NCBI RefSeq assembly: GCF_015689195.1
Contig: NZ_CP065044.1
Coordinates: 3,968,001-4,032,000 of the forward strand
Direction: 5' to 3'
DNA: 64,000 nucleotides
DNA from: Pectobacterium aroidearum
GTDB lineage: Bacteria > Pseudomonadota > Gammaproteobacteria > Enterobacterales > Enterobacteriaceae
Positions within the stretch are counted from its first letter, which is position 1, and each line of letters begins with the position of its first letter. Positions 1-64,000 of the stretch are shown here, one piece after another. The translations under genes were made by a program, and so were the position numbers. Under the pieces are notes generated by a model. That model had not been told where the DNA came from. It made no database searches and was given only the letters and a program-made list of their open reading frames with translations.

Positions 1-64
1 GAATCAATACATCACTAAATATATATTAGACACATATTTCAGTCCAAATTAAGATGACTCCCGC

Positions 65-81
65 TGTGGGCATCGCCCACA
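65..81. other. Short perfect stem-loop upstream of the TauE gene
   Basis: Seven-base arms TGTGGGC and GCCCACA flank a three-base loop. No T-tract follows on either strand, so it is not a clear terminator. The rest of the first 205 bases shows no convincing coding frame. Confidence 0.4.
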
Positions 82-205
82 TACACCGAGGCTGGCATCA
101 GCGATACCTTGCCTGGCGGTGTTCACGTTTGCCACATTATTCATCGCGTCTTACGCCGTGTGTTCTATTCCCCCAAGGCTGTTACCACTCAACAAAGGAT
201 TTATC

Positions 206-970
206 ATGGCGTCTGAGCTACTTATCCTCATTCCAATCGCCTTCATTGCAGGTGCGATTAATGCCGCCGTTGGCGGCGGTGGACTGATCAGTATGCCGAT
301 GTTTTACAGCACGCTTCCTCATTTCACGCCGGCCCAAATTATGGGGATCGATAAATTCTCTTCCGTCATGGGACATTTAATGTCCGTTCGGCAGTTTGCA
401 ACTCGATTACGCTTACCATGGCGGCTCATGCTGCCAACAGCCCTTGCGGCCATCACCGGTGCTTACATCGGAATCCGCATGCTGGATTTCATGCCGTCTT
501 CCTGGATGCGCCCGGTTATTATCGTTGTACTGGCGATCATGGTGGCTTACACATGGTTTCGCCCCAGTTTTGGTAGCCAGGATACCAGTCAGGAGCCGAC
601 ACAAAATGACCTCATCAAGGGCGCGGTTCTCGGGCTTGTGATTGGATTTTACGACGGCTTTATTGGGCCGGGCACGGGCAGCTTTTTACTCTTCCTTTTC
701 ATTCGCTTTTTCCATTTTGATTTTCTGCGTGCAACGGCCTGCGCTAAGGTCGTCAATTTCGGCACCAATTCCGCGACGCTCCTTTTCCTGATTCCAGCGG
801 GGCTGATTAATTATGGGCTCGCATTCCCACTCGGCATCGCAGCCATTTGCGGTTCAATTGTAGGGACACAGTTAGCGTTAAAAGGAGGGAATTATTGTAT
901 TCGTCGTCTGTTCCTGATATTAGCAGTGACGCTACTGATTAAACTGATCTGGGAAACGCTACAGCATTAA
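206..970 (+). CDS. TauE/SafE family membrane permease (YfcA-like)
   Basis: A 254-residue integral membrane protein of the TauE/SafE family, whose members are thought to export sulfite, sulfonates or other small anions across the inner membrane. The family's two duplicated glycine-rich motifs are visible: AINAAVGGGGLISMP near residue 17 and GFYDGFIGPGTGSF near residue 149. Length and these motifs resemble E. coli YfcA. The start was set at the ATG at 206 because AAGGA lies six bases upstream; a longer frame back to 119 has no ribosome-binding site. It stands alone, and no sulfonate genes are adjacent, so the substrate is unknown. Confidence 0.8.
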   Translation: MASELLILIPIAFIAGAINAAVGGGGLISMPMFYSTLPHFTPAQIMGIDKFSSVMGHLMSVRQFATRLRLPWRLMLPTALAAITGAYIGIRMLDFMPSSWMRPVIIVVLAIMVAYTWFRPSFGSQDTSQEPTQNDLIKGAVLGLVIGFYDGFIGPGTGSFLLFLFIRFFHFDFLRATACAKVVNFGTNSATLLFLIPAGLINYGLAFPLGIAAICGSIVGTQLALKGGNYCIRRLFLILAVTLLIKLIWETLQH

Positions 971-1117
971 CACGCCTTTACTCGTCGGGTCGGTGAAAAA
1001 CCCGAACCGTATCAATAATGGTGCTGATATCACCGCCATTTAGCGTGGTTTAAAATTGACCAAAATCAATAAAAACACTGTAAATACATTAATTTACCTT
1101 TCTATACACCCCACCTT

Positions 1118-1148
1118 TTGACCTTCCCGTAGGGGGAAGGTGTAACGT
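1118..1148 (+). promoter_or_regulatory. CueR/MerR-type copper promoter of cueP
   Basis: A -35 element TTGACC (1118-1123) and a -10 element TAACGT (1143-1148) are separated by 19 bases, the long spacer typical of MerR-family promoters. The spacer region carries the dyad ACCTTCC...GGAAGGT (1121-1141), which matches the CueR operator known from the copA promoter of E. coli. It lies 44 bases upstream of the cueP start. Copper induction is inferred from this match. Confidence 0.85.
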
Positions 1149-1191
1149 CATAGCCAGTGATTCCAGATGATGACTCTATTGAGGGGAAATA

Positions 1192-1746
1192 ATGATGAAG
1201 ATAAAGATGATGGCAGCGCTACTCGCACTGACATTGAGTGGCTCAGGTTTTGCCGCGTCGACTGACGCCAACGCATTCCTGGCTAAACAAGGGCTGGCAG
1301 GGAAAACGGTCGAGCAGATTGTCGATACGATCGATCAATCGCCGCAGGCAAGACCGTTACCCTACAGCGCGTCGATTACCAGCCAGGAACTGAAATTATC
1401 TGATGGACAGCAGCAGCATAGCTATCCGCTGGGAAATAAATTCTATCTCTCGTTTGCACCTTATATTCAGCAAACCCACCCCTGCTTTAACCACAGTTTA
1501 TCCGGGTGCCAGGGTGAGCTCGCCAATACGGCGTTTGATGTAAAAATCACGGATAAAGCCGGTAACGTCATCGTGCAAAAAACCATGAGCAGCCATCAGA
1601 ATGGTTTTGTCGGCGTCTGGTTACCACGCAATATTGAAGGAACCATCAATGTTACCTATCAGGGACGCGTAGCAAGCTCACCGTTTGCAACCTATGACGA
1701 CAGCCAGACTTGCATGACGACACTGCCACTGAAAGAACGGGCGTAA
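1192..1746 (+). CDS. cueP: CueP, periplasmic copper-binding protein
   Basis: A 184-residue exported protein with a Sec signal peptide (cleavage near GFA-AST, residue 21). It matches the CueP family, which binds copper in the periplasm and in Salmonella supplies copper to superoxide dismutase SodC. Three cysteines are seen at about residues 98, 106 and 174, the same spacing as the three copper-related cysteines of Salmonella CueP. GAGGGG lies five bases before ATG 1192; ATG 1195 is equally possible. A CueR-type promoter precedes it and a strong terminator follows, so it is a single-gene copper-responsive unit. E. coli lacks this gene. Confidence 0.9.
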   Translation: MMKIKMMAALLALTLSGSGFAASTDANAFLAKQGLAGKTVEQIVDTIDQSPQARPLPYSASITSQELKLSDGQQQHSYPLGNKFYLSFAPYIQQTHPCFNHSLSGCQGELANTAFDVKITDKAGNVIVQKTMSSHQNGFVGVWLPRNIEGTINVTYQGRVASSPFATYDDSQTCMTTLPLKERA

Positions 1747-1773
1747 ATAGAAAACGGTGTAAACACTCATCAA

Positions 1774-1800
1774 AAAACCCCAGCCACACGCTGGGGTTTT
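1774..1800 (+). terminator. Rho-independent terminator after cueP
   Basis: Arms AAAACCCCAGC and GCTGGGGTTTT enclose a five-base loop CACAC. It has A-rich and T-rich flanks, so it may also work on the other strand for the converging membrane-protein gene at 1848-2741. Confidence 0.85.
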
Positions 1801-1847
1801 GACTTAAAGGGAAAACAGACGAATTATCGCCTATACGCCCCGTTTTC

Positions 1848-2741
1848 TTACACCGCGCCCGTGTCTACACGCTTACCGATGTCTTTTAGCTGCGAGTATT
1901 TTTCTAGCAGGCCGGGTGCGTCGTCCAGACTCATAGCAAACATCCACATGTAGGTCATCACCGAATAGATATGCCCGGCATTGGTCCCACCGTTGAGTGT
2001 CATGTACACAATTGTCAGTGAAAACAGTACGGCGGCGGCGGCACCGATAGCCAAATAACCCAGCGCCTCACGATCTGACAGGCGAATACGCAACCCGGCC
2101 AGAACATGGTAATGCTTGGTTAGCGAAGCCTCAGTCGCGCTACTAACAAAGCCCACTTCTTTTTCCAGACGGTTATTTAACTTGCCAAACAAGACTTCAT
2201 TTTTGCGGGTGTAACCCGGCAGGAATAAAGTAAAAAACAGCAGGATAGCGACGCAGGCAACGCCCGCCCAGAATTCAATGACCAGCAGCATCACAGCTGC
2301 GCCAGTGATCGACGCCAGCGACGTAATCAGCACCGGTAGGTGAATTTCAAAAAAGTCCACGAACTCGCGTGAGAGCGCCACCCGTGCTGCAATGGTCGAA
2401 TGGCTATGGTTTTCTTTTCTCTGCGCCAGAATAACCGGCACGGCCAGCGCAGCATAAATGCGTGCGAACGTGCGGGTATCCACACTGCGTCGTGCGGCAC
2501 CAATTGCCCACATAATAAACACCATCAGTGCATACAGCACTGCGTGCCAGGCCTGAGCATTCAGAATCGCGTTAATGGCGAAGCCCGCCATCAGGGGATA
2601 AAGCAGATAAGTGACATTCTCCGCCACCACCAAAAGCAGGGTGAGAATCAGTTTTTTGCCATGCCGCTTTCCAAGTTTTTTAAGGGTGACAGCGGCACTA
2701 TGCGAAACCTTGACCGGTTCGCTGATATTATGGGTTTGCAT
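1848..2741 (-). CDS. Six-transmembrane ABC-type membrane protein lacking an ATPase domain
   Basis: About 297 residues with around six hydrophobic segments in the pattern of an ABC exporter transmembrane domain (for example ILTLLLVVAENVTYLLYPLM and ITGAAVMLLVIEFWAGVACV). The protein stops after the membrane part: there is no Walker A, signature or Walker B motif, and no ATPase gene is beside it. Start ATG 2741 was chosen; a TTG at 2783 would lie inside the left operator of the divergent TetR gene. It is probably repressed by that TetR protein. The function is unknown; a small-molecule exporter that borrows an ATPase, or a non-transporting relative, are both possible. Confidence 0.7.
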   Translation of the reverse strand: MQTHNISEPVKVSHSAAVTLKKLGKRHGKKLILTLLLVVAENVTYLLYPLMAGFAINAILNAQAWHAVLYALMVFIMWAIGAARRSVDTRTFARIYAALAVPVILAQRKENHSHSTIAARVALSREFVDFFEIHLPVLITSLASITGAAVMLLVIEFWAGVACVAILLFFTLFLPGYTRKNEVLFGKLNNRLEKEVGFVSSATEASLTKHYHVLAGLRIRLSDREALGYLAIGAAAAVLFSLTIVYMTLNGGTNAGHIYSVMTYMWMFAMSLDDAPGLLEKYSQLKDIGKRVDTGAV

Positions 2742-2766
2742 GAGAATAGCATCTGACAGAGTTATA

Positions 2767-2784
2767 CTTGAGCGGTTGCTCAAG
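2767..2784. promoter_or_regulatory. TetR operator, copy 1
   Basis: Perfect palindrome TTGAGC-N4-GCTCAA, with one further matching base pair on each side. It is the near twin of a second site centred 31 bases away. It sits between the divergent membrane-protein gene and the TetR gene, where a repressor would control both. Confidence 0.75.
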
Positions 2785-2797
2785 AGTAAAAATTGTA

Positions 2798-2815
2798 TTT
2801 GAGCACTTGCTCAAA
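2798..2815. promoter_or_regulatory. TetR operator, copy 2
   Basis: Perfect palindrome TTTGAGC-N4-GCTCAAA. Its centre is 31 bases (three helical turns) from copy 1 and 19 bases before the tetR start codon, so binding would block its own gene's promoter or leader. The pairing and spacing suggest cooperative binding of two dimers. Confidence 0.75.
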
Positions 2816-2833
2816 GTCAACGCGGGGACGGTA

Positions 2834-3406
2834 ATGAAAGAGACAACGAAAGCGCTCAAAGACAAAATCCTTGATGGCGCAATCGAGCTATTTATTGAGA
2901 AAGGCATAGAGAAAGTGACGACGCGTGAACTGGCGGAACACGTTGGTATTTCACGCAGTCATATTTATCACTACTTTCCTGACTGGCAGACGCTGTCGAT
3001 TGAGGCGCTAACGGCATTCATGCTGGCGGATTTGGCAGACGTCGCGGCGGACATCGCCACATTGCCGCCAAAAGAGAAACTGCATGAGCTGGTGAAAAAT
3101 TACCTGCCGGATACCACTGACGTCATCTGGAATCTGTATGGATCGCTATGGCAGCTGGCCGTTCACAACACCGCTTACGCTGAACTCGCCCACGTCATGA
3201 CAGAGAAATGGTCTGCCTTACTGGAAGAGATTATTGCATCAGGCGTCGCGTCCGGTGCCTTTAAAAATGCCGATATTCAGCGCGTTTCTCGCCAGTTGGA
3301 TGCGCTGTTAAACGGCTACTCTGATCATCTGATTATTAATCCATCCCCGGCCGATTTTCAGCAGGCAATTGAAGATATTGATGATTTCATACAACGCGTG
3401 TTGTGA
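2834..3406 (+). CDS. TetR family transcriptional regulator
   Basis: A 190-residue regulator with an N-terminal helix-turn-helix (residues about 10-55) ending in the family signature GISRSHIYHYFPDWQTL. The C-terminal helical part is the ligand and dimer domain; its ligand cannot be read from sequence. ATG 2834 follows a GGGGA sequence; the longer frame from 2768 would start with TTG inside the operator. It is divergent from a six-transmembrane ABC-type protein, with two identical-type palindromes between them, so it probably represses both itself and that gene. Confidence 0.88.
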   Translation: MKETTKALKDKILDGAIELFIEKGIEKVTTRELAEHVGISRSHIYHYFPDWQTLSIEALTAFMLADLADVAADIATLPPKEKLHELVKNYLPDTTDVIWNLYGSLWQLAVHNTAYAELAHVMTEKWSALLEEIIASGVASGAFKNADIQRVSRQLDALLNGYSDHLIINPSPADFQQAIEDIDDFIQRVL

Positions 3407-3483
3407 AGCACGTGAACAGCACGCCCAAAATGGCGATGACATCCAAAACAGCGATTAATGTGTACACGCCACGTCAATACACA

Positions 3484-3954
3484 TTAGTCACGGGTGTTAC
3501 ATGCCATTTTTGATTGGACGGTGCTAATCAAGTAGGAATACTTCGTTAACATCTCAAACTGGATGACATCATTTTCAGCCAGAATAGGGATTGCCTCATC
3601 GGGAGCGTTATCATTACCGTTTTTATTCATCGCGATATTGTTAACCACCAGACGATTCCCTTCCCAAACAGAATCAAAGCTGAACGTACGCCGAATCGTC
3701 AGCGGCACACCATCCTCGCCGATGTAAAAACCGTTGACTAGAACCAGCGCTCTATTTTGATTATTTAAATAAAAATAGACGTCATATTCCTTTCTGATGT
3801 TCTGATCTTCAGTGTAGAGTTTTACTTCCCCCTGACATATCAGTGGCTTTCGGTATAAATTGCTTTTTAAATAAAAAAAGGTCCCCAGAGAAAATGAAAT
3901 AAAAAGCACTAATGTGGTGCAAAAAATTTTCTTTCTGACTTTAATTATTAACAT
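3484..3954 (-). CDS. PsaF/ToxS-like membrane-anchored partner protein
   Basis: A 156-residue protein with one N-terminal membrane helix (about residues 9-29, FCTTLVLFISFSLGTFFYL) and a periplasmic remainder with two cysteines. It begins inside the end of the upstream regulator gene (14-base overlap), so the two are translated together. A small membrane-anchored periplasmic partner encoded right after a ToxR-type regulator is the arrangement of ToxR/ToxS, and of PsaE/PsaF and MyfE/MyfF near Yersinia fimbrial operons. By that analogy it may stabilise or tune the regulator. No specific sequence family was recognised. Confidence 0.6.
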   Translation of the reverse strand: MLIIKVRKKIFCTTLVLFISFSLGTFFYLKSNLYRKPLICQGEVKLYTEDQNIRKEYDVYFYLNNQNRALVLVNGFYIGEDGVPLTIRRTFSFDSVWEGNRLVVNNIAMNKNGNDNAPDEAIPILAENDVIQFEMLTKYSYLISTVQSKMACNTRD

Positions 3955-4750
3955 AAGTTACACATCTACTCCCGTTCTTCTTACAGGAAATAACGATTTC
4001 ACTTTTCTTATCCAGCATTCCAGAGATAACAATTTTTTTCGACAGGAAGAACAATGTGTTCTCTGAACATAAATTTTCATAGTCGGTAGGAAGTGGATAA
4101 CCCACGCTGTCATATAAATAGAAAAGATCGCATTTCCCGCTCATCTTCACATCAACAAGGTGTCGATACGGGAAACGGTTTGCGTTATCTAACGCGAACA
4201 GAATAACCCCTACTATCACTATCCAGATGAGAAGGCACCGGGTGTATTGCTGTGTTTTTATGGGCTCAGATATGGCGTGGTGTTTTATGGAGAACGGCTT
4301 TTTTTCTTTATAAACATCCTCTTCCACTTTCTCTTCTATGTTCTCTTCTATGTTCTCTTCTACGTTCTCTTCTACCGCCTGATGTGATATTTCTTTCTCT
4401 CCTCCTCCCCTATCCGCCTCCGGATAGGAAACAACGCTTTCAACATTAAAAACAATACCCAACTTGGGGATAGTCACTATCGAATCCGCCAGGTCAAATT
4501 CGCGTAATACCTTCCTTAACAGAGATAAATAGTTGTTTAGATTATTAATAGAGGGGGAAAGCGCATGCTTTTCCAACGCCTCTTTTAACAAAAAATCTCG
4601 GCTTAACGTTACCCCCTGATTATCAATTAGCAAACTAAGCAATCGAGAAATAGGAAAGCTCAAAGAAATTGCTTCATTTTCACGTTCTATCCATGTCAGT
4701 GTCCCCTCTCCCTCATTGAAAATGATTAAATCATTAATCAAATAAACCAT
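3941..4750 (-). CDS. ToxR/CadC-type membrane-bound transcription regulator (PsaE-like)
   Basis: A 269-residue protein with three parts: an N-terminal winged-helix DNA-binding domain (residues about 1-105), a very acidic linker containing EENV/EENI repeats (about 127-146), one membrane helix (about 171-187), and a periplasmic domain with four cysteines (207, 228, 256, 263). This is the layout of ToxR, CadC and PsaE. ATG 4750 was chosen because AAGGA lies five bases upstream; ATG 4765 and TTG 4768 lack one. It overlaps its partner gene and is divergent from the fimbrial operon, which it probably controls in response to an envelope or pH signal. The target is inferred from position only. Confidence 0.75.
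   Translation of the reverse strand: MVYLINDLIIFNEGEGTLTWIERENEAISLSFPISRLLSLLIDNQGVTLSRDFLLKEALEKHALSPSINNLNNYLSLLRKVLREFDLADSIVTIPKLGIVFNVESVVSYPEADRGGGEKEISHQAVEENVEENIEENIEEKVEEDVYKEKKPFSIKHHAISEPIKTQQYTRCLLIWIVIVGVILFALDNANRFPYRHLVDVKMSGKCDLFYLYDSVGYPLPTDYENLCSENTLFFLSKKIVISGMLDKKSEIVISCKKNGSRCVTYVNN
4329..4376 (-). repeat. In-frame 12-base tandem repeat in the regulator's linker
   Basis: Four adjacent 12-base units (plus-strand TTCTCTTCTATG and variants), with a more diverged fifth unit at 4317-4328. Each unit encodes four residues of the type EENI or EENV. Because the unit is a multiple of three, copy-number change would lengthen or shorten the acidic linker between the DNA-binding and membrane parts without breaking the frame. 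Confidence 0.85.
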
Positions 4751-4768
4751 ACGTCCTTTTTCCATCAA

Positions 4769-5450
4769 GATTAAGAAGCGTTATTCGTTTGTTATAATCC
4801 ACCCGGCACATACATTATTCACGATAATAAAACCTATGGAATAATCTTAAAATCACTGCACTACAGTAAAAAAATCATCTATAAGAGAAAAATCAATTAT
4901 ATAGTGCCTTACGGACTCGTAATCAGGCAAGGATAAAAAACTTACCTATTTGTTGTCAAAGATTATTTAACTTTCACTTAAGCCTCATACAAACAAAAAG
5001 ACATTTCATTATTTTTATAAACCCATCGATATTCAACACCATTCCACATCAAAAACAGCGAATGAAAAATAACACATTGAATTAAAATAAATTATCTCAA
5101 TAGTTATATTTATAGTGCCTTATTCCCCATAGGGGCATAAAAATCAAACAACAGAATAAAAACCTAAATAAACATAAATTTAAAACATTTAATCTAAATA
5201 AAACTAATCAATTCAATATATTTGACCAAAAAACTCTCCAACACTACGATCCATCTAGTTTCAGTGTCATCGATTGGGGAAGCGGATCAATATATTCAGT
5301 CCGTGCAAGGCGATAAGCCGTCACCCGTCAGAAAAGGCATTGTAAAGGTATTACAAAAGAAATGGCACTACTCATTATGCATGAATGCGTTCGCATTCAT
5401 GAGAGTAGCGCGCATGTTTTAAATAATGTAACCAATAGAGAGAGCGTAAT
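4769..5450. promoter_or_regulatory. AT-rich control region between the ToxR-like pair and the fimbrial operon
   Basis: About 680 bases, strongly AT-rich, with no convincing coding frame. It contains a 12-base direct repeat TATAGTGCCTTA at 4900-4911 and 5111-5122, and an 11-base palindrome CCCCATAGGGG at 5125-5135. No inverted repeats able to form an invertible promoter switch were seen, and no recombinase gene is nearby, so control by the membrane regulator (and perhaps by silencing proteins that favour AT-rich DNA) is more likely than phase inversion. Confidence 0.5.
5381..5400 (+). other. Perfect stem-loop in the fimbrial leader
   Basis: Nine-base arms ATGAATGCG and CGCATTCAT with a two-base loop, flanked by CTACTC and GAGAGTAG sequences that could extend the pairing. 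It ends 50 bases before the pilin start codon and would be at the end of the operon's untranslated leader. No T-tract follows. Confidence 0.55.
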
Positions 5451-5999
5451 ATGAAACTATCAAAGATCACCCTGGCATCCCTCATCTCCGTGATATTCTC
5501 TGTCGGCGCACACGCCGCGGATTCACATAATGGAACGGTGACGTTTAAAGGGAAAATTATTGATACTCCTTGCTCAGTATCTCAGGAAGATTTGCACCAA
5601 ACGATCGAGTTTGGCGAAATCAGCAAAACCGTGTTGGAAAACGGCGGCACGTCAGAAATTAAACCGTTTGATATCACATTAAAAGATTGCAGTCTGGATA
5701 CCGCCACCAGCGCCAAAATTGTTTTCTCCGGCGGCGCAGCATCCGGCACCAATAATGAAATGCTGGCATTAAACGGCAGCGCAACTGGTGCAGGTATTGC
5801 CGTAGAACGCGTCGGCGAAAAAATTAAATTCGACGGAACCACGCCAGCTGTTCCTGCTACGCCATTGGCAAACGGGGATAATGTTTTCTCCTTCACATCC
5901 TATGTCGCCAAACTCCCAACCCCACAGGAAGGTGAGTCACCAACAATCACCACAGGTGCTTTCTCCAGCACAGCTAATTTTGTTGTGTCTTATCAATAA
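5451..5999 (+). CDS. Fimbrial major subunit (pilin)
   Basis: A 182-residue pilin with a Sec signal peptide (cleaved near AHA-ADS, residue 22). It has the conserved pair of cysteines that form the pilin disulfide (DTPCSV and LKDCSL) and the C-terminal beta-strand ending in FVVSYQ with the penultimate tyrosine used for chaperone binding and strand exchange. It is the first gene of a five-gene chaperone-usher operon and is the likely main shaft protein. It resembles MrpA and related type-1 pilins; the exact fimbrial class was not determined. GAGAGAG precedes the ATG. Confidence 0.88.
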   Translation: MKLSKITLASLISVIFSVGAHAADSHNGTVTFKGKIIDTPCSVSQEDLHQTIEFGEISKTVLENGGTSEIKPFDITLKDCSLDTATSAKIVFSGGAASGTNNEMLALNGSATGAGIAVERVGEKIKFDGTTPAVPATPLANGDNVFSFTSYVAKLPTPQEGESPTITTGAFSSTANFVVSYQ

Positions 6000-6107
6000 A
6001 ATATTGATGCGCTAACCATCCATTGCGCTAGCAGCAGGGTATAGGCAATCAAATGGGGAGGCCACCTCCCCTAATACATTCTTTATTCCACACGTGGTTT
6101 TACGTAC

Positions 6108-8645
6108 ATGGATATCTACAACGCTGCATCTGTTCAAGCACATATTCCTATGGCAATGAAGAATCTTACGTTCAAAGAAAAAATAAAATCAGCCTTATTT
6201 CGCTACGGTTTTTTTATTTTTTCTTTGAATACAACAGCGCTCAGTGCAACGGAATTTAACGTGAACGTACTGGATGTCGATGAGCGTAGTGACATTGATC
6301 TTAGCCATTTTTCCGATCCTGAATACGTCACGCCCGGCACCTATCTTTTATCAATAAAAGTGAATGCGCGTGAAATACAGCAGGAGATGATTAGCTACCT
6401 GCCGGAAGGCAACCATCAGGCTCGGCCAACAGCCTGCCTCTCGCCTGAACTCGTTGATAAGCTGGCGCTGAAGAAAGAAGCACGCGACAAGGTCGAGCGA
6501 TGGAATAACGGCGAGTGTGTCGATCTGACGCCCATTGCCGGCGTGAAAGTGTCTAACCAGATAGGTATGGGAACGCTGAATATTACGATCCCTCAGGCCT
6601 GGCTGGCGTACAGCGATAGCAACTGGATTCCGCCCGAACAGTGGGATCACGGTATCGGCGGGGCGCTGCTGGACTATAACCTCGTGGGTAACGTACGTCG
6701 TGATACCCATGGCAGAGGCACATCACACTATCTCAGCAGCTACGGCACTGCCGGGTTTAATCAGGGAGCCTGGCGCTACCGTGCCGATTACCGCTATTTT
6801 CTGCAAAAATCGCTCAACGGAAATCGCGATCGTTTCTCGTGGGATCAGTTTTACGCCTATCGCCCGCTTCCTACGCTTTCAGCCGATCTCAAGCTGGGTG
6901 AAATGTATTTCAGCAGCAACCTGTTCGATAGCTATCGCTTTACCGGCGTGTCATTAGCCAATAACGACAACATGCTCCCACCTTCGTTGCGCGGCTACGC
7001 CCCCGAAATTCGCGGCGTCGCTAAATCAAACGCTACGGTGACCGTCACGCAAAATGGCCGACTGATCTATGAAACCACCGTGCCAGCTGGCCCCTTTGCG
7101 ATTCAGGATCTGAAGAACGGCGTCAGCGGCACGCTGGATGTCCGCGTGACGGAAGAAGACGGCACGGTGACGACGTTCCAGACTGAATCGGCCAACCTGC
7201 CTTACCTGACACGGCCGGGACACGTGCAGTATAAACTCGCAGCCGGTAAACCCTCGAACACCAACCATCGCCTGCAAGGCCCTGCCTTTTCTGCCGCCGA
7301 GGCCTCATGGGGGTTATCTAACGCGTGGTCGGTGTACGGGGGCAGTATTTTGTCCGATGGCTACCAGTCCTGGTCGGCAGGCATTGGGAAAAACCTCTAC
7401 CTGCTGGGCGCGCTGTCCGCTGACGTCACGCAGTCACGCGCAACGCTCCCAGCGACGTCGTCGCAAATGGGCCATGCGTTCTCACTCAACTGGTCTAAAT
7501 ACTTCAACTCGATCGATAGCCAGATCAGTTTCGCGGGCTACCGCTTTTCAGAAAAAACCTACATGAGCATGGCGCAGTACCTCTACGCACTGAATCTGGA
7601 TAACCGCTATCGCAATGAAAAAGAGCGCTACACCATTACGCTTTCCAAAAATTTCGCGACGCGCGAGTCATCCTCATGGCTGAGCGGGCTATCGACCTAT
7701 GTCACCTATACGCGCCAAACCTACTGGAATGAAGCCGAACAGGATCGTTACGGGGTTTCGCTGAACAAATACTTTGATATCGGCGCCTTTAAAGGGATTG
7801 CTGCAAATTTCGCGGCCTATCGCACCGAATTCAACCGCCGTACCGATGACAGCCTGTACCTGAGTTTTTCCATTCCGCTCGGGGAGCGGGATCGTCTGAG
7901 CTACAGCATGGGGCGCTATAACGACAGCAGCAATCAGACGCTGACCTATTCCAATAACGCCGATCCGCGCCGAACCTGGAACCTGAGCACACGGTACGAC
8001 AGCAAAGAGCATACCTACCTGAGCGGCAACTATACCCATCTGGCACCGATGACCGATGCCACCGTGGGCGTAGCCTGGCAGCAGGATCGCTATACCTACC
8101 TGAACGGCTCGCTGCGCGGTGGGATTACCGCCACCCGCCACGGCGTTGCGGCACACCCGAAAGGCAATCAGGGGGGCACCCGCATCATGGTCGATACGGA
8201 GCAAGCGGGCGTGCAGTTCAGCGGCAGCCAGGTCGAAACCAACCGCTATGGTCTGGCCGTGATTGCCGGGACCAGCAGCTACTACGACGTGTCGACCCGC
8301 ATTGATTTACAGAAATTACCGTCAACCATCGAAGCGATAACGACGGTCGTTCAGGGCACGCTGACCGAAGGAGCAATCGGCTATCGCAAATTCGACGTAG
8401 TGAGCGGAGCAAAAGTCATGGCACACGTCGCACTGGCCGATGGCACCTATCCCCCTTTCGCCGCTCAGGTCAAAAACAAGAAAGGCCGCGATATCGCCAT
8501 GATCACCAACGGCGGGCAAGCCTATATCACGGGCGTCTCGCCTGATGAAACGCTGTCCGTCATCTGGGAGGGAAGAACACAGTGTTCCATCACCCTGCCC
8601 GCGACCTTAAATCACCTTGATGTGCTGCTGCTTCCCTGTAAATAA
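6108..8645 (+). CDS. Fimbrial outer-membrane usher
   Basis: An 845-residue usher of the FimD/PapC family, which forms the outer-membrane pore through which chaperone-pilin complexes are added to the fimbria. The N-terminal domain (FNVNVLD...DLSHF), the plug region with GYAPEIRGVAKSNATVTV, and the C-terminal part with a cysteine pair are all visible. A hydrophobic segment around residues 30-46 acts as signal peptide. The start is uncertain: ATG 6108, 6150 and 6156 are in frame and none has a good ribosome-binding site; the later ones give a more usual signal peptide. It follows the pilin and precedes the chaperone. Confidence 0.9.
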   Translation: MDIYNAASVQAHIPMAMKNLTFKEKIKSALFRYGFFIFSLNTTALSATEFNVNVLDVDERSDIDLSHFSDPEYVTPGTYLLSIKVNAREIQQEMISYLPEGNHQARPTACLSPELVDKLALKKEARDKVERWNNGECVDLTPIAGVKVSNQIGMGTLNITIPQAWLAYSDSNWIPPEQWDHGIGGALLDYNLVGNVRRDTHGRGTSHYLSSYGTAGFNQGAWRYRADYRYFLQKSLNGNRDRFSWDQFYAYRPLPTLSADLKLGEMYFSSNLFDSYRFTGVSLANNDNMLPPSLRGYAPEIRGVAKSNATVTVTQNGRLIYETTVPAGPFAIQDLKNGVSGTLDVRVTEEDGTVTTFQTESANLPYLTRPGHVQYKLAAGKPSNTNHRLQGPAFSAAEASWGLSNAWSVYGGSILSDGYQSWSAGIGKNLYLLGALSADVTQSRATLPATSSQMGHAFSLNWSKYFNSIDSQISFAGYRFSEKTYMSMAQYLYALNLDNRYRNEKERYTITLSKNFATRESSSWLSGLSTYVTYTRQTYWNEAEQDRYGVSLNKYFDIGAFKGIAANFAAYRTEFNRRTDDSLYLSFSIPLGERDRLSYSMGRYNDSSNQTLTYSNNADPRRTWNLSTRYDSKEHTYLSGNYTHLAPMTDATVGVAWQQDRYTYLNGSLRGGITATRHGVAAHPKGNQGGTRIMVDTEQAGVQFSGSQVETNRYGLAVIAGTSSYYDVSTRIDLQKLPSTIEAITTVVQGTLTEGAIGYRKFDVVSGAKVMAHVALADGTYPPFAAQVKNKKGRDIAMITNGGQAYITGVSPDETLSVIWEGRTQCSITLPATLNHLDVLLLPCK

Positions 8646-8682
8646 GCGGCGCGAAGAAATAGAAAAGTTTGGAGAGTACGTT

Positions 8683-9432
8683 ATGAAACACACCTTTTAT
8701 CAGCGAGTCGCTGGATTCCTCATCGGCTGCCTGTTTTTGATGCCCTCAGCCTATAGCGCCCTGAGCCTCGATCGCACCCGCGTTATTTTTAACGACGAGG
8801 AACAATCCGCGACGGTCATGTTGATGAACCAAAACGCGGAGCATCCCTTTCTGGCACAGTCCTGGCTGACGGACGATCGTCACAATAAAGTGAACACGCC
8901 ACTGATGGTGCTGCCGCCTCTACAGCGCATCGAAGCGAAAGGCTATAGCCTGATCCGTCTGGTCAAGACCGAGCAAATCAGCCAATTACCGGCCGACCGC
9001 GAATCGCTGTTCTACCTTAACGTCCGGGAAATTCCGCCCAAGACGGACAAGCCCAACGTATTGCAGATCGCCATTCAGTCTGAAATTAAGGTGTTCTTCC
9101 GCCCCCGCGGTGTCAAACCAGCCAAAGATGAAATATGGCAGGAAAAACTGACCATTCGAAAAACGGGAAACACCTTTCAGGTAGAAAACCCAACACCGTA
9201 CTACATCACCGTCAGCGACATCCTGAAACAGCCTAAAGCGACACGCGCCAACCCGACCAGCCTGCTAAAGGGGAAAGCCTTTATGGTTGCGCCACGCTCA
9301 ACCCTGCCGATTGCGGTGAATGACGGGGCGATCGATCGCTTCTATCTGTACTACGTCAACGACTACGGCGGCCATCTGGAACTGCCCTTTACCTGCGTAC
9401 AAAACCAGTGCCAGCCCACAATCCATAAATAA
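8683..9432 (+). CDS. Periplasmic fimbrial chaperone
   Basis: A 249-residue PapD-like chaperone with a signal peptide (cleaved near YSA-LSL). It shows the family features: an N-terminal immunoglobulin-like domain starting LSLDRTRVIFNDEEQSATVML, the conserved FYLNVREIPP motif, and a second domain with NPTPYYITV. It folds pilins in the periplasm and delivers them to the usher encoded just upstream. GGAGAG precedes ATG 8683, which was preferred to frames starting inside the usher gene. Confidence 0.92.
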   Translation: MKHTFYQRVAGFLIGCLFLMPSAYSALSLDRTRVIFNDEEQSATVMLMNQNAEHPFLAQSWLTDDRHNKVNTPLMVLPPLQRIEAKGYSLIRLVKTEQISQLPADRESLFYLNVREIPPKTDKPNVLQIAIQSEIKVFFRPRGVKPAKDEIWQEKLTIRKTGNTFQVENPTPYYITVSDILKQPKATRANPTSLLKGKAFMVAPRSTLPIAVNDGAIDRFYLYYVNDYGGHLELPFTCVQNQCQPTIHK

Positions 9433-9449
9433 ACGACAGGGAACTCGCC

Positions 9450-10484
9450 ATGTCTTGGTCAGCTATTCATCCACATCGCCATGTCGCCCTCTGCGCTTCG
9501 CTCTTTTTCGGCCTCACGGCGTTTAACGCCAGCGCGTTGGAATGCCGGCTGGGCACCGTGACTGGTCCGGTAAATGATTATGAGGATATCGGTACGCTAA
9601 AGATCCCTGCGACCTTGCCTATTGGCAGCCGCCTCTGGACATCAAAACCCTACACCCGCAGCCTGGCCTGCTGGGCATACCAATCCGTGCGCCCACAGGG
9701 TGAGATGTCCTACTTCTACCCCAATCCTGAAGGCAAGGTCATCAGTCAAGGCGTTGGGATTGGCATCATCTATAACGGACAGGATCTCGGTGTGATTACC
9801 AATGGCGGAACCACCGCATCCCGCGTGTCGACAGGACAGTGGATCCAGCCAGGTCCATCAGGTTCATCGCCGCCGTCCAACCCGAGCATGCTCAATGTCA
9901 CGGTACAGCTCTATCTCGAAAAAACTGGGAATATTACCGATACCACGGCAGGCGTGGATTCGCTGCGCGTCTTCCAGATTGATGGTGAAGGAGGCATCAA
10001 TAACAAACCCGACAGCAACTATGGGCTAAGCCTGTCAGGGCTACACGGCATCGACATAATGCAGTGCGCGGCGAAAATCAACGTCTCGCCCGACAGCTAT
10101 GTCGATTTCGGTACGGTCAGAGCGTGGTCTGGCTCGGAAGCTAGCGCACTGGCGCAAACAGAATTCTACATCAACGTATCAACCGATGGAGGAGAAGACT
10201 GCGGCAAGGGATTCGATCTGGACATCAACTTTGATGCCTCTTCACGGGGAAATTCGCTCGTCGGGATAGACGGCATGAATATGGGAAATGGCTCCACGCT
10301 GAAGATAGAAGATATTCGCAGCGGCAATAACGTGGTGTTTAACCAGTTCATCGGTTTGGTTGACGGCCTGACAGCATCGAGCGGCGTGATTGAACGGCGC
10401 TATACGGCACGACTCTACGCCTCCGGCCCTGCGGTAATCGGCAACACCGAGAAAAACATAATCCTACGGTTTAATTATCATTAA
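9450..10484 (+). CDS. Probable fimbrial tip adhesin (two-domain)
   Basis: A 344-residue exported protein. It is about twice the size of a pilin: after the signal peptide (cleaved near ASA-LEC) there is an N-terminal domain of about 190 residues with two cysteines and no pilin similarity, then a C-terminal pilin-like domain beginning CAAKINVSPDSYVDFGTV and ending in a pilin-type last strand (RFNYH). This is the layout of FimH- and MrpH-type tip adhesins, in which the first domain binds host sugars or surfaces. The receptor is unknown. AGGGAAC precedes the ATG and the gene follows the chaperone by 17 bases. Confidence 0.75.
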   Translation: MSWSAIHPHRHVALCASLFFGLTAFNASALECRLGTVTGPVNDYEDIGTLKIPATLPIGSRLWTSKPYTRSLACWAYQSVRPQGEMSYFYPNPEGKVISQGVGIGIIYNGQDLGVITNGGTTASRVSTGQWIQPGPSGSSPPSNPSMLNVTVQLYLEKTGNITDTTAGVDSLRVFQIDGEGGINNKPDSNYGLSLSGLHGIDIMQCAAKINVSPDSYVDFGTVRAWSGSEASALAQTEFYINVSTDGGEDCGKGFDLDINFDASSRGNSLVGIDGMNMGNGSTLKIEDIRSGNNVVFNQFIGLVDGLTASSGVIERRYTARLYASGPAVIGNTEKNIILRFNYH

Positions 10485-10511
10485 TCCGTCTTCCTACGCG
10501 AGATCGCAACG

Positions 10512-11081
10512 ATGATAAAAAATAACACTATGGTCGTGAAAAGCAGGTCGCGCAGCACTCTGCTCGCTTTTACGTTTGGTATTATGGTGCTGCATTCCAG
10601 CGCCGCTTTCACACAGCAGATGACATCGCTGGACGAACATGAAATGACCTTCCACGTTTTAGTCGTCAACGCCGCTTGTAATGTGAGTACGGAGAGCAAG
10701 GCGATTGTGGTGGACATGAGAGAAGTCTCCGAGCGCTATTTGAAAGCCAATAGCTATGGCGACTGGCATGACTTCACGATTAACCTCACAGACTGCAATC
10801 TGGATACTTACCAAAACGTCACTATTCGCTTTTCAGGAAAAGAGGAGCCGCTGTTGCCCAAGCGGCTGGCGCTGGATACACCTTCCGGTGCCAAAGGTAT
10901 CGCGGTTGGCATTTATCATGCGAACAAACTGGTCAGTATCAACAGCAGCACGGACAGCATTGTGCTGCAAAGCGGAGACAACACCATTCCTTTTTCGGCC
11001 CGCATCGAAAAGATACGCGACGATCTGATCAAGTCCGGTGATTTTATGGCAACGGCGAACTTCACCTTGAGCTATTTATAG
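10512..11081 (+). CDS. Minor fimbrial subunit
   Basis: A 189-residue exported pilin-like protein with a signal peptide, a cysteine pair (NAACNV and LTDCNL) and a pilin-type C-terminal strand ending TANFTLSYL. It is the last gene of the fimbrial operon and probably caps, anchors or adapts the fibre. ATG 10512 and ATG 10530 are both possible starts; neither has a strong ribosome-binding site. Confidence 0.78.
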   Translation: MIKNNTMVVKSRSRSTLLAFTFGIMVLHSSAAFTQQMTSLDEHEMTFHVLVVNAACNVSTESKAIVVDMREVSERYLKANSYGDWHDFTINLTDCNLDTYQNVTIRFSGKEEPLLPKRLALDTPSGAKGIAVGIYHANKLVSINSSTDSIVLQSGDNTIPFSARIEKIRDDLIKSGDFMATANFTLSYL

Positions 11082-11152
11082 CGGGTTGAGGGAAAAGTCG
11101 AGGCCGCCCCTGTTTTTTACCAAACACCGGCGGCACAAGCATTATTCACCCA

Positions 11153-11175
11153 CGGCTAAAGTTACTTGTTAGCCG
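11153..11175. other. Stem-loop between the fimbrial operon and the DUF2569 gene
   Basis: Seven-base arms CGGCTAA and TTAGCCG with a nine-base loop, between two converging genes. No long T-tract follows, so terminator function is weakly supported. Confidence 0.35.
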
Positions 11176-11188
11176 CTCCCCCTATTCG

Positions 11189-11680
11189 CTAGCGGCTAAA
11201 AACCAGCGGAATTCTTTTCGAGAACAGAAAATAGGGGATCCAGACGGCAATACCAAAGACCGCAGAGGAAATCGCACGGATATCACCAGTATCGAGCTTA
11301 GCATTAAACAAGTAAGCCGGTAGCACTGTCATATACCCCACCAGCAGCGCGCTAATGAAATAGTATGCCACCATCACATTCCGCGTGCGTTTTTTACGTC
11401 GGAAAAAGGTCATTGCGGTGAAAATTTCCAGTGCAAACATAGCACACAGGAAAAACACCAAGGCCAATGCGTAATAGCCGAGAAACCCAGTGTTCCTAAA
11501 ATGAATAACCATCGCATTGATAATTTCGTACAACGAAAACGGCGTAGTAACGATAGAGAGAATAATCCCCAGCGCCGGGAGGTAGAGAATACCGTTAATC
11601 TTCTGTTGTTCTTGTTCTTCACATGTTGCGCACAGACCAGATTCTTTACGTGCGTCGTTATCACAGTTTAGGCACTTCAT
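11189..11680 (-). CDS. DUF2569 membrane protein with N-terminal zinc-ribbon-like cysteines
   Basis: A 163-residue protein. Two CxxC pairs near the N-terminus (C3-C6 and C17-C20) look like a small zinc ribbon. Then come four hydrophobic segments matching the DUF2569 family (relatives of E. coli YdgK), whose function is unknown. ATG 11680 follows an AGGGAG sequence; an upstream in-frame start at 11740 would add a segment not typical of the family. Neighbours give no functional clue. Confidence 0.7.
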   Translation of the reverse strand: MKCLNCDNDARKESGLCATCEEQEQQKINGILYLPALGIILSIVTTPFSLYEIINAMVIHFRNTGFLGYYALALVFFLCAMFALEIFTAMTFFRRKKRTRNVMVAYYFISALLVGYMTVLPAYLFNAKLDTGDIRAISSAVFGIAVWIPYFLFSKRIPLVFSR

Positions 11681-11777
11681 TTTCTGAACTCCCTGTAAAA
11701 TGTTCCAAAAGAAAAAGACGGCTTCCCGTCTTGATATCACACGTCATTGTCGCTTACTCCCGAAGCGATGTTAACCT

Positions 11778-12136
11778 CTATTCCGCCATCAATTCACGCA
11801 GCATCCGTTCAGGGTGATTAAGGAAAGCACGTGTGACCTGATAGTGTTCCGTGTCCTCGTACGCGACCTGCTGTATTCCGTCTTCACCAAACTGAAAGAT
11901 CGTGGCATCAGGATATGCCATCAGGATCGGAGAGTGAGTCGCGATAACAAACTGCGATCCTTCACGGATGAGATCGTGCATGCGGGCAATGGCAGCCAGT
12001 TGCCTGCTGGGCGACAGCGCGGCTTCCGGTTCGTCGAGTAGATAAATTCCCTCTTTACCAAAACGGTTGAGCAGCAACGCCATAAAGGATTCAGAGATTG
12101 TTCATGCAGCGAATGCCCGCCATAGGCATTAATCAC
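11778..12136 (-). pseudogene. Broken AAA/ABC-type ATPase, C-terminal remnant
   Basis: The readable part (11778-12083) has Walker B (YLLDEPEAALSP) and a switch histidine motif (ATHSPIL) of the AAA_21-type ATPases, but no Walker A. A further piece, YGGHSLHEQS, continues upstream in another frame near 12095-12136, where such proteins normally read HEQS...ESF. A small deletion at about 12090 therefore broke the frame, and everything N-terminal to it is missing. It is a remnant, not a functional ATPase. Confidence 0.75.
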
Positions 12137-12177
12137 TGGCGGGCAATGAGTGAAAATATCCTAGCATGCGGTAAAAG

Positions 12178-12208
12178 AAAAAACGCCCGTATCGCTGTGA
12201 TACGGGCG
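12178..12208 (-). terminator. Terminator downstream of fhuE
   Basis: Arms CGCCCGTATC and GATACGGGCG enclose a five-base loop. On the minus strand the stem is followed by a run of T, and it lies about 70 bases after the fhuE stop codon. Confidence 0.85.
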
Positions 12209-12279
12209 CTATGCTGATTCCCGACAACGGTGCTTCACATCGTCGGGTCAGTCACTCACATCACTATCAGCGTACTGGA

Positions 12280-14523
12280 TTAGAACGCATAGTTAACGGT
12301 CATCGAGACGCTACGCGGCGTGCCATACACGGCATAAGGCGCAAGATAGTCGTAGTACTCTTTATCAAACAGGTTGTTGATATTCGCCTGTACCGCCAAC
12401 TGTTTGGTCACCTGATAGCGGCCAAACAGGTTAACCAACGCATAGCTACCCTGCTCGGCGCGCAGCGTAGTGTTTTGCGGGCCAGAGCCTTCCTGCCAGA
12501 TGCCATTTTGCCAGTTCACGCCGCCGCCAACGGTTAAATCCGGCAACGTTGGCACTTGGTAACGGGTAAACAGCTTGAACGACGTGCGCGGCTGCTCTGG
12601 GTTGACCGACTTACCGTCCTGATCGTCAACAACATAGCGCGAACCACCAAACGTCATTTGCAGGTTGTCCGTCACCGCACCGTTCACTTCGAATTCGATC
12701 CCTTTGCTGACGACACCATCAACTGAACGATAGGCGAATTCTCCACCACCGCCCGGAATCGCGATCCCCGTTGATTGCCCCACATTATCCTGCTCAATAC
12801 GGAAAACAGAGACCGACGCCGTCAGACGGCTGTTATACCAGTCCCCTTTAACACCGGTTTCGTAGTTTTTACCCGTCGTCGGAGACAGATATTTTTTATT
12901 AATATCTTTATACGTTTGCGGCTGGAAGATATCGGTATAGCTGGCATACGCTGACCAAGTATCGTCGATGTCATACACCAGACCAACATAAGGCGTCACG
13001 CGGTTGTTGCTGGTATCCCCCGTAGAACCGATGATGCTCCAGTCGGTATAACGCGCCCCCGCGATCAGGTGTAGCGGATCGGCCAGGGAGAAACGGGCTG
13101 AGGTATAAAGCGATTTTTGGCGCGTGGTTGAGTGCTCATAGTCCGCCCAAACTCCCCCCACAAAAGTTCCATTAACCCAAGATCCCCATGTCGGATCGGC
13201 AATGTTGCCATTCCAGTTATAGTAATTGCCCATATCTGTCGGGCTGATCGTGGCTTGCGTGTTATAGAACTGGCTACGCTGTCGACTGTAGCTGCCACCT
13301 ATCACCAGCTCATGCTGGCGTCCCAGTAACTCGAACGGACCAGAGGCGTAAGTATCAATCGCATCAACTTTACGAGTGCCCTTATTCCATCCACCGTAAG
13401 CACCGACATTAGAGCCATACGGATCGACAAGTAGCCCGGTATCTTTATCCGGGAAACCGTTGGCATACATCAGCTTGGAATCGAAGTTGGTTTCGCCATG
13501 TGTTCCGTTCATACGCACCTGCCAACCGTTATCAAAACGCTGAGTCAGATCGGCAAAGATTTTTTTCGACGTTTTATCGGAGTAGCTCCAGTTTGGTGCA
13601 GAGTTAAATTTGCGCCCAAAATTCGTCGGGCTACCATCGGTAAACCATGTTGGCAACCCACCCCAAGTTGGGCTATCCGTGTTGTGTTCCTGATAGTCAT
13701 AGCCAAGCGACAGCGTGGTGGAATCGGTGACATCGGCATCGATCACGCCATAGAGGAATTTTTTGCGGCTGTGGTAACGATCGAGCCAGGTGTCATTATC
13801 CTGATAACCCGTAACCACACGCCCACGCACGTTGCCAGACTCCGTCAGCGGCGCAGACAAATCGGCCACCATCCGCTGTTTATCCCACGAGCCGTAGCTG
13901 CCGGATACCGAGCCTTTAAATTCGCGACTGTCCGCATGCTTGCGCACCATGTTCACCGCCGCAGAAGGGTTACCTGTTCCGGTCATTAGCCCGGTCGCCC
14001 CGCGTACTACCTCGATACGATCGTAGATTGCCGTGTCTGAGCCAGAATCACCAAAATCCCAGATTTCATTAACGACCGTCGGAATACCATCGAACAGGTA
14101 ATTAGTGATACGGAAGCCGCGAGCGAAATACGTTACACGCTCGGAGTCGATAATTTTAGAGGACACACCCGTCGTATTCGCCATCACCTCACCAATCGTT
14201 TCAAGGTTCTGATCTTCGATACGCTGCTGGCTGATAATGCTCACCGACTGCGGGATATCACGCGGCGTCAGCGTCATCTTCGTTCCGGCGTTAGTCACTT
14301 TCACGCTGTAATCCTGCGGAGCACTCGCCTCCGCATTAGCGTTGGCGTTCGCACTGACAACCAGCGTATCGCCTGAGGCGGGATTTTCTTCGGCAGCAGC
14401 CTGAGCAGGCAGGAAAGAGGCTGAAATCAACAGGGCGAGAAGAGAGACTCCGAATGGTTTTGCTCCGGCCAGCGAAGAATCACAAACGCGCGTTTTTCCG
14501 GCGCGAGTAACTCTAAAAGACAT
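12280..14523 (-). CDS. fhuE: FhuE-type TonB-dependent ferric siderophore receptor
   Basis: A 747-residue outer-membrane receptor that agrees along its whole length with E. coli FhuE, the receptor for coprogen, ferrioxamine-type and rhodotorulate iron complexes. Seen in order: a long signal peptide, a plug domain (GTKMTLTPRDIPQSVSIISQ, then VVRGATGLMTGTGNPSAAVN), a 22-strand barrel region, and a C-terminal strand ending in phenylalanine. NLFDKEYYDYL near the end is typical of this group. A Fur-like box lies upstream, so iron repression is expected, and a terminator follows. The substrate range could differ from that of E. coli. Confidence 0.85.
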   Translation of the reverse strand: MSFRVTRAGKTRVCDSSLAGAKPFGVSLLALLISASFLPAQAAAEENPASGDTLVVSANANANAEASAPQDYSVKVTNAGTKMTLTPRDIPQSVSIISQQRIEDQNLETIGEVMANTTGVSSKIIDSERVTYFARGFRITNYLFDGIPTVVNEIWDFGDSGSDTAIYDRIEVVRGATGLMTGTGNPSAAVNMVRKHADSREFKGSVSGSYGSWDKQRMVADLSAPLTESGNVRGRVVTGYQDNDTWLDRYHSRKKFLYGVIDADVTDSTTLSLGYDYQEHNTDSPTWGGLPTWFTDGSPTNFGRKFNSAPNWSYSDKTSKKIFADLTQRFDNGWQVRMNGTHGETNFDSKLMYANGFPDKDTGLLVDPYGSNVGAYGGWNKGTRKVDAIDTYASGPFELLGRQHELVIGGSYSRQRSQFYNTQATISPTDMGNYYNWNGNIADPTWGSWVNGTFVGGVWADYEHSTTRQKSLYTSARFSLADPLHLIAGARYTDWSIIGSTGDTSNNRVTPYVGLVYDIDDTWSAYASYTDIFQPQTYKDINKKYLSPTTGKNYETGVKGDWYNSRLTASVSVFRIEQDNVGQSTGIAIPGGGGEFAYRSVDGVVSKGIEFEVNGAVTDNLQMTFGGSRYVVDDQDGKSVNPEQPRTSFKLFTRYQVPTLPDLTVGGGVNWQNGIWQEGSGPQNTTLRAEQGSYALVNLFGRYQVTKQLAVQANINNLFDKEYYDYLAPYAVYGTPRSVSMTVNYAF

Positions 14524-14603
14524 GGTATATCCTCGGTTAACTGATGGTGATTTTGGCGAGATGCTGAGGCGTTTCTTGTCAACATTTGCACAGAAAGGTA
14601 AAT

Positions 14604-14622
14604 GATAACTATACGCATTATT
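14604..14622. promoter_or_regulatory. Fur-like box upstream of fhuE
   Basis: GATAACTATACGCATTATT matches about 14 of the 19 positions of the classical Fur box. It lies about 80 bases upstream of the fhuE start, where iron-bound Fur could repress it. The match was counted by eye. Confidence 0.6.
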
Positions 14623-14730
14623 ATTGTCATTTCAATGAAAGGATTAATTCACTTAAAATACAACTAGATAAAAAAGAACAAATCACCACACCGTTAACAA
14701 GGCATGTTACAAAAAGAACATCCGAGGCAT

Positions 14731-15084
14731 TTACAATAGACCGGCCAACCCAAGGACAGCCAGCGGCAGTGCAACGCCTGCGAGCAATGTCTGAACCGCA
14801 ATGATGCCCGCCATCAGCGGTGCATCACCACCCTCGCCTAATTCGGCGGCAATGCCGTCATACTGCGCAAGAATGTCCCGCGCCTGCTCCACCGCACGAT
14901 GTCCGGCTTCCGTGAGTACCGGAACGCGACGTGAGCGATCGAAAAGTAACACGTTGAAGTCTTCTTCCAGGCTGCGAACATGCAGGCTGACGGCAGATTG
15001 CGTCAGGCACACGGCTTCAGCTGCGCGGGCAAACGATCCATACTGAGCAATCGCGACTAACGTGCGTAAAGCTTTTAACGACAT
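14731..15084 (-). pseudogene. LysR family regulator, truncated remnant
   Basis: The first 90 residues are a good LysR DNA-binding domain (SLKALRTLVAIAQYGSFARAAEAV, LTQSAVSLHVRSLEEDF). After GEGGDAPLMAGII the sequence runs for about 24 more residues of degraded effector-domain start and stops, so roughly 180 residues of ligand domain are missing. It lies upstream of fhuE and may once have regulated a lost neighbour. Confidence 0.75.
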
Positions 15085-15628
15085 GCAACCCACTCTCCGG
15101 CCTATGCGTGAATAAAAAACATGAATAGAAAAAATGGCGCGCGAGTGCGCGTTCCGCCAGAACTACGCCATGAGAAGAATTAGCCATGCTATGGCAGGCA
15201 AAGGCATGACAGGCAATAACAATGTCGCCTTTTTACACAGGTTGCAACATGTGCTGGCGGAGGAGATGAGCAGGAGAGAAACGCCAGCGAAACGGTAATA
15301 TGTTTCGCTGACATAAACCGGGCTGGCGATAAGTTAATCAAGGAGAAAAATAGATGAGTAACTTACTCATAAAAAACATATTTTTCGACAAAACGTACGT
15401 TTTCATTATAAATTATCTGGTATTTTCCCTGGTGAGGCAAATACGTACTGACTTTCTGATTTTTACCAACATTCAATCAATGAATATCAGATTATGTTTT
15501 TTATCATAGAACGATACAGCAACCTAAGAACGGGTGAAATCCACTCTTGCCTAAACATGCTTGATATGGTAAGGAAGCATTAATATTAGAAGTATAATTT
15601 AGCGTGCTAATAATGAGGTCTTATTGTA
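15085..15628. other. Gene-poor stretch between the LysR remnant and the GNAT gene
   Basis: About 540 bases. Apart from the possible small reading frame described separately (15354-15509), it holds a TATAAT sequence at 15593-15598, about 30 bases before the GNAT start, which could be its -10 element; no -35 at normal spacing was found. No RNA gene was recognised. Confidence 0.4.
15354..15509 (+). CDS. Possible 51-residue small protein (uncertain)
   Basis: An ATG preceded by AAGGAG at about nine bases opens a 51-codon frame starting MSNLLIKNIFF and ending in a stop at 15507. The translation is hydrophobic and rich in F, I and L. The first 17 bases are a perfect palindrome, ATGAGTAA-C-TTACTCAT, which would put the start codon in a hairpin. 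I recognise no homologue; it could equally be non-coding. Confidence 0.2.
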   Translation: MSNLLIKNIFFDKTYVFIINYLVFSLVRQIRTDFLIFTNIQSMNIRLCFLS

Positions 15629-16042
15629 ATGAATCTAAATATTACTAACACACCAGATTCAGATGAAGAAGAATTTGTAATAGCAAGTCTTTGGAAACAC
15701 AATGAACAGTTCGATGCTGTTGATATTTCCCCCTTATTTTTAAATTTCAAAGATGATGAAAATAATATTATCGCAGGGCTAATATCCAGAACCTGGTGGG
15801 GTGCATTAGAAGTTCAATATCTTTGGGTTAGTGAGAAGCATCGTAAAAGTGGGCTTGGCCGTCAACTCATGCAGGCTGCTGAAAAAGAAGCATTAAATCG
15901 TGGCTGTCATTTGGCTTACGTGGACACATTCGAGTTTCAGGCCAAAGGATTCTACGAAAAACTGGGATACAGAGAATATGGAAACCTGCCGGGATATGCG
16001 CACAAGCATACTCGACATTACTTAGCCAAATTGATCCGTTGA
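15629..16042 (+). CDS. GNAT family N-acetyltransferase
   Basis: A 137-residue protein with the acetyl-CoA-binding motif A of the GNAT fold (VSEKHRKSGLGRQLMQAAEKEA, split here around residues 67-88) and the C-terminal FYEKLGYREYG element. The substrate is not predictable. It precedes a PAS-LuxR regulator by 29 bases on the same strand, so they may be cotranscribed. Confidence 0.85.
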   Translation: MNLNITNTPDSDEEEFVIASLWKHNEQFDAVDISPLFLNFKDDENNIIAGLISRTWWGALEVQYLWVSEKHRKSGLGRQLMQAAEKEALNRGCHLAYVDTFEFQAKGFYEKLGYREYGNLPGYAHKHTRHYLAKLIR

Positions 16043-16071
16043 ATTAATTCCAGCCTATTAAGGAGGGCAGG

Positions 16072-16761
16072 ATGCCATCATCACAAGAAAACATGACTGA
16101 TTATATTCGCAATCTGATTATTATGATGGAGTGTTTAAATGAACCATGGGGTATTAAAGACTTATCATCACGCCATGTTTATATGAATAAAGCCGCTTAC
16201 CTTTATACCAATACGCCAATGCGTTTTGATATTGAAGGACGGCTAGATGATGAATTTCCTGCCAGCTGGGCGGAGCTTTCTGACGATCTAAAAGAACATG
16301 ACAGGCTTACAGAGAATAGTGAACAGAGAGTTACTGTCATCGAAACACATTATTGGTATGGAAAGAAAACGCTGACCCCCTTTGTCAGCGAAAAGATCCC
16401 CATCTTTGATGAAAATAAGCTCTGCATTGGTACAATATGGAATGCCAGACCTCTGGATACGCGGTCTCCGCTTATATATATAGACCAAAAGAAGCCAACC
16501 ACGTTGCAAACGGACTTAACGACCAGCATATTCACGAAATCAGAGTTAGATATTATATTCCTGATATTGCAGCGACTTTCAAATAAAGAAATCGCCAGAA
16601 AAATGAACGTATCACCAAAAACAATAGAGAACAGAATATATAATATGTATCAAAAGGCAGAAGCACATTCTTTACCTCAATTTGAGGAATTTTGTCGCCA
16701 TCTTGGAATCGATGGTTATATACCTAACTCTCTCATCGAGAAAGGCATTCAATTTATATAA
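16072..16761 (+). CDS. PAS-like sensor with LuxR-type DNA-binding domain
   Basis: A 229-residue regulator. The N-terminal half (residues about 15-130) has a PAS-like pattern (EPWGIKDLSSRHVYMNKAA). The C-terminal part is a LuxR/FixJ helix-turn-helix with TKSELDIIFLILQRLSNKEI and VSPKTIENRIYNMYQKA. It is not an acyl-homoserine-lactone receptor: the characteristic ligand-domain residues are absent. AGGAGGG lies just before ATG 16072. It is followed after 14 bases by an NCS1 permease, so it may control uptake of that permease's substrate. Confidence 0.8.
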   Translation: MPSSQENMTDYIRNLIIMMECLNEPWGIKDLSSRHVYMNKAAYLYTNTPMRFDIEGRLDDEFPASWAELSDDLKEHDRLTENSEQRVTVIETHYWYGKKTLTPFVSEKIPIFDENKLCIGTIWNARPLDTRSPLIYIDQKKPTTLQTDLTTSIFTKSELDIIFLILQRLSNKEIARKMNVSPKTIENRIYNMYQKAEAHSLPQFEEFCRHLGIDGYIPNSLIEKGIQFI

Positions 16762-16775
16762 GAGAACATATCCAT

Positions 16776-18092
16776 ATGGAAAAAATAGATGATTACCCCG
16801 TCAGCCGTGTTCCGCTGAGTGTCCGGCTGCCTTTTTTAAATGTGGCATTAGTCCACATCGGCATGTTAACTGCCCTGGACCAGTTTATGTTAGGTGCAGT
16901 ACTCGGCCATTCCATGACGCTAAGCCAGGCATTTCTCGCCATCTTTATTGGTAGCGCCATTTTTGGTGTGGTGACCGTGGGACTGGGCTACGCGGGAATG
17001 AAAGAAGGTATGTCCGGCAGCCTGCTCGCACGCTGGTGCGGATTTGGCCGTATAGGTTCCGTCCTGATTGGGCTGGTCATCGCCGTTAGCCTCATCGGCT
17101 GGTTCGGCGTCCAGAATGCCGTATTCGCCAAAGCGCTCAATTTCGCAATGGCAGATAAACTCGGTTTTAGCTGGTCCGCCGCCCTGTCCGGCATTGCGCT
17201 GACGCTGCTGGTTGCCTTTGGTTTCAGGGCATTACGCTTCACAGCCAAAATTGCCGTACCGATGTTTGTTATTGTCGTCGGCTATATTTCGATCATGACG
17301 CTCTCCGGTCACAATATTGCTGAACTGATCGCCTCGGCACCTAACGGCGCGGCGATTTCGATTAGCGCAGGGGCGACGATGGTCGTAGGCGGCTGCATCG
17401 TCGCCAGCTTAATTACGCCTGATATGACGCGCTATTCCCAAACAGGAAAACACGTTTTCTGGATGACGATGCTGTCGATTATCGTCGGGGAATTTATTGT
17501 GAATGGCCTTGCCATCATTATCGCCCGCGCGCTCAATACCGCAGACGTTGTGACGATCATGTCCCAGGCGGCTGGTGGCATCGGGCTGATTGCCGTCATA
17601 TTTTCGACATTGAGAGTGAACGATATCAACCTGTATTCTTCCTCTTTAGGAATCGCCAATGCCATAGAAGGCGTCACGGGGAAAAAATTACGCTATGTCT
17701 CGATCACGCTGGTGATTGGCCTCATTGGCACCCTGCTTTCCGTCGCCGGTATTCTGGATCGCTTTATCGATTTCCTGACGCTATTAGGCGTGCTGTTCCC
17801 CCCAATTATCGGCGTGATGCTGGTTGATTATTATATTTTACGAACCCACAGGGCGCTGCTCGATGCCAGTCGTGCCGAAGGTCAATTACCTGACAGCGCA
17901 CAAACACCGCTGATTGGCTGGCCTGCTATTATTGCCAGCATTGTCGGTGCTATCGTTGGATTAGCCTTTGAGTGGGGCGTACCGGCGTTTAATTCGATAC
18001 TGGCAGCCAGCCTGATTTATTGGATAATAAAGCATTACACCAATAACCATGTGTATTTTAGGAAACCAGAGCATAACAAAAATTTAAAATGA
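16776..18092 (+). CDS. NCS1 family cytosine/purine-type permease
   Basis: A 438-residue inner-membrane transporter with about 12 hydrophobic segments. It resembles CodB-type NCS1 permeases, which import nucleobases or related rings with protons or sodium. No deaminase or hydrolase gene is adjacent, so the substrate is open. It begins 14 bases after the PAS-LuxR gene and ends before a strong terminator, so it is the last gene of this small operon. Confidence 0.82.
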   Translation: MEKIDDYPVSRVPLSVRLPFLNVALVHIGMLTALDQFMLGAVLGHSMTLSQAFLAIFIGSAIFGVVTVGLGYAGMKEGMSGSLLARWCGFGRIGSVLIGLVIAVSLIGWFGVQNAVFAKALNFAMADKLGFSWSAALSGIALTLLVAFGFRALRFTAKIAVPMFVIVVGYISIMTLSGHNIAELIASAPNGAAISISAGATMVVGGCIVASLITPDMTRYSQTGKHVFWMTMLSIIVGEFIVNGLAIIIARALNTADVVTIMSQAAGGIGLIAVIFSTLRVNDINLYSSSLGIANAIEGVTGKKLRYVSITLVIGLIGTLLSVAGILDRFIDFLTLLGVLFPPIIGVMLVDYYILRTHRALLDASRAEGQLPDSAQTPLIGWPAIIASIVGAIVGLAFEWGVPAFNSILAASLIYWIIKHYTNNHVYFRKPEHNKNLK

Positions 18093-18126
18093 AATAGGTA
18101 ACAAGATAAAATTCATCTATAATCCA

Positions 18127-18152
18127 ATCGGCCTCTTTTCATAGAGGCCGAT
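18127..18152 (+). terminator. Terminator after the NCS1 permease
   Basis: Ten-base arms ATCGGCCTCT and AGAGGCCGAT enclose a six-base loop, followed by ATATTTTTA. Confidence 0.85.
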
Positions 18153-18180
18153 ATATTTTTACTTAAGCAAATTAGCTCCT

Positions 18181-18240
18181 GAATAATTCAAGCTGCATTC
18201 AGGCGGTGACGCTCAGGCAGTTTGAAGCATGACGGATATA
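18181..18240. repeat. Degraded copy of the TATACCC-ended repeat
   Basis: The segment shares AATAATTCAAG, a CAGGCGG core, TTTGAAGCATGACGGATATA and overall order with the short copy at 53502-53564, but its left TATACCC end is lost. It lies in the svx upstream region. Confidence 0.5.
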
Positions 18241-18340
18241 GGCCATGATGGCCTTGGGATGGGCCTTATCTATCAACGAGAAATTCCCTCTCGCGAAATA
18301 ATAAGGCTGATTAGCAATATTCATGCTAGGAAAAGGATTT

Positions 18341-20212
18341 ATGCCAAAAATAAAAACACTTCTCACGCCATTAAACTGTCTGCTTGTTTTAAGCGGTGCC
18401 TTAATGGTCAATACGGCAAACGCCGCCGAGGCTTGTGTCGCGGGTAACTGGCAGGTGGATAATATTGTCAATGATATGCCACCAGTGAAATACCAGACTG
18501 AGCACTTTGCCTTACGTTGGAATAATAACGACGTTAATCTTAATGATGCTATTTCTGCCGGACAGAAGCTGGAAAAAATTTGGGATAAGTATATTAACCA
18601 AATTCAATTCCCCGAGCCTTATTGCAAGCAGACGGTCAAATATAAGGCCAGCATCCATATCGATCCTACTTTTGGGTTGAACGGCGGTATTATTCCGAGC
18701 AGCGGTAACATGGGGATGTGGATTTCCCCTCCAGCCCTTAAAGAAATTGGCGGATTAGCACACGAATTCGCCCATGCGCTGCAAGGGCAAACCGGTGGTT
18801 TCCAGAGTCAAGGCGGCGATAACTATGTTGGCTGGATTTGGGAGTCGCACGCTGACTGGATGTCCAATCAGTTAGATGAATTGCGCAGTACATCAGCTTT
18901 ATGCTCAGAAATGCTGGTCAACTATCCGCATCTCTATCTGGGGTCAACACGCGACCGTTATTGTAACTGGCAGTTTATGGAATATCTGAAGAATCGCTTT
19001 GGCTATGGCATCATCAACGATATGTGGTCAAAAGCGCCAAAATCAGGTGACAGTACCCAATCTACCGTCGATCCTTTCTCGGTATTGCGTACTAACATGG
19101 GGTGGAGCCAGTCTGAATTCAACGATGTTTTCGGCGACTGGGCGATGCACAACGTTAACTGGGATTATATCGATCCAGACGGTTTTGACCGCGGCCGTGT
19201 TTACCGTTCAATCTACGGCGGCTATGGTGCGGTACAACCCTCGCTCAGCAATGCCGATCGCCTGCTGAGAACCACAACGCTTGAACCCGTTGTCGGTGCC
19301 AGCGCTAACCTGCGACGCTTCTCCGTACCGTTCGATCAAGCTCCGCAACAACTGGGCTACAACATCGTTCGGCTAATCCCGGAAAGCGGCGCGACGAAAA
19401 TCACCGTCAAATTCCGCGGTATGGTCCAAAGCAAACCTGCGATTACCCGTTTCCCGGGGCTGAAGAACGACCCATCAACCATACCACAGCCTAATTCCGA
19501 CTGGCGCTGGGGGATTGTTGCTATCGGTGCGGACGGCGTTTCTCGCTACAGTGAACTACAACGCGGCGCGTCTGCCACGGTGAAAAACTTCACTATCCGT
19601 CAGGACGATCGCGGCATTTACATGGTGGTCATGGGGACACCGTCGCAAATGCAGAAGATCAAGTGGGATCAGGCTTACTACTCTCTGTATCGCTACCCGT
19701 GGATGGCAGATTTCACCGGCGTCTGGCCGGAAGGTAGTCAGCCAGGCGCACCGAATCCAACCGATAACGGCTCTCGCCATCCAAACGGCGGTGGCTGGGT
19801 TTCCAACGCCGCAAATGTCGCTCCTACTGCGTACGTTGGGCCTTATGCTCGCGTCATCGGAGGGACCGTGAGGGATAACGCTAGAATTGAAGATCGAGCG
19901 ACGATCCTTAACGGAACGGTAGAAGGACGCGCAGTTGTTAGCGGCCTAACAGTGTTACAAGGTAATACCGTTGTACGTGATAACGCGCGACTGCATACGA
20001 TCTTCAAGGGGCCAGGCGCCTTTGAACATGGGATCGTTCTGTCAGGCAATGCACAAATGCGTGGAGATGCAGAAATTCGCGGCGTTTCCGCGTCGCAGGG
20101 TGTGTTCTATGGCTTTATTGATGGAAATGAAGTCAAAAGCAGCGCAGCCGGTGCTTACCTGACCGAAGCCGTGCCAGAAGTGACGGCCGTTCCGGTCTAC
20201 AGCACGAAGTAA
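18341..20212 (+). CDS. svx: Svx-like secreted zinc metalloprotease
   Basis: A 623-residue exported protein with a Sec signal peptide (cleaved near ANA-AEA). The zinc-protease motif HEFAH occurs at residues 141-145 within GGLAHEFAHALQG. Overall sequence agrees with Svx of Pectobacterium atrosepticum, a type II-secreted virulence protein related to AvrXca of Xanthomonas, and the assignment to that family is from memory. The C-terminal third contains a repetitive beta-helix-like stretch (ARVIGGTVRDNARIEDRATI, VSGLTVLQGNTVVRDNARL). ATG 18341 has AAAGGA before it; ATG 18323 does not. It is probably a plant-cell-wall or apoplast-acting factor; the target is unknown. Confidence 0.85.
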   Translation: MPKIKTLLTPLNCLLVLSGALMVNTANAAEACVAGNWQVDNIVNDMPPVKYQTEHFALRWNNNDVNLNDAISAGQKLEKIWDKYINQIQFPEPYCKQTVKYKASIHIDPTFGLNGGIIPSSGNMGMWISPPALKEIGGLAHEFAHALQGQTGGFQSQGGDNYVGWIWESHADWMSNQLDELRSTSALCSEMLVNYPHLYLGSTRDRYCNWQFMEYLKNRFGYGIINDMWSKAPKSGDSTQSTVDPFSVLRTNMGWSQSEFNDVFGDWAMHNVNWDYIDPDGFDRGRVYRSIYGGYGAVQPSLSNADRLLRTTTLEPVVGASANLRRFSVPFDQAPQQLGYNIVRLIPESGATKITVKFRGMVQSKPAITRFPGLKNDPSTIPQPNSDWRWGIVAIGADGVSRYSELQRGASATVKNFTIRQDDRGIYMVVMGTPSQMQKIKWDQAYYSLYRYPWMADFTGVWPEGSQPGAPNPTDNGSRHPNGGGWVSNAANVAPTAYVGPYARVIGGTVRDNARIEDRATILNGTVEGRAVVSGLTVLQGNTVVRDNARLHTIFKGPGAFEHGIVLSGNAQMRGDAEIRGVSASQGVFYGFIDGNEVKSSAAGAYLTEAVPEVTAVPVYSTK

Positions 20213-20226
20213 TATCACCACAAAAA

Positions 20227-20270
20227 GGGGAACCGGCTCAGAACCATGTTACGTCGGTTCTCGGATCCCC
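20227..20270 (+). terminator. Long imperfect stem-loop after svx
   Basis: Outer arms GGGG and CCCC, then CCG/CGG and GAACC/GGTTC, enclose a loop of about ten bases. It starts 15 bases after the svx stop. The following ATAAATA is not a strong T-tract, so it may be a terminator or a 3' stabilising structure. Confidence 0.5.
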
Positions 20271-20278
20271 ATAAATAC

Positions 20279-20303
20279 ACAGGCCGCCATGATGGCGGCC
20301 TGT
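20279..20303 (-). terminator. Stem-loop downstream of the azuC-like gene
   Basis: Ten-base arms ACAGGCCGCC and GGCGGCCTGT with a five-base loop. On the minus strand it begins 18 bases after the small gene's stop codon and is followed by GTATTTAT, so it is the likely 3' end of that transcript; it could also act for svx from the other side. Confidence 0.65.
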
Positions 20304-20320
20304 TTGCATAGCACAGATTC

Positions 20321-20407
20321 TTAGAATAGTGCGCCAGGCGGCACGTCTTTATAAGTATTCAGGTAAGCCGCCAGCATTTTTTTAAAGAAGTTACGCACTT
20401 TTTTCAC
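20321..20407 (-). CDS. azuC: AzuC-like 28-residue small protein
   Basis: A tiny frame reading VKKVRNFFKKMLAAYLNTY followed by KDVPPGALF. E. coli AzuC is also 28 residues, with a basic amphipathic N-terminal half and the ending KDVPPGNMFR; the KDVPPG motif sits at nearly the same position. AzuC is a membrane-associated amphipathic protein reported to act with glycerol-3-phosphate dehydrogenase GlpD, and its transcript also acts as an sRNA (AzuCR). The start is uncertain: GTG 20407 fits the family length, whereas GTG 20398 has AAGGTG at ideal distance. A promoter and a CRP core lie upstream and a stem-loop lies downstream. Confidence 0.8.
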   Translation of the reverse strand: MKKVRNFFKKMLAAYLNTYKDVPPGALF

Positions 20408-20490
20408 CTTGGTTTTACTTAGCTCGTTATTCTAATGACGCGATGGGATTGCTCTTGTCTTACTGGCAGCGACCTGCCTTATGGCGATGA

Positions 20491-20520
20491 ATTGTACAAG
20501 CCTTGTTGAGCAAAAGCCAA
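20491..20520 (-). promoter_or_regulatory. Predicted promoter of the azuC-like gene
   Basis: On the minus strand, TTGGCT (20520-20515) and TACAAT (20496-20491) are separated by 18 bases. A transcript starting near 20484 would have a leader of about 80 bases before the small frame. Confidence 0.5.
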
Positions 20521-20525
20521 TTTTT

Positions 20526-20541
20526 TGTGATGAACATCACA
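20526..20541. promoter_or_regulatory. CRP-binding core between azuC-like gene and mdtG
   Basis: TGTGA-N6-TCACA is a perfect match to the CRP core (TGTGATGAACATCACA). Its centre lies about 50 bases upstream of the predicted azuC transcript start and 260 bases before mdtG. Control of azuC by CRP fits the carbon-source regulation reported in E. coli. Confidence 0.7.
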
Positions 20542-20634
20542 CAACGAAATTCACCGACACTCTTTCTCCAACCCGCGCACTACTCACGCTGATTTTCTTT
20601 TGTTGCGAATCATTACCCTCAGTGACCAATACGC

Positions 20635-20656
20635 CATGAGCTATGCTATGCTCATG
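20635..20656. other. Inverted repeat upstream of mdtG
   Basis: Seven-base arms CATGAGC and GCTCATG separated by eight bases, about 140 bases before the mdtG start. It may be an operator. No T-tract is present. Confidence 0.3.
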
Positions 20657-20792
20657 ATGAAAGACGAAATTTTAGTCACTGCACGTTATTAATTGAGCGC
20701 TATTCACTGTCAGCTAGCACACTTTTCTTCACGCGCAGTCACCACGGTTTCGCCATTGGTTATTCGCTGATGAAGGCTCGTTCCGACCCCCC

Positions 20793-21986
20793 ATGGAAAC
20801 CTGGAAACTTAACCTCTTCTCTGCCTGGCTGGGATGCTTTTTCACCGGGCTGGCCATGAGCCAGATATTGCCCTTCCTGCCACTGTACATTGAGCAGCTT
20901 GGCGTTAATTCGCACGAGTCACTAAGTCTGTGGTCCGGTTTGATCTTCAGCTCGTCTTTTCTGATCTCTGCCATCGTTGCGCCACTGTGGGGAAGCCTCG
21001 CCGACCGTAAAGGCCGCAAGCTCATGCTGCTGCGCGCCGCACTCGGTATGGCGATCGTGATGTCGTTGCAAGGGCTGGCAACCAACGTGTGGCACTTGTT
21101 CATCCTGCGCTCGCTCATGGGGCTGACCTCTGGATACATTCCCAATGCAATGGCGCTGATCGCCTCGCAGGTTCCGCGTGAAAAAAGCGGCTGGGCGCTG
21201 GGCATGTTATCGACCGGGCAGATCGCCGGCGTCATTCTCGGCCCCTTATTCGGCGGCTTTATGGCCGACTACATCGGGCTACGCATCGTCTTTTTCATCA
21301 CCGGCGGCATGCTGTTTACCAGCTTCCTGATTACGCTTTTCGCGATTAAAGAAAGCGTGGTTAAAGTCACCAAAGAGAATCGACTCAGCGGGAAAGCCGT
21401 CTTTGCTTCCCTGCCGTATCCGGCACTGATTATCTGTCTGTTTATTACGACGATGATGATCCAGATGGCGAACGGCTCCATCAGCCCTATTCTAACGCTG
21501 TTCATCCGCGATCTGACGCCCGGCACGGACAACATTGCCTTTATCAGCGGCGTGATTGCCGCCATTCCCGGCGTATCCGCTCTGCTATCTGCACCGCGTC
21601 TGGGTCGTTTAGGTGACCGGATCGGCGCACACCGCGTCCTGATCGCCGCACTGGCGATCAGCGTACTACTGTTCCTCGTCATGGCAGCGGTACAAAGCCC
21701 CACCCAACTCGGTATCCTGCGCTTTATGTTGGGCTTTGCCGATGGCGCGCTGATGCCAACCGTACAGGCGCTATTAGTCAAATACAGTAGCCAGCAGGTA
21801 ACAGGCCGAATCTTCGGCTATAACCAGTCATTTATGTATCTGGGTAACGTACTGGGGCCGCTAGTCGGTTCCGGTGTGTCCGCCATGATGGGATTCCGCT
21901 GGGTTTTCATCGTCACCGCCTTCCTGGTGCTGTGCAACACGCTACAGCTCTTTTTCGCCTTCAGGAAACCACGCGGAAAAGGATAG
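20793..21986 (+). CDS. mdtG: MdtG-like multidrug efflux MFS transporter
   Basis: A 397-residue protein with about 12 membrane segments that aligns well with E. coli MdtG (YceE), a proton-driven drug exporter. Landmarks are [20 protein letters not shown], the MFS motif [13 protein letters not shown], and [20 protein letters not shown]. The N-terminus is some ten residues shorter than in E. coli and the ATG at 20793 lacks a ribosome-binding site; no better in-frame start was seen. In E. coli, mdtG is controlled by MarA/SoxS/Rob; no such box was identified here with confidence. Confidence 0.87.
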
Positions 21987-22128
21987 CTCCCCCTCCCTAA
22001 GCAACGATATGCCATGAAAATCGCATCTTTCCTTGCAAAATCAGGAGTGCGATCACAGAACTGACATACCTATTATCTATGCTCCGACGATACTTCTGTC
22101 AAATCGACTCATATCAAAAGAGCCCCCC

Positions 22129-23490
22129 ATGAAACACACGTTGTTAGCACTGCTGGTTGCCGGATTTTTGCCGTTCAGCGTTCAGGCCGAAGGAGAAAAA
22201 GTGACGCGTTATGTCGTCACCTTCCCGGCCAGCGATCATGTTTCATATCAGGGCAAATTCGCCAAAAATTTTCCCAACGCTCTGCCTGTCGGTATCGGCT
22301 CTGGTCTTTACTTCACGGGCAAACAAGGCGATGACCTAATGTTCACTACCATCACCGATCGTGGCCCGAACGCCGATGCGCCGTTGGTCGGAGAGAAAGA
22401 GGCCAAAATCTTCGCTAGCCCCGATTATGCACCGCTAATTATGGATATTCGGGTGAGCGCGAAAGCTGCCGAAGCCATAAACCCACGCTCGCTGCACGAT
22501 GCCGAGGGCAACATCACCGGCCTGCCACTGCCTGCGGATTTTATCGGTACCACCAACGAAGTGGCGCTGAATGACGCGTTACAACCGCTCAGCACCAGCC
22601 AGCGCGGGCTGGACACCGAAGGGATCACGCCGGATGGTAAAGGTGGCTTCTGGCTGTGTGACGAATACGGCCCGTTCCTGATCCATATTGATGCCAGCGG
22701 GAAAATTCTGCAAAAATTTGGGCCAACGCCTACGGGCAATGAGCACTCCGTTGCCAGCGGCTTACCAAACATCATCAAGTGGCGTCAGCCGAATCGGGGC
22801 TTTGAAGGGCTGACTCGCCTGCCGGACAGTACGATTGTCATGGCCGTGCAAAGTACGCTGGATATCGACGGCAAAACCAAAAACAAAGCGCAGTTTACGC
22901 GTCTGGTGATGTTTAACCCGGAAACGCAAACCAGCCGCATGGTGGGCTACCCCATCAACATCGACAGCTATAAGAAAGCAAAAGATGCCAAGATTGGCGA
23001 TATCGTCGCTCTGGATAATCAACGCATCCTGCTGGTCGAGCAAGGTGCGGATAAAGACAAGCAGATGCAGAATCGCATCTATCTGGTCGATCTCAGTAAA
23101 GCGAGTGACCTGACGCCATTCGATGCCGATGGTAAATCGCCAGAATTTGACGACCTCGCGCAGTTGGAAAAGCGCGGTATAACGCTAGCGCACAAGCAGG
23201 AGTTGGTGGATCTGCGTAAGCTCGGCTGGCAGCAGGAGAAAGTAGAAGGTCTGGCGCTGGTGGATAAACAAACGCTGGCCGTCATTAACGACAACGACTT
23301 TGGCCTGCAATCTGTTCTGCACTCTCCCGTGAAAGCAAAAGACAAAGCGGACGACTATCAGGTCACCGCCGACGGCAAACTCACGCGAGACGGAAAGGCG
23401 GTCGATACGACGTTGGAAATCAAACCGTTGCAGAAACCAGAAGCCGATAACGAGCTGTGGTTGATTCATCTGGCTCAACCGCTGAAATAG
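22129..23490 (+). CDS. Exported esterase-like/phytase-like family protein
   Basis: A 453-residue protein with a clear signal peptide (cleaved near VQA-EGE). It shows the repeated blade motifs of the 'esterase-like activity of phytase' family, such as DTEGITPDGKGGFWLCDEYGP and RGFEGLTRLPDSTIVMAVQS, consistent with a periplasmic beta-propeller. The enzymatic role is not established for this family; phosphoester or phytate cleavage is a guess. ATG 22129 follows AAAAGAG and begins the signal peptide; a frame extending to 22033 is not supported. Confidence 0.75.
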   Translation: MKHTLLALLVAGFLPFSVQAEGEKVTRYVVTFPASDHVSYQGKFAKNFPNALPVGIGSGLYFTGKQGDDLMFTTITDRGPNADAPLVGEKEAKIFASPDYAPLIMDIRVSAKAAEAINPRSLHDAEGNITGLPLPADFIGTTNEVALNDALQPLSTSQRGLDTEGITPDGKGGFWLCDEYGPFLIHIDASGKILQKFGPTPTGNEHSVASGLPNIIKWRQPNRGFEGLTRLPDSTIVMAVQSTLDIDGKTKNKAQFTRLVMFNPETQTSRMVGYPINIDSYKKAKDAKIGDIVALDNQRILLVEQGADKDKQMQNRIYLVDLSKASDLTPFDADGKSPEFDDLAQLEKRGITLAHKQELVDLRKLGWQQEKVEGLALVDKQTLAVINDNDFGLQSVLHSPVKAKDKADDYQVTADGKLTRDGKAVDTTLEIKPLQKPEADNELWLIHLAQPLK

Positions 23491-23858
23491 CGATTTCAAT
23501 AAGATAGCGCGCAGCATGGGTCTCCATCGGAGGCCCATGCTAAACGCCCCAAAAAGGCTGATATAACACGCTACGCGCATTGGTTTTCATACAAAAATCA
23601 ATGCGTGCTTCCCATACCTCTCCGCAATACAGATCAAAACTTTTTCTAGCACGATTTCCCTCGACACTTCAATAAAGAAAGCCTTATTTTCAGCACACGG
23701 TATGCACCACAGATCAAAAAATACAGATACAGAGCAACAAGGGAATCACACCGCCTTTTTCCGTTGCTTAATAATCGACAGGTTATGGAAAACCGGCACG
23801 GTGTTGGTAATCGATGAAGTGATTCAACACACATGTTAAATAGGGAAGTTAAACTGCC
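23491..23858. other. Intergenic region with two stem-loops
   Basis: About 370 bases without a credible gene. One stem-loop at 23514-23540 (GCATGGG...CCCATGC) follows the phytase-like gene and may end its transcript, although no T-tract follows. A second at 23576-23606 pairs CGCATTG with CAATGCG around a TTTT/AAAA inner stem. The lyase promoter should lie in the right half; none was defined. Confidence 0.4.
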
Positions 23859-26090
23859 ATGAAAAAAATACTGCAACAGCGACACAACGAGAATTCAAAC
23901 ACATCTATTGATTCACACGCTAAAGCAGAAAAGCCGGGGTCATTGCCTCGCCGCCGCTTTTTACAAGCCGGAACGAGCGTGGCTTTCAGTGGATTATTAG
24001 GGCAATTCAAAGGTAATTTTCTCACTCGAGCCATCGCCGCAGTGGCAACAGGCGCTATTGCGCCCTCAATTTATGCCAAAGATCGAACCTTCTCGCACCC
24101 AGGTCTCTTGCATACCGAAGAGGATTTTTCTCGCATTCGAGAAAAGCTCGCCAGAAAAGAGAGCCCCTGGACAGAAGCATGGGCGCCTTTTATTGCCGAT
24201 CCGTATTCGCAGAAAGGTGCCAACCCTCGTGCAGCAGAAACGCTGATACGTGGGGGCAATGGGCAAAATTTCCCGATTTTATATATCGACGTTCAGCGTT
24301 CCTATCGTCTGGCGGTACGTTGGAAAATCACACAGGACACGTCCTATGCTGATGAAGCCTTGCGATATCTCAACGCGTGGTCTTCTACTCTAAAAACAAT
24401 CACAGGCAACGCAGACCGTTGGTTAGCCGCGGGTATCTACGGTTACCAGTTTGCTAACGTCGCAGAAATTATGCGCACTTACTCCGGCTGGGCCAAGGTT
24501 GACCTTGAGCGTTTCCAGAACATGATGCTGACCATTTTCTATCCGATGTCGCGTAATTTTTTAGACGTTCATAATGGCGCGGACATCACCAACTATTGGG
24601 CTAACTGGGATCAGTGTGCCATTGCCAACATATTGGCGATTGGCGTGCTGTGTGACCGGCCGGATATCTATCAGGAAGCGCTTGATTACTACAAATATGG
24701 CCAGGGCAACGGTGCGGGCATGCAGGCCGTGGTTCATTTACACCCCGGCTATCTGGGTCAGTGGCAAGAAAGCGGCCGCGATCAGGGGCATACCACGCTA
24801 GGAATGAGCTTAGGTGTGGCATTTTGTGAAATGGCGTGGAATCAGGGAGACGATATTTACGGCTATGCCAACAACCGTTTTCTCGCGGGTGCCGAATATG
24901 TCGCGAAATCGAATCTTGCCGACACAAGCGGTGCCTATCATTCCGTGCCGTGGAAAACCTATCGTAACCGACACGGCTGGATGGAAGGGTTAGGCACGGT
25001 GAGTCAAGGGAACAACCGACCCTGCTGGGAAACCATCTATAACCACTACGCCAAACGCAAAGGGATTGATACGCCCTACGTCTATAAACAAGTGCAGAGA
25101 CTTTCACCAGAAAACGGCGGCGGCGGCGATGGTACGGGCTACGGAACGTTGCTGTATACCCGCGAACTGGCCGTCGAGAACGCTGCCCTGAAACCCACGG
25201 GGTTAACCGCTTATCGCCGTGGACAACGCATTGAACTGTCATGGTGGGGTGTCGTCGGTGCCACCAGCTATACGCTTGAGCGTTCAGCCTCGGTGAATGG
25301 CACATTTAGCACCATCGCTTACGACATTACCGATGTTCTGACCTACACCGATCAAGACATCGCTACCAGCGCAACCCGCTATGACTATCGCGTTAAGGCT
25401 ATTGTAAATGGCGCGGAAACCTCAGCGTCTAATACAGTCAGTGTCGTGATCAAAGCAGAAGAAATTTTCCATCTGGCGTTCAATGAAGGTTCGGGAACCA
25501 TGCTGGCTGACAGCACAGGAAAATGGGGAAACAGCACTTTACACGGCGGAGCCACTTGGGGAACGGGGCCAGACGGCTCCGGCGTTGCATTGGTTTTAGA
25601 CGGCGTCGATGGCTATGTCAGCCTGCCCGGAAAAGTGATGGAGAATTTGGGAGATTTCACCGTCGTTACCCGCTTCTGTGCTGACGACAGGCGAGTCTGG
25701 GCGCGTATTTTCGACATGGGTTCCGGCACCCGTCGCTGGATCGCGCTGTTACCGTTTAGTAATGCCGGAAAGATGTCCTTCCGAATGTCGATTCTCCATG
25801 GCTATATGATGGAGGCCTTTGAAAGCACGACGGATACCTTCCCACTTGGTCGCTGGGTCACTGCCGCAATGACAATGTCGGATAATGTCGCCGTTCTTTA
25901 TATTGACGGTACCGAAGTGGCGCGCAGCGACACGTTCACTCAGGCACCTTATCAACTTGGTGAGCTGAATGCCGCGTATCTTGGGCGTTCTCAATACCCG
26001 ACCGATCCTTATATGAAAGGCCGATATGATTATTTCAAAATTTATGATGGTGCCTTGAGCGGCAGTGAAATTGCGGCGTTATCGCGCTGA
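23859..26090 (+). CDS. Tat-exported alginate-lyase-family enzyme with FN3 and LamG-like domains
   Basis: A 743-residue protein. A twin-arginine signal lies at residues 30-48 (PRRRFLQAGTSVAFSGLLG). An all-helical alginate-lyase-family domain follows (about 80-430, with HPGLLHTEEDFSRIREKLA and NADRWLAAGIYGYQFANVAE). Then comes a fibronectin type III module (about 440-535, PTGLTAYRRGQRIELSW) and a C-terminal concanavalin/LamG-type module (about 540-740, FHLAFNEGSGTMLADSTG). It probably cleaves an acidic polysaccharide outside the cytoplasm; the substrate is unproven. A terminator follows, and a GntR regulator converges from the right. Confidence 0.8.
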   Translation: MKKILQQRHNENSNTSIDSHAKAEKPGSLPRRRFLQAGTSVAFSGLLGQFKGNFLTRAIAAVATGAIAPSIYAKDRTFSHPGLLHTEEDFSRIREKLARKESPWTEAWAPFIADPYSQKGANPRAAETLIRGGNGQNFPILYIDVQRSYRLAVRWKITQDTSYADEALRYLNAWSSTLKTITGNADRWLAAGIYGYQFANVAEIMRTYSGWAKVDLERFQNMMLTIFYPMSRNFLDVHNGADITNYWANWDQCAIANILAIGVLCDRPDIYQEALDYYKYGQGNGAGMQAVVHLHPGYLGQWQESGRDQGHTTLGMSLGVAFCEMAWNQGDDIYGYANNRFLAGAEYVAKSNLADTSGAYHSVPWKTYRNRHGWMEGLGTVSQGNNRPCWETIYNHYAKRKGIDTPYVYKQVQRLSPENGGGGDGTGYGTLLYTRELAVENAALKPTGLTAYRRGQRIELSWWGVVGATSYTLERSASVNGTFSTIAYDITDVLTYTDQDIATSATRYDYRVKAIVNGAETSASNTVSVVIKAEEIFHLAFNEGSGTMLADSTGKWGNSTLHGGATWGTGPDGSGVALVLDGVDGYVSLPGKVMENLGDFTVVTRFCADDRRVWARIFDMGSGTRRWIALLPFSNAGKMSFRMSILHGYMMEAFESTTDTFPLGRWVTAAMTMSDNVAVLYIDGTEVARSDTFTQAPYQLGELNAAYLGRSQYPTDPYMKGRYDYFKIYDGALSGSEIAALSR

Positions 26091-26165
26091 GGTAGTAAAC
26101 CATGAAAACGGGGCGCGTAAAACGCCAATGCAGTGATAGCGATAACAGGATAGGATGACGTCCCG

Positions 26166-26196
26166 CACTCGCTGAGGACAATGGCTTCAGCGAGTG
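26166..26196 (+). terminator. Terminator after the lyase gene
   Basis: Ten-base arms CACTCGCTGA and TCAGCGAGTG separated by eleven bases, followed by TTTCCC. Confidence 0.6.
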
Positions 26197-26228
26197 TTTC
26201 CCATGAGATTATTTAACGCGGCAGCTAC

Positions 26229-26915
26229 TCAGGCGTGCTCGAACCAATCGCTATTCTGTTGCGCAATCGGCGTGATCGAATAGATCATTTCCTGCAAATG
26301 CTCACGAATCGCTTTTTCCGCCGCATCGGGATCGCGCGCTTTCAGGGCGCTAAAAATCAGGTAGTGCTGTTGGATTAGGCTTGGCGGAGGAGAAACCTGA
26401 CTCAGGCTGAGAAAACGCACGCGATCCATCGTTGCTTTGATCGATTCGATGGTTTCCCACGCCAGCGGACAGTTAGCAATCTGTATCAGAAGCTGATGGA
26501 AGCTGTCATCAAGGCTAAGGAACTCGCGCACTTGTTCATTCTGCGCGGCCAGTTCCTGACGGCGTAAGTTGTGCTCCAATGTTAGCAGTTGCTCATCTGT
26601 CACCATTTCGGCTGCCCGACGCACAATGGCACATTCCAGCGCCTGACGGATAAAGCGAGCATCCGCCACGCGCTGCTCGGAGATCTTCATCACAAACGTA
26701 CCGCGCTGCGGCATGATCTGCACCAGCCCGGCTTCGGCCAGCTTGATAAAGGCCTCTCTAACCGGCTGGCGGGAAACATCAAAACGCACAGAGATTTCTT
26801 TTTCAGACAGCAACTTACCCGGCGGAATATTGCATTCCACAATGTCTTTACGCAGTACGCGATAAATTTGCTGGTTAACTGGTTCGCGGTTGTTAATCTG
26901 AAAAGAGGTGTCCAT
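26229..26915 (-). CDS. rspR: GntR/FadR-type regulator, RspR-like
   Basis: A 228-residue regulator with an N-terminal GntR winged helix ([21 protein letters not shown], then [20 protein letters not shown]) and a C-terminal FCD ligand domain. It follows E. coli RspR (YdfH) closely through both domains, including the ending QQNSDWF. RspR represses the rspAB genes of mannonate/altronate-type sugar-acid metabolism. ATG 26915 was preferred to TTG 26933. Its neighbour upstream is a broken mannitol-dehydrogenase-family gene, so its old target operon may be decayed. Confidence 0.8.
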
Positions 26916-27005
26916 GCCTCTGTGCTTAGCCAAGAAATTTAGCGCTTATGATACACGCTTAGCGCAGCGAGTGTCAGTGTTACCGAACTCGCCGCGCTTT
27001 TCGGT

Positions 27006-27480
27006 CTACCAGACTATCTTCTGCAACGTTTCTTTCACGCCCTTCGCTAACAATGACAGATAGTGCTGCGTCACCAACGCTACAAAAGCGGGGTTCTTCG
27101 GTAAATCCTCACCAAAAATCGCCGTCAGCGTCAGCAACGCCGCGATTCGGCTTTCACCCTCTACGCTGTGTTGCACGGTTTCAGCAATCATCTCTTTCAA
27201 CGGATCGCTGATTTTAATCGGTTGCCCTTGCTCATCTATACCACCGACATAACGCATCCACCCCGCCACACCGAGCGCCAGCGCATCAAAACGGCTGCCG
27301 TTCGCCAGATGCCAGCGGATCGAATCCAGCATCCGCATAGGCGGCGAGATCGACCCCCTGCGTACGCAGCGTCGGTGCCTGCTCACGCAGCATCAGATGG
27401 TGTGCCGCCGCGACCAGCGCACCGTCCTGCATACACTCGCTGATGTGCTGGTAGCCAGCGAGGCGGTAAAAGAGGCGTCG
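27006..27480 (-). pseudogene. Mannitol dehydrogenase-family (mannonate/fructuronate reductase-like) remnant
   Basis: The C-terminal part reads MLDSIRWHLANGSRFDALALGVAGW in one frame. Upstream, in another frame, the sequence continues with QHISECMQDG, AAHHLMLREQAPTLR and QGVDLAAYAD. About 30 residues that normally join these blocks are absent, and the frame shifts at the join near 27340. Further upstream only a scrap is visible (VENRAVLIRFG near 27495-27530). The NAD-binding half is gone. It resembles the YdfI group, which lies near rspR in E. coli. Confidence 0.75.
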
Positions 27481-27623
27481 GAAGACACGTATTCACAGGC
27501 CAAAGCGAATTAATACCGCCCGGTTCTCCACACGCAACGCTCTCAATACGCGAAACACGGCAGCGGGAACGCGGCGGTCACACACCGTGTTGTAAGAATA
27601 TTAATCACATCAAGGAAAACATC

Positions 27624-28604
27624 ATGAAACGCTTCAGAAAACGTGTACTCGCGACGCTCTGTCTCTCGATGATGAGCTGGTCTACCGCACAAGCGGCGGA
27701 CGCAGCAAAGCCGGAAATCCCGAAAAGCGCCGATATCGTGATCATCGGGGCAGGTGCGGCTGATACCTCGGCAACCATAGCTTCCGCGGAAAAAGGGGCA
27801 AAAATCGTCTTTCTTACTGGAAAAACAGCCTGTTGTCGGTGGCACAGGTAATTTTGCCGAAGGCATCTTCGCGGCCAACAGCAGCATGCAGAAACGTCAG
27901 GGAATCGTGGTGACGCCCGATATGGCCTTTAAGACCATCATGGAGTACAGCCACTGGATGGCCAATCCCTTCGTGGTTCGCGCCTTCGTAAACCGTTCCG
28001 CAGACACCATTGAGTGGGTGAAGTCGAAAGGCATCAAATTTGAATACATCGGCCCCGGTGGCCCCGGCGGTATGTTGACCTGGCATGTGATTGACGGCCC
28101 CGGCCACGGACGCCACCTGATCAAGACATTCCACGAGCAGTTTAAAAGTATGGATGTCACCACGCTGGTGAAAACGGCGGGTAAAGATCTGGTCGTGAAA
28201 GACGGTAAAGTCACGGGCTGGCGAAAGAGATGGGCGTTGATGCCAGCGTGTTGAAGCATACGCTGGAAGAAAACAACCAGTTTGCGGCACAAAAGCGGGA
28301 TGAGGTGTTTAACAAAAACATGGATTACCTGCGTCCGGTAAAAACCGGCCCGTTCTATGCGGTGAGAATGCAGCCTGCTGCGCTGGGCACACTCGGCGGC
28401 GTGAAGATTGACGAGAAAATGCAGGCAATCGATAAATCCGGTGAGGTCATTCCGGGTTTGTACGTCACGGGTAACGATGCGGCCGGTATGTATGGCGATA
28501 CCTATGATCTGCTGTTAGGCGGCGGCACGTTTGGCTTTGCGCTCAACTCCGGTCGTATCGCGGCAGAAAGCGCCCTCGATTACATGAAGTTCAGCAAAAA
28601 ATAA
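27624..28604 (+). pseudogene. FAD-dependent flavocytochrome c-type oxidoreductase, frameshifted and deleted
   Basis: The start is intact: a signal peptide (AQA-ADA) and a dinucleotide-binding motif ADIVIIGAGAADTSATIASAEKG, split here, in which the third glycine is replaced by aspartate. An extra base near 27822 then shifts the frame (expected LLEKQPVVGGTGNFAEGIFA is found in the next frame). At about 28218 GKVTG jumps to LAKEMGVDAS in a third frame, and the middle of the protein is missing. The C-terminal part is normal, with GLYVTGNDAAGMYGDTYDLL and GFALNSGRIAAE. It probably reduced fumarate- or urocanate-like substrates. Confidence 0.85.
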
Positions 28605-28686
28605 GCCCTACCCTTAAACCTAGTCTCGATCGTTTGAGCATCGAGAGACACGGCGGAACCACAGGGGAAGCATCCCTGTGGTTCGC

Positions 28687-29343
28687 CTATCCGGCTTTAC
28701 GAAATGTCAGGTTAAAACGGCATTCGTCGGACATCCCTTCCGGCACGCTGTCGCTTTTCAATGGCAGAATGCCGTGGAAATAGAGCCGTGATTCACCGCC
28801 CCAGACCACCACATCGCCATGCGTCAGCGCAACACGCTGCGCTTTATCACTGCGCGCCATGCCGCCAAACAGGAACGTCGCGCTGAGCCCCAGCGAGACG
28901 GACACGATCGGCTGGCGAAAGTCCCGTTCGTTTTTATCCTGATGCAGAGACATGCGCGTGCCGACGTCATAGCGGTTGATGAGGCAGGCATCCGGTTCAA
29001 AATCAGCAAAACCAGCTTCACGTGCCGCCTGCTGTGCCAGCCGGGAAAAGACTTCCGGCATGACTGGCCACGCCTCTCCGCTCAGTGGATCGTGTGAGGT
29101 ATAGCGATAGCCGCGTTCATCCGTCACCCAGCCGAGTTTCCCGCAGTTGCTCATCGCCACCGACATCACAAAGCCGCCTGGCGTCACCATATTCCGCAGC
29201 GGCGCACGCGCGGTGACGGCTTGCAAGGCCGCAAGCAACGCCGGGGCGTCGTCATAAGCGCGCCCACGCAGGATAAACGCCCCCGAAGCCAGCGTTTCCG
29301 TCCAGCGACGCGGCGCTTCATCAGCAAATAAGTCAAAATTCAC
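28687..29343 (-). CDS. alkB: AlkB, alpha-ketoglutarate-dependent DNA demethylase
   Basis: A 218-residue cytoplasmic repair enzyme that removes methyl groups from 1-methyladenine and 3-methylcytosine using iron, oxygen and 2-oxoglutarate. The iron ligands are seen in LHQDKNE and YFHGI, and the 2-oxoglutarate-binding arginines in CRFNLTFRK. Length is as in E. coli (216). Its start overlaps the ada stop by four bases, so both form one operon under Ada control as in E. coli. Confidence 0.95.
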   Translation of the reverse strand: MNFDLFADEAPRRWTETLASGAFILRGRAYDDAPALLAALQAVTARAPLRNMVTPGGFVMSVAMSNCGKLGWVTDERGYRYTSHDPLSGEAWPVMPEVFSRLAQQAAREAGFADFEPDACLINRYDVGTRMSLHQDKNERDFRQPIVSVSLGLSATFLFGGMARSDKAQRVALTHGDVVVWGGESRLYFHGILPLKSDSVPEGMSDECRFNLTFRKAG

Positions 29344-30485
29344 GATAACGGTTCCCCTTGCGGATGCGTGCCCTGCTCTTTCTCCACCCGCTCTTTATCC
29401 AACTGTTCTTTATCCAACCGCTCTTTCTCCAGCAGGGCGCGTTTACGTACAACACCCCAGCGATAGCCAGATAGCGCCCCATCGTGCCGGACTACGCGAT
29501 GGCAGGGAATCGCAACCGCCAGTCGGTTGGCCGCACAGGCACCCGCGACCGCACGCACGGCGGCTGGCGCACCAATGCGTTCAGCAACCTCACGGTAGCT
29601 CAACGTTTCTCCTGCGGGGATCGCGCGCAGCGCCTGCCAGACACGCTGTTGGAATGCCGTACCGCGAATATCCAGCGGCAGCGTCAGCCCGATAGCCGGA
29701 TCGTCGACAAACCCGACAACCTGCGCCATCCGTTGCTCAAACGCCGCATCGCCGCCGATCAGCTGTGCGTGAGTAAACATCTCCTGAAGCGAGTTGATCA
29801 GAGGTTCAGGATCGTCTCCCAGCAGGATCGCGCAGATCCCCTTCTCACTTTCCGCCACCAGCACCTCGCCGAGTGAACAGCGGCCAATAGCAAAGCGGAT
29901 CGTCATCCCTTTCCCTTTATTCTGAAACGCCGTTGGCGTCATCCCTAAATGCGCGCCCGATTCGGCATAAAAACGCCCGCTAGCGTCATAGCCCGCTGCC
30001 GTAATCGCTGCAGTTACGGCACTCTTTTCCACCAGTTTTTCACGTAGCTGGCGATGACGGTGGCCGCTGGCATACTGTTTGGGCGTCAGGCCGGTTAAGG
30101 TTTTAAACACACGATGAAAATGGAACGCGCTTATCCCCACGGCCTGAGCCAGCACTGCCAGCGTCGGCGGATACTCTGACTGCTCAATTATCCGGCACGC
30201 GTGGGCAATTTGCTGCGCCTGCTGTTCCTGCCGCGAAAGCGTTCCCTGACGACACCGCTTGCACGGACGGAATCCCGCCGCCTGCGCCTCATCGGTCGTC
30301 GCGAAAAACACCACATTTTCACGTCGGGGTTGGCGCGACGCACAGGAAGGCGCACAGTAAATCCCCGTCGTTTTCACCGCATAGATAAAGCAACCGTCAG
30401 CCGCGCTATTGCGCGTCACTACCGCCTGCCAGCGCGAGTCGGCATCCTGAAACGGCGTACCACCCAGCATCGTATCGTTACGCAT
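29340..30485 (-). CDS. ada: Ada, methyl-DNA repair protein and transcriptional activator
   Basis: A 381-residue protein with three modules. The N-terminal zinc domain has C44, C48, C75 and C78 (TTGIYCAPSC, RPCKRC); the first is the methylphosphotriester acceptor. A central AraC-type helix-turn-helix follows (ISAFHFHRVFKTLTGLTPKQ). The C-terminal O6-methylguanine methyltransferase has the acceptor PCHRV. It is about 27 residues longer than E. coli Ada because of a tail of EKERL/DKEQL repeats. GAGGTG lies six bases before ATG 30485. It forms an operon with alkB. No clear Ada box was found upstream. Confidence 0.95.
   Translation of the reverse strand: MRNDTMLGGTPFQDADSRWQAVVTRNSAADGCFIYAVKTTGIYCAPSCASRQPRRENVVFFATTDEAQAAGFRPCKRCRQGTLSRQEQQAQQIAHACRIIEQSEYPPTLAVLAQAVGISAFHFHRVFKTLTGLTPKQYASGHRHRQLREKLVEKSAVTAAITAAGYDASGRFYAESGAHLGMTPTAFQNKGKGMTIRFAIGRCSLGEVLVAESEKGICAILLGDDPEPLINSLQEMFTHAQLIGGDAAFEQRMAQVVGFVDDPAIGLTLPLDIRGTAFQQRVWQALRAIPAGETLSYREVAERIGAPAAVRAVAGACAANRLAVAIPCHRVVRHDGALSGYRWGVVRKRALLEKERLDKEQLDKERVEKEQGTHPQGEPLS
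29375..29434 (-). repeat. Four 15-base tandem repeats at the 3' end of ada
   Basis: Four adjacent units on the plus strand: GCTCTTTCTCCACCC, GCTCTTTATCCAACT, GTTCTTTATCCAACC and GCTCTTTCTCCAGCA. Each encodes five residues such as DKERL, so copy-number change would alter only the length of the charged tail. Confidence 0.85.
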
Positions 30486-30728
30486 TTGTACACCTCACTC
30501 CCATCTCGGCATTACTGCCAATCTTACTATTACTGAAAGTCATGCCATGCGCTAACGCTAAACCGAAGCGACCTTGGGTACACGTCCCACTCTTGCTTTT
30601 TCATTCGGCTCCCCCCCGATGTTGCTATTTCCATCGTCATTTATGGTTACTTTTTGAACAAATCTGTGATGCGAATACATGGTACACGGTGAAGCTCAGG
30701 TTTTTTTCTCTGCAAGCGGAGGGTAAAC

Positions 30729-31508
30729 ATGAGCGGAAATAGCGTTCACTGGAATGGCGGTTTGCATCATGATGCCGTGCAAGTGATGTCACGCGGCGGG
30801 GGAATCATCGTTTCGCCAACCAAAGTGGGTTACATCATCATGGCTTCAGACAAGGTCGGGCTGGAGCGCAAGTTTGACGCCAAACAGCGCAACCGCAACA
30901 AGCCGGGCGTCGTGCTGTGTGGTTCCCTCACGCAGTTGAAAGCGCTGGCGCAGTTGAATCCAGAAATCGAACGGTTATATCAACGCCATTGGGACGCCGA
31001 TGTGCTGCTAGGCTGCATCCTTCCCTGGCGCGATGAGGCCTTAGCGCAGATCCCTAAAGACGGCTCGAAAGCGCTAATGATGGACGATCGTAAAACCAGT
31101 TGCTTCGTGATTAAATTCGGCAAACCGAGTGAAATCCTCACGCAGGCGCTGTGGGAAGGGTACGGTAAATTAACCTTTGCCAGTTCAGCCAATCCATCAG
31201 GCAAAGGAAACCGAGGCGAGGTGAAGGGTATCGGTGAACGTATCAGTGCTTTTGCCGATCTGATTATCGAAGCCGACGATTACGTGAAATCTATCCAGCC
31301 GCATCAATCCCATGACACACGCTATGAGCAAGGTGTGATGGTATCGATGGTGGATACGGACGGCCAGTTGATACCGGAACAGAAAGGCAGACGAAGCGTG
31401 TATCCATGCCCGACGCTGATACGCAAGGGGCTGGATGTGGACAAGGTGATGTCACTATTGTCTGACACCTTCACCACCTGGGACTATCGGCACGGCGATT
31501 ATTATTAA
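30729..31508 (+). CDS. Sua5/YciO/YrdC family protein
   Basis: A 259-residue protein with a YrdC-like domain through most of its length, including GGGIIVSPTKVGYIIM, FDAKQRNRNKPGVVL and FASSANPSGKGNR. YrdC and Sua5 make threonylcarbamoyl-AMP for the t6A base of tRNA; members of the YciO branch have a related but unclear role. The residue pattern here differs from essential YrdC, so a secondary paralogue is likely. GGAGG precedes the ATG. It is divergent from ada. Confidence 0.75.
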   Translation: MSGNSVHWNGGLHHDAVQVMSRGGGIIVSPTKVGYIIMASDKVGLERKFDAKQRNRNKPGVVLCGSLTQLKALAQLNPEIERLYQRHWDADVLLGCILPWRDEALAQIPKDGSKALMMDDRKTSCFVIKFGKPSEILTQALWEGYGKLTFASSANPSGKGNRGEVKGIGERISAFADLIIEADDYVKSIQPHQSHDTRYEQGVMVSMVDTDGQLIPEQKGRRSVYPCPTLIRKGLDVDKVMSLLSDTFTTWDYRHGDYY

Positions 31509-31688
31509 GGTGTAACAGCGGCATAACCTGCCGCTGAAATATCCGTCCAAGCAGATGACACGACAGCGTGTAATCCTCCTCGCCATTTCTTGCTTTTTTA
31601 TCCGAATAATCCTTTCCACATGGCACGCCATGCGGCAATCTCCTATGCTCGTTTTCTGCCCTTTGCATTCTCATCACGGAAGCCGTTT

Positions 31689-32351
31689 ATGCCATCCCAT
31701 CCGCCGTTGGATTTCACGCAGCAGGCCAAAACCCATCTCAGCGCCATCAATGCGCGCTGGGCCAGCCTGATCGAACAGGTTGGCGATTGTCGCCATCAGA
31801 CCGCGCCACACCGGGAACCCTATGAGGCACTGATGCGTGCCGTTGCCTATCAGCAACTGACGACGCGAGCCGGGGACGCGATGGTCGCGAAGCTCCTGCG
31901 GGTACATGACGATGCCTTTCCCAGCCCGGAGCAGATGCTGGCCTGCTCCACCGACACGCTGCGGCAGTGCGGTTTTTCTGCCCGCAAAGCGGATACGCTA
32001 CACGGTATCGCGCAGGGAGCGCTGAGCGGTTTGGTGCCTAGCCTCGAACGAGCCGCAGAGATGGATGATGACACGCTCATTCAGCAGTTGACGTCGCTCA
32101 AGGGGATCGGGCGCTGGACGGTAGAAATGTTTTTGATTTATTCGCTCGAACGCACCGATATCATGCCGCTCGACGATCTCGGTATTCGTCAGGGGTTGCG
32201 CTACGTTTACGATTTGCAGGATATGCCGAAACCGCGCGATTTGCAGGCACTCAGCCTGCAATGTCAGCCTTATCGCACGGTGGCGTCATGGTATTTGTGG
32301 CGTTCGCTGGAGCTACCGGCGTATCAGCACTTTAAACTGACACACCGGTAA
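31689..32351 (+). CDS. AlkA-like DNA-3-methyladenine glycosylase II
   Basis: A 220-residue protein of the HhH-GPD superfamily. The helix-hairpin-helix LTSLKGIGRWTVEMFLIYSL is followed by the catalytic-aspartate region DIMPLDDLGIRQGLR. It is the short form without the N-terminal domain of E. coli AlkA and resembles the yeast Mag1 type. It excises alkylated bases for base-excision repair. GGAAG precedes ATG 31689; a longer frame from 31590 has no support. It lies close to ada-alkB, making an alkylation-repair neighbourhood. Confidence 0.87.
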   Translation: MPSHPPLDFTQQAKTHLSAINARWASLIEQVGDCRHQTAPHREPYEALMRAVAYQQLTTRAGDAMVAKLLRVHDDAFPSPEQMLACSTDTLRQCGFSARKADTLHGIAQGALSGLVPSLERAAEMDDDTLIQQLTSLKGIGRWTVEMFLIYSLERTDIMPLDDLGIRQGLRYVYDLQDMPKPRDLQALSLQCQPYRTVASWYLWRSLELPAYQHFKLTHR

Positions 32352-32374
32352 CGCACAGAATTAACGTAAATGAA

Positions 32375-32845
32375 TTAGCGCAGACGGGAGCTGGTCGACA
32401 CCTGACGAACGTGGCGACGGCGGTTCACAATGCGTTCCCGCAGGGTGTCGTAGGCCCAGTTATACACCACAGTGTACGGCAGGAAGAACAGGAAGAAGCC
32501 GATCTCCACCATCAGCGCCTGCCACAGCGTGACGTTCAGCATCCACGCCGCCAGCGGCAGACCAATCAGGATAAAACCGCCTTCAAACCCCAGCGCGTGG
32601 GCGATACGAACCGGTAGCCGGCGCTTCACACGATCCGCAGGCCACAGACGATCGAATATCGTGTTGTAGATCATATTCCAGATCATCGCGACGCTGGACA
32701 GCATGATGGCTAGAGCTCCCATATCGAAGAGTGGCTTATTCAGCAGCCAGGCACCCGCCGGCGCACAGATCGACAACGCGATCAGTTCAAAGCCCACCGC
32801 ATGGTACACACGCTCACGTAAGGTTTTGCTGGTTTTGTTCTGCAT
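32375..32845 (-). CDS. PACE family multidrug/biocide efflux transporter
   Basis: A 156-residue membrane protein made of two similar halves, each with two hydrophobic segments: RERVYHAVGFELIALSICAP with MIWNMIYNTIFDRLWP, and RIAHALGFEGGFILIGLPLA with VVYNWAYDTL. These repeated motifs define the PACE (chlorhexidine-type) efflux family, driven by protons. ATG 32845 is chosen as the first start giving the family N-terminus. It is divergent from a LysR regulator that probably controls it, as is common for PACE genes. Confidence 0.88.
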   Translation of the reverse strand: MQNKTSKTLRERVYHAVGFELIALSICAPAGAWLLNKPLFDMGALAIMLSSVAMIWNMIYNTIFDRLWPADRVKRRLPVRIAHALGFEGGFILIGLPLAAWMLNVTLWQALMVEIGFFLFFLPYTVVYNWAYDTLRERIVNRRRHVRQVSTSSRLR

Positions 32846-32985
32846 AACACATTCACTTTTATTTATTGCAAGTTGCTGGTCAATTTTCGCCATGACCATG
32901 GATGGCATCGTATTACGGCCTTATTTTCATCGCATAAGGTGGTAGAGTACAGTTAGATTCCATCGATAAAAGCGATAGAGGTACA

Positions 32986-33879
32986 ATGCGTTATTCACCA
33001 GAATCCTTGCTGGCGTTTGTCACCACCGTTGATGCGGGCTCGTTTTCCGCCGCCGCCCGACGATTGCATAAAAGCCAATCCACTATCAGCGCGGCTATCG
33101 CCAATCTGGAGGCCGATCTGGGGCTGACGCTGTTCGATCGCTCCGGTCATCAGCCCACGCTCACGCTGGCGGGCAGAAAAGTGCTTTCCCACGTACAGGC
33201 GATTTTATCTGCCAGCGAAGATCTCGATGAACTGGCAATCCGTCTGGCCGACCATATCGAACCCCGTCTGACGTTTATGCTGTCCGACATCTGGCAAGCG
33301 GCTCACTACGAACCTGTACTCCAGCGTTTCGCCCAGCAATTTCCTGATATTGAATTTGAGTGCCTGATTGCAGAAGGCGATGACGTGATCGATCTGCTGC
33401 AAATGAACCGGGCGCATGTTGGCATATTACGCGCTCAGGCGGATTACCCGCCCGATGTTGCCGCCGCGCGTTTGCAGGTTAAGACGGAAATGGCTCTCTT
33501 CGTGTCGGCAGCTCACCCGCTCGCCGCTGAAAAAACCGTGACGCGCAGCCAGTTGGCGACCGTCCGTCAGCTCTATCTCAATACCTATAAACGCAGCGAC
33601 CAGCTGCAACCAGAAGGGATCGTCTGGTCTGCGCCGTCCTACCTTATGCTGCTGGAAATGGCGCAACAAGGGCACGGCTGGAGCATGCTTCCGCGCTGGC
33701 TGGTGGCGCAATACGATCGGAAGAAGCTGGTGGAGTTGCCTGTGGCGGGCTGGCCGCAGTGGATTGACGTCGACGTTGTCTGGTCTAAACCCCATCCACC
33801 CGGCCCTGCTGGGCTGTGGATGATCGACAATCTCCTTGCTCAACAAGAGAGTACGCTACACTATGGTGACACTCGCTGA
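32986..33879 (+). CDS. LysR family transcriptional regulator
   Basis: A 297-residue protein with an N-terminal winged helix (ESLLAFVTTVDAGSFSAAAR, SQSTISAAIANLEADLGLTL) and a periplasmic-binding-protein-like effector domain. It lies 140 bases from the divergent PACE efflux gene, so that gene is its likely target; the inducer is unknown. The downstream small helix-hairpin-helix gene starts 18 bases after its stop and may be cotranscribed. Confidence 0.88.
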   Translation: MRYSPESLLAFVTTVDAGSFSAAARRLHKSQSTISAAIANLEADLGLTLFDRSGHQPTLTLAGRKVLSHVQAILSASEDLDELAIRLADHIEPRLTFMLSDIWQAAHYEPVLQRFAQQFPDIEFECLIAEGDDVIDLLQMNRAHVGILRAQADYPPDVAAARLQVKTEMALFVSAAHPLAAEKTVTRSQLATVRQLYLNTYKRSDQLQPEGIVWSAPSYLMLLEMAQQGHGWSMLPRWLVAQYDRKKLVELPVAGWPQWIDVDVVWSKPHPPGPAGLWMIDNLLAQQESTLHYGDTR

Positions 33880-33897
33880 TTTATCTACGGAGCAATC

Positions 33898-34134
33898 ATG
33901 ACGTTTTCCCCACAGGAGCGTGAGGCGCTGCTGGCCGTAAAAGGCGTTGGCCCTGCGGTAGTCGCCCGTCTGGAGCAAATGGGCTTCACCACGCTGACGC
34001 AGTTGAGCGAAGCCGACGTTAGCGATATTGTGGCAAACGCCGCCGCACTGACGGGCTCAACCTGCTGGAAAAACAGCCCGCAGGCACGTGCCGCCATCAC
34101 CGCCGCGATTACGCTGGCAAAATCACATCAGTAA
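33898..34134 (+). CDS. Small helix-hairpin-helix (Cdd1-like) protein
   Basis: A 78-residue protein built around a helix-hairpin-helix motif (LLAVKGVGPAVVARLEQMGF) followed by a second short helical unit. It matches the 'pathogenicity locus/Cdd1' group of small helix-hairpin-helix proteins with no established function; non-specific DNA binding is plausible. A ribosome-binding sequence GGAG lies about eight bases before the ATG. Confidence 0.7.
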   Translation: MTFSPQEREALLAVKGVGPAVVARLEQMGFTTLTQLSEADVSDIVANAAALTGSTCWKNSPQARAAITAAITLAKSHQ

Positions 34135-34715
34135 TCACATCGGCCACAGCACCGTGGCTGTTGTGGCGATCTCGTTTTACGTCAAGCGATAAAAAGCCAA
34201 TAACGATTTCTTTATATCGCCATTAAATAACATTAAAGAATAAATGGTTATTGTTTTTAATTTCACCATTTACTTTACTTAATTAAGTCAGTTATACCCT
34301 AAATAATTCGAATTTCAGGCAGGCGGTAAGAGAAGGAATCCCGATGAGCTTACTCAGGTAAGTGATTCGGGTGACTGAACGTAGCCAACGCACATGCAAT
34401 TTGAAGTATAACGGGTATAAAAGAGGAATATCTTCACGTTAAACCGCGTGCCATTTCCCGTGGCGTCCGCACACAGGAAACCTGTGCTGTGCCGCCATTC
34501 CATCCGCCTTCTACAGAAAAAAATAACACGTACATCCCTATTATTGTGATGTACCAAAGTAGTACTTCCCGACAAAAAACCATACTATTATGGTGATTAC
34601 TACTTTTGTATTCGAGACATCCCTGTAGTGCTGCGGTAATACGCCTTAATAATAAGATGCTGAATCCTATAAGGTGAAAAATTTACTAATTAATGCAATT
34701 GCAAGTGAGAAAAAA
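34135..34715. other. Region upstream of fumarase
   Basis: About 580 bases. The central part is the 129-base repeat; the right part (34430-34715) should hold the fumA promoter and leader. I saw no clear Fnr, ArcA or CRP site, and no RNA gene. Confidence 0.4.
34292..34420. repeat. TATACCC-ended repeat, full copy 1
   Basis: A 129-base element with terminal inverted repeats (TTATACCC at the left, GGGTATAA at the right, with partial pairing continuing inward). An internal hairpin pairs CCCGA and CTTAC with GTAAG and TCGGG. It differs from the copy at 43147-43275 at about seven positions. It encodes no protein and is of the size and form of a miniature transposable or ERIC-like element. Confidence 0.85.
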
Positions 34716-36359
34716 ATGTCGAATAAACCCTTCTATTACCAAGATCCTTTTCCACTCAGTAAAGATGACACCGAATATCGCCTGCTGAGCAGCGACTTTG
34801 TTTCTGTCGCACAATTTGAAGGTCAGGACATCCTGAAGATCGAGCCAGCCGCGTTGACCCTTCTGGCCCAGCAAGCCTTCCACGATGCCTCTTTCATGCT
34901 CCGCCCCGCTCACCAGCAGCAAGTTGCCGATATTCTTAACGATCCGGAAGCCAGCGAAAACGATAAATACGTTGCCCTGCAATTCCTGCGCAACTCAGAA
35001 ATTTCCGCCAAGGGCATCCTGCCGACCTGTCAGGATACCGGTACGGCGATCATCGTCGGTAAAAAAGGCCAGAACGTCTGGACCGGCGGTAACGATGCCG
35101 AAGCGCTGTCCAAGGGCGTATACAACACGTTCATTGAAGACAATCTGCGCTACTCACAGAACGCTGCGCTGGACATGTACAAAGAGGTCAACACTGGCAC
35201 CAACCTGCCTGCGCAGATTGACCTCTACAGTACCGAAGGCGAAGACTATAAATTCCTGTTCGTCACCAAAGGCGGCGGTTCCGCTAACAAAACCTATCTG
35301 TATCAGGAAACTAAAGCGCTGTTGACGCCGGGTAAGCTGAAAAGCTTCCTGATCGAGAAAATGCGTTCTCTGGGCACCGCGGCCTGTCCGCCGTACCACA
35401 TCGCGTTTGTGATTGGCGGCACGTCGGCAGAAACCACGCTGAAAACCGTTAAGCTGGCATCGACCAAGTACTACGACGAACTGCCGACCGAAGGCAACGA
35501 GCACGGTCAGGCGTTTCGTGATGTCGCGCTGGAGCAGGAAATTCTGGAAGCCGCGCGCGATCTGGGTCTGGGCGCGCAGTTCGGCGGTAAATATTTTGCG
35601 CACGACGTGCGGATTATCCGTCTGCCACGCCACGGCGCATCGTGCCCTGTAGGTATGGGCGTGTCCTGTTCTGCTGACCGTAACATCAAAGGCAAGATCA
35701 ACCGCAAGGGGATCTGGCTGGAGCAGTTAGAGCAGAATCCAGGTAAATATATTCCTGAGCATCTGCGTGAAACGGGCGAAGGCGATGCGGTTAAAATCGA
35801 CCTGAACCGTCCGATGGCCGAGATCCTCAAGACGCTATCGCAATATCCGGTATCCACCCGTCTTTCCCTGACCGGCACCATCATCGTGGGCCGTGACATT
35901 GCTCACGCCAAGCTGAAGGAGCGTCTGGATAACGGCGAAGGCCTGCCGCAGTACATCAAAGATCACCCGATCTACTACGCGGGTCCGGCGAAAACACCAG
36001 AGGGCTACCCGTCCGGCTCGTTAGGCCCTACCACCGCTGGCCGTATGGATTCCTATGTCGATTTACTGCAGGCCAACGGCGGCAGCATGATCATGCTGGC
36101 AAAAGGCAACCGCAGCCAGCAGGTGACCGACGCGTGCCATAAACACGGCGGTTTCTACCTCGGCAGCATCGGCGGCCCGGCAGCGATTCTGGCACAGAAC
36201 AGCATCAAGAGCCTGACCTGCGTGGAATACCCGGAGCTGGGAATGGAAGCCATCTGGAAAATCGAAGTTGAAGATTTCCCAGCCTTTATTCTGGTCGATG
36301 ATAAAGGCAACGATTTCTTCCAGGTGATTCAGAGCGCCAAGTGCGTGAAATGCGGTTAA
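34716..36359 (+). CDS. fumA: Class I fumarate hydratase (FumA/FumB type)
   Basis: A 547-residue iron-sulfur fumarase interconverting fumarate and malate in the TCA cycle; E. coli FumA has 548 residues. The cluster cysteines are seen in [18 protein letters not shown] and GASCPVGMG, and the C-terminal half has the swivelling domain ([36 protein letters not shown], split here). FumA and FumB are not easily told apart by sequence, so the symbol is provisional. ATG 34716 gives the family N-terminus; the frame extends to 34674 without support. Confidence 0.9.
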
Positions 36360-36400
36360 CTCACTTCTGCTGTGATTAGAGGTTAGCCACTAACGCCAGC

Positions 36401-36515
36401 CGAGCGGGAGTAACGGATAGATCGTAAAGTCGCTGTAAACACGTCCATGTGCGCTCGGCTTGCGCCATCCATGGCGCAAACGCTTTACTCTTCTATTCCG
36501 TTACTCCCGTTTTCG
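36401..36515. repeat. Long imperfect palindrome after fumarase
   Basis: Arms GGGAGTAACGG-ATAG (36406-36420) and CTATTCCGTTACTCCC (36493-36508) pair at the outside. GTAAAG (36424) pairs with CTTTAC (36483), and an inner perfect hairpin TGCGCCAT-CC-ATGGCGCA lies at 36461-36478. Extra side sequences CGAGC/GCTCGG could form an alternative arm. A structured intergenic repeat is the most likely reading. Confidence 0.7.
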
Positions 36516-36546
36516 TTCGGTAAATAGGTTTGTCTACGGTCTACAG

Positions 36547-36571
36547 CGCCCCGATTTTCGGGGCGTTTTTT
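36547..36571 (+). terminator. Terminator between fumarase and norR
   Basis: Arms CGCCCCGA and TCGGGGCG with loop TTT, then a six-T run. It is oriented for the fumarase transcript and overlaps the last codon of the converging norR. Confidence 0.85.
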
Positions 36572-38108
36572 ATTTGATGCCCAGCCGCTTCGCCAGACGG
36601 TGTAGGTTGCCGCTGTCTATTTCCAGTTCTCTCGCGCAGGATGACCAGTTGCCCTCATGGCGTGCCAGCGTATGTTGGATGATCCGACGCTGATAGTCGT
36701 CCGTTGCCTCTCGCAAGCCGCCGCTGATGAAGTAATCCGGTACGCTGCCGGTAGCACTCGGTGCTCCTGCGGGGGTATGAACGGGCTGGGTGGAAAGTTC
36801 AAGATTGAAATGCTCAGGGCCTAACAGCACCTCACCCGATTCCTGTCCCGCTCTTGCCAGCACGGTGGCACGGTAAATGGCATGCTCCAGCTCGCGCACA
36901 TTCCCCGGCCAGTCGTACTGTTCCAACAGCGCGCCCGCGTCTGCCGTCAACGCCAGCCGCGCCAGCCCCAGTTGCACGCGGCTACGCTCACAGAAGAACC
37001 CGGCCAACAGCGCCACATCCTGACTGCGCTCACGTAGCGGCGGTACAGATAGGGGAAACACGCTCAGACGGTGGAATAAATCGGCACGGAAAGCACCATC
37101 CAGCACCGCCTGCCGCAGATCACGGTTAGTCGCTGCGAGCACGCGTACGTTCACTTTCAGGCTGCTGTCATCCCCCACGCGCTGGAGATCGCCATACTGC
37201 AATACGCGCAGCAGCTTAGCCTGTAGCGTCAGCGACAGTTCGCCAATCTCATCCAGAAATAGCGTGCCGTTATCCGCCATTTCAAACTTGCCAGTGCGGT
37301 GATGGATTGCACCAGTAAATGCGCCCTTCACATGGCCAAACAGTTCACTCTCTGCGACCGATTCCGGCAGCGCGGCACAGTTCAGGTACACCAGAGGATG
37401 AATTGCCCGGCTGGAACCGCGATGAATCGCGCGCGCCACCAGCTCTTTACCAACGCCAGTTTCTCCCATAATCAGCACGTTCAGATCGGAACCCGCGACG
37501 ATATCGACCTCTTTCTTTAGCCGCAACATCGGCTCCGACAACCCCACCATTTCCTCCACGCTTTCCGCCACGGGACTTTCGGCACGCACTGGTGCAGGCA
37601 ACTGCCGCTCAAGGCGTTCCATCAGCAGCGCATTACTCAGCGCCGCCGCCGCCATCGCCCCCACCAGCCGCAGTTCTTCATCACTAAAATGGTCGAACTG
37701 GCAGGGATCCATACCGTCCACGGTCAGCGCCCCGATCAGGTTCTGATTGGCAAACAGCGGCAGGCCGACGCAGGCGTGCACCTTAAGATCCTCCTGACTG
37801 GGGATCAGGCCGTCATACGGATCGGGAAGCTGGCTGTCCGCCGGAAAGCGTACCACGTCACCCGCACGGGCAATGGCCTCCAGACGGGGATGATCGGACA
37901 GACGAAAGCGTCGCCCCAACACGTCCGGCGCCAGACCGTCGATCGCCAGCGGGCGGAACAGCTGATTTTCGTAGCGTAACAGCGCCGAGGCATCACAGCG
38001 CAGCAGCTGGCGCAGGCTGTTAATCAAGCGCTGAAAACGATCCTGATTCGATAGCCCCATTTGCAGCTCGATAGCGATGCGGGCAAGGGCATTGATGGAG
38101 AGCGTCAT
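36570..38108 (-). CDS. norR: NorR, nitric-oxide-responsive sigma-54 activator
   Basis: A 512-residue regulator in three parts: an N-terminal GAF domain that binds a non-haem iron for sensing nitric oxide; a central AAA+ domain with Walker [11 protein letters not shown] and the sigma-54 contact loop GAFTGA; and a C-terminal Fis-type helix-turn-helix ([20 protein letters not shown]). It activates the divergent norVW. AGGA precedes ATG 38108. Three matching NorR sites and a sigma-54 promoter are present between the genes. Confidence 0.95.
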
Positions 38109-38113
38109 GGTGT

Positions 38114-38124
38114 GTCCTAATGAC
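38114..38124. promoter_or_regulatory. NorR site 1
   Basis: GTCCTAATGAC fits the NorR enhancer pattern GT-N7-AC with TGTC/GACA-like half-sites. It lies in the norR leader, nearest to that gene. Confidence 0.65.
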
Positions 38125-38132
38125 AAATCTGT

Positions 38133-38143
38133 GTCATTAAGAC
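38133..38143. promoter_or_regulatory. NorR site 2
   Basis: GTCATTAAGAC fits GT-N7-AC, as part of TGTC-N5-GACA. It starts 19 bases from site 1. Confidence 0.75.
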
Positions 38144-38157
38144 AATAGTCAACCCAT

Positions 38158-38168
38158 GTCATTTTGAC
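38158..38168. promoter_or_regulatory. NorR site 3
   Basis: GTCATTTTGAC fits GT-N7-AC, as part of TGTC-N5-GACA. It starts 25 bases from site 2 and lies about 45 bases before the -24 element of norV. Confidence 0.75.
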
Positions 38169-38211
38169 AATAACTATTTATTAAATCGTTACAAATCAAT
38201 AAAATAAAAAA

Positions 38212-38227
38212 TGGCACGCTTCCTGCA
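38212..38227 (+). promoter_or_regulatory. Sigma-54 promoter of norVW
   Basis: TGGCACGCTTCCTGCA has GG (38213-38214) and GC (38225-38226) ten bases apart, the -24/-12 signature of sigma-54 promoters. It is about 50 bases upstream of norV. Confidence 0.9.
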
Positions 38228-38273
38228 ATCTCTACAGCATATTTCCCGACTATGACTATTGAGGTTTCAGAAC

Positions 38274-39803
38274 ATGGCAATTCACGTTAAGAACAATATC
38301 CACTGGGTTGGACAACGCGACTGGGAAGTGCGTGATTTTCACGGCACGGAGTACAAGACGCTACAAGGCAGCAGCTACAACAGTTATTTGATTCGCGAAG
38401 AGAAAACCGTACTGATCGATACCGTCGATCATAAGTTCAGCCGTGATTTCGTCCAGAATCTGATGGCGGAAGTGGATCTGAACACGATTGACTACATCGT
38501 GATCAACCACGCCGAAGAGGATCACGCCGGCGCGCTGAGCGAGCTGATGGCACGGATTCCCAATACGCCGATTTACTGTACTCACAACGCGATCGATTCC
38601 ATCACCGGTCACCACCACCACCCTGAATGGCATTTCCACACGGTCAAAACCGGCGACACGCTGGATATCGGCAACGGCAAGCAGCTGATCTTTATCGAAA
38701 CGCCGATGCTGCACTGGCCGGATAGTATGATGACCTACATGACCGAAGATGCCGTGTTGTTCAGTAACGATGCGTTCGGCCAGCACTACTGCGATGAACA
38801 CCTGTTCAATGACGAAGTGGATCAAACTGAACTGTTCGAACAGTGCCAGCGCTATTTCGCCAACATTCTGACGCCATTCAGCCGCTTAGTGACCGCCAAG
38901 ATCCACGAAGTGCTGGGCTTCAATCTGCCGCTGTCGATGGTCGCAACCTCACACGGTGTGGTATGGCGTGACGATCCTGCCCAGATCATCCACCTGTATT
39001 TGAAGTGGGCGGACAGCTATCAGGAAGATCGCATCACGCTGTTTTACGACACCATGTCCAACAACACTCGCATGATGGCCGACACCATCGCGCAGGGCAT
39101 CAACGATGTCGACCCCGGCGTCGCGGTGAAAATCTATAACGTCGCCCGCCACGACAAGAATGAAATCCTGACGCAGGTCTTCCGTTCGAAAGGCGTGCTC
39201 GTCGGTTCATCCACCATGAATAACGTGATGATGCCGAAGGTCGCCGCCATGCTGGAAGAGATCACTGGCCTGCGTTTCCAAAACAAAAAAGCCTCAGCGT
39301 TCGGCAGCTACGGCTGGAACGGCGGCGCGGTCGATCGCATTCAAACCCGTCTGATGGACGCCGGTTTTGAAACTACGCTAGCGCTGAAAACCAAGTGGCG
39401 TCCTGACGGTTCCGCGCTGGAAATTTGCCGCGAGCACGGCCGTGAAATCGCACGTCAGTGGGCGCTGCATCCACTGGATGATACGCCTGCCCGTCGCGTC
39501 ATCTCGCCAGTAAAACAGACCACGGTGGCGCCGCAAACCGTAAGCGCCCCGCAGAGTGTGAGCGCCCCCGCCGAGAGCGCCTGTGGTTGCAGTGAAGTCG
39601 CTGCGCCACAATCAACCGCACAGCCAGCGGCACAATCAGAAAACGGCTGTATGCAGTGCAGCGTCTGCCAGTGGATTTACGATCCAGCGCTTGGTGAACC
39701 GATGCAGGATGTGACTCCCGGCACTATGTGGTCGGACGTACCAGACAGCTTCCTCTGCCCGGAATGCGGGCTGGGTAAAGACGTTTTCAATCCGATTCGC
39801 TAA
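38274..39803 (+). CDS. norV: NorV, flavorubredoxin nitric oxide reductase
   Basis: A 509-residue cytoplasmic enzyme reducing nitric oxide to nitrous oxide without oxygen. The metallo-beta-lactamase-like di-iron domain has H79, E81, D83 and H84 (NHAEEDHAG). It is followed by a flavodoxin domain ([15 protein letters not shown]) and a C-terminal rubredoxin with CSVCQW and CPECG. It is about 30 residues longer than E. coli NorV because of a proline/serine/glutamine-rich linker (about 405-450) before the rubredoxin. The ATG at 38274 gives the family N-terminus [11 protein letters not shown]. Confidence 0.96.
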
Positions 39804-39813
39804 GGAGAGGATG

Positions 39814-40962
39814 ATGAAAGATATCGTGATTATTGGCGCAGGCTTTGCCGCCCGCCAGCTTATTCGACAGCTCCGCAAGCTGGATGCGCACCGCCCTATC
39901 CGCCTGATCACCGCTGACAGCGGCGATGAGTACAACAAGCCGGATTTGAGCCATGTGATGAGCCTGCAACAGCACGCCGACGATCTGACCAAGATGCAGG
40001 CGACCGCATTTGCCGAAGAAAACCGTATTACGCTGCTGGCGAATACGCGCGTCACCGCCATCGACCGCCATACGCAACAGGTTGTCTGCGGCACGGAGCG
40101 TTACGATTACCACAAACTGGTGTTCGCGACCGGTGCCAGTGCGATGGTGCCGCCAATTCCAGGACGCGAGCATATGCTGACGCTCAATAGCCAGCAGGAA
40201 TACCGTACTCACGAAAGTCGGCTCTGGCAGGCCGAACGTATACTGGTACTCGGTGCCGGGTTGATTGGCACCGAACTGGCGATGGATCTGGGGCGCGCGG
40301 GAAAACAAGTTACGCTGGTTGATTGTGCCAGCAGCATTCTGCCCGCGTTGATGCCGCCCGAAGTCAGTGCACGTCTGCAATTCACTCTGACGCAGCAAGG
40401 GGTTTCGCTGCTGCTGAACACGACCCTACAGCAGTTGGAGAAAACCGAAACTGGCGTGCGGTCGACATTTACCGATGGCCGAACCGTCGACGTGGATGAA
40501 GTCATCTCCGCTATCGGCTTGCAGGCCAACACGCAGCTGGCGAAAGCGGCAGGTTTGGCAGTGCAGAAAGGCATTCAAACCAATACACAGTTACAAACCA
40601 GCGATCCACAGATTTATGCGCTGGGCGACTGCGCGGAGATTGGCGGTAAGCTCCTGCCTTTCCTGCAGCCCATTCAGCTCAGCGCAATGACGCTGGCGAA
40701 GAATCTGTTAGGTGCCAGTGAAGCACTGGCGCTGCCGCCGATGCTGGTTAAAATCAAAACGCCGCTGTTTCCCTTGCAGATGGCGGGGGGTACCACAAGT
40801 GGCGACCTGCACTGGCAGCAGGAATGGAACGAACAAGGTATGGTAGCGAAAGCGCTGGATAGTCAGCAGGTGCTACGCGCCTTTGTGGTCGGCGGAGAGC
40901 GGATGAAAGAGGCATTTCCGCTGCTGCGACAGCTTTCCACTGTAACTTCAACCACGGCCTGA
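39814..40962 (+). CDS. norW: NorW, NADH:flavorubredoxin reductase
   Basis: A 382-residue FAD enzyme that passes electrons from NADH to the rubredoxin of NorV. FAD- and NAD-binding glycine motifs are visible (IVIIGAGFAARQLIRQL and ILVLGAGLIGTELAMDLGRA), along with YALGDCAEIGGKLLPF and LQPIQLSAM. The sequence follows E. coli NorW throughout. Two ATGs are adjacent; the second (39814) is better placed behind AAGGAG. It starts 10 bases after norV, so they form one operon. Confidence 0.95.
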   Translation: MKDIVIIGAGFAARQLIRQLRKLDAHRPIRLITADSGDEYNKPDLSHVMSLQQHADDLTKMQATAFAEENRITLLANTRVTAIDRHTQQVVCGTERYDYHKLVFATGASAMVPPIPGREHMLTLNSQQEYRTHESRLWQAERILVLGAGLIGTELAMDLGRAGKQVTLVDCASSILPALMPPEVSARLQFTLTQQGVSLLLNTTLQQLEKTETGVRSTFTDGRTVDVDEVISAIGLQANTQLAKAAGLAVQKGIQTNTQLQTSDPQIYALGDCAEIGGKLLPFLQPIQLSAMTLAKNLLGASEALALPPMLVKIKTPLFPLQMAGGTTSGDLHWQQEWNEQGMVAKALDSQQVLRAFVVGGERMKEAFPLLRQLSTVTSTTA

Positions 40963-41067
40963 CACGGCAAAATAAATAATGCATTTAAAATACATATTTC
41001 TGGTCAGCCTGCGTGCGGATTAATAGAATACGGCTATAGCTTTTGGAATTTACAGACCGAGGTAAAA

Positions 41068-41928
41068 ATGCAAGATCTCATTTGTTATAAGAAGATGCCA
41101 CAGTGGAACAGCCAGACGCTGCCTGCCGCGTTCCAGGAAAAGCACAACACGCAGGAAGGCACCTGGGCAAAATTGACCGTGCTGAAAGGGGAAATGACCT
41201 TTTCCATGCTGACCGAAGACGGCGAGACGCTGGAGACGTTTCACTTCACTGAGCAGAACCAGCCGCCGTTTGTTGAGCCACAGGCGTGGCACCGCATCGT
41301 TTCTTTCTCTGACGATCTGGAATGTCAGCTCAGCTTTTTCTGCTCAGCGGAAGATTTCTACCATAAAAAATACGGTCTGACGCGTACCCATTCAGAAGTG
41401 ATCAACGCCGTGCAGCACATCAAACCGGGCAAAACGCTGGATTTAGGCTGCGGCGGCGGGCGTAACTCGCTGTACCTGAACCTGCGCGGATTTGATGTAA
41501 CCGCCTGCGATAAACACGAACAGAGCATTGATTCGCTGAATAACATCATCAAGAGCGAAGCGCTGGAACACATTCGGGCGGGTGTTTACAACATCAATCT
41601 GGCGGAAATCAAAGAGCAGTATGACTTCATTCTGTCGACCGTCGTGCTGATGTTTCTGGAACGTGACCGGATTCCGCACATCATCAGCAATATGCAGGAC
41701 AGCACGGTTAACGGTGGCTATAACCTGATTATCGCCGCGATGTCGACGGAAGATTGCCCGTGCCCAATGCCCTTCTCCTTTACCTTTAAAGAAAACGAGC
41801 TAAAGAACTATTACGCCGACTGGGAGATCCTCAAATACAACGAGGATATGGGTGAACTGCACAAGACGGATGCGCACGGCAACCGCATCAAACTGCGCTT
41901 CGCCACGCTGCTGGCAAAAAAGCCGTAA
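41068..41928 (+). CDS. tehB: TehB-like SAM-dependent methyltransferase with N-terminal cupin-like domain
   Basis: A 286-residue protein. The first 90 residues form a DUF1971/cupin-like domain ([31 protein letters not shown]). The rest is a class I methyltransferase with SAM motif [15 protein letters not shown]. This long form is like Haemophilus TehB; E. coli TehB lacks the first domain. TehB methylates tellurite and confers resistance together with other factors. No tehA transporter gene is next to it. A short hairpin and then a terminator follow. Confidence 0.87.
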
Positions 41929-41955
41929 GTCGCTAAAAACGCTATTCGTTAAAAA

Positions 41956-41977
41956 CCTAAGTCGCTAAAAACTTAGG
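41956..41977. repeat. Short hairpin and AAGTCGCTAAAAAC direct repeat after tehB
   Basis: CCTAAGT and ACTTAGG form a seven-base stem. The sequence GTCGCTAAAAAC occurs twice (41929-41940 and 41961-41972), with a diverged third version between them. It looks like a small local duplication. Confidence 0.5.
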
Positions 41978-41989
41978 TCATAAAATAAC

Positions 41990-42014
41990 AAAGGGCCGAT
42001 AAATCGGCCCTTTT
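41990..42014. terminator. Bidirectional terminator between tehB and ribB
   Basis: Ten-base arms AAGGGCCGAT and ATCGGCCCTT are flanked by A on the left and T on the right, so it can end both converging transcripts. Confidence 0.88.
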
Positions 42015-42036
42015 GTCTGCGTGGTATCTGCGTGAA

Positions 42037-42690
42037 TCAGCTGGCTTTGCGCTCTGCCGCTACGCGGTAAGCCACCAGATCTTCAATCGTCAGTACCGGC
42101 ATGTCGTGCTGTTTGGCAAACGCGATCACTTCCGGCGCGTGCGCCATTGAGCCATCATCGTTCGTCAGTTCGCACAGAACGCCAGACGGCTTCAGGCCCG
42201 CCAGCGTCATCAGGTCAACCGTTGCTTCAGTGTGACCACCGCGCGTTAACACGCCACCCGGCTGGGCACGCAGCGGGAATACGTGACCAGGACGATTCAG
42301 ATCGCTCGGCTTGGCGTTATCCGCAATCGCGGCACGAATAGTCGTCAGACGATCCGCAGCAGAAACCCCCGTCGTCACGCCTTCGGCGGCTTCGATGGTT
42401 ACGGTGAACGCCGTTTGGTAATGGCTGGAGTTCTTCTCCACCATCATCGGCAATTCCAACTGCTGGCGACGCTCTTCCGTCAGGCACAGGCACACGATGC
42501 CACTACCGTGACGAATCGTCAGCGCCATCTGTTCAACGGTCATATTTTCAGCGGAGAAGATCATGTCACCTTCGTTTTCACGATCTTCATCATCCAACAC
42601 CAGCACGCCGCGGCCATGACGCAATGCATCAAGCGCGCGTTCTACGCGTTCAGCAGGATTGCCAAATTCAGAAAGTAATGTCTGATTCAT
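42037..42690 (-). CDS. ribB: RibB, 3,4-dihydroxy-2-butanone-4-phosphate synthase
   Basis: A 217-residue cytoplasmic enzyme that converts ribulose 5-phosphate to the four-carbon precursor of riboflavin. The acidic active-site motif [11 protein letters not shown] and the later HTEATVDL and RPGHVFPL motifs are present. Length matches E. coli RibB (217). It is single-domain, with no fused RibA. The long leader contains an FMN riboswitch, so flavin represses it. Confidence 0.96.
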
Positions 42691-42779
42691 GGTAAAAACC
42701 TCAATGTTATTATGAATTACCAGAATCAGGGCGAGCTTGAGGAGTAACCACTACTACTGGTTGCATAGCAATGGCTAAC

Positions 42780-42808
42780 AAAAATAACGCGAGCGGGCAT
42801 ACAGCCCG
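42780..42808 (-). terminator. Terminator-like hairpin below the FMN riboswitch
   Basis: On the minus strand, CGGGC and GCCCG pair around a five-base loop and are followed after a few bases by TTATTTTTG. It lies just after the riboswitch and before ribB, as expected for an expression platform. Confidence 0.6.
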
Positions 42809-42821
42809 ACAGATACCGTTA

Positions 42822-42990
42822 CTCTCTCCCATCCGGACTATAACCGTCGGCCCCGGAATTGCACCGGATCTGCTGACCCCACGTTGCGAAATCGATAATA
42901 AAATCGGAAAACGCAGCACGAGCGCTCGCGGGCTTCCAGTATGTATACTGGTTTACCGCCGGTGGGGAATTACACCCCGCCCTGAGAATA
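42822..42990 (-). ncRNA. FMN riboswitch (RFN element) of ribB
   Basis: Read on the minus strand, the conserved RFN blocks occur in order: TCTCAGGGCGGGGTG, then CCCCACCGGCGGTA, a variable arm (CCAGTATACATACTGG), then AGCCCGCGAG, GGTCAGCAGATCCGGT, CCGGGGCCGACGGT and finally TAGTCCGGATGGGAGAG. Binding of flavin mononucleotide reduces ribB expression. About 150 bases separate it from the ribB start. Confidence 0.95.
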
Positions 42991-43146
42991 AGCGGGTTTA
43001 CTATAACGCTAATACCTCGACAGGGCAATTGATCCGCCGCAGGAAATAGGGCAAAACGTATGCTGAATTACAGTAAAATTATGCTGAATATGTGCAAAGC
43101 AGGGAGCGGATTTAGTTTATCCATCCCACAACTCGCATTACACTTG

Positions 43147-43275
<129 letters not shown>

Positions 43276-43311
43276 AGTAGTGACCTTACATAACCTAATC
43301 AGGAAAGCGAC

Positions 43312-43593
43312 ATGATTGACCCAAAGAAGATTGAGCAAATCGCCCGTCAAGTGCATGAATCTATGCCAAAAGGCATCCGGGAATTGGGTGATGATGTGGA
43401 GAAAAAAATTCGTCAGGTCTTGCAAGCACAGCTGACCCGATTGGATTTGGTGAACCGTGAAGAGTTTGATATTCAGACGCAGGTTCTGCTCCGCACGCGC
43501 GAGAAGATTGCCCGTCTGGAACAGCGCCTGACGGAGCTGGAAGCGAAATTGTCTGCGGAAGAAAAGCCCGCCGCAGCGCCGGAAAACGACTAA
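43312..43593 (+). CDS. ubiK: UbiK, ubiquinone biosynthesis accessory factor
   Basis: A 93-residue protein matching UbiK (YqiC). The N-terminal amphipathic half ([20 protein letters not shown]) and C-terminal coiled coil ([20 protein letters not shown]) are typical. It helps assemble the soluble ubiquinone-synthesis complex under aerobic conditions and is trimeric. AGGAAAG precedes the ATG. Confidence 0.92.
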
Positions 43594-43682
43594 TCCTCAC
43601 ATACCCCGTCATCATCGCGATGCAGCGCCCTAATCAGGGCGTTGCTCGATTCCCAGCACCGCAACATTCAGAAGAAACGAAC

Positions 43683-44936
43683 TCAGTGGGAAACCAGTTC
43701 AACCTGCTTGCGCGGCAGGAACAGCCATAGTAGGGCCAGCATGATTAACGCATACAGCGATTTCCAACCGATCATCAGCAACAGCGCGCAGCAGAGCATG
43801 CCTCCGATTGCCGCCATGACTCTGGCGCGCCCTTTCAGCAAGTGCCACCCAGCCAGCATACACAGCAAATAGATCAGCACAAAGATGCCGTTCGCGTACA
43901 CAATCAGCATATCCAGCGGTAGCCTGAGCCAGTAAATCAACAGACAGCACACCAGACAGCAGGTCACCACAACCGACAGCGCATTTACCGGTGCCTGCCC
44001 TGCGGACAGCTTCGCCAGCGCACTGCCTTTCGCTGCCTGCGACCAGACGAGACGGGCGAATCCCTGGGTGTAGATATTCACGCTGGCAAAGCAGGCCAGA
44101 TACCCGACAAAGCAGGCAATCCACAGTGCATGTTCGCCAAATAGCTGTACGACAATACCCGGTAGTGAAGCCGTTGCGGCAATCCCTTCACCATAAGCCT
44201 TAAAATGCAGTACGGCCACCGTACATCCCCAGTAAACCGCGCCAGCAACCAGCATACCGATGAGTAAAGCCCGTGGGAAATCCCGCTCCGGTACCCGAAA
44301 TTCCGTCGCCATATGGGCAAACGCTTCAAGGCCGACGAAGCACCAGAACATCACCGCCAGCGCACCAAAGGTGTTAGACCATGACAGTTCCTGTACCGAC
44401 GGCCAGGGGATATGTGCAGGCGTAATATCGCCCTGCCACCAGATAGCAACAACCAACCCCACCACCAACATCGCGATAATAATCTGAATGTTGGCGCTGG
44501 ATCCTGCACTGCGCAGGCCAAGCAGCCAGATACCGCCCAGCGTCAGCAACTGTACGCAGAGCAGCCCCAGATCGCTCCAGCCAAATGCTGCCTGCCAGAA
44601 CCCGGCAGCAATCTGCAAAGCAGCGGGTAGCCCCAGCGGAATAACGGAAAGAAATAGCCAGCCGGTCACTCGCGCCATACGCGGCCCAAAGGCCAGATTA
44701 ACAAAGTGTGCTGCGCCGCCCGCATTAGGAAAATGTTGCCCCAGTGCGGCAAAGCCAATCGCGATAGGAAAAACAAACAGGATCAAGATCGGCCACGCCC
44801 ACAGGCTATCCTGCTGCGCCAGCTGTGCGACCAGCGCAGGAACCGCAAACACGCCGGTTCCTAGCAGAGAGGTAGAAAGCAGCCCCACGCCCTGAATCAG
44901 GCCAAGCTCTTGTTTTAATCCTTTTGCTTCACTCAC
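43683..44936 (-). CDS. yjeH: YjeH-like L-methionine/branched-chain amino acid exporter
   Basis: A 417-residue APC-superfamily permease with about 12 hydrophobic segments. The N-terminal motif LGLIQGVGLLSTSLLGTGVF and the segment FWCFVGLEAFAHMATEF match YjeH, which exports methionine and branched-chain amino acids in E. coli. It stands alone, converging on ubiK. Confidence 0.87.
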   Translation of the reverse strand: MSEAKGLKQELGLIQGVGLLSTSLLGTGVFAVPALVAQLAQQDSLWAWPILILFVFPIAIGFAALGQHFPNAGGAAHFVNLAFGPRMARVTGWLFLSVIPLGLPAALQIAAGFWQAAFGWSDLGLLCVQLLTLGGIWLLGLRSAGSSANIQIIIAMLVVGLVVAIWWQGDITPAHIPWPSVQELSWSNTFGALAVMFWCFVGLEAFAHMATEFRVPERDFPRALLIGMLVAGAVYWGCTVAVLHFKAYGEGIAATASLPGIVVQLFGEHALWIACFVGYLACFASVNIYTQGFARLVWSQAAKGSALAKLSAGQAPVNALSVVVTCCLVCCLLIYWLRLPLDMLIVYANGIFVLIYLLCMLAGWHLLKGRARVMAAIGGMLCCALLLMIGWKSLYALIMLALLWLFLPRKQVELVSH

Positions 44937-44984
44937 AGCATTTCACCCTTTTCTTGCCTTTCTACACCACGCCCCGATCGAAGA

Positions 44985-45013
44985 ATAAAAAAAGCCTCCC
45001 TTAACGGAGGCTT
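44985..45013 (-). terminator. Terminator after zipA
   Basis: Arms AAGCCTCC and GGAGGCTT with a six-base loop; on the minus strand a T-run follows. It lies about 55 bases beyond the zipA stop. Confidence 0.88.
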
Positions 45014-45069
45014 CTTTCTCACCCACTGCATTCACACACGTTATGCTTTCACATGCACTATTGATGCTT

Positions 45070-46071
45070 TCACGCGTTGGCTTTCAGCACATCGCGAATG
45101 CGGGCTTTGTAGGATTCGACCTTCTGCGGCGTCATCATACGACGTTCATCATCCTGCACCACGCCGCCAACATCGTCAGCAATACGCTGCGCAGACTGTA
45201 ACATCAGTTTAAAGTTTTGGCTGGCGTCGCCATAAGACGGCACCATCATGAAAATAGATACACCAGGCGTCGAGAATTCGGACATCGCGTCCACATTAAA
45301 CGAACCGGGCTTAACCATATTCGCCAGGCTAAACAACACCGGCCCTGCGCCTGCGGGGTTCACATGGCGATGGAAAATATTCATTTCACCAAACTGGAAA
45401 CCAGCCTGAAGCAGACTTTGCAACAGCAGTTCGCCGCCAATAACACCGCCCTGATGCGCCACGACGTGCAGCACCAGAACCGCTTCTTTTGCCGCTACGG
45501 GTTCAACAGGCTCAGCAGGTTGCTGAGGCTGCGCAGGCGCAGGCGCAGGCTGAACTTTCTCATGCAACGAATGCGCAGCAGGCTGCTGTGGAGCGGATGG
45601 CGGCGCATCGTACGCAAACGACTCACGCGGTGTGTCGATGCTCGGCTGAGTAGGTGTTTCTCTGGGATTAACAACCTGCGGGTTGCTATCGCCACGCACT
45701 TGCGAACGCGGAGAATCCACCGGCGTGGCTTCATCCAGTAAAGGATCGTAAGAAGAAGCGGGAGACAAATGCTCGAACGGCGATGTCGCCTCCGGGCGCA
45801 TCTCTTCGCGTGCACTGTTGTTATCAAATGACGAACTGCTAAATGACGGCTCATTCTGCTGCGAACGCGCACCCTTCACGCGAACTTCGCCAACGCCTTC
45901 ATCTAGCTCATCAAGCGGCGTTTCATCACGCGCTTTCTTTGCACGTTTAACCGGGCGGTCACGAAAAAGGGACGAGCGCTCTTTACGGCTAGTCCACAAG
46001 CCGTGCAGTAACAGCGCTATTATAGCGATCGCGCCAACAACGATTAATATCAGACGCAAGTCCTGCATCAT
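45070..46071 (-). CDS. zipA: ZipA, cell division protein
   Basis: A 333-residue inner-membrane protein that tethers the FtsZ ring. The N-terminal helix ([20 protein letters not shown]) is nearly as in E. coli. A charged segment and a proline/glutamine-rich linker (about 90-190, [19 protein letters not shown]) lead to the C-terminal FtsZ-binding domain ([20 protein letters not shown]). It is divergent from cysZ, the usual enterobacterial order. Start at the first of two ATGs. Confidence 0.96.
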
Positions 46072-46295
46072 TGCTATCCCAATTGTTCTAACAATACATT
46101 GCCACCACGGCAAATACTTATACTACTAACTCTATTTGCCTGAGTACACAAGTGCAAGCCTGCGCGGTACTTTATGACAATAAAGATAGATACAACGCAC
46201 TTTTTTGCTGTTTTTTCATCCAAATGCGGGCTAGTCAGCATAAGATCATCCCGATATGATGCCTCAACAAACAAATGACTGAGTATATTGTCACT

Positions 46296-47087
46296 ATGTC
46301 TTTCGAAAAACCGTCTTACGGCAACACCGCAGGCCAGGTTCGCAGCGGAATACACTATTTTCTTGCCGGATGGCGTTTGATCTCACTACCGGGCATCCGG
46401 CGTTTCGTCATTCTTCCCCTACTCATGAACATTGTGCTGATGGGGGGGGCCTTCTGGTGGCTTTTCACCCGGTTAAATGACTGGATTCCCCAGCTCATGA
46501 GCCACATTCCAAGCTGGCTGCAATGGCTCAGCTACCTCATCTGGCCACTCGCCGTCCTCTCCATCCTGCTGGTATTCAGCTACCTATTCAGTACGATCGC
46601 CAACTTTATTGCCGCACCGTTTAACGGCTTGCTGGCGGAGCAGTTGGAAGCAAAACTAACCGGCCAAACGCTGCCGGATAGCGGCATACTCGGCATCGCC
46701 AAAGATGTCCCGCGGATCATGAAGCGTGAGGTCCAAAAGCTGGCGTATTACCTGCCCCGCGCGATTGTGCTATTGCTTCTCTATTTCATCCCCGGCATCG
46801 GGCAAACGGTCGCGCCAGTGCTGTGGTTCTTGTTCAGCGCATGGATGCTGGCGATTCAGTACTGTGATTATCCTTTTGATAATCACAAAGTGGGCTTTTC
46901 CACCATGCGGCAGGCATTACGTCGTCATAAGGTCGCCAATATGCAGTTTGGCGCCTTGGTCAGCCTGTTTACGCTGGTGCCTTTTTTGAATCTGGTCATC
47001 ATGCCCGTCGCGGTATGTGGGGCAACGCAGTTGTGGGTGGATCGCTATCGGGATCTGTCCGCGACGCTGCCGAAAAAAGCGCCATAA
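46296..47087 (+). CDS. cysZ: CysZ, sulfate permease
   Basis: A 263-residue inner-membrane protein for high-affinity sulfate uptake, feeding cysteine synthesis. It agrees strongly with E. coli CysZ ([51 protein letters not shown]). ATG 46296 was chosen; ATG 46275 is also possible and neither has a clear ribosome-binding site. It sits directly before cysK, as in E. coli. Confidence 0.93.
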
Positions 47088-47249
47088 AAAGACCGTGTGC
47101 ACTGGCTTATCAAGGCCAGTGCTTTCTATTGTAATGAAAAGATATTTCTTAAGAACATAACGATATAGCAATTCTTTACTTCACTGAAAGGTGTGAACGG
47201 GTATTCTCTCTACGTTCGCAAAAATTTCATACAGTTATAAGGACAGGCT

Positions 47250-48218
47250 ATGAGCAAGATCTACGAAGACAATTCTTTCACAATCGGCCATACGCCGCTG
47301 GTTCGCCTGAACCGTATCGGCAACGGACGCATTCTGGCTAAAGTGGAATCCCGCAACCCCAGCTTCAGCGTAAAATGCCGTATCGGCTCTAACCTGATTT
47401 GGGATGCAGAAAAACGCGGCGTTCTGAAACCAGGCGTTGAGCTGGTTGAACCGACCAGCGGAAACACAGGGATTGCTCTGGCCTACGTCGCAGCGGCTCG
47501 TGGTTACAAACTCACGCTTACCATGCCGGAAACTATGAGCATCGAGCGCCGTAAACTGCTGAAAGCGCTGGGCGCCAATCTGGTGCTGACCGAAGGTGCC
47601 AAAGGTATGAAAGGCGCCATTGCCAAAGCAGAAGAGATCGTTGCCAGCGATCCGAACCGTTATCTGCTGCTACAACAGTTCAGCAACCCCGCTAACCCGG
47701 AAATTCATGAGAAAACCACCGGCCCTGAAATTTGGGAAGATACCGACGGTCAGGTTGATGTCTTTATCTCTGGCGTCGGTACTGGCGGTACGCTGACCGG
47801 TGTCAGCCGCTACATCAAGAACACCAAAGGCAAAGCTATCATCAGCGTAGCGGTTGAACCTACCGATTCACCGGTGATCTCTCAGGCACTGGCAGGCGAA
47901 GAGCTGAAACCAGGCCCGCATAAGATTCAGGGTATCGGCGCAGGTTTCATCCCGGGTAACCTGGATCTGAAACTGATTGACCGCGTAGAGAAGGTGACGA
48001 ACGAAGAAGCGATCAGCACCGCACGTCGTTTGATGGAAGAAGAAGGCATTCTGGCTGGGATTTCTTCCGGTGCCGCCGTTGCCGCAGCGCTGAATTTGCT
48101 CAAAGAGAAAGAGTTTGAAGGCAAAACCATCGTCGTTATTCTGCCTTCTTCCGGCGAACGTTACCTCAGCACGGCACTCTTTGCCGACCTGTTCACCGAG
48201 CAGGAACTGCAGCAATAA
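47250..48218 (+). CDS. cysK: CysK, cysteine synthase A
   Basis: A 322-residue PLP enzyme that makes cysteine from O-acetylserine and sulfide. The PLP lysine is K42 in [11 protein letters not shown]. The substrate loop [14 protein letters not shown] and phosphate-binding loop [13 protein letters not shown] are present. It pairs with serine acetyltransferase through its active site. The region between cysZ and cysK is expected to carry CysB sites; I did not define them. A terminator follows. Confidence 0.96.
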
Positions 48219-48258
48219 TCCTTCGGTCACTCTCGAACAATAAGTGACCAATGTGTTA

Positions 48259-48285
48259 AAAAAGCACCTATTTAGGTGCTTTTTT
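48259..48285 (+). terminator. Terminator after cysK
   Basis: Arms AAGCACCT and AGGTGCTT with a four-base loop, then a run of T, beginning about 40 bases after the stop. Confidence 0.9.
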
Positions 48286-48672
48286 GTGGCACACTTCAAA
48301 CTTTCCACCACATACAGATTGCTTTTCTACATCAGGTTTAGTATTTAACCGAACAATTATTTTGATGCGTGAAATTAATGTCAGACAAACGCCACGCCCG
48401 ACCACATTGTCTTTTGTCTTGTGCAGAACGTTTTTTGTCTTGCGCACGATAGCCACATCGCCATTTTGCGACCGGGGTTAAGATAATGGGTAGCGGAAGC
48501 TATGGTGTTTGATGGTATTTTATCCAGGAAATACGTTTGACGGTTTTCTTGTCGCATCGTGGTTCGCCCCTGTAACATAAGTCAGGAGCTAACCAAACAG
48601 GCTAAAGTTCAGTGAATCAGCTAAACTTTAGTTCCACAACATTAATCTAATCCATAAGTTGGGGAAAAAAGC
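48286..48672 (+). promoter_or_regulatory. Promoter and leader region of the pts operon
   Basis: About 390 bases without a gene. In E. coli this region carries two CRP-dependent promoters. Here a 14-base sequence TTTTGTCTTGyGCA occurs twice, at 48412-48425 and 48433-48446, exactly 21 bases apart, which may be regulator sites. No perfect CRP core was seen. Confidence 0.45.
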
Positions 48673-48930
48673 ATGTTCCAGCAAGAAGTGACTATCACCG
48701 CACCGAATGGCCTGCACACTCGTCCCGCTGCTCAGTTCGTTAAAGAAGCCAAAGGCTTCACTTCAGAAATCACCGTGACGTCCAACGGCAAGAGCGCCAG
48801 CGCTAAGAGCCTGTTCAAATTACAAACACTCGGCTTAACCCAAGGAACTGTGGTTACTATCGCTGCGGAAGGCGAAGACGAACAGAAAGCGGTTGAACAT
48901 CTGGTCAAACTGATGGCTGAGCTCGAGTAA
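48673..48930 (+). CDS. ptsH: PtsH, HPr phosphocarrier protein
   Basis: An 85-residue cytoplasmic protein carrying phosphate from enzyme I to the sugar-specific EII components. The active histidine is H15 in NGLHTRPA, and the regulatory-serine region [15 protein letters not shown] is present. First gene of ptsH-ptsI-crr. Confidence 0.98.
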
Positions 48931-48975
48931 TCGACGAGTTTTTTAGTGAACACCAGAATCGAGTAAGGTAGGGTT

Positions 48976-50703
48976 ATGATTTCAGGCATATTAGTATCAC
49001 CGGGTATTGCTTTTGGTAAGGCACTGTTACTGAAAGAAGATGAAATTCTCATCAACCGGAAAAAAATCTCTGCGGATCAGGTAGAGCAGGAAATTGAACG
49101 TTTTCTGACTGGCCGTTCCAAAGCATCCGCACAGTTGGAAGCTATCAAGAAGAAAGCGGGCGAGACGCTGGGCGCAGAGAAAGAAGCCATCTTCGAAGGC
49201 CACATCATGTTGCTGGAAGATGAAGAGTTCGAGCAGGAAATCATAGCCCTGATTAAAGATGAACATGCTTCCGCCGATGCCGCTGCGTTTTCTGTTATCG
49301 AAAACCAGGCCAAAGCGCTGGAAGAGCTGGATGATGAATATCTGAAAGAACGCGCCGCAGACATGCGTGATATCGGGAAGCGTTTGCTACGCAACATTCT
49401 CAATATGACCATCGTCGATCTGGGCGATATTCAGGATGAAGTCATTCTGGTTGCAACGGATCTGACGCCGTCAGAAACCGCGCAGTTGAATCTGGATAAA
49501 GTGCTGGGCTTCATTACCGATCTCGGTGGCCGTACGTCCCACACCTCCATTATGGCCCGTTCGCTGGAGCTACCAGCTATCGTCGGCACGACCAACGTGA
49601 CGCAACAGGTCAAAAACGGCGATTACCTGATTCTGGATGCGGTAAACAACCAGATCTATCAGAATCCGACCGCAGAAAAAATTGAAGAATTAAAAGCCAT
49701 TCAGCAGCAGTACAACGCTGAAAAATATGAGCTGGCCAAGCTGAAAGATCTGCCAGCCATCACGCTGGATGGTCATCAGGTTGAAGTCTGTGCCAACATC
49801 GGTACCGTGCGTGATGTCGCCGGTGCTGAGCGTAACGGCGCAGAAGGTGTCGGCCTGTATCGTACCGAATTCCTATTCATGGATCGTGACTCTCTGCCTA
49901 CCGAAGAAGAGCAGTTCCAGGCGTACAAGGCAGTTGCCGAAGCCGTTGGCGCTCAGGCAGTTATCGTCCGTACCATGGATATCGGCGGTGACAAAGACCT
50001 GCCTTACATGAACCTGCCGAAGGAAGAGAACCCGTTCCTTGGCTGGCGTGCTATCCGTATTTGTCTGGACCGTAAAGAAATTCTGCACGCCCAGTTGCGC
50101 GCCATTCTGCGCGCATCCAGCTTTGGCAAGCTGCGTATTATGTTCCCGATGATTATCTCTGTGGAAGAAGTGCGTGAGCTGAAAGCCGAACTGGAGATGC
50201 TGAAAGCACAGCTGAGAGAAGAAGGTAAAGCCTTCGACGAAAGCATTGAAGTCGGCGTAATGGTGGAAACCCCTGCCGCTGCCGCAATCGCGCCACATTT
50301 AGCCAAAGAAGTCGACTTCTTTAGTATTGGGACAAATGACTTAACCCAGTATACTCTGGCAGTTGATCGCGGTAATGAGCTGATTTCTCATCTCTATAAC
50401 CCGATGTCCCCCGCCGTCCTTACCCTGATCAAACAGGTTATCGACGCGTCTCATGCCGAAGGCAAGTGGACGGGGATGTGTGGTGAGCTCGCCGGTGACG
50501 AACGTGCTACACTACTGTTATTGGGAATGGGTCTGGACGAATTCAGTATGAGTGCGATCTCTATCCCAAGCATCAAGAAAATCATCCGTAATGCGAATTA
50601 CGAAGATGCGAAGGCGCTGGCGGAGCAGGCATTAGCTCAACCGACAGCACAAGAGTTAAGCAATCTGGTGAGCCGCTTTATTAAAGAAAAAACGCTCTGC
50701 TGA
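48976..50703 (+). CDS. ptsI: PtsI, PTS enzyme I
   Basis: A 575-residue enzyme that takes phosphate from phosphoenolpyruvate and gives it to HPr. The phosphorylated histidine is H189 in [13 protein letters not shown]. The C-terminal PEP-binding barrel has [14 protein letters not shown] and the conserved GMCGELAGD. It follows ptsH by 45 bases. Confidence 0.98.
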
Positions 50704-50744
50704 TTCTGCTATTACCTAATAGGTTTCAAGGTGGCAATCAGCAT

Positions 50745-50774
50745 CCCCGACAGGCGATAACCTCGCGGTCGGGG
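50745..50774. other. Stem-loop between ptsI and crr
   Basis: CCCCGAC pairs with GTCGGGG, and an inner GCGA pairs with TCGC. No T-tract follows, so it may act as a processing or stability element that makes crr expression partly independent. Confidence 0.55.
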
Positions 50775-50853
50775 TAGCGAAAAACGCCAATGCCACAACG
50801 ACTTGAAAGATTAGGGTATACGCTGGCCCAATATTAATGCTTAGGAGAGAATC

Positions 50854-51363
50854 ATGGGTTTGTTCGATAAATTGAAATCTCTGGTTTCTGACGACAAAAA
50901 AGACACTGGCAGCATCGAAATCATTGCCCCGCTGTCCGGTGAAATCGTCAATATTGAAGATGTTCCTGATGTCGTATTCGCAGAGAAAATCGTCGGTGAC
51001 GGTATTGCCATCAAGCCAACTGGTAACAAGATTGTCGCACCGGTAGACGGCACCATCGGTAAGATTTTTGAAACCAACCATGCGTTTTCCATCGAATCTG
51101 ACAGCGGCATTGAGCTGTTTGTACACTTTGGTATTGATACCGTTGAATTGAAAGGCGAAGGCTTCAAGCGCATCGCCGAAGAAGGCCAGCGCGTGAAGAA
51201 AGGCGATCTCGTTATCGAGTTTGACCTGGCTCTGCTGGAAGAAAAAGCGAAGTCTACTCTGACACCAGTGGTTATTTCCAACATGGACGAAATCAAGGAA
51301 TTAACCAAACTGAGTGGTACGGTCGTTGTCGGCGAAACGCCGGTTATCCGTATCAAAAAGTAA
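50854..51363 (+). CDS. crr: Crr, glucose-specific EIIA component
   Basis: A 169-residue cytoplasmic phosphocarrier for glucose uptake and the central signal of catabolite repression. Active-site histidines are H76 (ETNHAFSI) and H91 ([12 protein letters not shown]). Phosphorylated EIIA activates adenylate cyclase; the unphosphorylated form inhibits non-PTS permeases. Last gene of the pts operon; a strong terminator follows. Confidence 0.98.
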
Positions 51364-51400
51364 ACCGCCCTTCTACGGATGGTCTACTACGTTTGCACGA

Positions 51401-51431
51401 AACGGCACCCGGATGGTGCCGTTTTCGTTTC
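51401..51431. terminator. Terminator between crr and the sensor kinase gene
   Basis: Nine-base arms AACGGCACC and GGTGCCGTT with loop CGGAT, then TTTCGTTT. The A-rich left side lets it serve the converging kinase gene as well. Confidence 0.85.
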
Positions 51432-52800
51432 AGGCGTTCCAACGTGGTACACACAGGCGAATCACTAATCCACGCGGTTCACCGTTGTCCGCCTCAATAT
51501 GCCCACCGTGCGCCAGAACAACTTTCCGGGTAATCGCCAGTCCCAGCCCATAGCCTTTTCCAGACAGCGGCGAATCAACACGGATAAAAGGATCGAAGAT
51601 GCTGGAGAGCTTACTTTTCTCCACGCCGGGCCCCTGATCGGCAACCTGAATCGTCCACTCATGCTCGTTGCCAATAAGCGACACGGACACCTGCTGTTCG
51701 GGGGCGGAAAAACGTAGCGCGTTGCGCATCACATTATCAACCGCCCTGCGCATCAGCTCCGCGTTGCCTTTAATTGTGTAGTCCTCGTCTTCATCCGCCG
51801 CGAGCAGAATTTCAACGCCGGTAACCTGCGCCTCATAGCGCGCATCGTTGACGACGGCCGTCACCAGCCCCAGCAAATCGAAATAGGCTTCCTCAATACC
51901 AGAATGCTCCGTGCGCGACAGCGTCAGCAGTTCACCAATCATCTTATCCATCAGCAGCGCCTCACGTTCGATACGCTGTAAGGAGTTCTCGACATTGTCC
52001 GGGTTCTGCCTTATCAACCCGATAGCAAGCTGCAAACGCGCCAGTGGGGAGCGCAGCTCATGGGAGACATCATGCAGCAACTGTTCACGCGCGCTGGCCA
52101 GACTGTCCAGCCGCTCGACCATGGAATCGAAATCGCGCGCCACATCGCTGATTTCATCATGACGCCTCTGCATCACCGGTAGCAGGCGTACGTTCAGATC
52201 GCCCTGTGCAACCTGATCAAACCCCGCACGGATCTGGCTAAGTGGGCGTGCCAGACTCCATGCCAGTACCGAACTGAACAACAGGCCACCAAACCCCGCA
52301 ATAATCACAAACGGCACGGGTACGTTAAGAAACTCGACCGGACGAGGAGGACGGAATTCGCTGCGCAACAGCTCGGCGTCATAACGAATTTGGTACCACT
52401 TTCCGCCAGGCCCGTTGACCTGCTTGATAATGTGCGAGTCACGCTGCGCCTTACGCTTATCCGGCACAAAATCATCACCAGGCATCCTGGCCGTCTGTGG
52501 TGCGGAAATCAGTTCCTGCTCTGACAGCGGCAACGGCGATTCCGTGACGGAAATATATTTCTGTTCTTCTTGCGGCAGCAGCGACATCACATCGTTCAGC
52601 TCACCCAAACCACCATGTTGCAGCGCCGCTGCCACCATCTCCGTTTGCATCGTCGCAATGCGGGACACCACGATCTCTTCCAGCGGCTTATGCCGCTCGC
52701 CATAAAACGAAAAAGCCAGCCACAGCAACTGAGACATGACGAGGAACGTCAGCCAGAAACCGAGCAGTATCTTCCAGAAAAGCCTTCCACGAATCATCAT
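51430..52800 (-). CDS. CpxA-like sensor histidine kinase
   Basis: A 456-residue two-component kinase with two membrane helices (about 10-32 and 161-183), a periplasmic sensor between them, a HAMP linker, the phosphorylated histidine H247 in HDVSHELRSPL, and an ATPase domain (NALRFSA, ADQGPGV, GYGLGLAI). Length equals that of CpxA (457), but the N-terminal and periplasmic sequences differ, so it is a paralogue rather than CpxA itself. Its start overlaps the regulator stop (TGATG). It probably senses an envelope signal and, through its partner, may control the divergent macAB genes. Confidence 0.85.
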   Translation of the reverse strand: MMIRGRLFWKILLGFWLTFLVMSQLLWLAFSFYGERHKPLEEIVVSRIATMQTEMVAAALQHGGLGELNDVMSLLPQEEQKYISVTESPLPLSEQELISAPQTARMPGDDFVPDKRKAQRDSHIIKQVNGPGGKWYQIRYDAELLRSEFRPPRPVEFLNVPVPFVIIAGFGGLLFSSVLAWSLARPLSQIRAGFDQVAQGDLNVRLLPVMQRRHDEISDVARDFDSMVERLDSLASAREQLLHDVSHELRSPLARLQLAIGLIRQNPDNVENSLQRIEREALLMDKMIGELLTLSRTEHSGIEEAYFDLLGLVTAVVNDARYEAQVTGVEILLAADEDEDYTIKGNAELMRRAVDNVMRNALRFSAPEQQVSVSLIGNEHEWTIQVADQGPGVEKSKLSSIFDPFIRVDSPLSGKGYGLGLAITRKVVLAHGGHIEADNGEPRGLVIRLCVPRWNA

Positions 52801-53480
52801 CAGCGAATCCGGTATCCCACGCTGCGCACGGTTTCAATCGTCATAGTGCTGCCCGGCAATGCACTGAGTTTCTGACGAATATTGCTGATGTGCACATCCA
52901 CGCTACGGTCATAGGCTTCACGACGACGCCCCAGACATTTTTCGGACAGTTCATCTTTTGACACCACCCGCTCGGGGGAACGTAACAGCAGCTCAAGCAA
53001 ATTAAACTCAGACGCGGTCAAATCAAACGGCTGCCCACGCCATTCGCTGATGCGCGTTGCGGGGTTCAATACCAGATCGCCACTGGCCGCCACGCTTTCA
53101 TCCCGTTTTGTACTGGGCTGATCGTCATAGCGACGTAGCACCGCCCGCAGCCTTGCCACCAGTTCACGTGGGTAGCACGGTTTAGGCATATAGTCATCCG
53201 CGCCCATTTCCAGACCGATAACCCTGTCGATGTTGTCACCTCTCGCCGTCAGCATAATCACGGGAAGCTGTTGGGTTTTTCTGATCTGACGCAGCACGTC
53301 AATCCCGCTCATATCCGGCAGCATGACATCCAGAATCATCGCGGTGTAATCTCCCGACATCGCACCATCAACGCCTTCTTTGCCCGTCAGCACCCGAGAG
53401 GTCGAAAACCCTTCCGCATTCAAATACTCACAGAGCATATCGCCCAGCTCTACGTCGTCATCGACCAGTAAAATATTCAT
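52800..53480 (-). CDS. CpxR-like OmpR-family response regulator
   Basis: A 226-residue regulator: receiver domain with acidic pocket VDDDVE and phosphorylated D51 (LDVMLP), then an OmpR-type winged helix (FDLTASEFNLLELLLRSPER, DRSVDVHISNIRQKL). It is translated with the kinase gene (one-base overlap). It is divergent from macAB, with a short repeat copy in between. No clear CpxR box (GTAAA-N5-GTAAA) was seen. Confidence 0.88.
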   Translation of the reverse strand: MNILLVDDDVELGDMLCEYLNAEGFSTSRVLTGKEGVDGAMSGDYTAMILDVMLPDMSGIDVLRQIRKTQQLPVIMLTARGDNIDRVIGLEMGADDYMPKPCYPRELVARLRAVLRRYDDQPSTKRDESVAASGDLVLNPATRISEWRGQPFDLTASEFNLLELLLRSPERVVSKDELSEKCLGRRREAYDRSVDVHISNIRQKLSALPGSTMTIETVRSVGYRIR

Positions 53481-53501
53481 ATCCTGTCCTCATTAATCGG
53501 G

Positions 53502-53564
53502 TATACCCTACAACATTCGAGTTGCGGAAAAAATGCACATACCGTTTGAAGTATGGCGGGTATA
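53502..53564. repeat. TATACCC-ended repeat, short internal-deletion copy
   Basis: Both ends match the 129-base copies (TATACCCTA...ATTCGAGTT at the left; TTTGAAGTATGGCGGGTATAG at the right, split here), but the internal hairpin part is missing, leaving 63 bases. It starts 21 bases before the response-regulator gene and probably lies in its leader or promoter. Confidence 0.75.
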
Positions 53565-53729
53565 GATAATGTATTCTCAGGCCTGGCGTTAATATTCGCA
53601 GCCAGATTTACTTAATCCTTACCATTTCTTTCAGCAAAGATTACCGCTACCTTTACAGACTCGGGGTAAATTACTCACCTGCGTTATTTACTTCCGTTCA
53701 GATGCATTCATTAAGGACGACTCCCCCTG

Positions 53730-54929
53730 ATGCAATCACGATTTTTTACACGACGCCGTACGACGATCGCGCTTGGTGTTATCGCCGCTGCCGTACTTAT
53801 TCATCTGTTTTTCAACAAGCCAGCACCCGCGCCAAGCACGATGACCACCGCAGCAGAGATTGCGGATCTCGAACAGACGGTACTCGCTGACGGCAAAATT
53901 GAGGCGCAGAAACAGGTCAGCGTCGGTGCTCAAGCCTCGGGACAAATCAAAGCGCTGCACGTCGAACTCGGCGATAAGGTCACAAAAGGGCAATTGATCG
54001 CCGAGATTGATGACCTCACCCAGCAGGACACGTTAAGAAATGGCGAAGCGGCGCTAAAAAACATTCAGGCTCAGCGAACTGCCAAACTGGCGGAATTGCG
54101 TAACAACGAATTGAGCTGGCAGCGTCAGCAAATGTTGATGAAACGCGGCGTTGGCGCTCAGGCCGACTACGATAGCGCGAAAGCCACGCTCGACGCCACC
54201 CGAGCCAATATCGATGCGCTGGACGCCCAGATCGTTCAGGCACAAATTACCGTCAACACAGCCAAGGTTAACCTCGGTTATACCCAGATTCGTTCACCAA
54301 TGGATGGCACCGTGGTGGCGATTCCGGTTGAAGCGGGCCAAACGGTCAACGCCATCCAGACCACGCCGACCATTGCCAAAGTCGCCAATCTGGACACCAT
54401 GACCATCAAGGTGAAAATTTCAGAAGCCGACGTCGTCAAAGTGAAAACCGGCATGCCCGTGTGGTTCAGTATTCTGGGCGAACCGAATAAGCGTTACGAA
54501 GCCACGCTGAGCTCGATTGAACCCGCGCCGGATTCCATCAATACGGATTCAACCACGACGTCATCCAGTTCCAGCAGCAGCACCAGTTCTTCATCCAGCA
54601 CCGCGATCTATTACAACGGCCTGTTTGATGTGAAGAACCCTGACGGCGTATTGCGCATTTCCATGACGGCACAGGTGTATATTCTGCTGTCTTCGGTGAA
54701 AAATGCCATTGTCGTCCCAGCAACGGCATTAACCTCGCGCAATGGCATGTGGTACGTGCAGGTCATGAATGCGAACAAGAAGATCGAATCGCGGCTGGTC
54801 ACGCTCGGCCTCAATGATAACGTGCGCACCCAGATTCGTTCGGGGCTCAGCGTTGGGGAGCAGGTGGTTGTCAGCCCGTCGTCCGGTGATGTCGCGTCCA
54901 CGCATCCCGGCCCACCGATGGGGATGTAA
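53730..54929 (+). CDS. macA: MacA-type periplasmic adaptor of an ABC efflux pump
   Basis: A 399-residue membrane-fusion protein: N-terminal membrane anchor (about 12-28), lipoyl half-motifs (VSVGAQASGQIKALHVELGD and YTQIRSPMDGTVVAIPVEAG), a coiled-coil hairpin (about 100-170), and a beta-barrel. It links MacB to an outer-membrane channel of the TolC type. It has an unusual serine/threonine tract (about residues 273-290) inside the barrel region. The macB gene starts three bases after its stop. Confidence 0.88.
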   Translation: MQSRFFTRRRTTIALGVIAAAVLIHLFFNKPAPAPSTMTTAAEIADLEQTVLADGKIEAQKQVSVGAQASGQIKALHVELGDKVTKGQLIAEIDDLTQQDTLRNGEAALKNIQAQRTAKLAELRNNELSWQRQQMLMKRGVGAQADYDSAKATLDATRANIDALDAQIVQAQITVNTAKVNLGYTQIRSPMDGTVVAIPVEAGQTVNAIQTTPTIAKVANLDTMTIKVKISEADVVKVKTGMPVWFSILGEPNKRYEATLSSIEPAPDSINTDSTTTSSSSSSSTSSSSSTAIYYNGLFDVKNPDGVLRISMTAQVYILLSSVKNAIVVPATALTSRNGMWYVQVMNANKKIESRLVTLGLNDNVRTQIRSGLSVGEQVVVSPSSGDVASTHPGPPMGM

Positions 54930-54932
54930 TGC

Positions 54933-56885
54933 ATGTCCACATCCTTACTTAAGCTGACTGGCATTACCCGCCGCTTTTCCAACGGCGAACAGGACGTTAC
55001 CGTCCTCAAGGACATCAACCTGACGATCAATCAGGGAGAAATGGTGGCTATTGTCGGCGCATCCGGGTCGGGAAAATCCACGCTGATGAATATTCTCGGC
55101 TGTCTGGATAAACCGTCCTCCGGTGATTACCAGGTGGCAGGTCGTGCCGTTGGTGAGCTGGACAACGACCAGTTGGCGGAACTGCGTCGCGAGCATTTCG
55201 GTTTTATTTTCCAGCGTTATCACCTGCTGGGCGACCTCAGCGCGCTGGGGAACGTCGAAGTACCGGCCATTTATGCCGGTAAGAGCCGGCTGGCACGCCG
55301 TCAGCGGGCAGCAGAGCTGTTAACCCGTCTGGGACTGGAAAATCGCCTCCACTATCGTCCCAGCCAGCTTTCCGGCGGCCAGCAGCAGCGCGTGAGTATC
55401 GCCCGTGCGCTGATGAACGGCGGTGGCATTATTCTGGCGGATGAACCAACCGGTGCGTTGGACACCCACAGCGGCAACGAAGTCCTGAGCATACTCCGCG
55501 ACCTGCACAAACAGGGCAATACGGTCGTGATCGTCACCCACGATATGACGATTGCCGAACACGCTCAGCGCATCATCGAATTGCGCGATGGCGAAGTGAT
55601 TGCCGATCGACAAACGCGTCCCGAAGAGGCGACGGCACCGTTGCCTGAAGCCGCAAGCTCCCCGGCAACCTCTGCCCTGAATCAATTCAAAGACCGCTTT
55701 ATTGACGCATTTAAAATGGCGCTGTTGGCGATGAATGCCCAGCGGATGCGCACCTTTTTGACCATGCTCGGCATTATCATCGGCATCGCCTCCGTCGTCT
55801 CGGTGGTCGCACTGGGAAAAGGCTCACAGGAACAAGTGCTGGCCGATATCAACTCGATGGGCACCAGCACGTTGGAAATTTTCCCCGGCAAAGATTTCGG
55901 CGACATGGATGCCAGCGCCATTCAAACGTTGCGAGCCAGCGATATTCAGCCGCTGACTCAGCAGCCCTACGTGCATAGCGTCACACCTTCTATTTCCACC
56001 AGCGTAACGATGCGCTATGGCAACATTGCCGTTTCCGCCAGCGTTTCCGGGGTTGGCGAGCAGTTCTTTACCGTACGTGGCTACACCCTGCAACGCGGTG
56101 TGCTTTTCCCTCGCAACAGCGTCGATGAACTGGCACAGGACGCGGTGATTGACAAAAATACGCTTAACAAGCTCTTTCCCCACGGCGAGGATCCGATTGG
56201 GCAAGTCATTCTATTGGGCTCGCTGCCCGTACGAATTATCGGCGTCGTCAGCAAGAATCAGGGCGGCTTCGGCAGCGATGAGAATCTGAATGTCTGGGTG
56301 CCGTACACCACCGTAATGAAGCGCATGGTTGGGCAATCCTACCTGAAAAGCATCACGGTGCGGGTAAAAGACAATATCGATATGAACGTCGCCGAGAAAA
56401 GCATCACCACCCTACTGACGCAGCGGCACGGTACGAAAGATTTCTTTATCATGAACACAGACAGCATTCGTCAGATGATCGAGAAAACCACCACGACACT
56501 CACGCTGCTGGTGTCGATGATCGCTCTGATTTCGCTGCTGGTCGGCGGTATTGGCGTAATGAATATCATGCTGGTGTCCGTCACCGAGCGAACCCGAGAG
56601 ATCGGCGTCCGTATGGCGGTCGGCGCGCGCACCAGCGATATCATGCAGCAGTTTCTGATCGAAGCCGTACTGGTCTGCCTGTTCGGCGGCATCATCGGCG
56701 TGGGGCTATCGCTGGCAATCGGCGTACTATTCGCACAGTTCAGCAGCAATTTCGCGATGATCTATTCCAGTTCCTCGATTATTGCCGCATTCCTGTGTTC
56801 CAGCCTGATCGGCATTATTTTCGGCTTCTTCCCCGCCCGTCGTGCGGCACGGATGGAACCGATTCACGCGCTGGAGCGGGAATAG
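54933..56885 (+). CDS. macB: MacB-type ABC efflux ATPase/permease
   Basis: A 650-residue protein (E. coli MacB, 648). The N-terminal ATPase has Walker [10 protein letters not shown], signature [15 protein letters not shown] and Walker [12 protein letters not shown]. Four membrane helices follow, with a large periplasmic domain between the first and second. The pump expels macrolides, peptides or toxins from the periplasm through MacA and an outer-membrane channel. Its divergent two-component neighbours suggest inducible envelope-stress control. Confidence 0.92.
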
Positions 56886-56888
56886 TCA

Positions 56889-57770
56889 TCAGTCAAAGAC
56901 CCCGGTGGACAGATACCGATCGCCGCGATCGCAGGCGATCGCCACAATCACGCTGCCGGGGTTTTCCGCTGCAATCCGCAACGCACCCGCCACCGCCCCG
57001 CCGGAACTGACGCCGCAGAAGATACCTTCCTGACGCGCCAGTTGCCGTAACGTATTTTCAGCATCGACCTGCGTCATATCCAGAATACGATCGACCAGAT
57101 CGGCGCGGAAGATGCCTGGCATATAGTCCGGCGTCCAGCGGCGAATGCCGGGAATATGGCTGCCTTCCGCAGGCTGTAGCCCTACCGTGCAGATTGCCGG
57201 ATTCTGCTGCTTCAGATAACGACTGACGCCGGAAATCGTGCCGGTAGTGCCCATGCTGGAGATAAAGTGGGTCAGCTTACCCGCCGTCTGCTGCCAAATC
57301 TCTGGGCCAGTCGTGAGAAAGTGCGCCAGCGAATTGTCCGGATTATTGAACTGATCGAGCGTTTTCCCCTCTCCTGCCAACACCATTTGTTTTGCCTTAT
57401 CCCGCGCGCCTTCCATCCCCAACTTGCGATTAACCAGCACCAGCTCTGCGCCATACGCACGCATTGCGGTCTGACGTTCATAGCTCATATTGTCCGGCAT
57501 CAGCAGACGTAGCCGGTAGCCTTTTACCGCCGCAATCATCGCCAGTGCAATGCCGGTATTCCCGCTGGTCGCCTCGATCAGTCTGTCACCGGGGGCGATG
57601 TCGCCGCGATTCTCCGCCTGCTGGATCATGGAGAGTGCCGCCCGATCTTTTACCGATCCGGCAGGATTATTCCCTTCCAGCTTCAGCCAGATTTCACTCT
57701 TCAACCCCTGCGTCAGGCGCTGCAATTTCACCAGCGGGGTATTACCAATACAATGCTCAAGCGTTGTCAC
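56889..57770 (-). CDS. cysM: CysM, cysteine synthase B
   Basis: A 293-residue PLP enzyme making cysteine from O-acetylserine with sulfide or thiosulfate. The PLP lysine is K41 in [25 protein letters not shown] and SMGTTGTISGVSRYL are the substrate and phosphate loops. GTG 57770 was chosen: AGGA lies at the right distance and the protein then begins TTLEHCIGNTP, as in E. coli. It lies after cysP-cysT-cysW, but a hairpin with a T-run precedes it, and the usual cysA gene is missing in between. Confidence 0.95.
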   Translation of the reverse strand: MTTLEHCIGNTPLVKLQRLTQGLKSEIWLKLEGNNPAGSVKDRAALSMIQQAENRGDIAPGDRLIEATSGNTGIALAMIAAVKGYRLRLLMPDNMSYERQTAMRAYGAELVLVNRKLGMEGARDKAKQMVLAGEGKTLDQFNNPDNSLAHFLTTGPEIWQQTAGKLTHFISSMGTTGTISGVSRYLKQQNPAICTVGLQPAEGSHIPGIRRWTPDYMPGIFRADLVDRILDMTQVDAENTLRQLARQEGIFCGVSSGGAVAGALRIAAENPGSVIVAIACDRGDRYLSTGVFD

Positions 57771-57782
57771 AAGTTGAGTCCT

Positions 57783-57806
57783 AAAAAAACCCACGCGTAC
57801 GGCGTG
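57783..57806 (-). terminator. Hairpin with T-run between cysW and cysM
   Basis: On the minus strand, CACGC and GCGTG form a short stem followed by seven T, immediately before the cysM ribosome-binding site. It could end the cysPTW transcript or attenuate read-through into cysM. The stem is only about five base pairs. Confidence 0.5.
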
Positions 57807-57826
57807 AGTGAGGAAAAAGATAGAAG

Positions 57827-58693
57827 TTAGTGTTTATTCATTTGCCGCTTCACGCGCCACTGCAAGGCGCTTTTGATAAACAGCGTCAGTATCGCTATCA
57901 CGGTTAACAGCGCCGCCGCGGTAAACGCGCCGACACTGTTATAATCCTGATGCAATAATTCGACCTGCAATGGCAGCGTATAGGTTTCACCACGAATCGA
58001 GCCAGACACCACGGATACGGCGCCAAACTCGCCAATCGCCCGTGCATTGGTCAGAACCACGCCATACAGCAGCGCCCAGCGAATATTCGGTAACGTCACT
58101 CGATAGAACACCTGCCAGCCTGATGCTCCAAGCAATACCGCGGCCTCTTCTTCCTGACTGCCCTGACTCATCATCACCGGAACCAGTTCCCTGACCATAA
58201 ACGGGCAGGTCACGAATATCGTCACCAGCACAATGCCAGGCCATGCAAACATCAGCTGTAGCCCCTGCTCATCCAACCAGCCGCCAACCGGGCCGTTAGT
58301 GCTGTAAAAGAGCAGATACAGCAGACCCGCCACCACTGGCGAGACGGCGAAGGGAATATCGATCAGCGTGAGCAGCAGTTGCCGACCGGGGAACTGAAAG
58401 CGTGTGACCAGCCAGGCCAGCAGCGTACCAAAGACCAGATTTACCGGTACGACAATCGCGACCACCAGCAGCGTGAGACCGATCGCATGCAGCATGTCAG
58501 GATCGCTCAGGTTTCGCCAGACGCCCCCCAGCCCGTGCGCCAGCGCTGCGGCAAAAATTGACACCAAAGGGATGACCAGCATGATGAGCGATAATATCAC
58601 ACCCAACGCAATCAGCGCTGTCCTCCCCCAGTTGCGTTCCTGCCTAACGGAATGAGTCTGGCGCCGCGGCGTCACAGTAGGAATCTCAGCCAT
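57827..58693 (-). CDS. cysW: CysW, sulfate/thiosulfate ABC transporter permease
   Basis: A 288-residue inner-membrane permease with about six hydrophobic segments and the ATPase-contact motif EEEAAVLLGASGWQVFYRV. It pairs with CysT to form the sulfate channel. The C-terminus is complete (FIKSALQWRVKRQ). Its start codon overlaps the cysT stop (TAATG). Confidence 0.95.
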   Translation of the reverse strand: MAEIPTVTPRRQTHSVRQERNWGRTALIALGVILSLIMLVIPLVSIFAAALAHGLGGVWRNLSDPDMLHAIGLTLLVVAIVVPVNLVFGTLLAWLVTRFQFPGRQLLLTLIDIPFAVSPVVAGLLYLLFYSTNGPVGGWLDEQGLQLMFAWPGIVLVTIFVTCPFMVRELVPVMMSQGSQEEEAAVLLGASGWQVFYRVTLPNIRWALLYGVVLTNARAIGEFGAVSVVSGSIRGETYTLPLQVELLHQDYNSVGAFTAAALLTVIAILTLFIKSALQWRVKRQMNKH

Positions 58694-59547
58694 TACACGC
58701 TCCGTGTCCGTTGACCAAAGCGGCTTTGCAGCACATTGACGGCAAACAAGATCAATAAGGAAGCCGCTAGCACAACGGAAGCAATCGCGCTGGCAGCAGG
58801 GAAATCAAACTCCTGCAAGCGGATAAAAATCATCAGCGAAACGACCTCCGTCTGCCAGGCAATATTCCCTGCAATAAAGATGACCGCGCCAAATTCGCCC
58901 AGACTGCGGGCAAACGACATCGCGGTGCCCGTTAAGAGCGCCGGGGTTAATTCCGGTAAAATGACATAGCGAAAACACTGCCAGCGATTCGCCCCCAGCG
59001 TCTGCGCCGCCTCTTCGTATTCCGGACCCAACTCTTCCAGCACCGGCTGAACGGTCCGCACCACAAAGGGAATACTGGTGAACGCCATCGCGACCGTAAT
59101 CCCCAGCCAGGTGTACGATACCTTGATACCGTATTCTGCCAGCCATGCGCCGTACCAGCCGGTCGTTGAAAACAACGCGGCCAGTGTCAGCCCTGCTACG
59201 GCCGTGGGGAGCGCAAAGGGTAAATCCATTAGCCCATCCAGCAAGGCGCGACCGGGAAAGCGATAACGCGTCAGAATCCACGCCATTAACAGGCCAAATC
59301 CCGCATTAAATAGCGTCGCCAGCCCCGCAGCCAGAAGCGTCACCTTGTAAGCGGCTACTACCTGCGGATTGGAAATCACCGTCCAATACTGCGCCAGACT
59401 CATTTCGGAGAGCTGCATCACCAGCGCACTTAACGGCAGCAGCAGAATCAGGCAGACAAACAGCAGGCTGCTGCCCAGACTCAATGCGAATCCCGGCAGC
59501 ACTCGTTTACCTGAACCAGAGAAGAGGTTATCCGACCTCAAAGCCAT
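58693..59547 (-). CDS. cysT: CysT (CysU), sulfate/thiosulfate ABC transporter permease
   Basis: A 284-residue inner-membrane permease with about six hydrophobic segments and the ATPase-contact motif YEEAAQTLGANRWQCFRYV. It is translationally coupled to both neighbours, with its start overlapping the cysP stop and its stop overlapping the cysW start. Confidence 0.95.
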   Translation of the reverse strand: MALRSDNLFSGSGKRVLPGFALSLGSSLLFVCLILLLPLSALVMQLSEMSLAQYWTVISNPQVVAAYKVTLLAAGLATLFNAGFGLLMAWILTRYRFPGRALLDGLMDLPFALPTAVAGLTLAALFSTTGWYGAWLAEYGIKVSYTWLGITVAMAFTSIPFVVRTVQPVLEELGPEYEEAAQTLGANRWQCFRYVILPELTPALLTGTAMSFARSLGEFGAVIFIAGNIAWQTEVVSLMIFIRLQEFDFPAASAIASVVLAASLLILFAVNVLQSRFGQRTRSV

Positions 59548-60575
59548 TACTGACGACCAGCAGCCAGCAGCTTATCCAGTTCGCCACCCGTGTCGAAGTG
59601 GGTTTTCATCACCTGTGGCCACGTTCCGAACTGATCCTCTACCCGGAATAAGGTGGTTTCCGGGAAGCGGGATTTCAGCGTTTGCGTTAATTCGGGGTTA
59701 TTCACGCGGTAGTAAAAATCGGTGATAATTTTCTGCGCTTCCGGGCTATACAGATAATTCAGATAGGCTTTTGCCGCCTGCTCGGTGCCGTTCTTCTCGA
59801 CATTCTTGTCGATCCACGCCACAGGGAACTCCGCCAGTACGTTGACCTTCGGGACGATCACCTCGTAGTTCTCGGCACCATACTGATTACGGATGTTATT
59901 CACCTCAGATTCAAAGCTGATCAGCACATCACCCAACTGACGTTCCACAAACGTGGTGGTTGCCCCGCGACCGCCGGTATCAAATACTGCAACGTTCGCC
60001 AGAAAACGGGTTATCCACGCACGGGTTTTGGCCTCATCGCCACCGTTGGCTTTGCTGGTCGCGCCCCAGGCCGCAAGATAGGTATAACGAGCATTGCCGG
60101 ACGTTTTCGGGTTCGGGAAAATCAGTTTCACGTCGTCGCGCACCAAATCGTTCCAGTCGTGGATCCCTTTAGGATTGCCTTTGCGAACCAGAAACGCCAT
60201 GGTGGAATAGAACGGAGAGCTGTTATTCGGTAAACGCGCTTGCCAATCGGCGGGGATCAGTTGCCCGCGATCGTGCAGGATCTGGACGTCGGTCACCTGA
60301 TTATAGGTCACGACATCGGCCTTCAGGCCTTGCAGAATAGCCAACGCCTGTTTAGACGAACCGGCATGCGATTGTTTGATCGTCAGCGGATCGTTAGGGT
60401 GTTGCGACAGCCACTGTTTTTCAAAGCCGGGATTGAGCGCTACAAATAGCTCACGCGACACATCATAAGAGCTGTTCAGCAGCTCGGTAGCAGAGACAAC
60501 ACTCTGCCCACCCAGCAGCAATGACAGCGCCAGAGAACCTTTCACCAGCCAGCCTTTCACCTGTACTTGATTCAT
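59547..60575 (-). CDS. cysP: CysP, thiosulfate/sulfate-binding periplasmic protein
   Basis: A 342-residue exported binding protein with a signal peptide (cleaved near VSA-TEL) and typical family stretches such as [20 protein letters not shown] and [20 protein letters not shown]. It delivers thiosulfate or sulfate to CysT-CysW. It is the first gene of the operon; CysB with acetylserine should activate it. Confidence 0.95.
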
Positions 60576-60888
60576 CTTATGTCCTGCCAGAGTTAGCGCC
60601 TATTCGGTAGGCTTTGTTATGGGGGATCTATCGTTTGCATAGCCATTTTTTGAAAAAAATGCACTTGTCAGTGCAACCCAGTGTAGGGGGAAGTGACGGT
60701 TAACATATAACCTTTATATATAACATTTCGGAGTTTTTAAGCGCTAAAGGGCATAACCCCGAGGCAAGAGAAACGTAAAGAAAAGGGGCGATCAAATAGC
60801 CTGATGGGAACTGAAACGTTGAGAACGGAGAGAATTGGTAAGAATGGATGCCTGCGCAGGTGCAGGCATCAGGAAAACGCGTTGGATC
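60576..60888. promoter_or_regulatory. cysP upstream region and yfeX downstream hairpin
   Basis: The left part, around 60695-60735, is an AT-rich stretch (GGTTAACATATAACC and ATATATAACATT) where CysB would be expected to bind; exact sites were not defined. At 60847-60870 a nine-base-pair stem (GATGCCTGC and GCAGGCATC) lies just after yfeX on the minus strand and probably ends its transcript. Confidence 0.45.
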
Positions 60889-61788
60889 TTACAGCGACAA
60901 CAGCTGATCCAGAGAAGGCGCGAAGAAGTAGCTGCCGCTGACGGCACGCGTAAAGCGCAGCATCTCATCACGTTTACCGTCACGATCGCCGAACATGCTC
61001 AGCAGTTGCTGCTCAATGTTATGCAGACGTGCGCAGTAGGCAATAAAGTAGAGCCCATTTTTACCGCTCGCGGTGCCATAAGGCAGGCTCTGACGCAGAA
61101 TCTTCAGTCCCTTGCCGTCTTCCTTTAAATCCACACGGCTGAGATGCGACGTTACAGGGCGCTCATCGGAAGACAGCTCTTCATTATCCTGCTTCGTACG
61201 CCCGATCATCTGTTCCTGCTGCTCCACGCTAAAACGCTGCAGCTGCTTCAGATTGTGTTCCCAACGTTGGGTAAACACATAACTGCCGCCTGCATCCGGC
61301 TGGCCCTCCGGGATAATCGCCACGGCATGACGGGCATCACCCTGCGGGTTTTCCGTGCCGTCGATAAAACCACTTAAATCGCGATCTTCCACCCAGCGGA
61401 AGCCGTGCGTCTCTTCCTCGATACGAATCGCCCCACCAAACGCGGCCAGCGCCGCCTGAGCCAGTGTGAAGTTCACATCATGGCGCAGCGATTGGATATG
61501 GATCAGCAGATCGCGCTGCGTGGCAGGAGCGAGCCCGTTGCCCAACGGCGTAAAGGGTTTGAGTTCCTCTGCGCCGCGGTTGCAGTCCAGATCGCGCCAG
61601 ACATCGTTGCCAAATGCCAGCACCGCGCCTAATCCCGCGTCGGGATACTGCTGCTGTAACGCTTGTAATGTCTGACAGAATTTTTTGCATCCCTGCCGGA
61701 TAGCATCAAACTCTCCCTGAATCATCGCTTCCATAAAAATGGCAAAACGGCGGTGTTCCAATAAAATACCGCTTTGAATTGGTGTCAT
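60889..61788 (-). CDS. yfeX: YfeX, dye-decolorizing haem peroxidase
   Basis: A 299-residue Dyp-type peroxidase. The family motif GFIDGTENP holds the catalytic aspartate, and the proximal haem histidine lies in [12 protein letters not shown]. coli YfeX oxidises porphyrinogens and is cytoplasmic. The sequence matches YfeX well, including the [19 protein letters not shown] region. It is next to yfeY, as in E. coli. Confidence 0.94.
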
Positions 61789-61874
61789 TTCTGCTTCCTC
61801 AAGCGTCAGTTTTTTCTTTTGTTGTTATGGCTTACTACGGTCGTGATACCGAATACGGATACCGAAAAAGATAT

Positions 61875-61908
61875 CAGGCGGCTCAGGTATCATACCGGAA
61901 GCCGCCTG
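61875..61908. terminator. Stem-loop between yfeY and yfeX
   Basis: Nine-base arms CAGGCGGCT and AGCCGCCTG separated by 16 bases. On the minus strand it is followed by TATCTTTTTC, consistent with the end of the yfeY transcript. Confidence 0.65.
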
Positions 61909-61955
61909 ACTTTTACCTTGCGTAAAGACAAATTAGTCCGTTACGAGACACCCTT

Positions 61956-62567
61956 TTATAAAGCAGATGTGTTACGCGCCTGCGCGTGCCACACGATTTT
62001 GCTCACCTTCCAGGTCTTCAGAATATCGTCCGGCGGCATCAAGCCTTCCGGGCCGCTCCATTCGCCGGAATAGACGTAGCTGATGTGCGTACTCTGCGGT
62101 GCGGCACATTCCACGCTCCGCGCATCATCACCTTGTCCCAACTGGCAGGACTCGAACGCTTTGCTATAGGTATTGCTAAAAGCGTCACCGATTTTCACGC
62201 CACCTGCGCTGCCAATCGCGGGATCCATGACCTCAACTTTGCGCACGCTGCCCTTCGGCTGACCGCTGATGATCATCTTCACGTCTTTACCATCCAGCGC
62301 CTGATAAAACGCGACCAGTTGACCGTTGGAGGTACCCATTCCGCTACGCAGTTGATAACCACCATCCAGCGCGCTCTGTAGCGCCCCTTCAGACAGTGGC
62401 GTACCGGCATTGATACCACCGACACCCGCATCACTCACTTCCAGCGAACTACCGAACCAGTTAAACGGTGACAGGCTGGACCAGGAGAAATGGGAAAGCG
62501 TGCTGCATCCACTCAGCACCAGCGGTAAACCCAGCACCAGCGATAAACCCAGCGGGCGAAAATTCAT
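61956..62567 (-). CDS. yfeY: YfeY, RpoE-regulated lipoprotein
   Basis: A 203-residue exported lipoprotein with lipobox LVLSGCS (cysteine 21). It matches the YfeY family (SSLSPFNWFGSSLEVSDAGV, GSAGGVKIGDAFSNTYSKAF), which in E. coli belongs to the envelope-stress sigma-E regulon. Function unknown. No sigma-E promoter was defined here. Confidence 0.9.
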   Translation of the reverse strand: MNFRPLGLSLVLGLPLVLSGCSTLSHFSWSSLSPFNWFGSSLEVSDAGVGGINAGTPLSEGALQSALDGGYQLRSGMGTSNGQLVAFYQALDGKDVKMIISGQPKGSVRKVEVMDPAIGSAGGVKIGDAFSNTYSKAFESCQLGQGDDARSVECAAPQSTHISYVYSGEWSGPEGLMPPDDILKTWKVSKIVWHAQARNTSAL

Positions 62568-62754
62568 GGTATGTACTCCTCAAGATTGAGCGGCTTCCGT
62601 CGTCAGCCACCCTGTAAGATGGGGATTGGAGTCTGCAAGCGACGAAAAGTGCCGTAAAAGACGGGATAATCTTGTGAGGGATTATAGAGGGCATACGAAA
62701 AGAAACCTACCAGAACCGCAGGCCTCCCGGCACTCGGAAGGCCTGCGGGCAACA

Positions 62755-64000
62755 TCAACTGCGCTGTGAGGCAAAATCCGTTAAGTCATAACGATGCGAG
62801 AACAGATCGTCCAGCTCCGTCTGGTGCGTAATCGCCACCACGGTACACGCAGGCAACGCCATCTTGACCAGCGCCAAAAGCTGCCTGGCGGCGTCATGAT
62901 CCAGATTGCTGGTCGCTTCATCCAGATAAAGCGTATCGGGTTTGGCAATCAGCGCGCGGGCAAAGGCGACACGCTGCCGCTCTCCACCGGAGAAGACGCG
63001 ATCCCAATTCAGTTGCTCATCCAGGCGATCGCGCCACGCGCCGAGCCCGACGCTATCCAGCGTCTGACGCAGCATTTCGCTGTCAGCCAGCGGCGGGTGC
63101 GGATAGCAGAGAATCTCCGCCAGCGTACCCTGCCCCAGATAGCTTTGCTGCGGTAACAGCAGACTACGCCCTTCCGGTGCCTGCCAGCGACCATCGTAAT
63201 AGGGCCACAGGCCGTTTAACGTACGCAGCAGCGTTGACTTCCCTAGCCCACTGCGGCCAGCAAATTTACTCCAGCTCCCCGCTTCGCAGCTCAGATCCAC
63301 ATGTTGCAACAGCGGAGAACCCTGCGGCGTGGTGAAAGAAAGCTGATCAATACGTAAATCCTGTCCTACCGGCGCATCGACCTGTTCAGACTGGTGACGT
63401 TTGATTTCTTCCTTAAACTGGCTCAAACGCGCCATACTGGCAGAAAGAATCACGAACTCTTTGTACTTATGGATAAACCAGCTCAACGCACCGTGTACTT
63501 GCGCAAACGCCCCGCGGATCTGCATCAACCCACCCAGCGTTACCGTTTTACTCAGGAAAGCAGGCAGAGCGGCAAAGACCGGCACAATCTGGCTTACACG
63601 CATATAGCCTGTGGTGAAGAAGCCCAGATTACGCTCGGCATTCATAAAACGCCCCCAGTTCGACACGATGGCAGAGAAATGCCGCTGAAGATGGCTTTTC
63701 TCTTGCGCTTCGCCGCCGTACAGCGCGATTTGCTCGGCGTTATCATGCTTACGCAGCAGCGCCGCACGGAAATCGGCCTCTGCCTTTTGCTTCTCATAAT
63801 TAATATTATGCAGACGTTTCCCGACCACATGCGTAATCAGGCTGCCGAGCAGCGTATACAGAATAGCTATCCAGACCAGATAACCTTCGATTACCCACTC
63901 TTTGCCAAACAGCGTAAAGCGCTGAACGCCCGATAATCCCCACAGAATGACGACAAAAGAGAACAAACGCGCGGTCACGATCAAAAATTCGATGACCAGA
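62755..64000 (-). CDS. SbmA/YddA-like ABC transporter, partial at the window edge
   Basis: The visible part, about 415 residues, lacks its N-terminus because the frame runs off the right edge (the last residues read LVIEFLIVTARL). It has a membrane domain of the SbmA/BacA type (YEKQKAEADFRAALLRKHDN, NAERNLGFFTTGY) followed by an ATPase domain with Walker A GRSGLGKSTLL, signature FSGGERQRVAFARAL and Walker B TLYLDEATSNLD. It resembles E. coli YddA; the substrate is unknown. Confidence 0.85.
   Translation of the reverse strand, partial: LVIEFLIVTARLFSFVVILWGLSGVQRFTLFGKEWVIEGYLVWIAILYTLLGSLITHVVGKRLHNINYEKQKAEADFRAALLRKHDNAEQIALYGGEAQEKSHLQRHFSAIVSNWGRFMNAERNLGFFTTGYMRVSQIVPVFAALPAFLSKTVTLGGLMQIRGAFAQVHGALSWFIHKYKEFVILSASMARLSQFKEEIKRHQSEQVDAPVGQDLRIDQLSFTTPQGSPLLQHVDLSCEAGSWSKFAGRSGLGKSTLLRTLNGLWPYYDGRWQAPEGRSLLLPQQSYLGQGTLAEILCYPHPPLADSEMLRQTLDSVGLGAWRDRLDEQLNWDRVFSGGERQRVAFARALIAKPDTLYLDEATSNLDHDAARQLLALVKMALPACTVVAITHQTELDDLFSHRYDLTDFASQRS

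Follow-up and report, generated by a model that had tools for sequence, protein, structure and literature searches.

The azuC locus and its reading frame

The window, by which we mean the whole analysed stretch of 64,000 nucleotides from Pectobacterium aroidearum, contains a minus-strand open reading frame at 20321-20407 whose product has the C-terminal end KDVPPGALF, as a previous reading made from the letters alone (the sequence-only reading) had described. Judged by its sequence, the region 20321-20541 together with its flanks is the azuC of Pectobacterium and thus a genuine member of a family that is already known. The NCBIfam profile NF033642 ('stress response protein AzuC') gave the frame 57 bits (positions 1-26 of 26; curated cut-off 30 bits), and no other match turned up in this genome at E ≤10. 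The product is very short and basic and carries K-D-V-P-P near its C-terminal end, which are traits of the AzuC family; KNVPPG replaces KDVPPG in five of the 24 Pectobacterium loci. Two plus-strand genes flank the frame, namely svx (18323-20212) and mdtG (20793-21986), names which the sequence-only reading had assigned. azuC adjoins both in 24/24 Pectobacterium loci, which agrees with the proposed setting.

The sequence-only reading had made its claim depend on conservation of the frame in related genomes, and AzuC was found over the cut-off in 24 of 25 Pectobacterium genomes. Among 23 copies (231 differing pairs) the mean dN of azuC was 0.0117 and the mean dS 0.161, corresponding to a dN/dS of about 0.07, and a sample of 60 pairs of mdtG gave means of 0.0118 and 0.447. 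This comparison indicates that the AzuC protein is kept and that synonymous change in azuC is low as well. By these substitution rates azuC is under purifying selection, and the kinship with E. coli AzuC is backed by the profile score, the occurrence in the genus and the ratio of dN to dS. The frame is broken in Pectobacterium sp. PL152 (L054), where svx and mdtG also each match in two pieces. Assembly errors are therefore a likely cause, rather than gene decay, and this locus was left out of the substitution rates, the codon counts and the 23-sequence alignment.

It is very improbable that the locus is something other than azuC, with a frame that arose by chance, a CRP site that serves mdtG on the plus strand and a hairpin that ends svx. 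Such an arrangement would suit the nearly symmetrical CRP core and the start of mdtG, which lies 252 bp beyond this core on the plus strand. However, the NF033642 score and the purifying selection rule out a chance frame, and the CRP core precedes azuC even at loci, K-12 among them, whose neighbourhood yielded no mdtG.

The amphipathic N-terminal half that had been proposed for the protein found no statistical support, as the hydrophobic moment of the first 16 residues was 0.37 (shuffle P 0.18). For the first 18 residues of K-12 AzuC the moment was 0.50 (shuffle P 0.035). The length of 28 codons had likewise to be revised, since it rests on an upstream GTG at 20407 which adds positions 20399-20407 to the coding sequence. 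We compared the start codons of 31 loci, comprising 24 from Pectobacterium, that of Samsonia (L065) and those of six relatives, here called group C (L075-L079, L082). At the position of 20398 the codon is GTG in 29 loci and ATG in two and hence a start in 31/31, whereas the position of 20407 holds an in-frame start in 26/31 (25 GTG, one ATG). Of the other five loci, L034 and L065 are out of frame at this position, and L076, L082 and L079 read GTA, CCA and GAA, respectively. Moreover, a Shine-Dalgarno-like AAGGTG (20405-20410, minus strand), read directly from the sequence and present in most of the 31 loci, precedes GTG 20398 by 6 nt. In one locus, L053, the upstream position reads ATG, in keeping with 28 codons, and the GG of the Shine-Dalgarno-like stretch is lost. 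Taken together, these sequences make GTG 20398 the most likely translation start and preferable to GTG 20407, so that the coding sequence would comprise 25 codons and the stop (20321-20398, minus strand), compared with 28 residues in E. coli AzuC.

At the level of the GTDB family, a match over the AzuC cut-off was obtained in 46 of 149 genomes, and one at E ≤0.01 in 49. E. coli alone gave a match among 14 control genomes; of the 5426 complete genomes of this species, 5367 carry an azuC-like stretch. A pattern scan for the azuC type returned 12 stretches, which belong to P. zantedeschiae, P. carotovorum, P. versatile, P. polonicum, P. fontis, P. peruviense, P. brasiliense, P. betavasculorum, two further Pectobacterium species, Samsonia erythrinae and Candidatus Sodalis endolongispinus. 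L086 and L087, which are under the cut-off and not AzuC-like, were left out, as were the duplicates L001 and L056. A genome listed as the same species (G152) has no azuC. Apart from 63 bases, it gave no match to window positions 16000-22127 (svx, azuC and mdtG), and positions 22128-23489 were matched at 88%. In G172 (L172; also L089 and L093) about 6 kb separate the match to positions 16000-21992 from that to 22128-23491, so that this genome has an insertion beyond mdtG.

Among the literature matches listed, no report of azuC in Pectobacterium was found, and no title or abstract start of the papers containing the whole word azuC concerned this genus. The abstract and main text of a small RNA study of P. 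atrosepticum (PMC4710047) contain none of svx, mdtG, ECA0931, ECA0932, isrB and azuC, and the main text of a transcript map of D. dadantii (PMC9239193) contains none of azuC, mdtG and isrB.

One CRP core upstream of azuC

The perfect CRP core that had been claimed upstream of the frame is present at 20526-20541 on the minus strand (TGTGATGTTCATCACA). It is the only TGTGA-N6-TCACA in the 64 kb, where 0.03 would be expected by chance, and it is kept across Pectobacterium with 10/10 core positions in 23 of the 24 loci and 9/10 in L034, whereas the N6 between its halves is variable. The putative transcript start was set at 20484 from the -10 element and by analogy with the annotation of K-12 azuR (1987843-1988001, complement). 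Relative to this start the core would be centred at about -49.5, as in 17 of the 24 Pectobacterium loci (-48.5 in the other seven), and the 5' leader would extend over 86 nt to GTG 20398 (20399-20484, minus strand), compared with 42 nt in K-12 azuR. The promoter TTGGCT-18-TACAAT of the sequence-only reading is present at 20520-20491 and its two halves fared differently. The -10 element (20491-20496) is conserved, with TACAAT in 22/24 and TAGAAT in 2/24 Pectobacterium loci. The -35-like TTGGCT (20515-20520) is poorly conserved, occurring exactly in 3/24, and probably was misread as a -35 element. A promoter scan found one promoter where 1.0 were expected, which is not above chance on its own.

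In K-12 the upstream CRP core of azuC is located at -48.5, in the same place as here, and a second site (TGTGATGGTTGTCATA) at -18.5 sits between the -35 and the -10 and covers part of the latter. The position exactly 30 bp on from the upstream core scores 8 to 10 of 10 in 34/34 loci of groups A and B, which comprise K-12 with 28 relatives and five Sodalis-type loci, respectively. The corresponding place in the window (20496-20511, minus strand) shows 2/10 matches and is no CRP site; all 24 Pectobacterium loci have at most 4/10 matches there. Defining the E. coli-type azuC promoter as two CRP-like sites 30 bp apart, of which the second covers the core promoter, we found the second site in 0/24 Pectobacterium loci. 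The score at this position was 0 to 4 in 37/37 loci, namely those of Pectobacterium, Samsonia, group C and group E (L074, L080, L081, L083-L085). Group E comprises a diverged AzuC type with KHVPPG, and its upstream CRP-like sites end in TCAAA and score 9/10.

The gene neighbourhood is split in a way that resembles the division into one-site and two-site loci. azuC lies beside mdtG in Pectobacterium, in Samsonia and in 5/6 group C loci and near yecJ in 24/28 group A loci, its neighbours in E. coli being yecR and yecJ; neither mdtG nor yecJ was found beside it in groups B and E. svx adjoins azuC in Samsonia and was not found within 3 kb of it in L075-L078 and L082. These five loci share with Samsonia and P. 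aroidearum the single CRP site, the adjacent mdtG and the start at the position of 20398. Their protein sequences differ, for example by KDIPPG in four of the five. In a tree built from 31 GlpD rows, one clade (support 100/99) unites the four rows from Pectobacterium with Samsonia and with five of the six from group C, and L079, which has one site, groups with a two-site locus. At least three changes between the one-site and the two-site state are needed on this tree, which therefore fits a loss of the second site here or a gain elsewhere.

E. coli AzuCR is reported to be repressed by CRP (PMC8672173). Since the site that overlaps the promoter is absent in all 24 Pectobacterium loci, this control cannot simply be transferred to P. 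aroidearum, and the promoter sequences suggest that CRP control of azuC has probably changed. CRP would bind about 49 bp upstream of the transcript start, and with the second site missing its effect would probably be weaker than, or opposite in sign to, the repression in E. coli. One may go further and suppose that the azuC promoter differs by lineage, with a fixed 30-bp operator pair in the E. coli and Sodalis types and the upstream site alone in Pectobacterium and the lineages closest to it. A CRP-repressed, glucose-responsive gene would thereby come to respond to CRP otherwise, and its transcript would still act at the RNA level, with a set of partners that has changed in part, cadA being absent. 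We regard this wider proposal as speculative and rather unlikely to hold in full.

Hairpins and a possible constraint on the RNA

Downstream of the stop codon, a non-coding spacer (20307-20320, minus strand) leads to a hairpin of 11 pairs at 20279-20303 on the same strand, a possible terminator with a poor U tail (in the window GTATTTAT; poorer than that of K-12 azuR). The strong 3' hairpin of the sequence-only reading thus exists, with a folding z of -5.56 and a stem kept in 23 sequences, but it lies outside the interval given there, and a terminator scan found one terminator where 1.8 were expected, which is not above chance on its own. A second hairpin (20270-20227, followed by T5; feature 20222-20270, minus strand; -20.9 kcal/mol, z -1.93) is a possible second terminator and could be the real transcript end. 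Regarding the transcript layout known from AzuCR, the -10 and the hairpin are conserved here and the promoter and terminator scans are not above chance. Rfam gave nothing in window positions 18000-23000 up to E 1. Nothing was over the gathering score at the K-12 azuC locus either, so this silence says little.

The fold of 20484-20217 had a z of -4.95. In the consensus fold of 23 sequences the covariation term was -0.83, and two of 46 pairs were changed on both sides. The first of these is in the leader, and the second belongs to the 10 consensus pairs of the 3' hairpin and is changed in two sequences. The single fold contained a helix joining the leader to the coding sequence; the consensus fold did not, and the helix was dropped. 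Invariant positions among the 23 genomes amounted to 29/74 in the leader (20484-20411), 63/75 in the coding sequence, 11/14 in the spacer and 18/25 in the hairpin; the spacer (20320-20307) is thus more conserved than the leader. We also considered the spacer as a pairing seed. Its complement GCATAGCACAGA had 69 matches in 25 genomes compared with three for the reversed pattern. Nine of the 30 loci returned were azuC itself, and 20 of the other 21 (the exception is L148) were coding sequence on the opposite strand with Leu-Cys-Tyr-Ala. The matched coding strands carry the letters of the azuC RNA itself and not their complement. Accordingly, the matches do not mark targets, the excess reflects codons, and the seed was rejected.

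Among the codons for invariant amino acids that are able to vary, 8/20 vary in azuC, compared with 250/309 in mdtG and 286/342 in svx (Fisher P for the deficit 1.3e-4 and 2.9e-5, respectively). Windows of 24 codons as low as azuC were found in 5/341 cases in mdtG and 0/431 in svx. This low synonymous variation suggests a constraint on the RNA. It would agree with a full dual-function RNA like AzuCR, which encodes AzuC and also base pairs with mRNAs from carbon-metabolic genes, galE for example, translation and pairing being in competition, and the conserved spacer after the stop points in the same direction. However, the same pattern could arise in a short gene from the efficiency of translation or the choice of codons, and the consensus fold holds little covariation. 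azuC may instead be a plain small mRNA that acts through its protein only, its RNA-level conservation stemming from translation or stability. The strong conservation of the protein speaks for this reading, although it leaves unaccounted for a synonymous variation that is half that of the neighbouring genes and a spacer that is kept in spite of being non-coding.

Partner genes and the role of azuC

E. coli AzuCR (azuC b4663, azuR b4434) is described as inhibiting cadA and galE by base pairing, and its protein AzuC as raising the activity of GlpD (PMC8672173). GalE is present in 25/25 Pectobacterium genomes. glpD was found in all 30 azuC-bearing genomes chosen for the search and is 76% identical to that of K-12 in P. 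aroidearum. A CadA orthologue was not found in the P. aroidearum genome; the best match, 38% over residues 113-701, was taken as another decarboxylase.

Pairing was predicted against a null of start regions, drawn for P. aroidearum from 400 kb with guessed starts. With unlimited length very long fuzzy duplexes were obtained (ranks in K-12: cadA 3, galE 103 of 145; in P. aroidearum: galE 77 of 248), and short windows were used instead. Under these, galE ranked 2 of 249 start regions in P. aroidearum, pairing with leader bases 15-34, and glpD 166. In K-12, cadA ranked 2 and galE 141 of 146, and as galE is a known target there, the method is weak either way. The predicted galE pairing was examined in 18 of the 23 genomes, as five galE starts were not found by pattern. 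It reached -15.2 kcal/mol in P. aroidearum and -6.2 to -10.6 kcal/mol in the 17 others, and used the same leader segment in 10/18 genomes, P. aroidearum included. In two relatives galE ranked 51 and 97 of 125. We therefore read the modelled galE pairing as a hint in one genome and not as support. The high rank in P. aroidearum would suit a dual-function RNA, but the weaker pairing in the relatives, the lower rank with unlimited length and the CadA orthologue not being found count against it. We consider a dual function of this kind possible, with the balance leaning away from it. No conserved target was found, as would be expected if azuC worked through its protein only, and to this plain mRNA we give slightly better than even chances.

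Our preferred explanation for the locus as a whole, which we consider fairly probable, is an azuC gene with a CRP-linked transcript, a 25-residue protein and altered CRP control. A short transcript would start near 20484 from a CRP-linked promoter and end at the hairpin 20303-20279 or at 20270-20227, and translation from GTG 20398 would yield a basic protein of 25 residues. By analogy with E. coli, where AzuC is described as likely peripherally attached to the membrane (PMC7549839), the protein may be located at the membrane and may act on GlpD. The two species would thus have in common the protein family (NF033642), a short transcript, the hairpin after the stop, glpD and galE. The number of CRP sites, the neighbouring genes and cadA set them apart. 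For the E. coli gene it is further reported that ProQ stabilises and Hfq destabilises AzuCR (PMC9977716), that azuC belongs to the small frames with the strongest induction by severe acid (PMC10746267) and that it is raised under glucose, acid, heat, oxidative stress and pressure (PMC6049941). In outline, the locus may also be likened to VcdRP of Vibrio cholerae, a dual-function RNA of carbon metabolism that is described as CRP-repressed and as uniting an RNA with a small protein (PMC8672173), which is an analogue only.

With azuC in Pectobacterium, a studied gene for a small protein and a small RNA is extended to soft-rot plant pathogens. What deserves further attention is that the loci divide into those with one and those with two CRP sites, and that synonymous variation is low. 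The division offers a clean natural comparison, in which the same protein stands under a single CRP site or a pair, and the low variation makes a role of the RNA outside E. coli a testable question.
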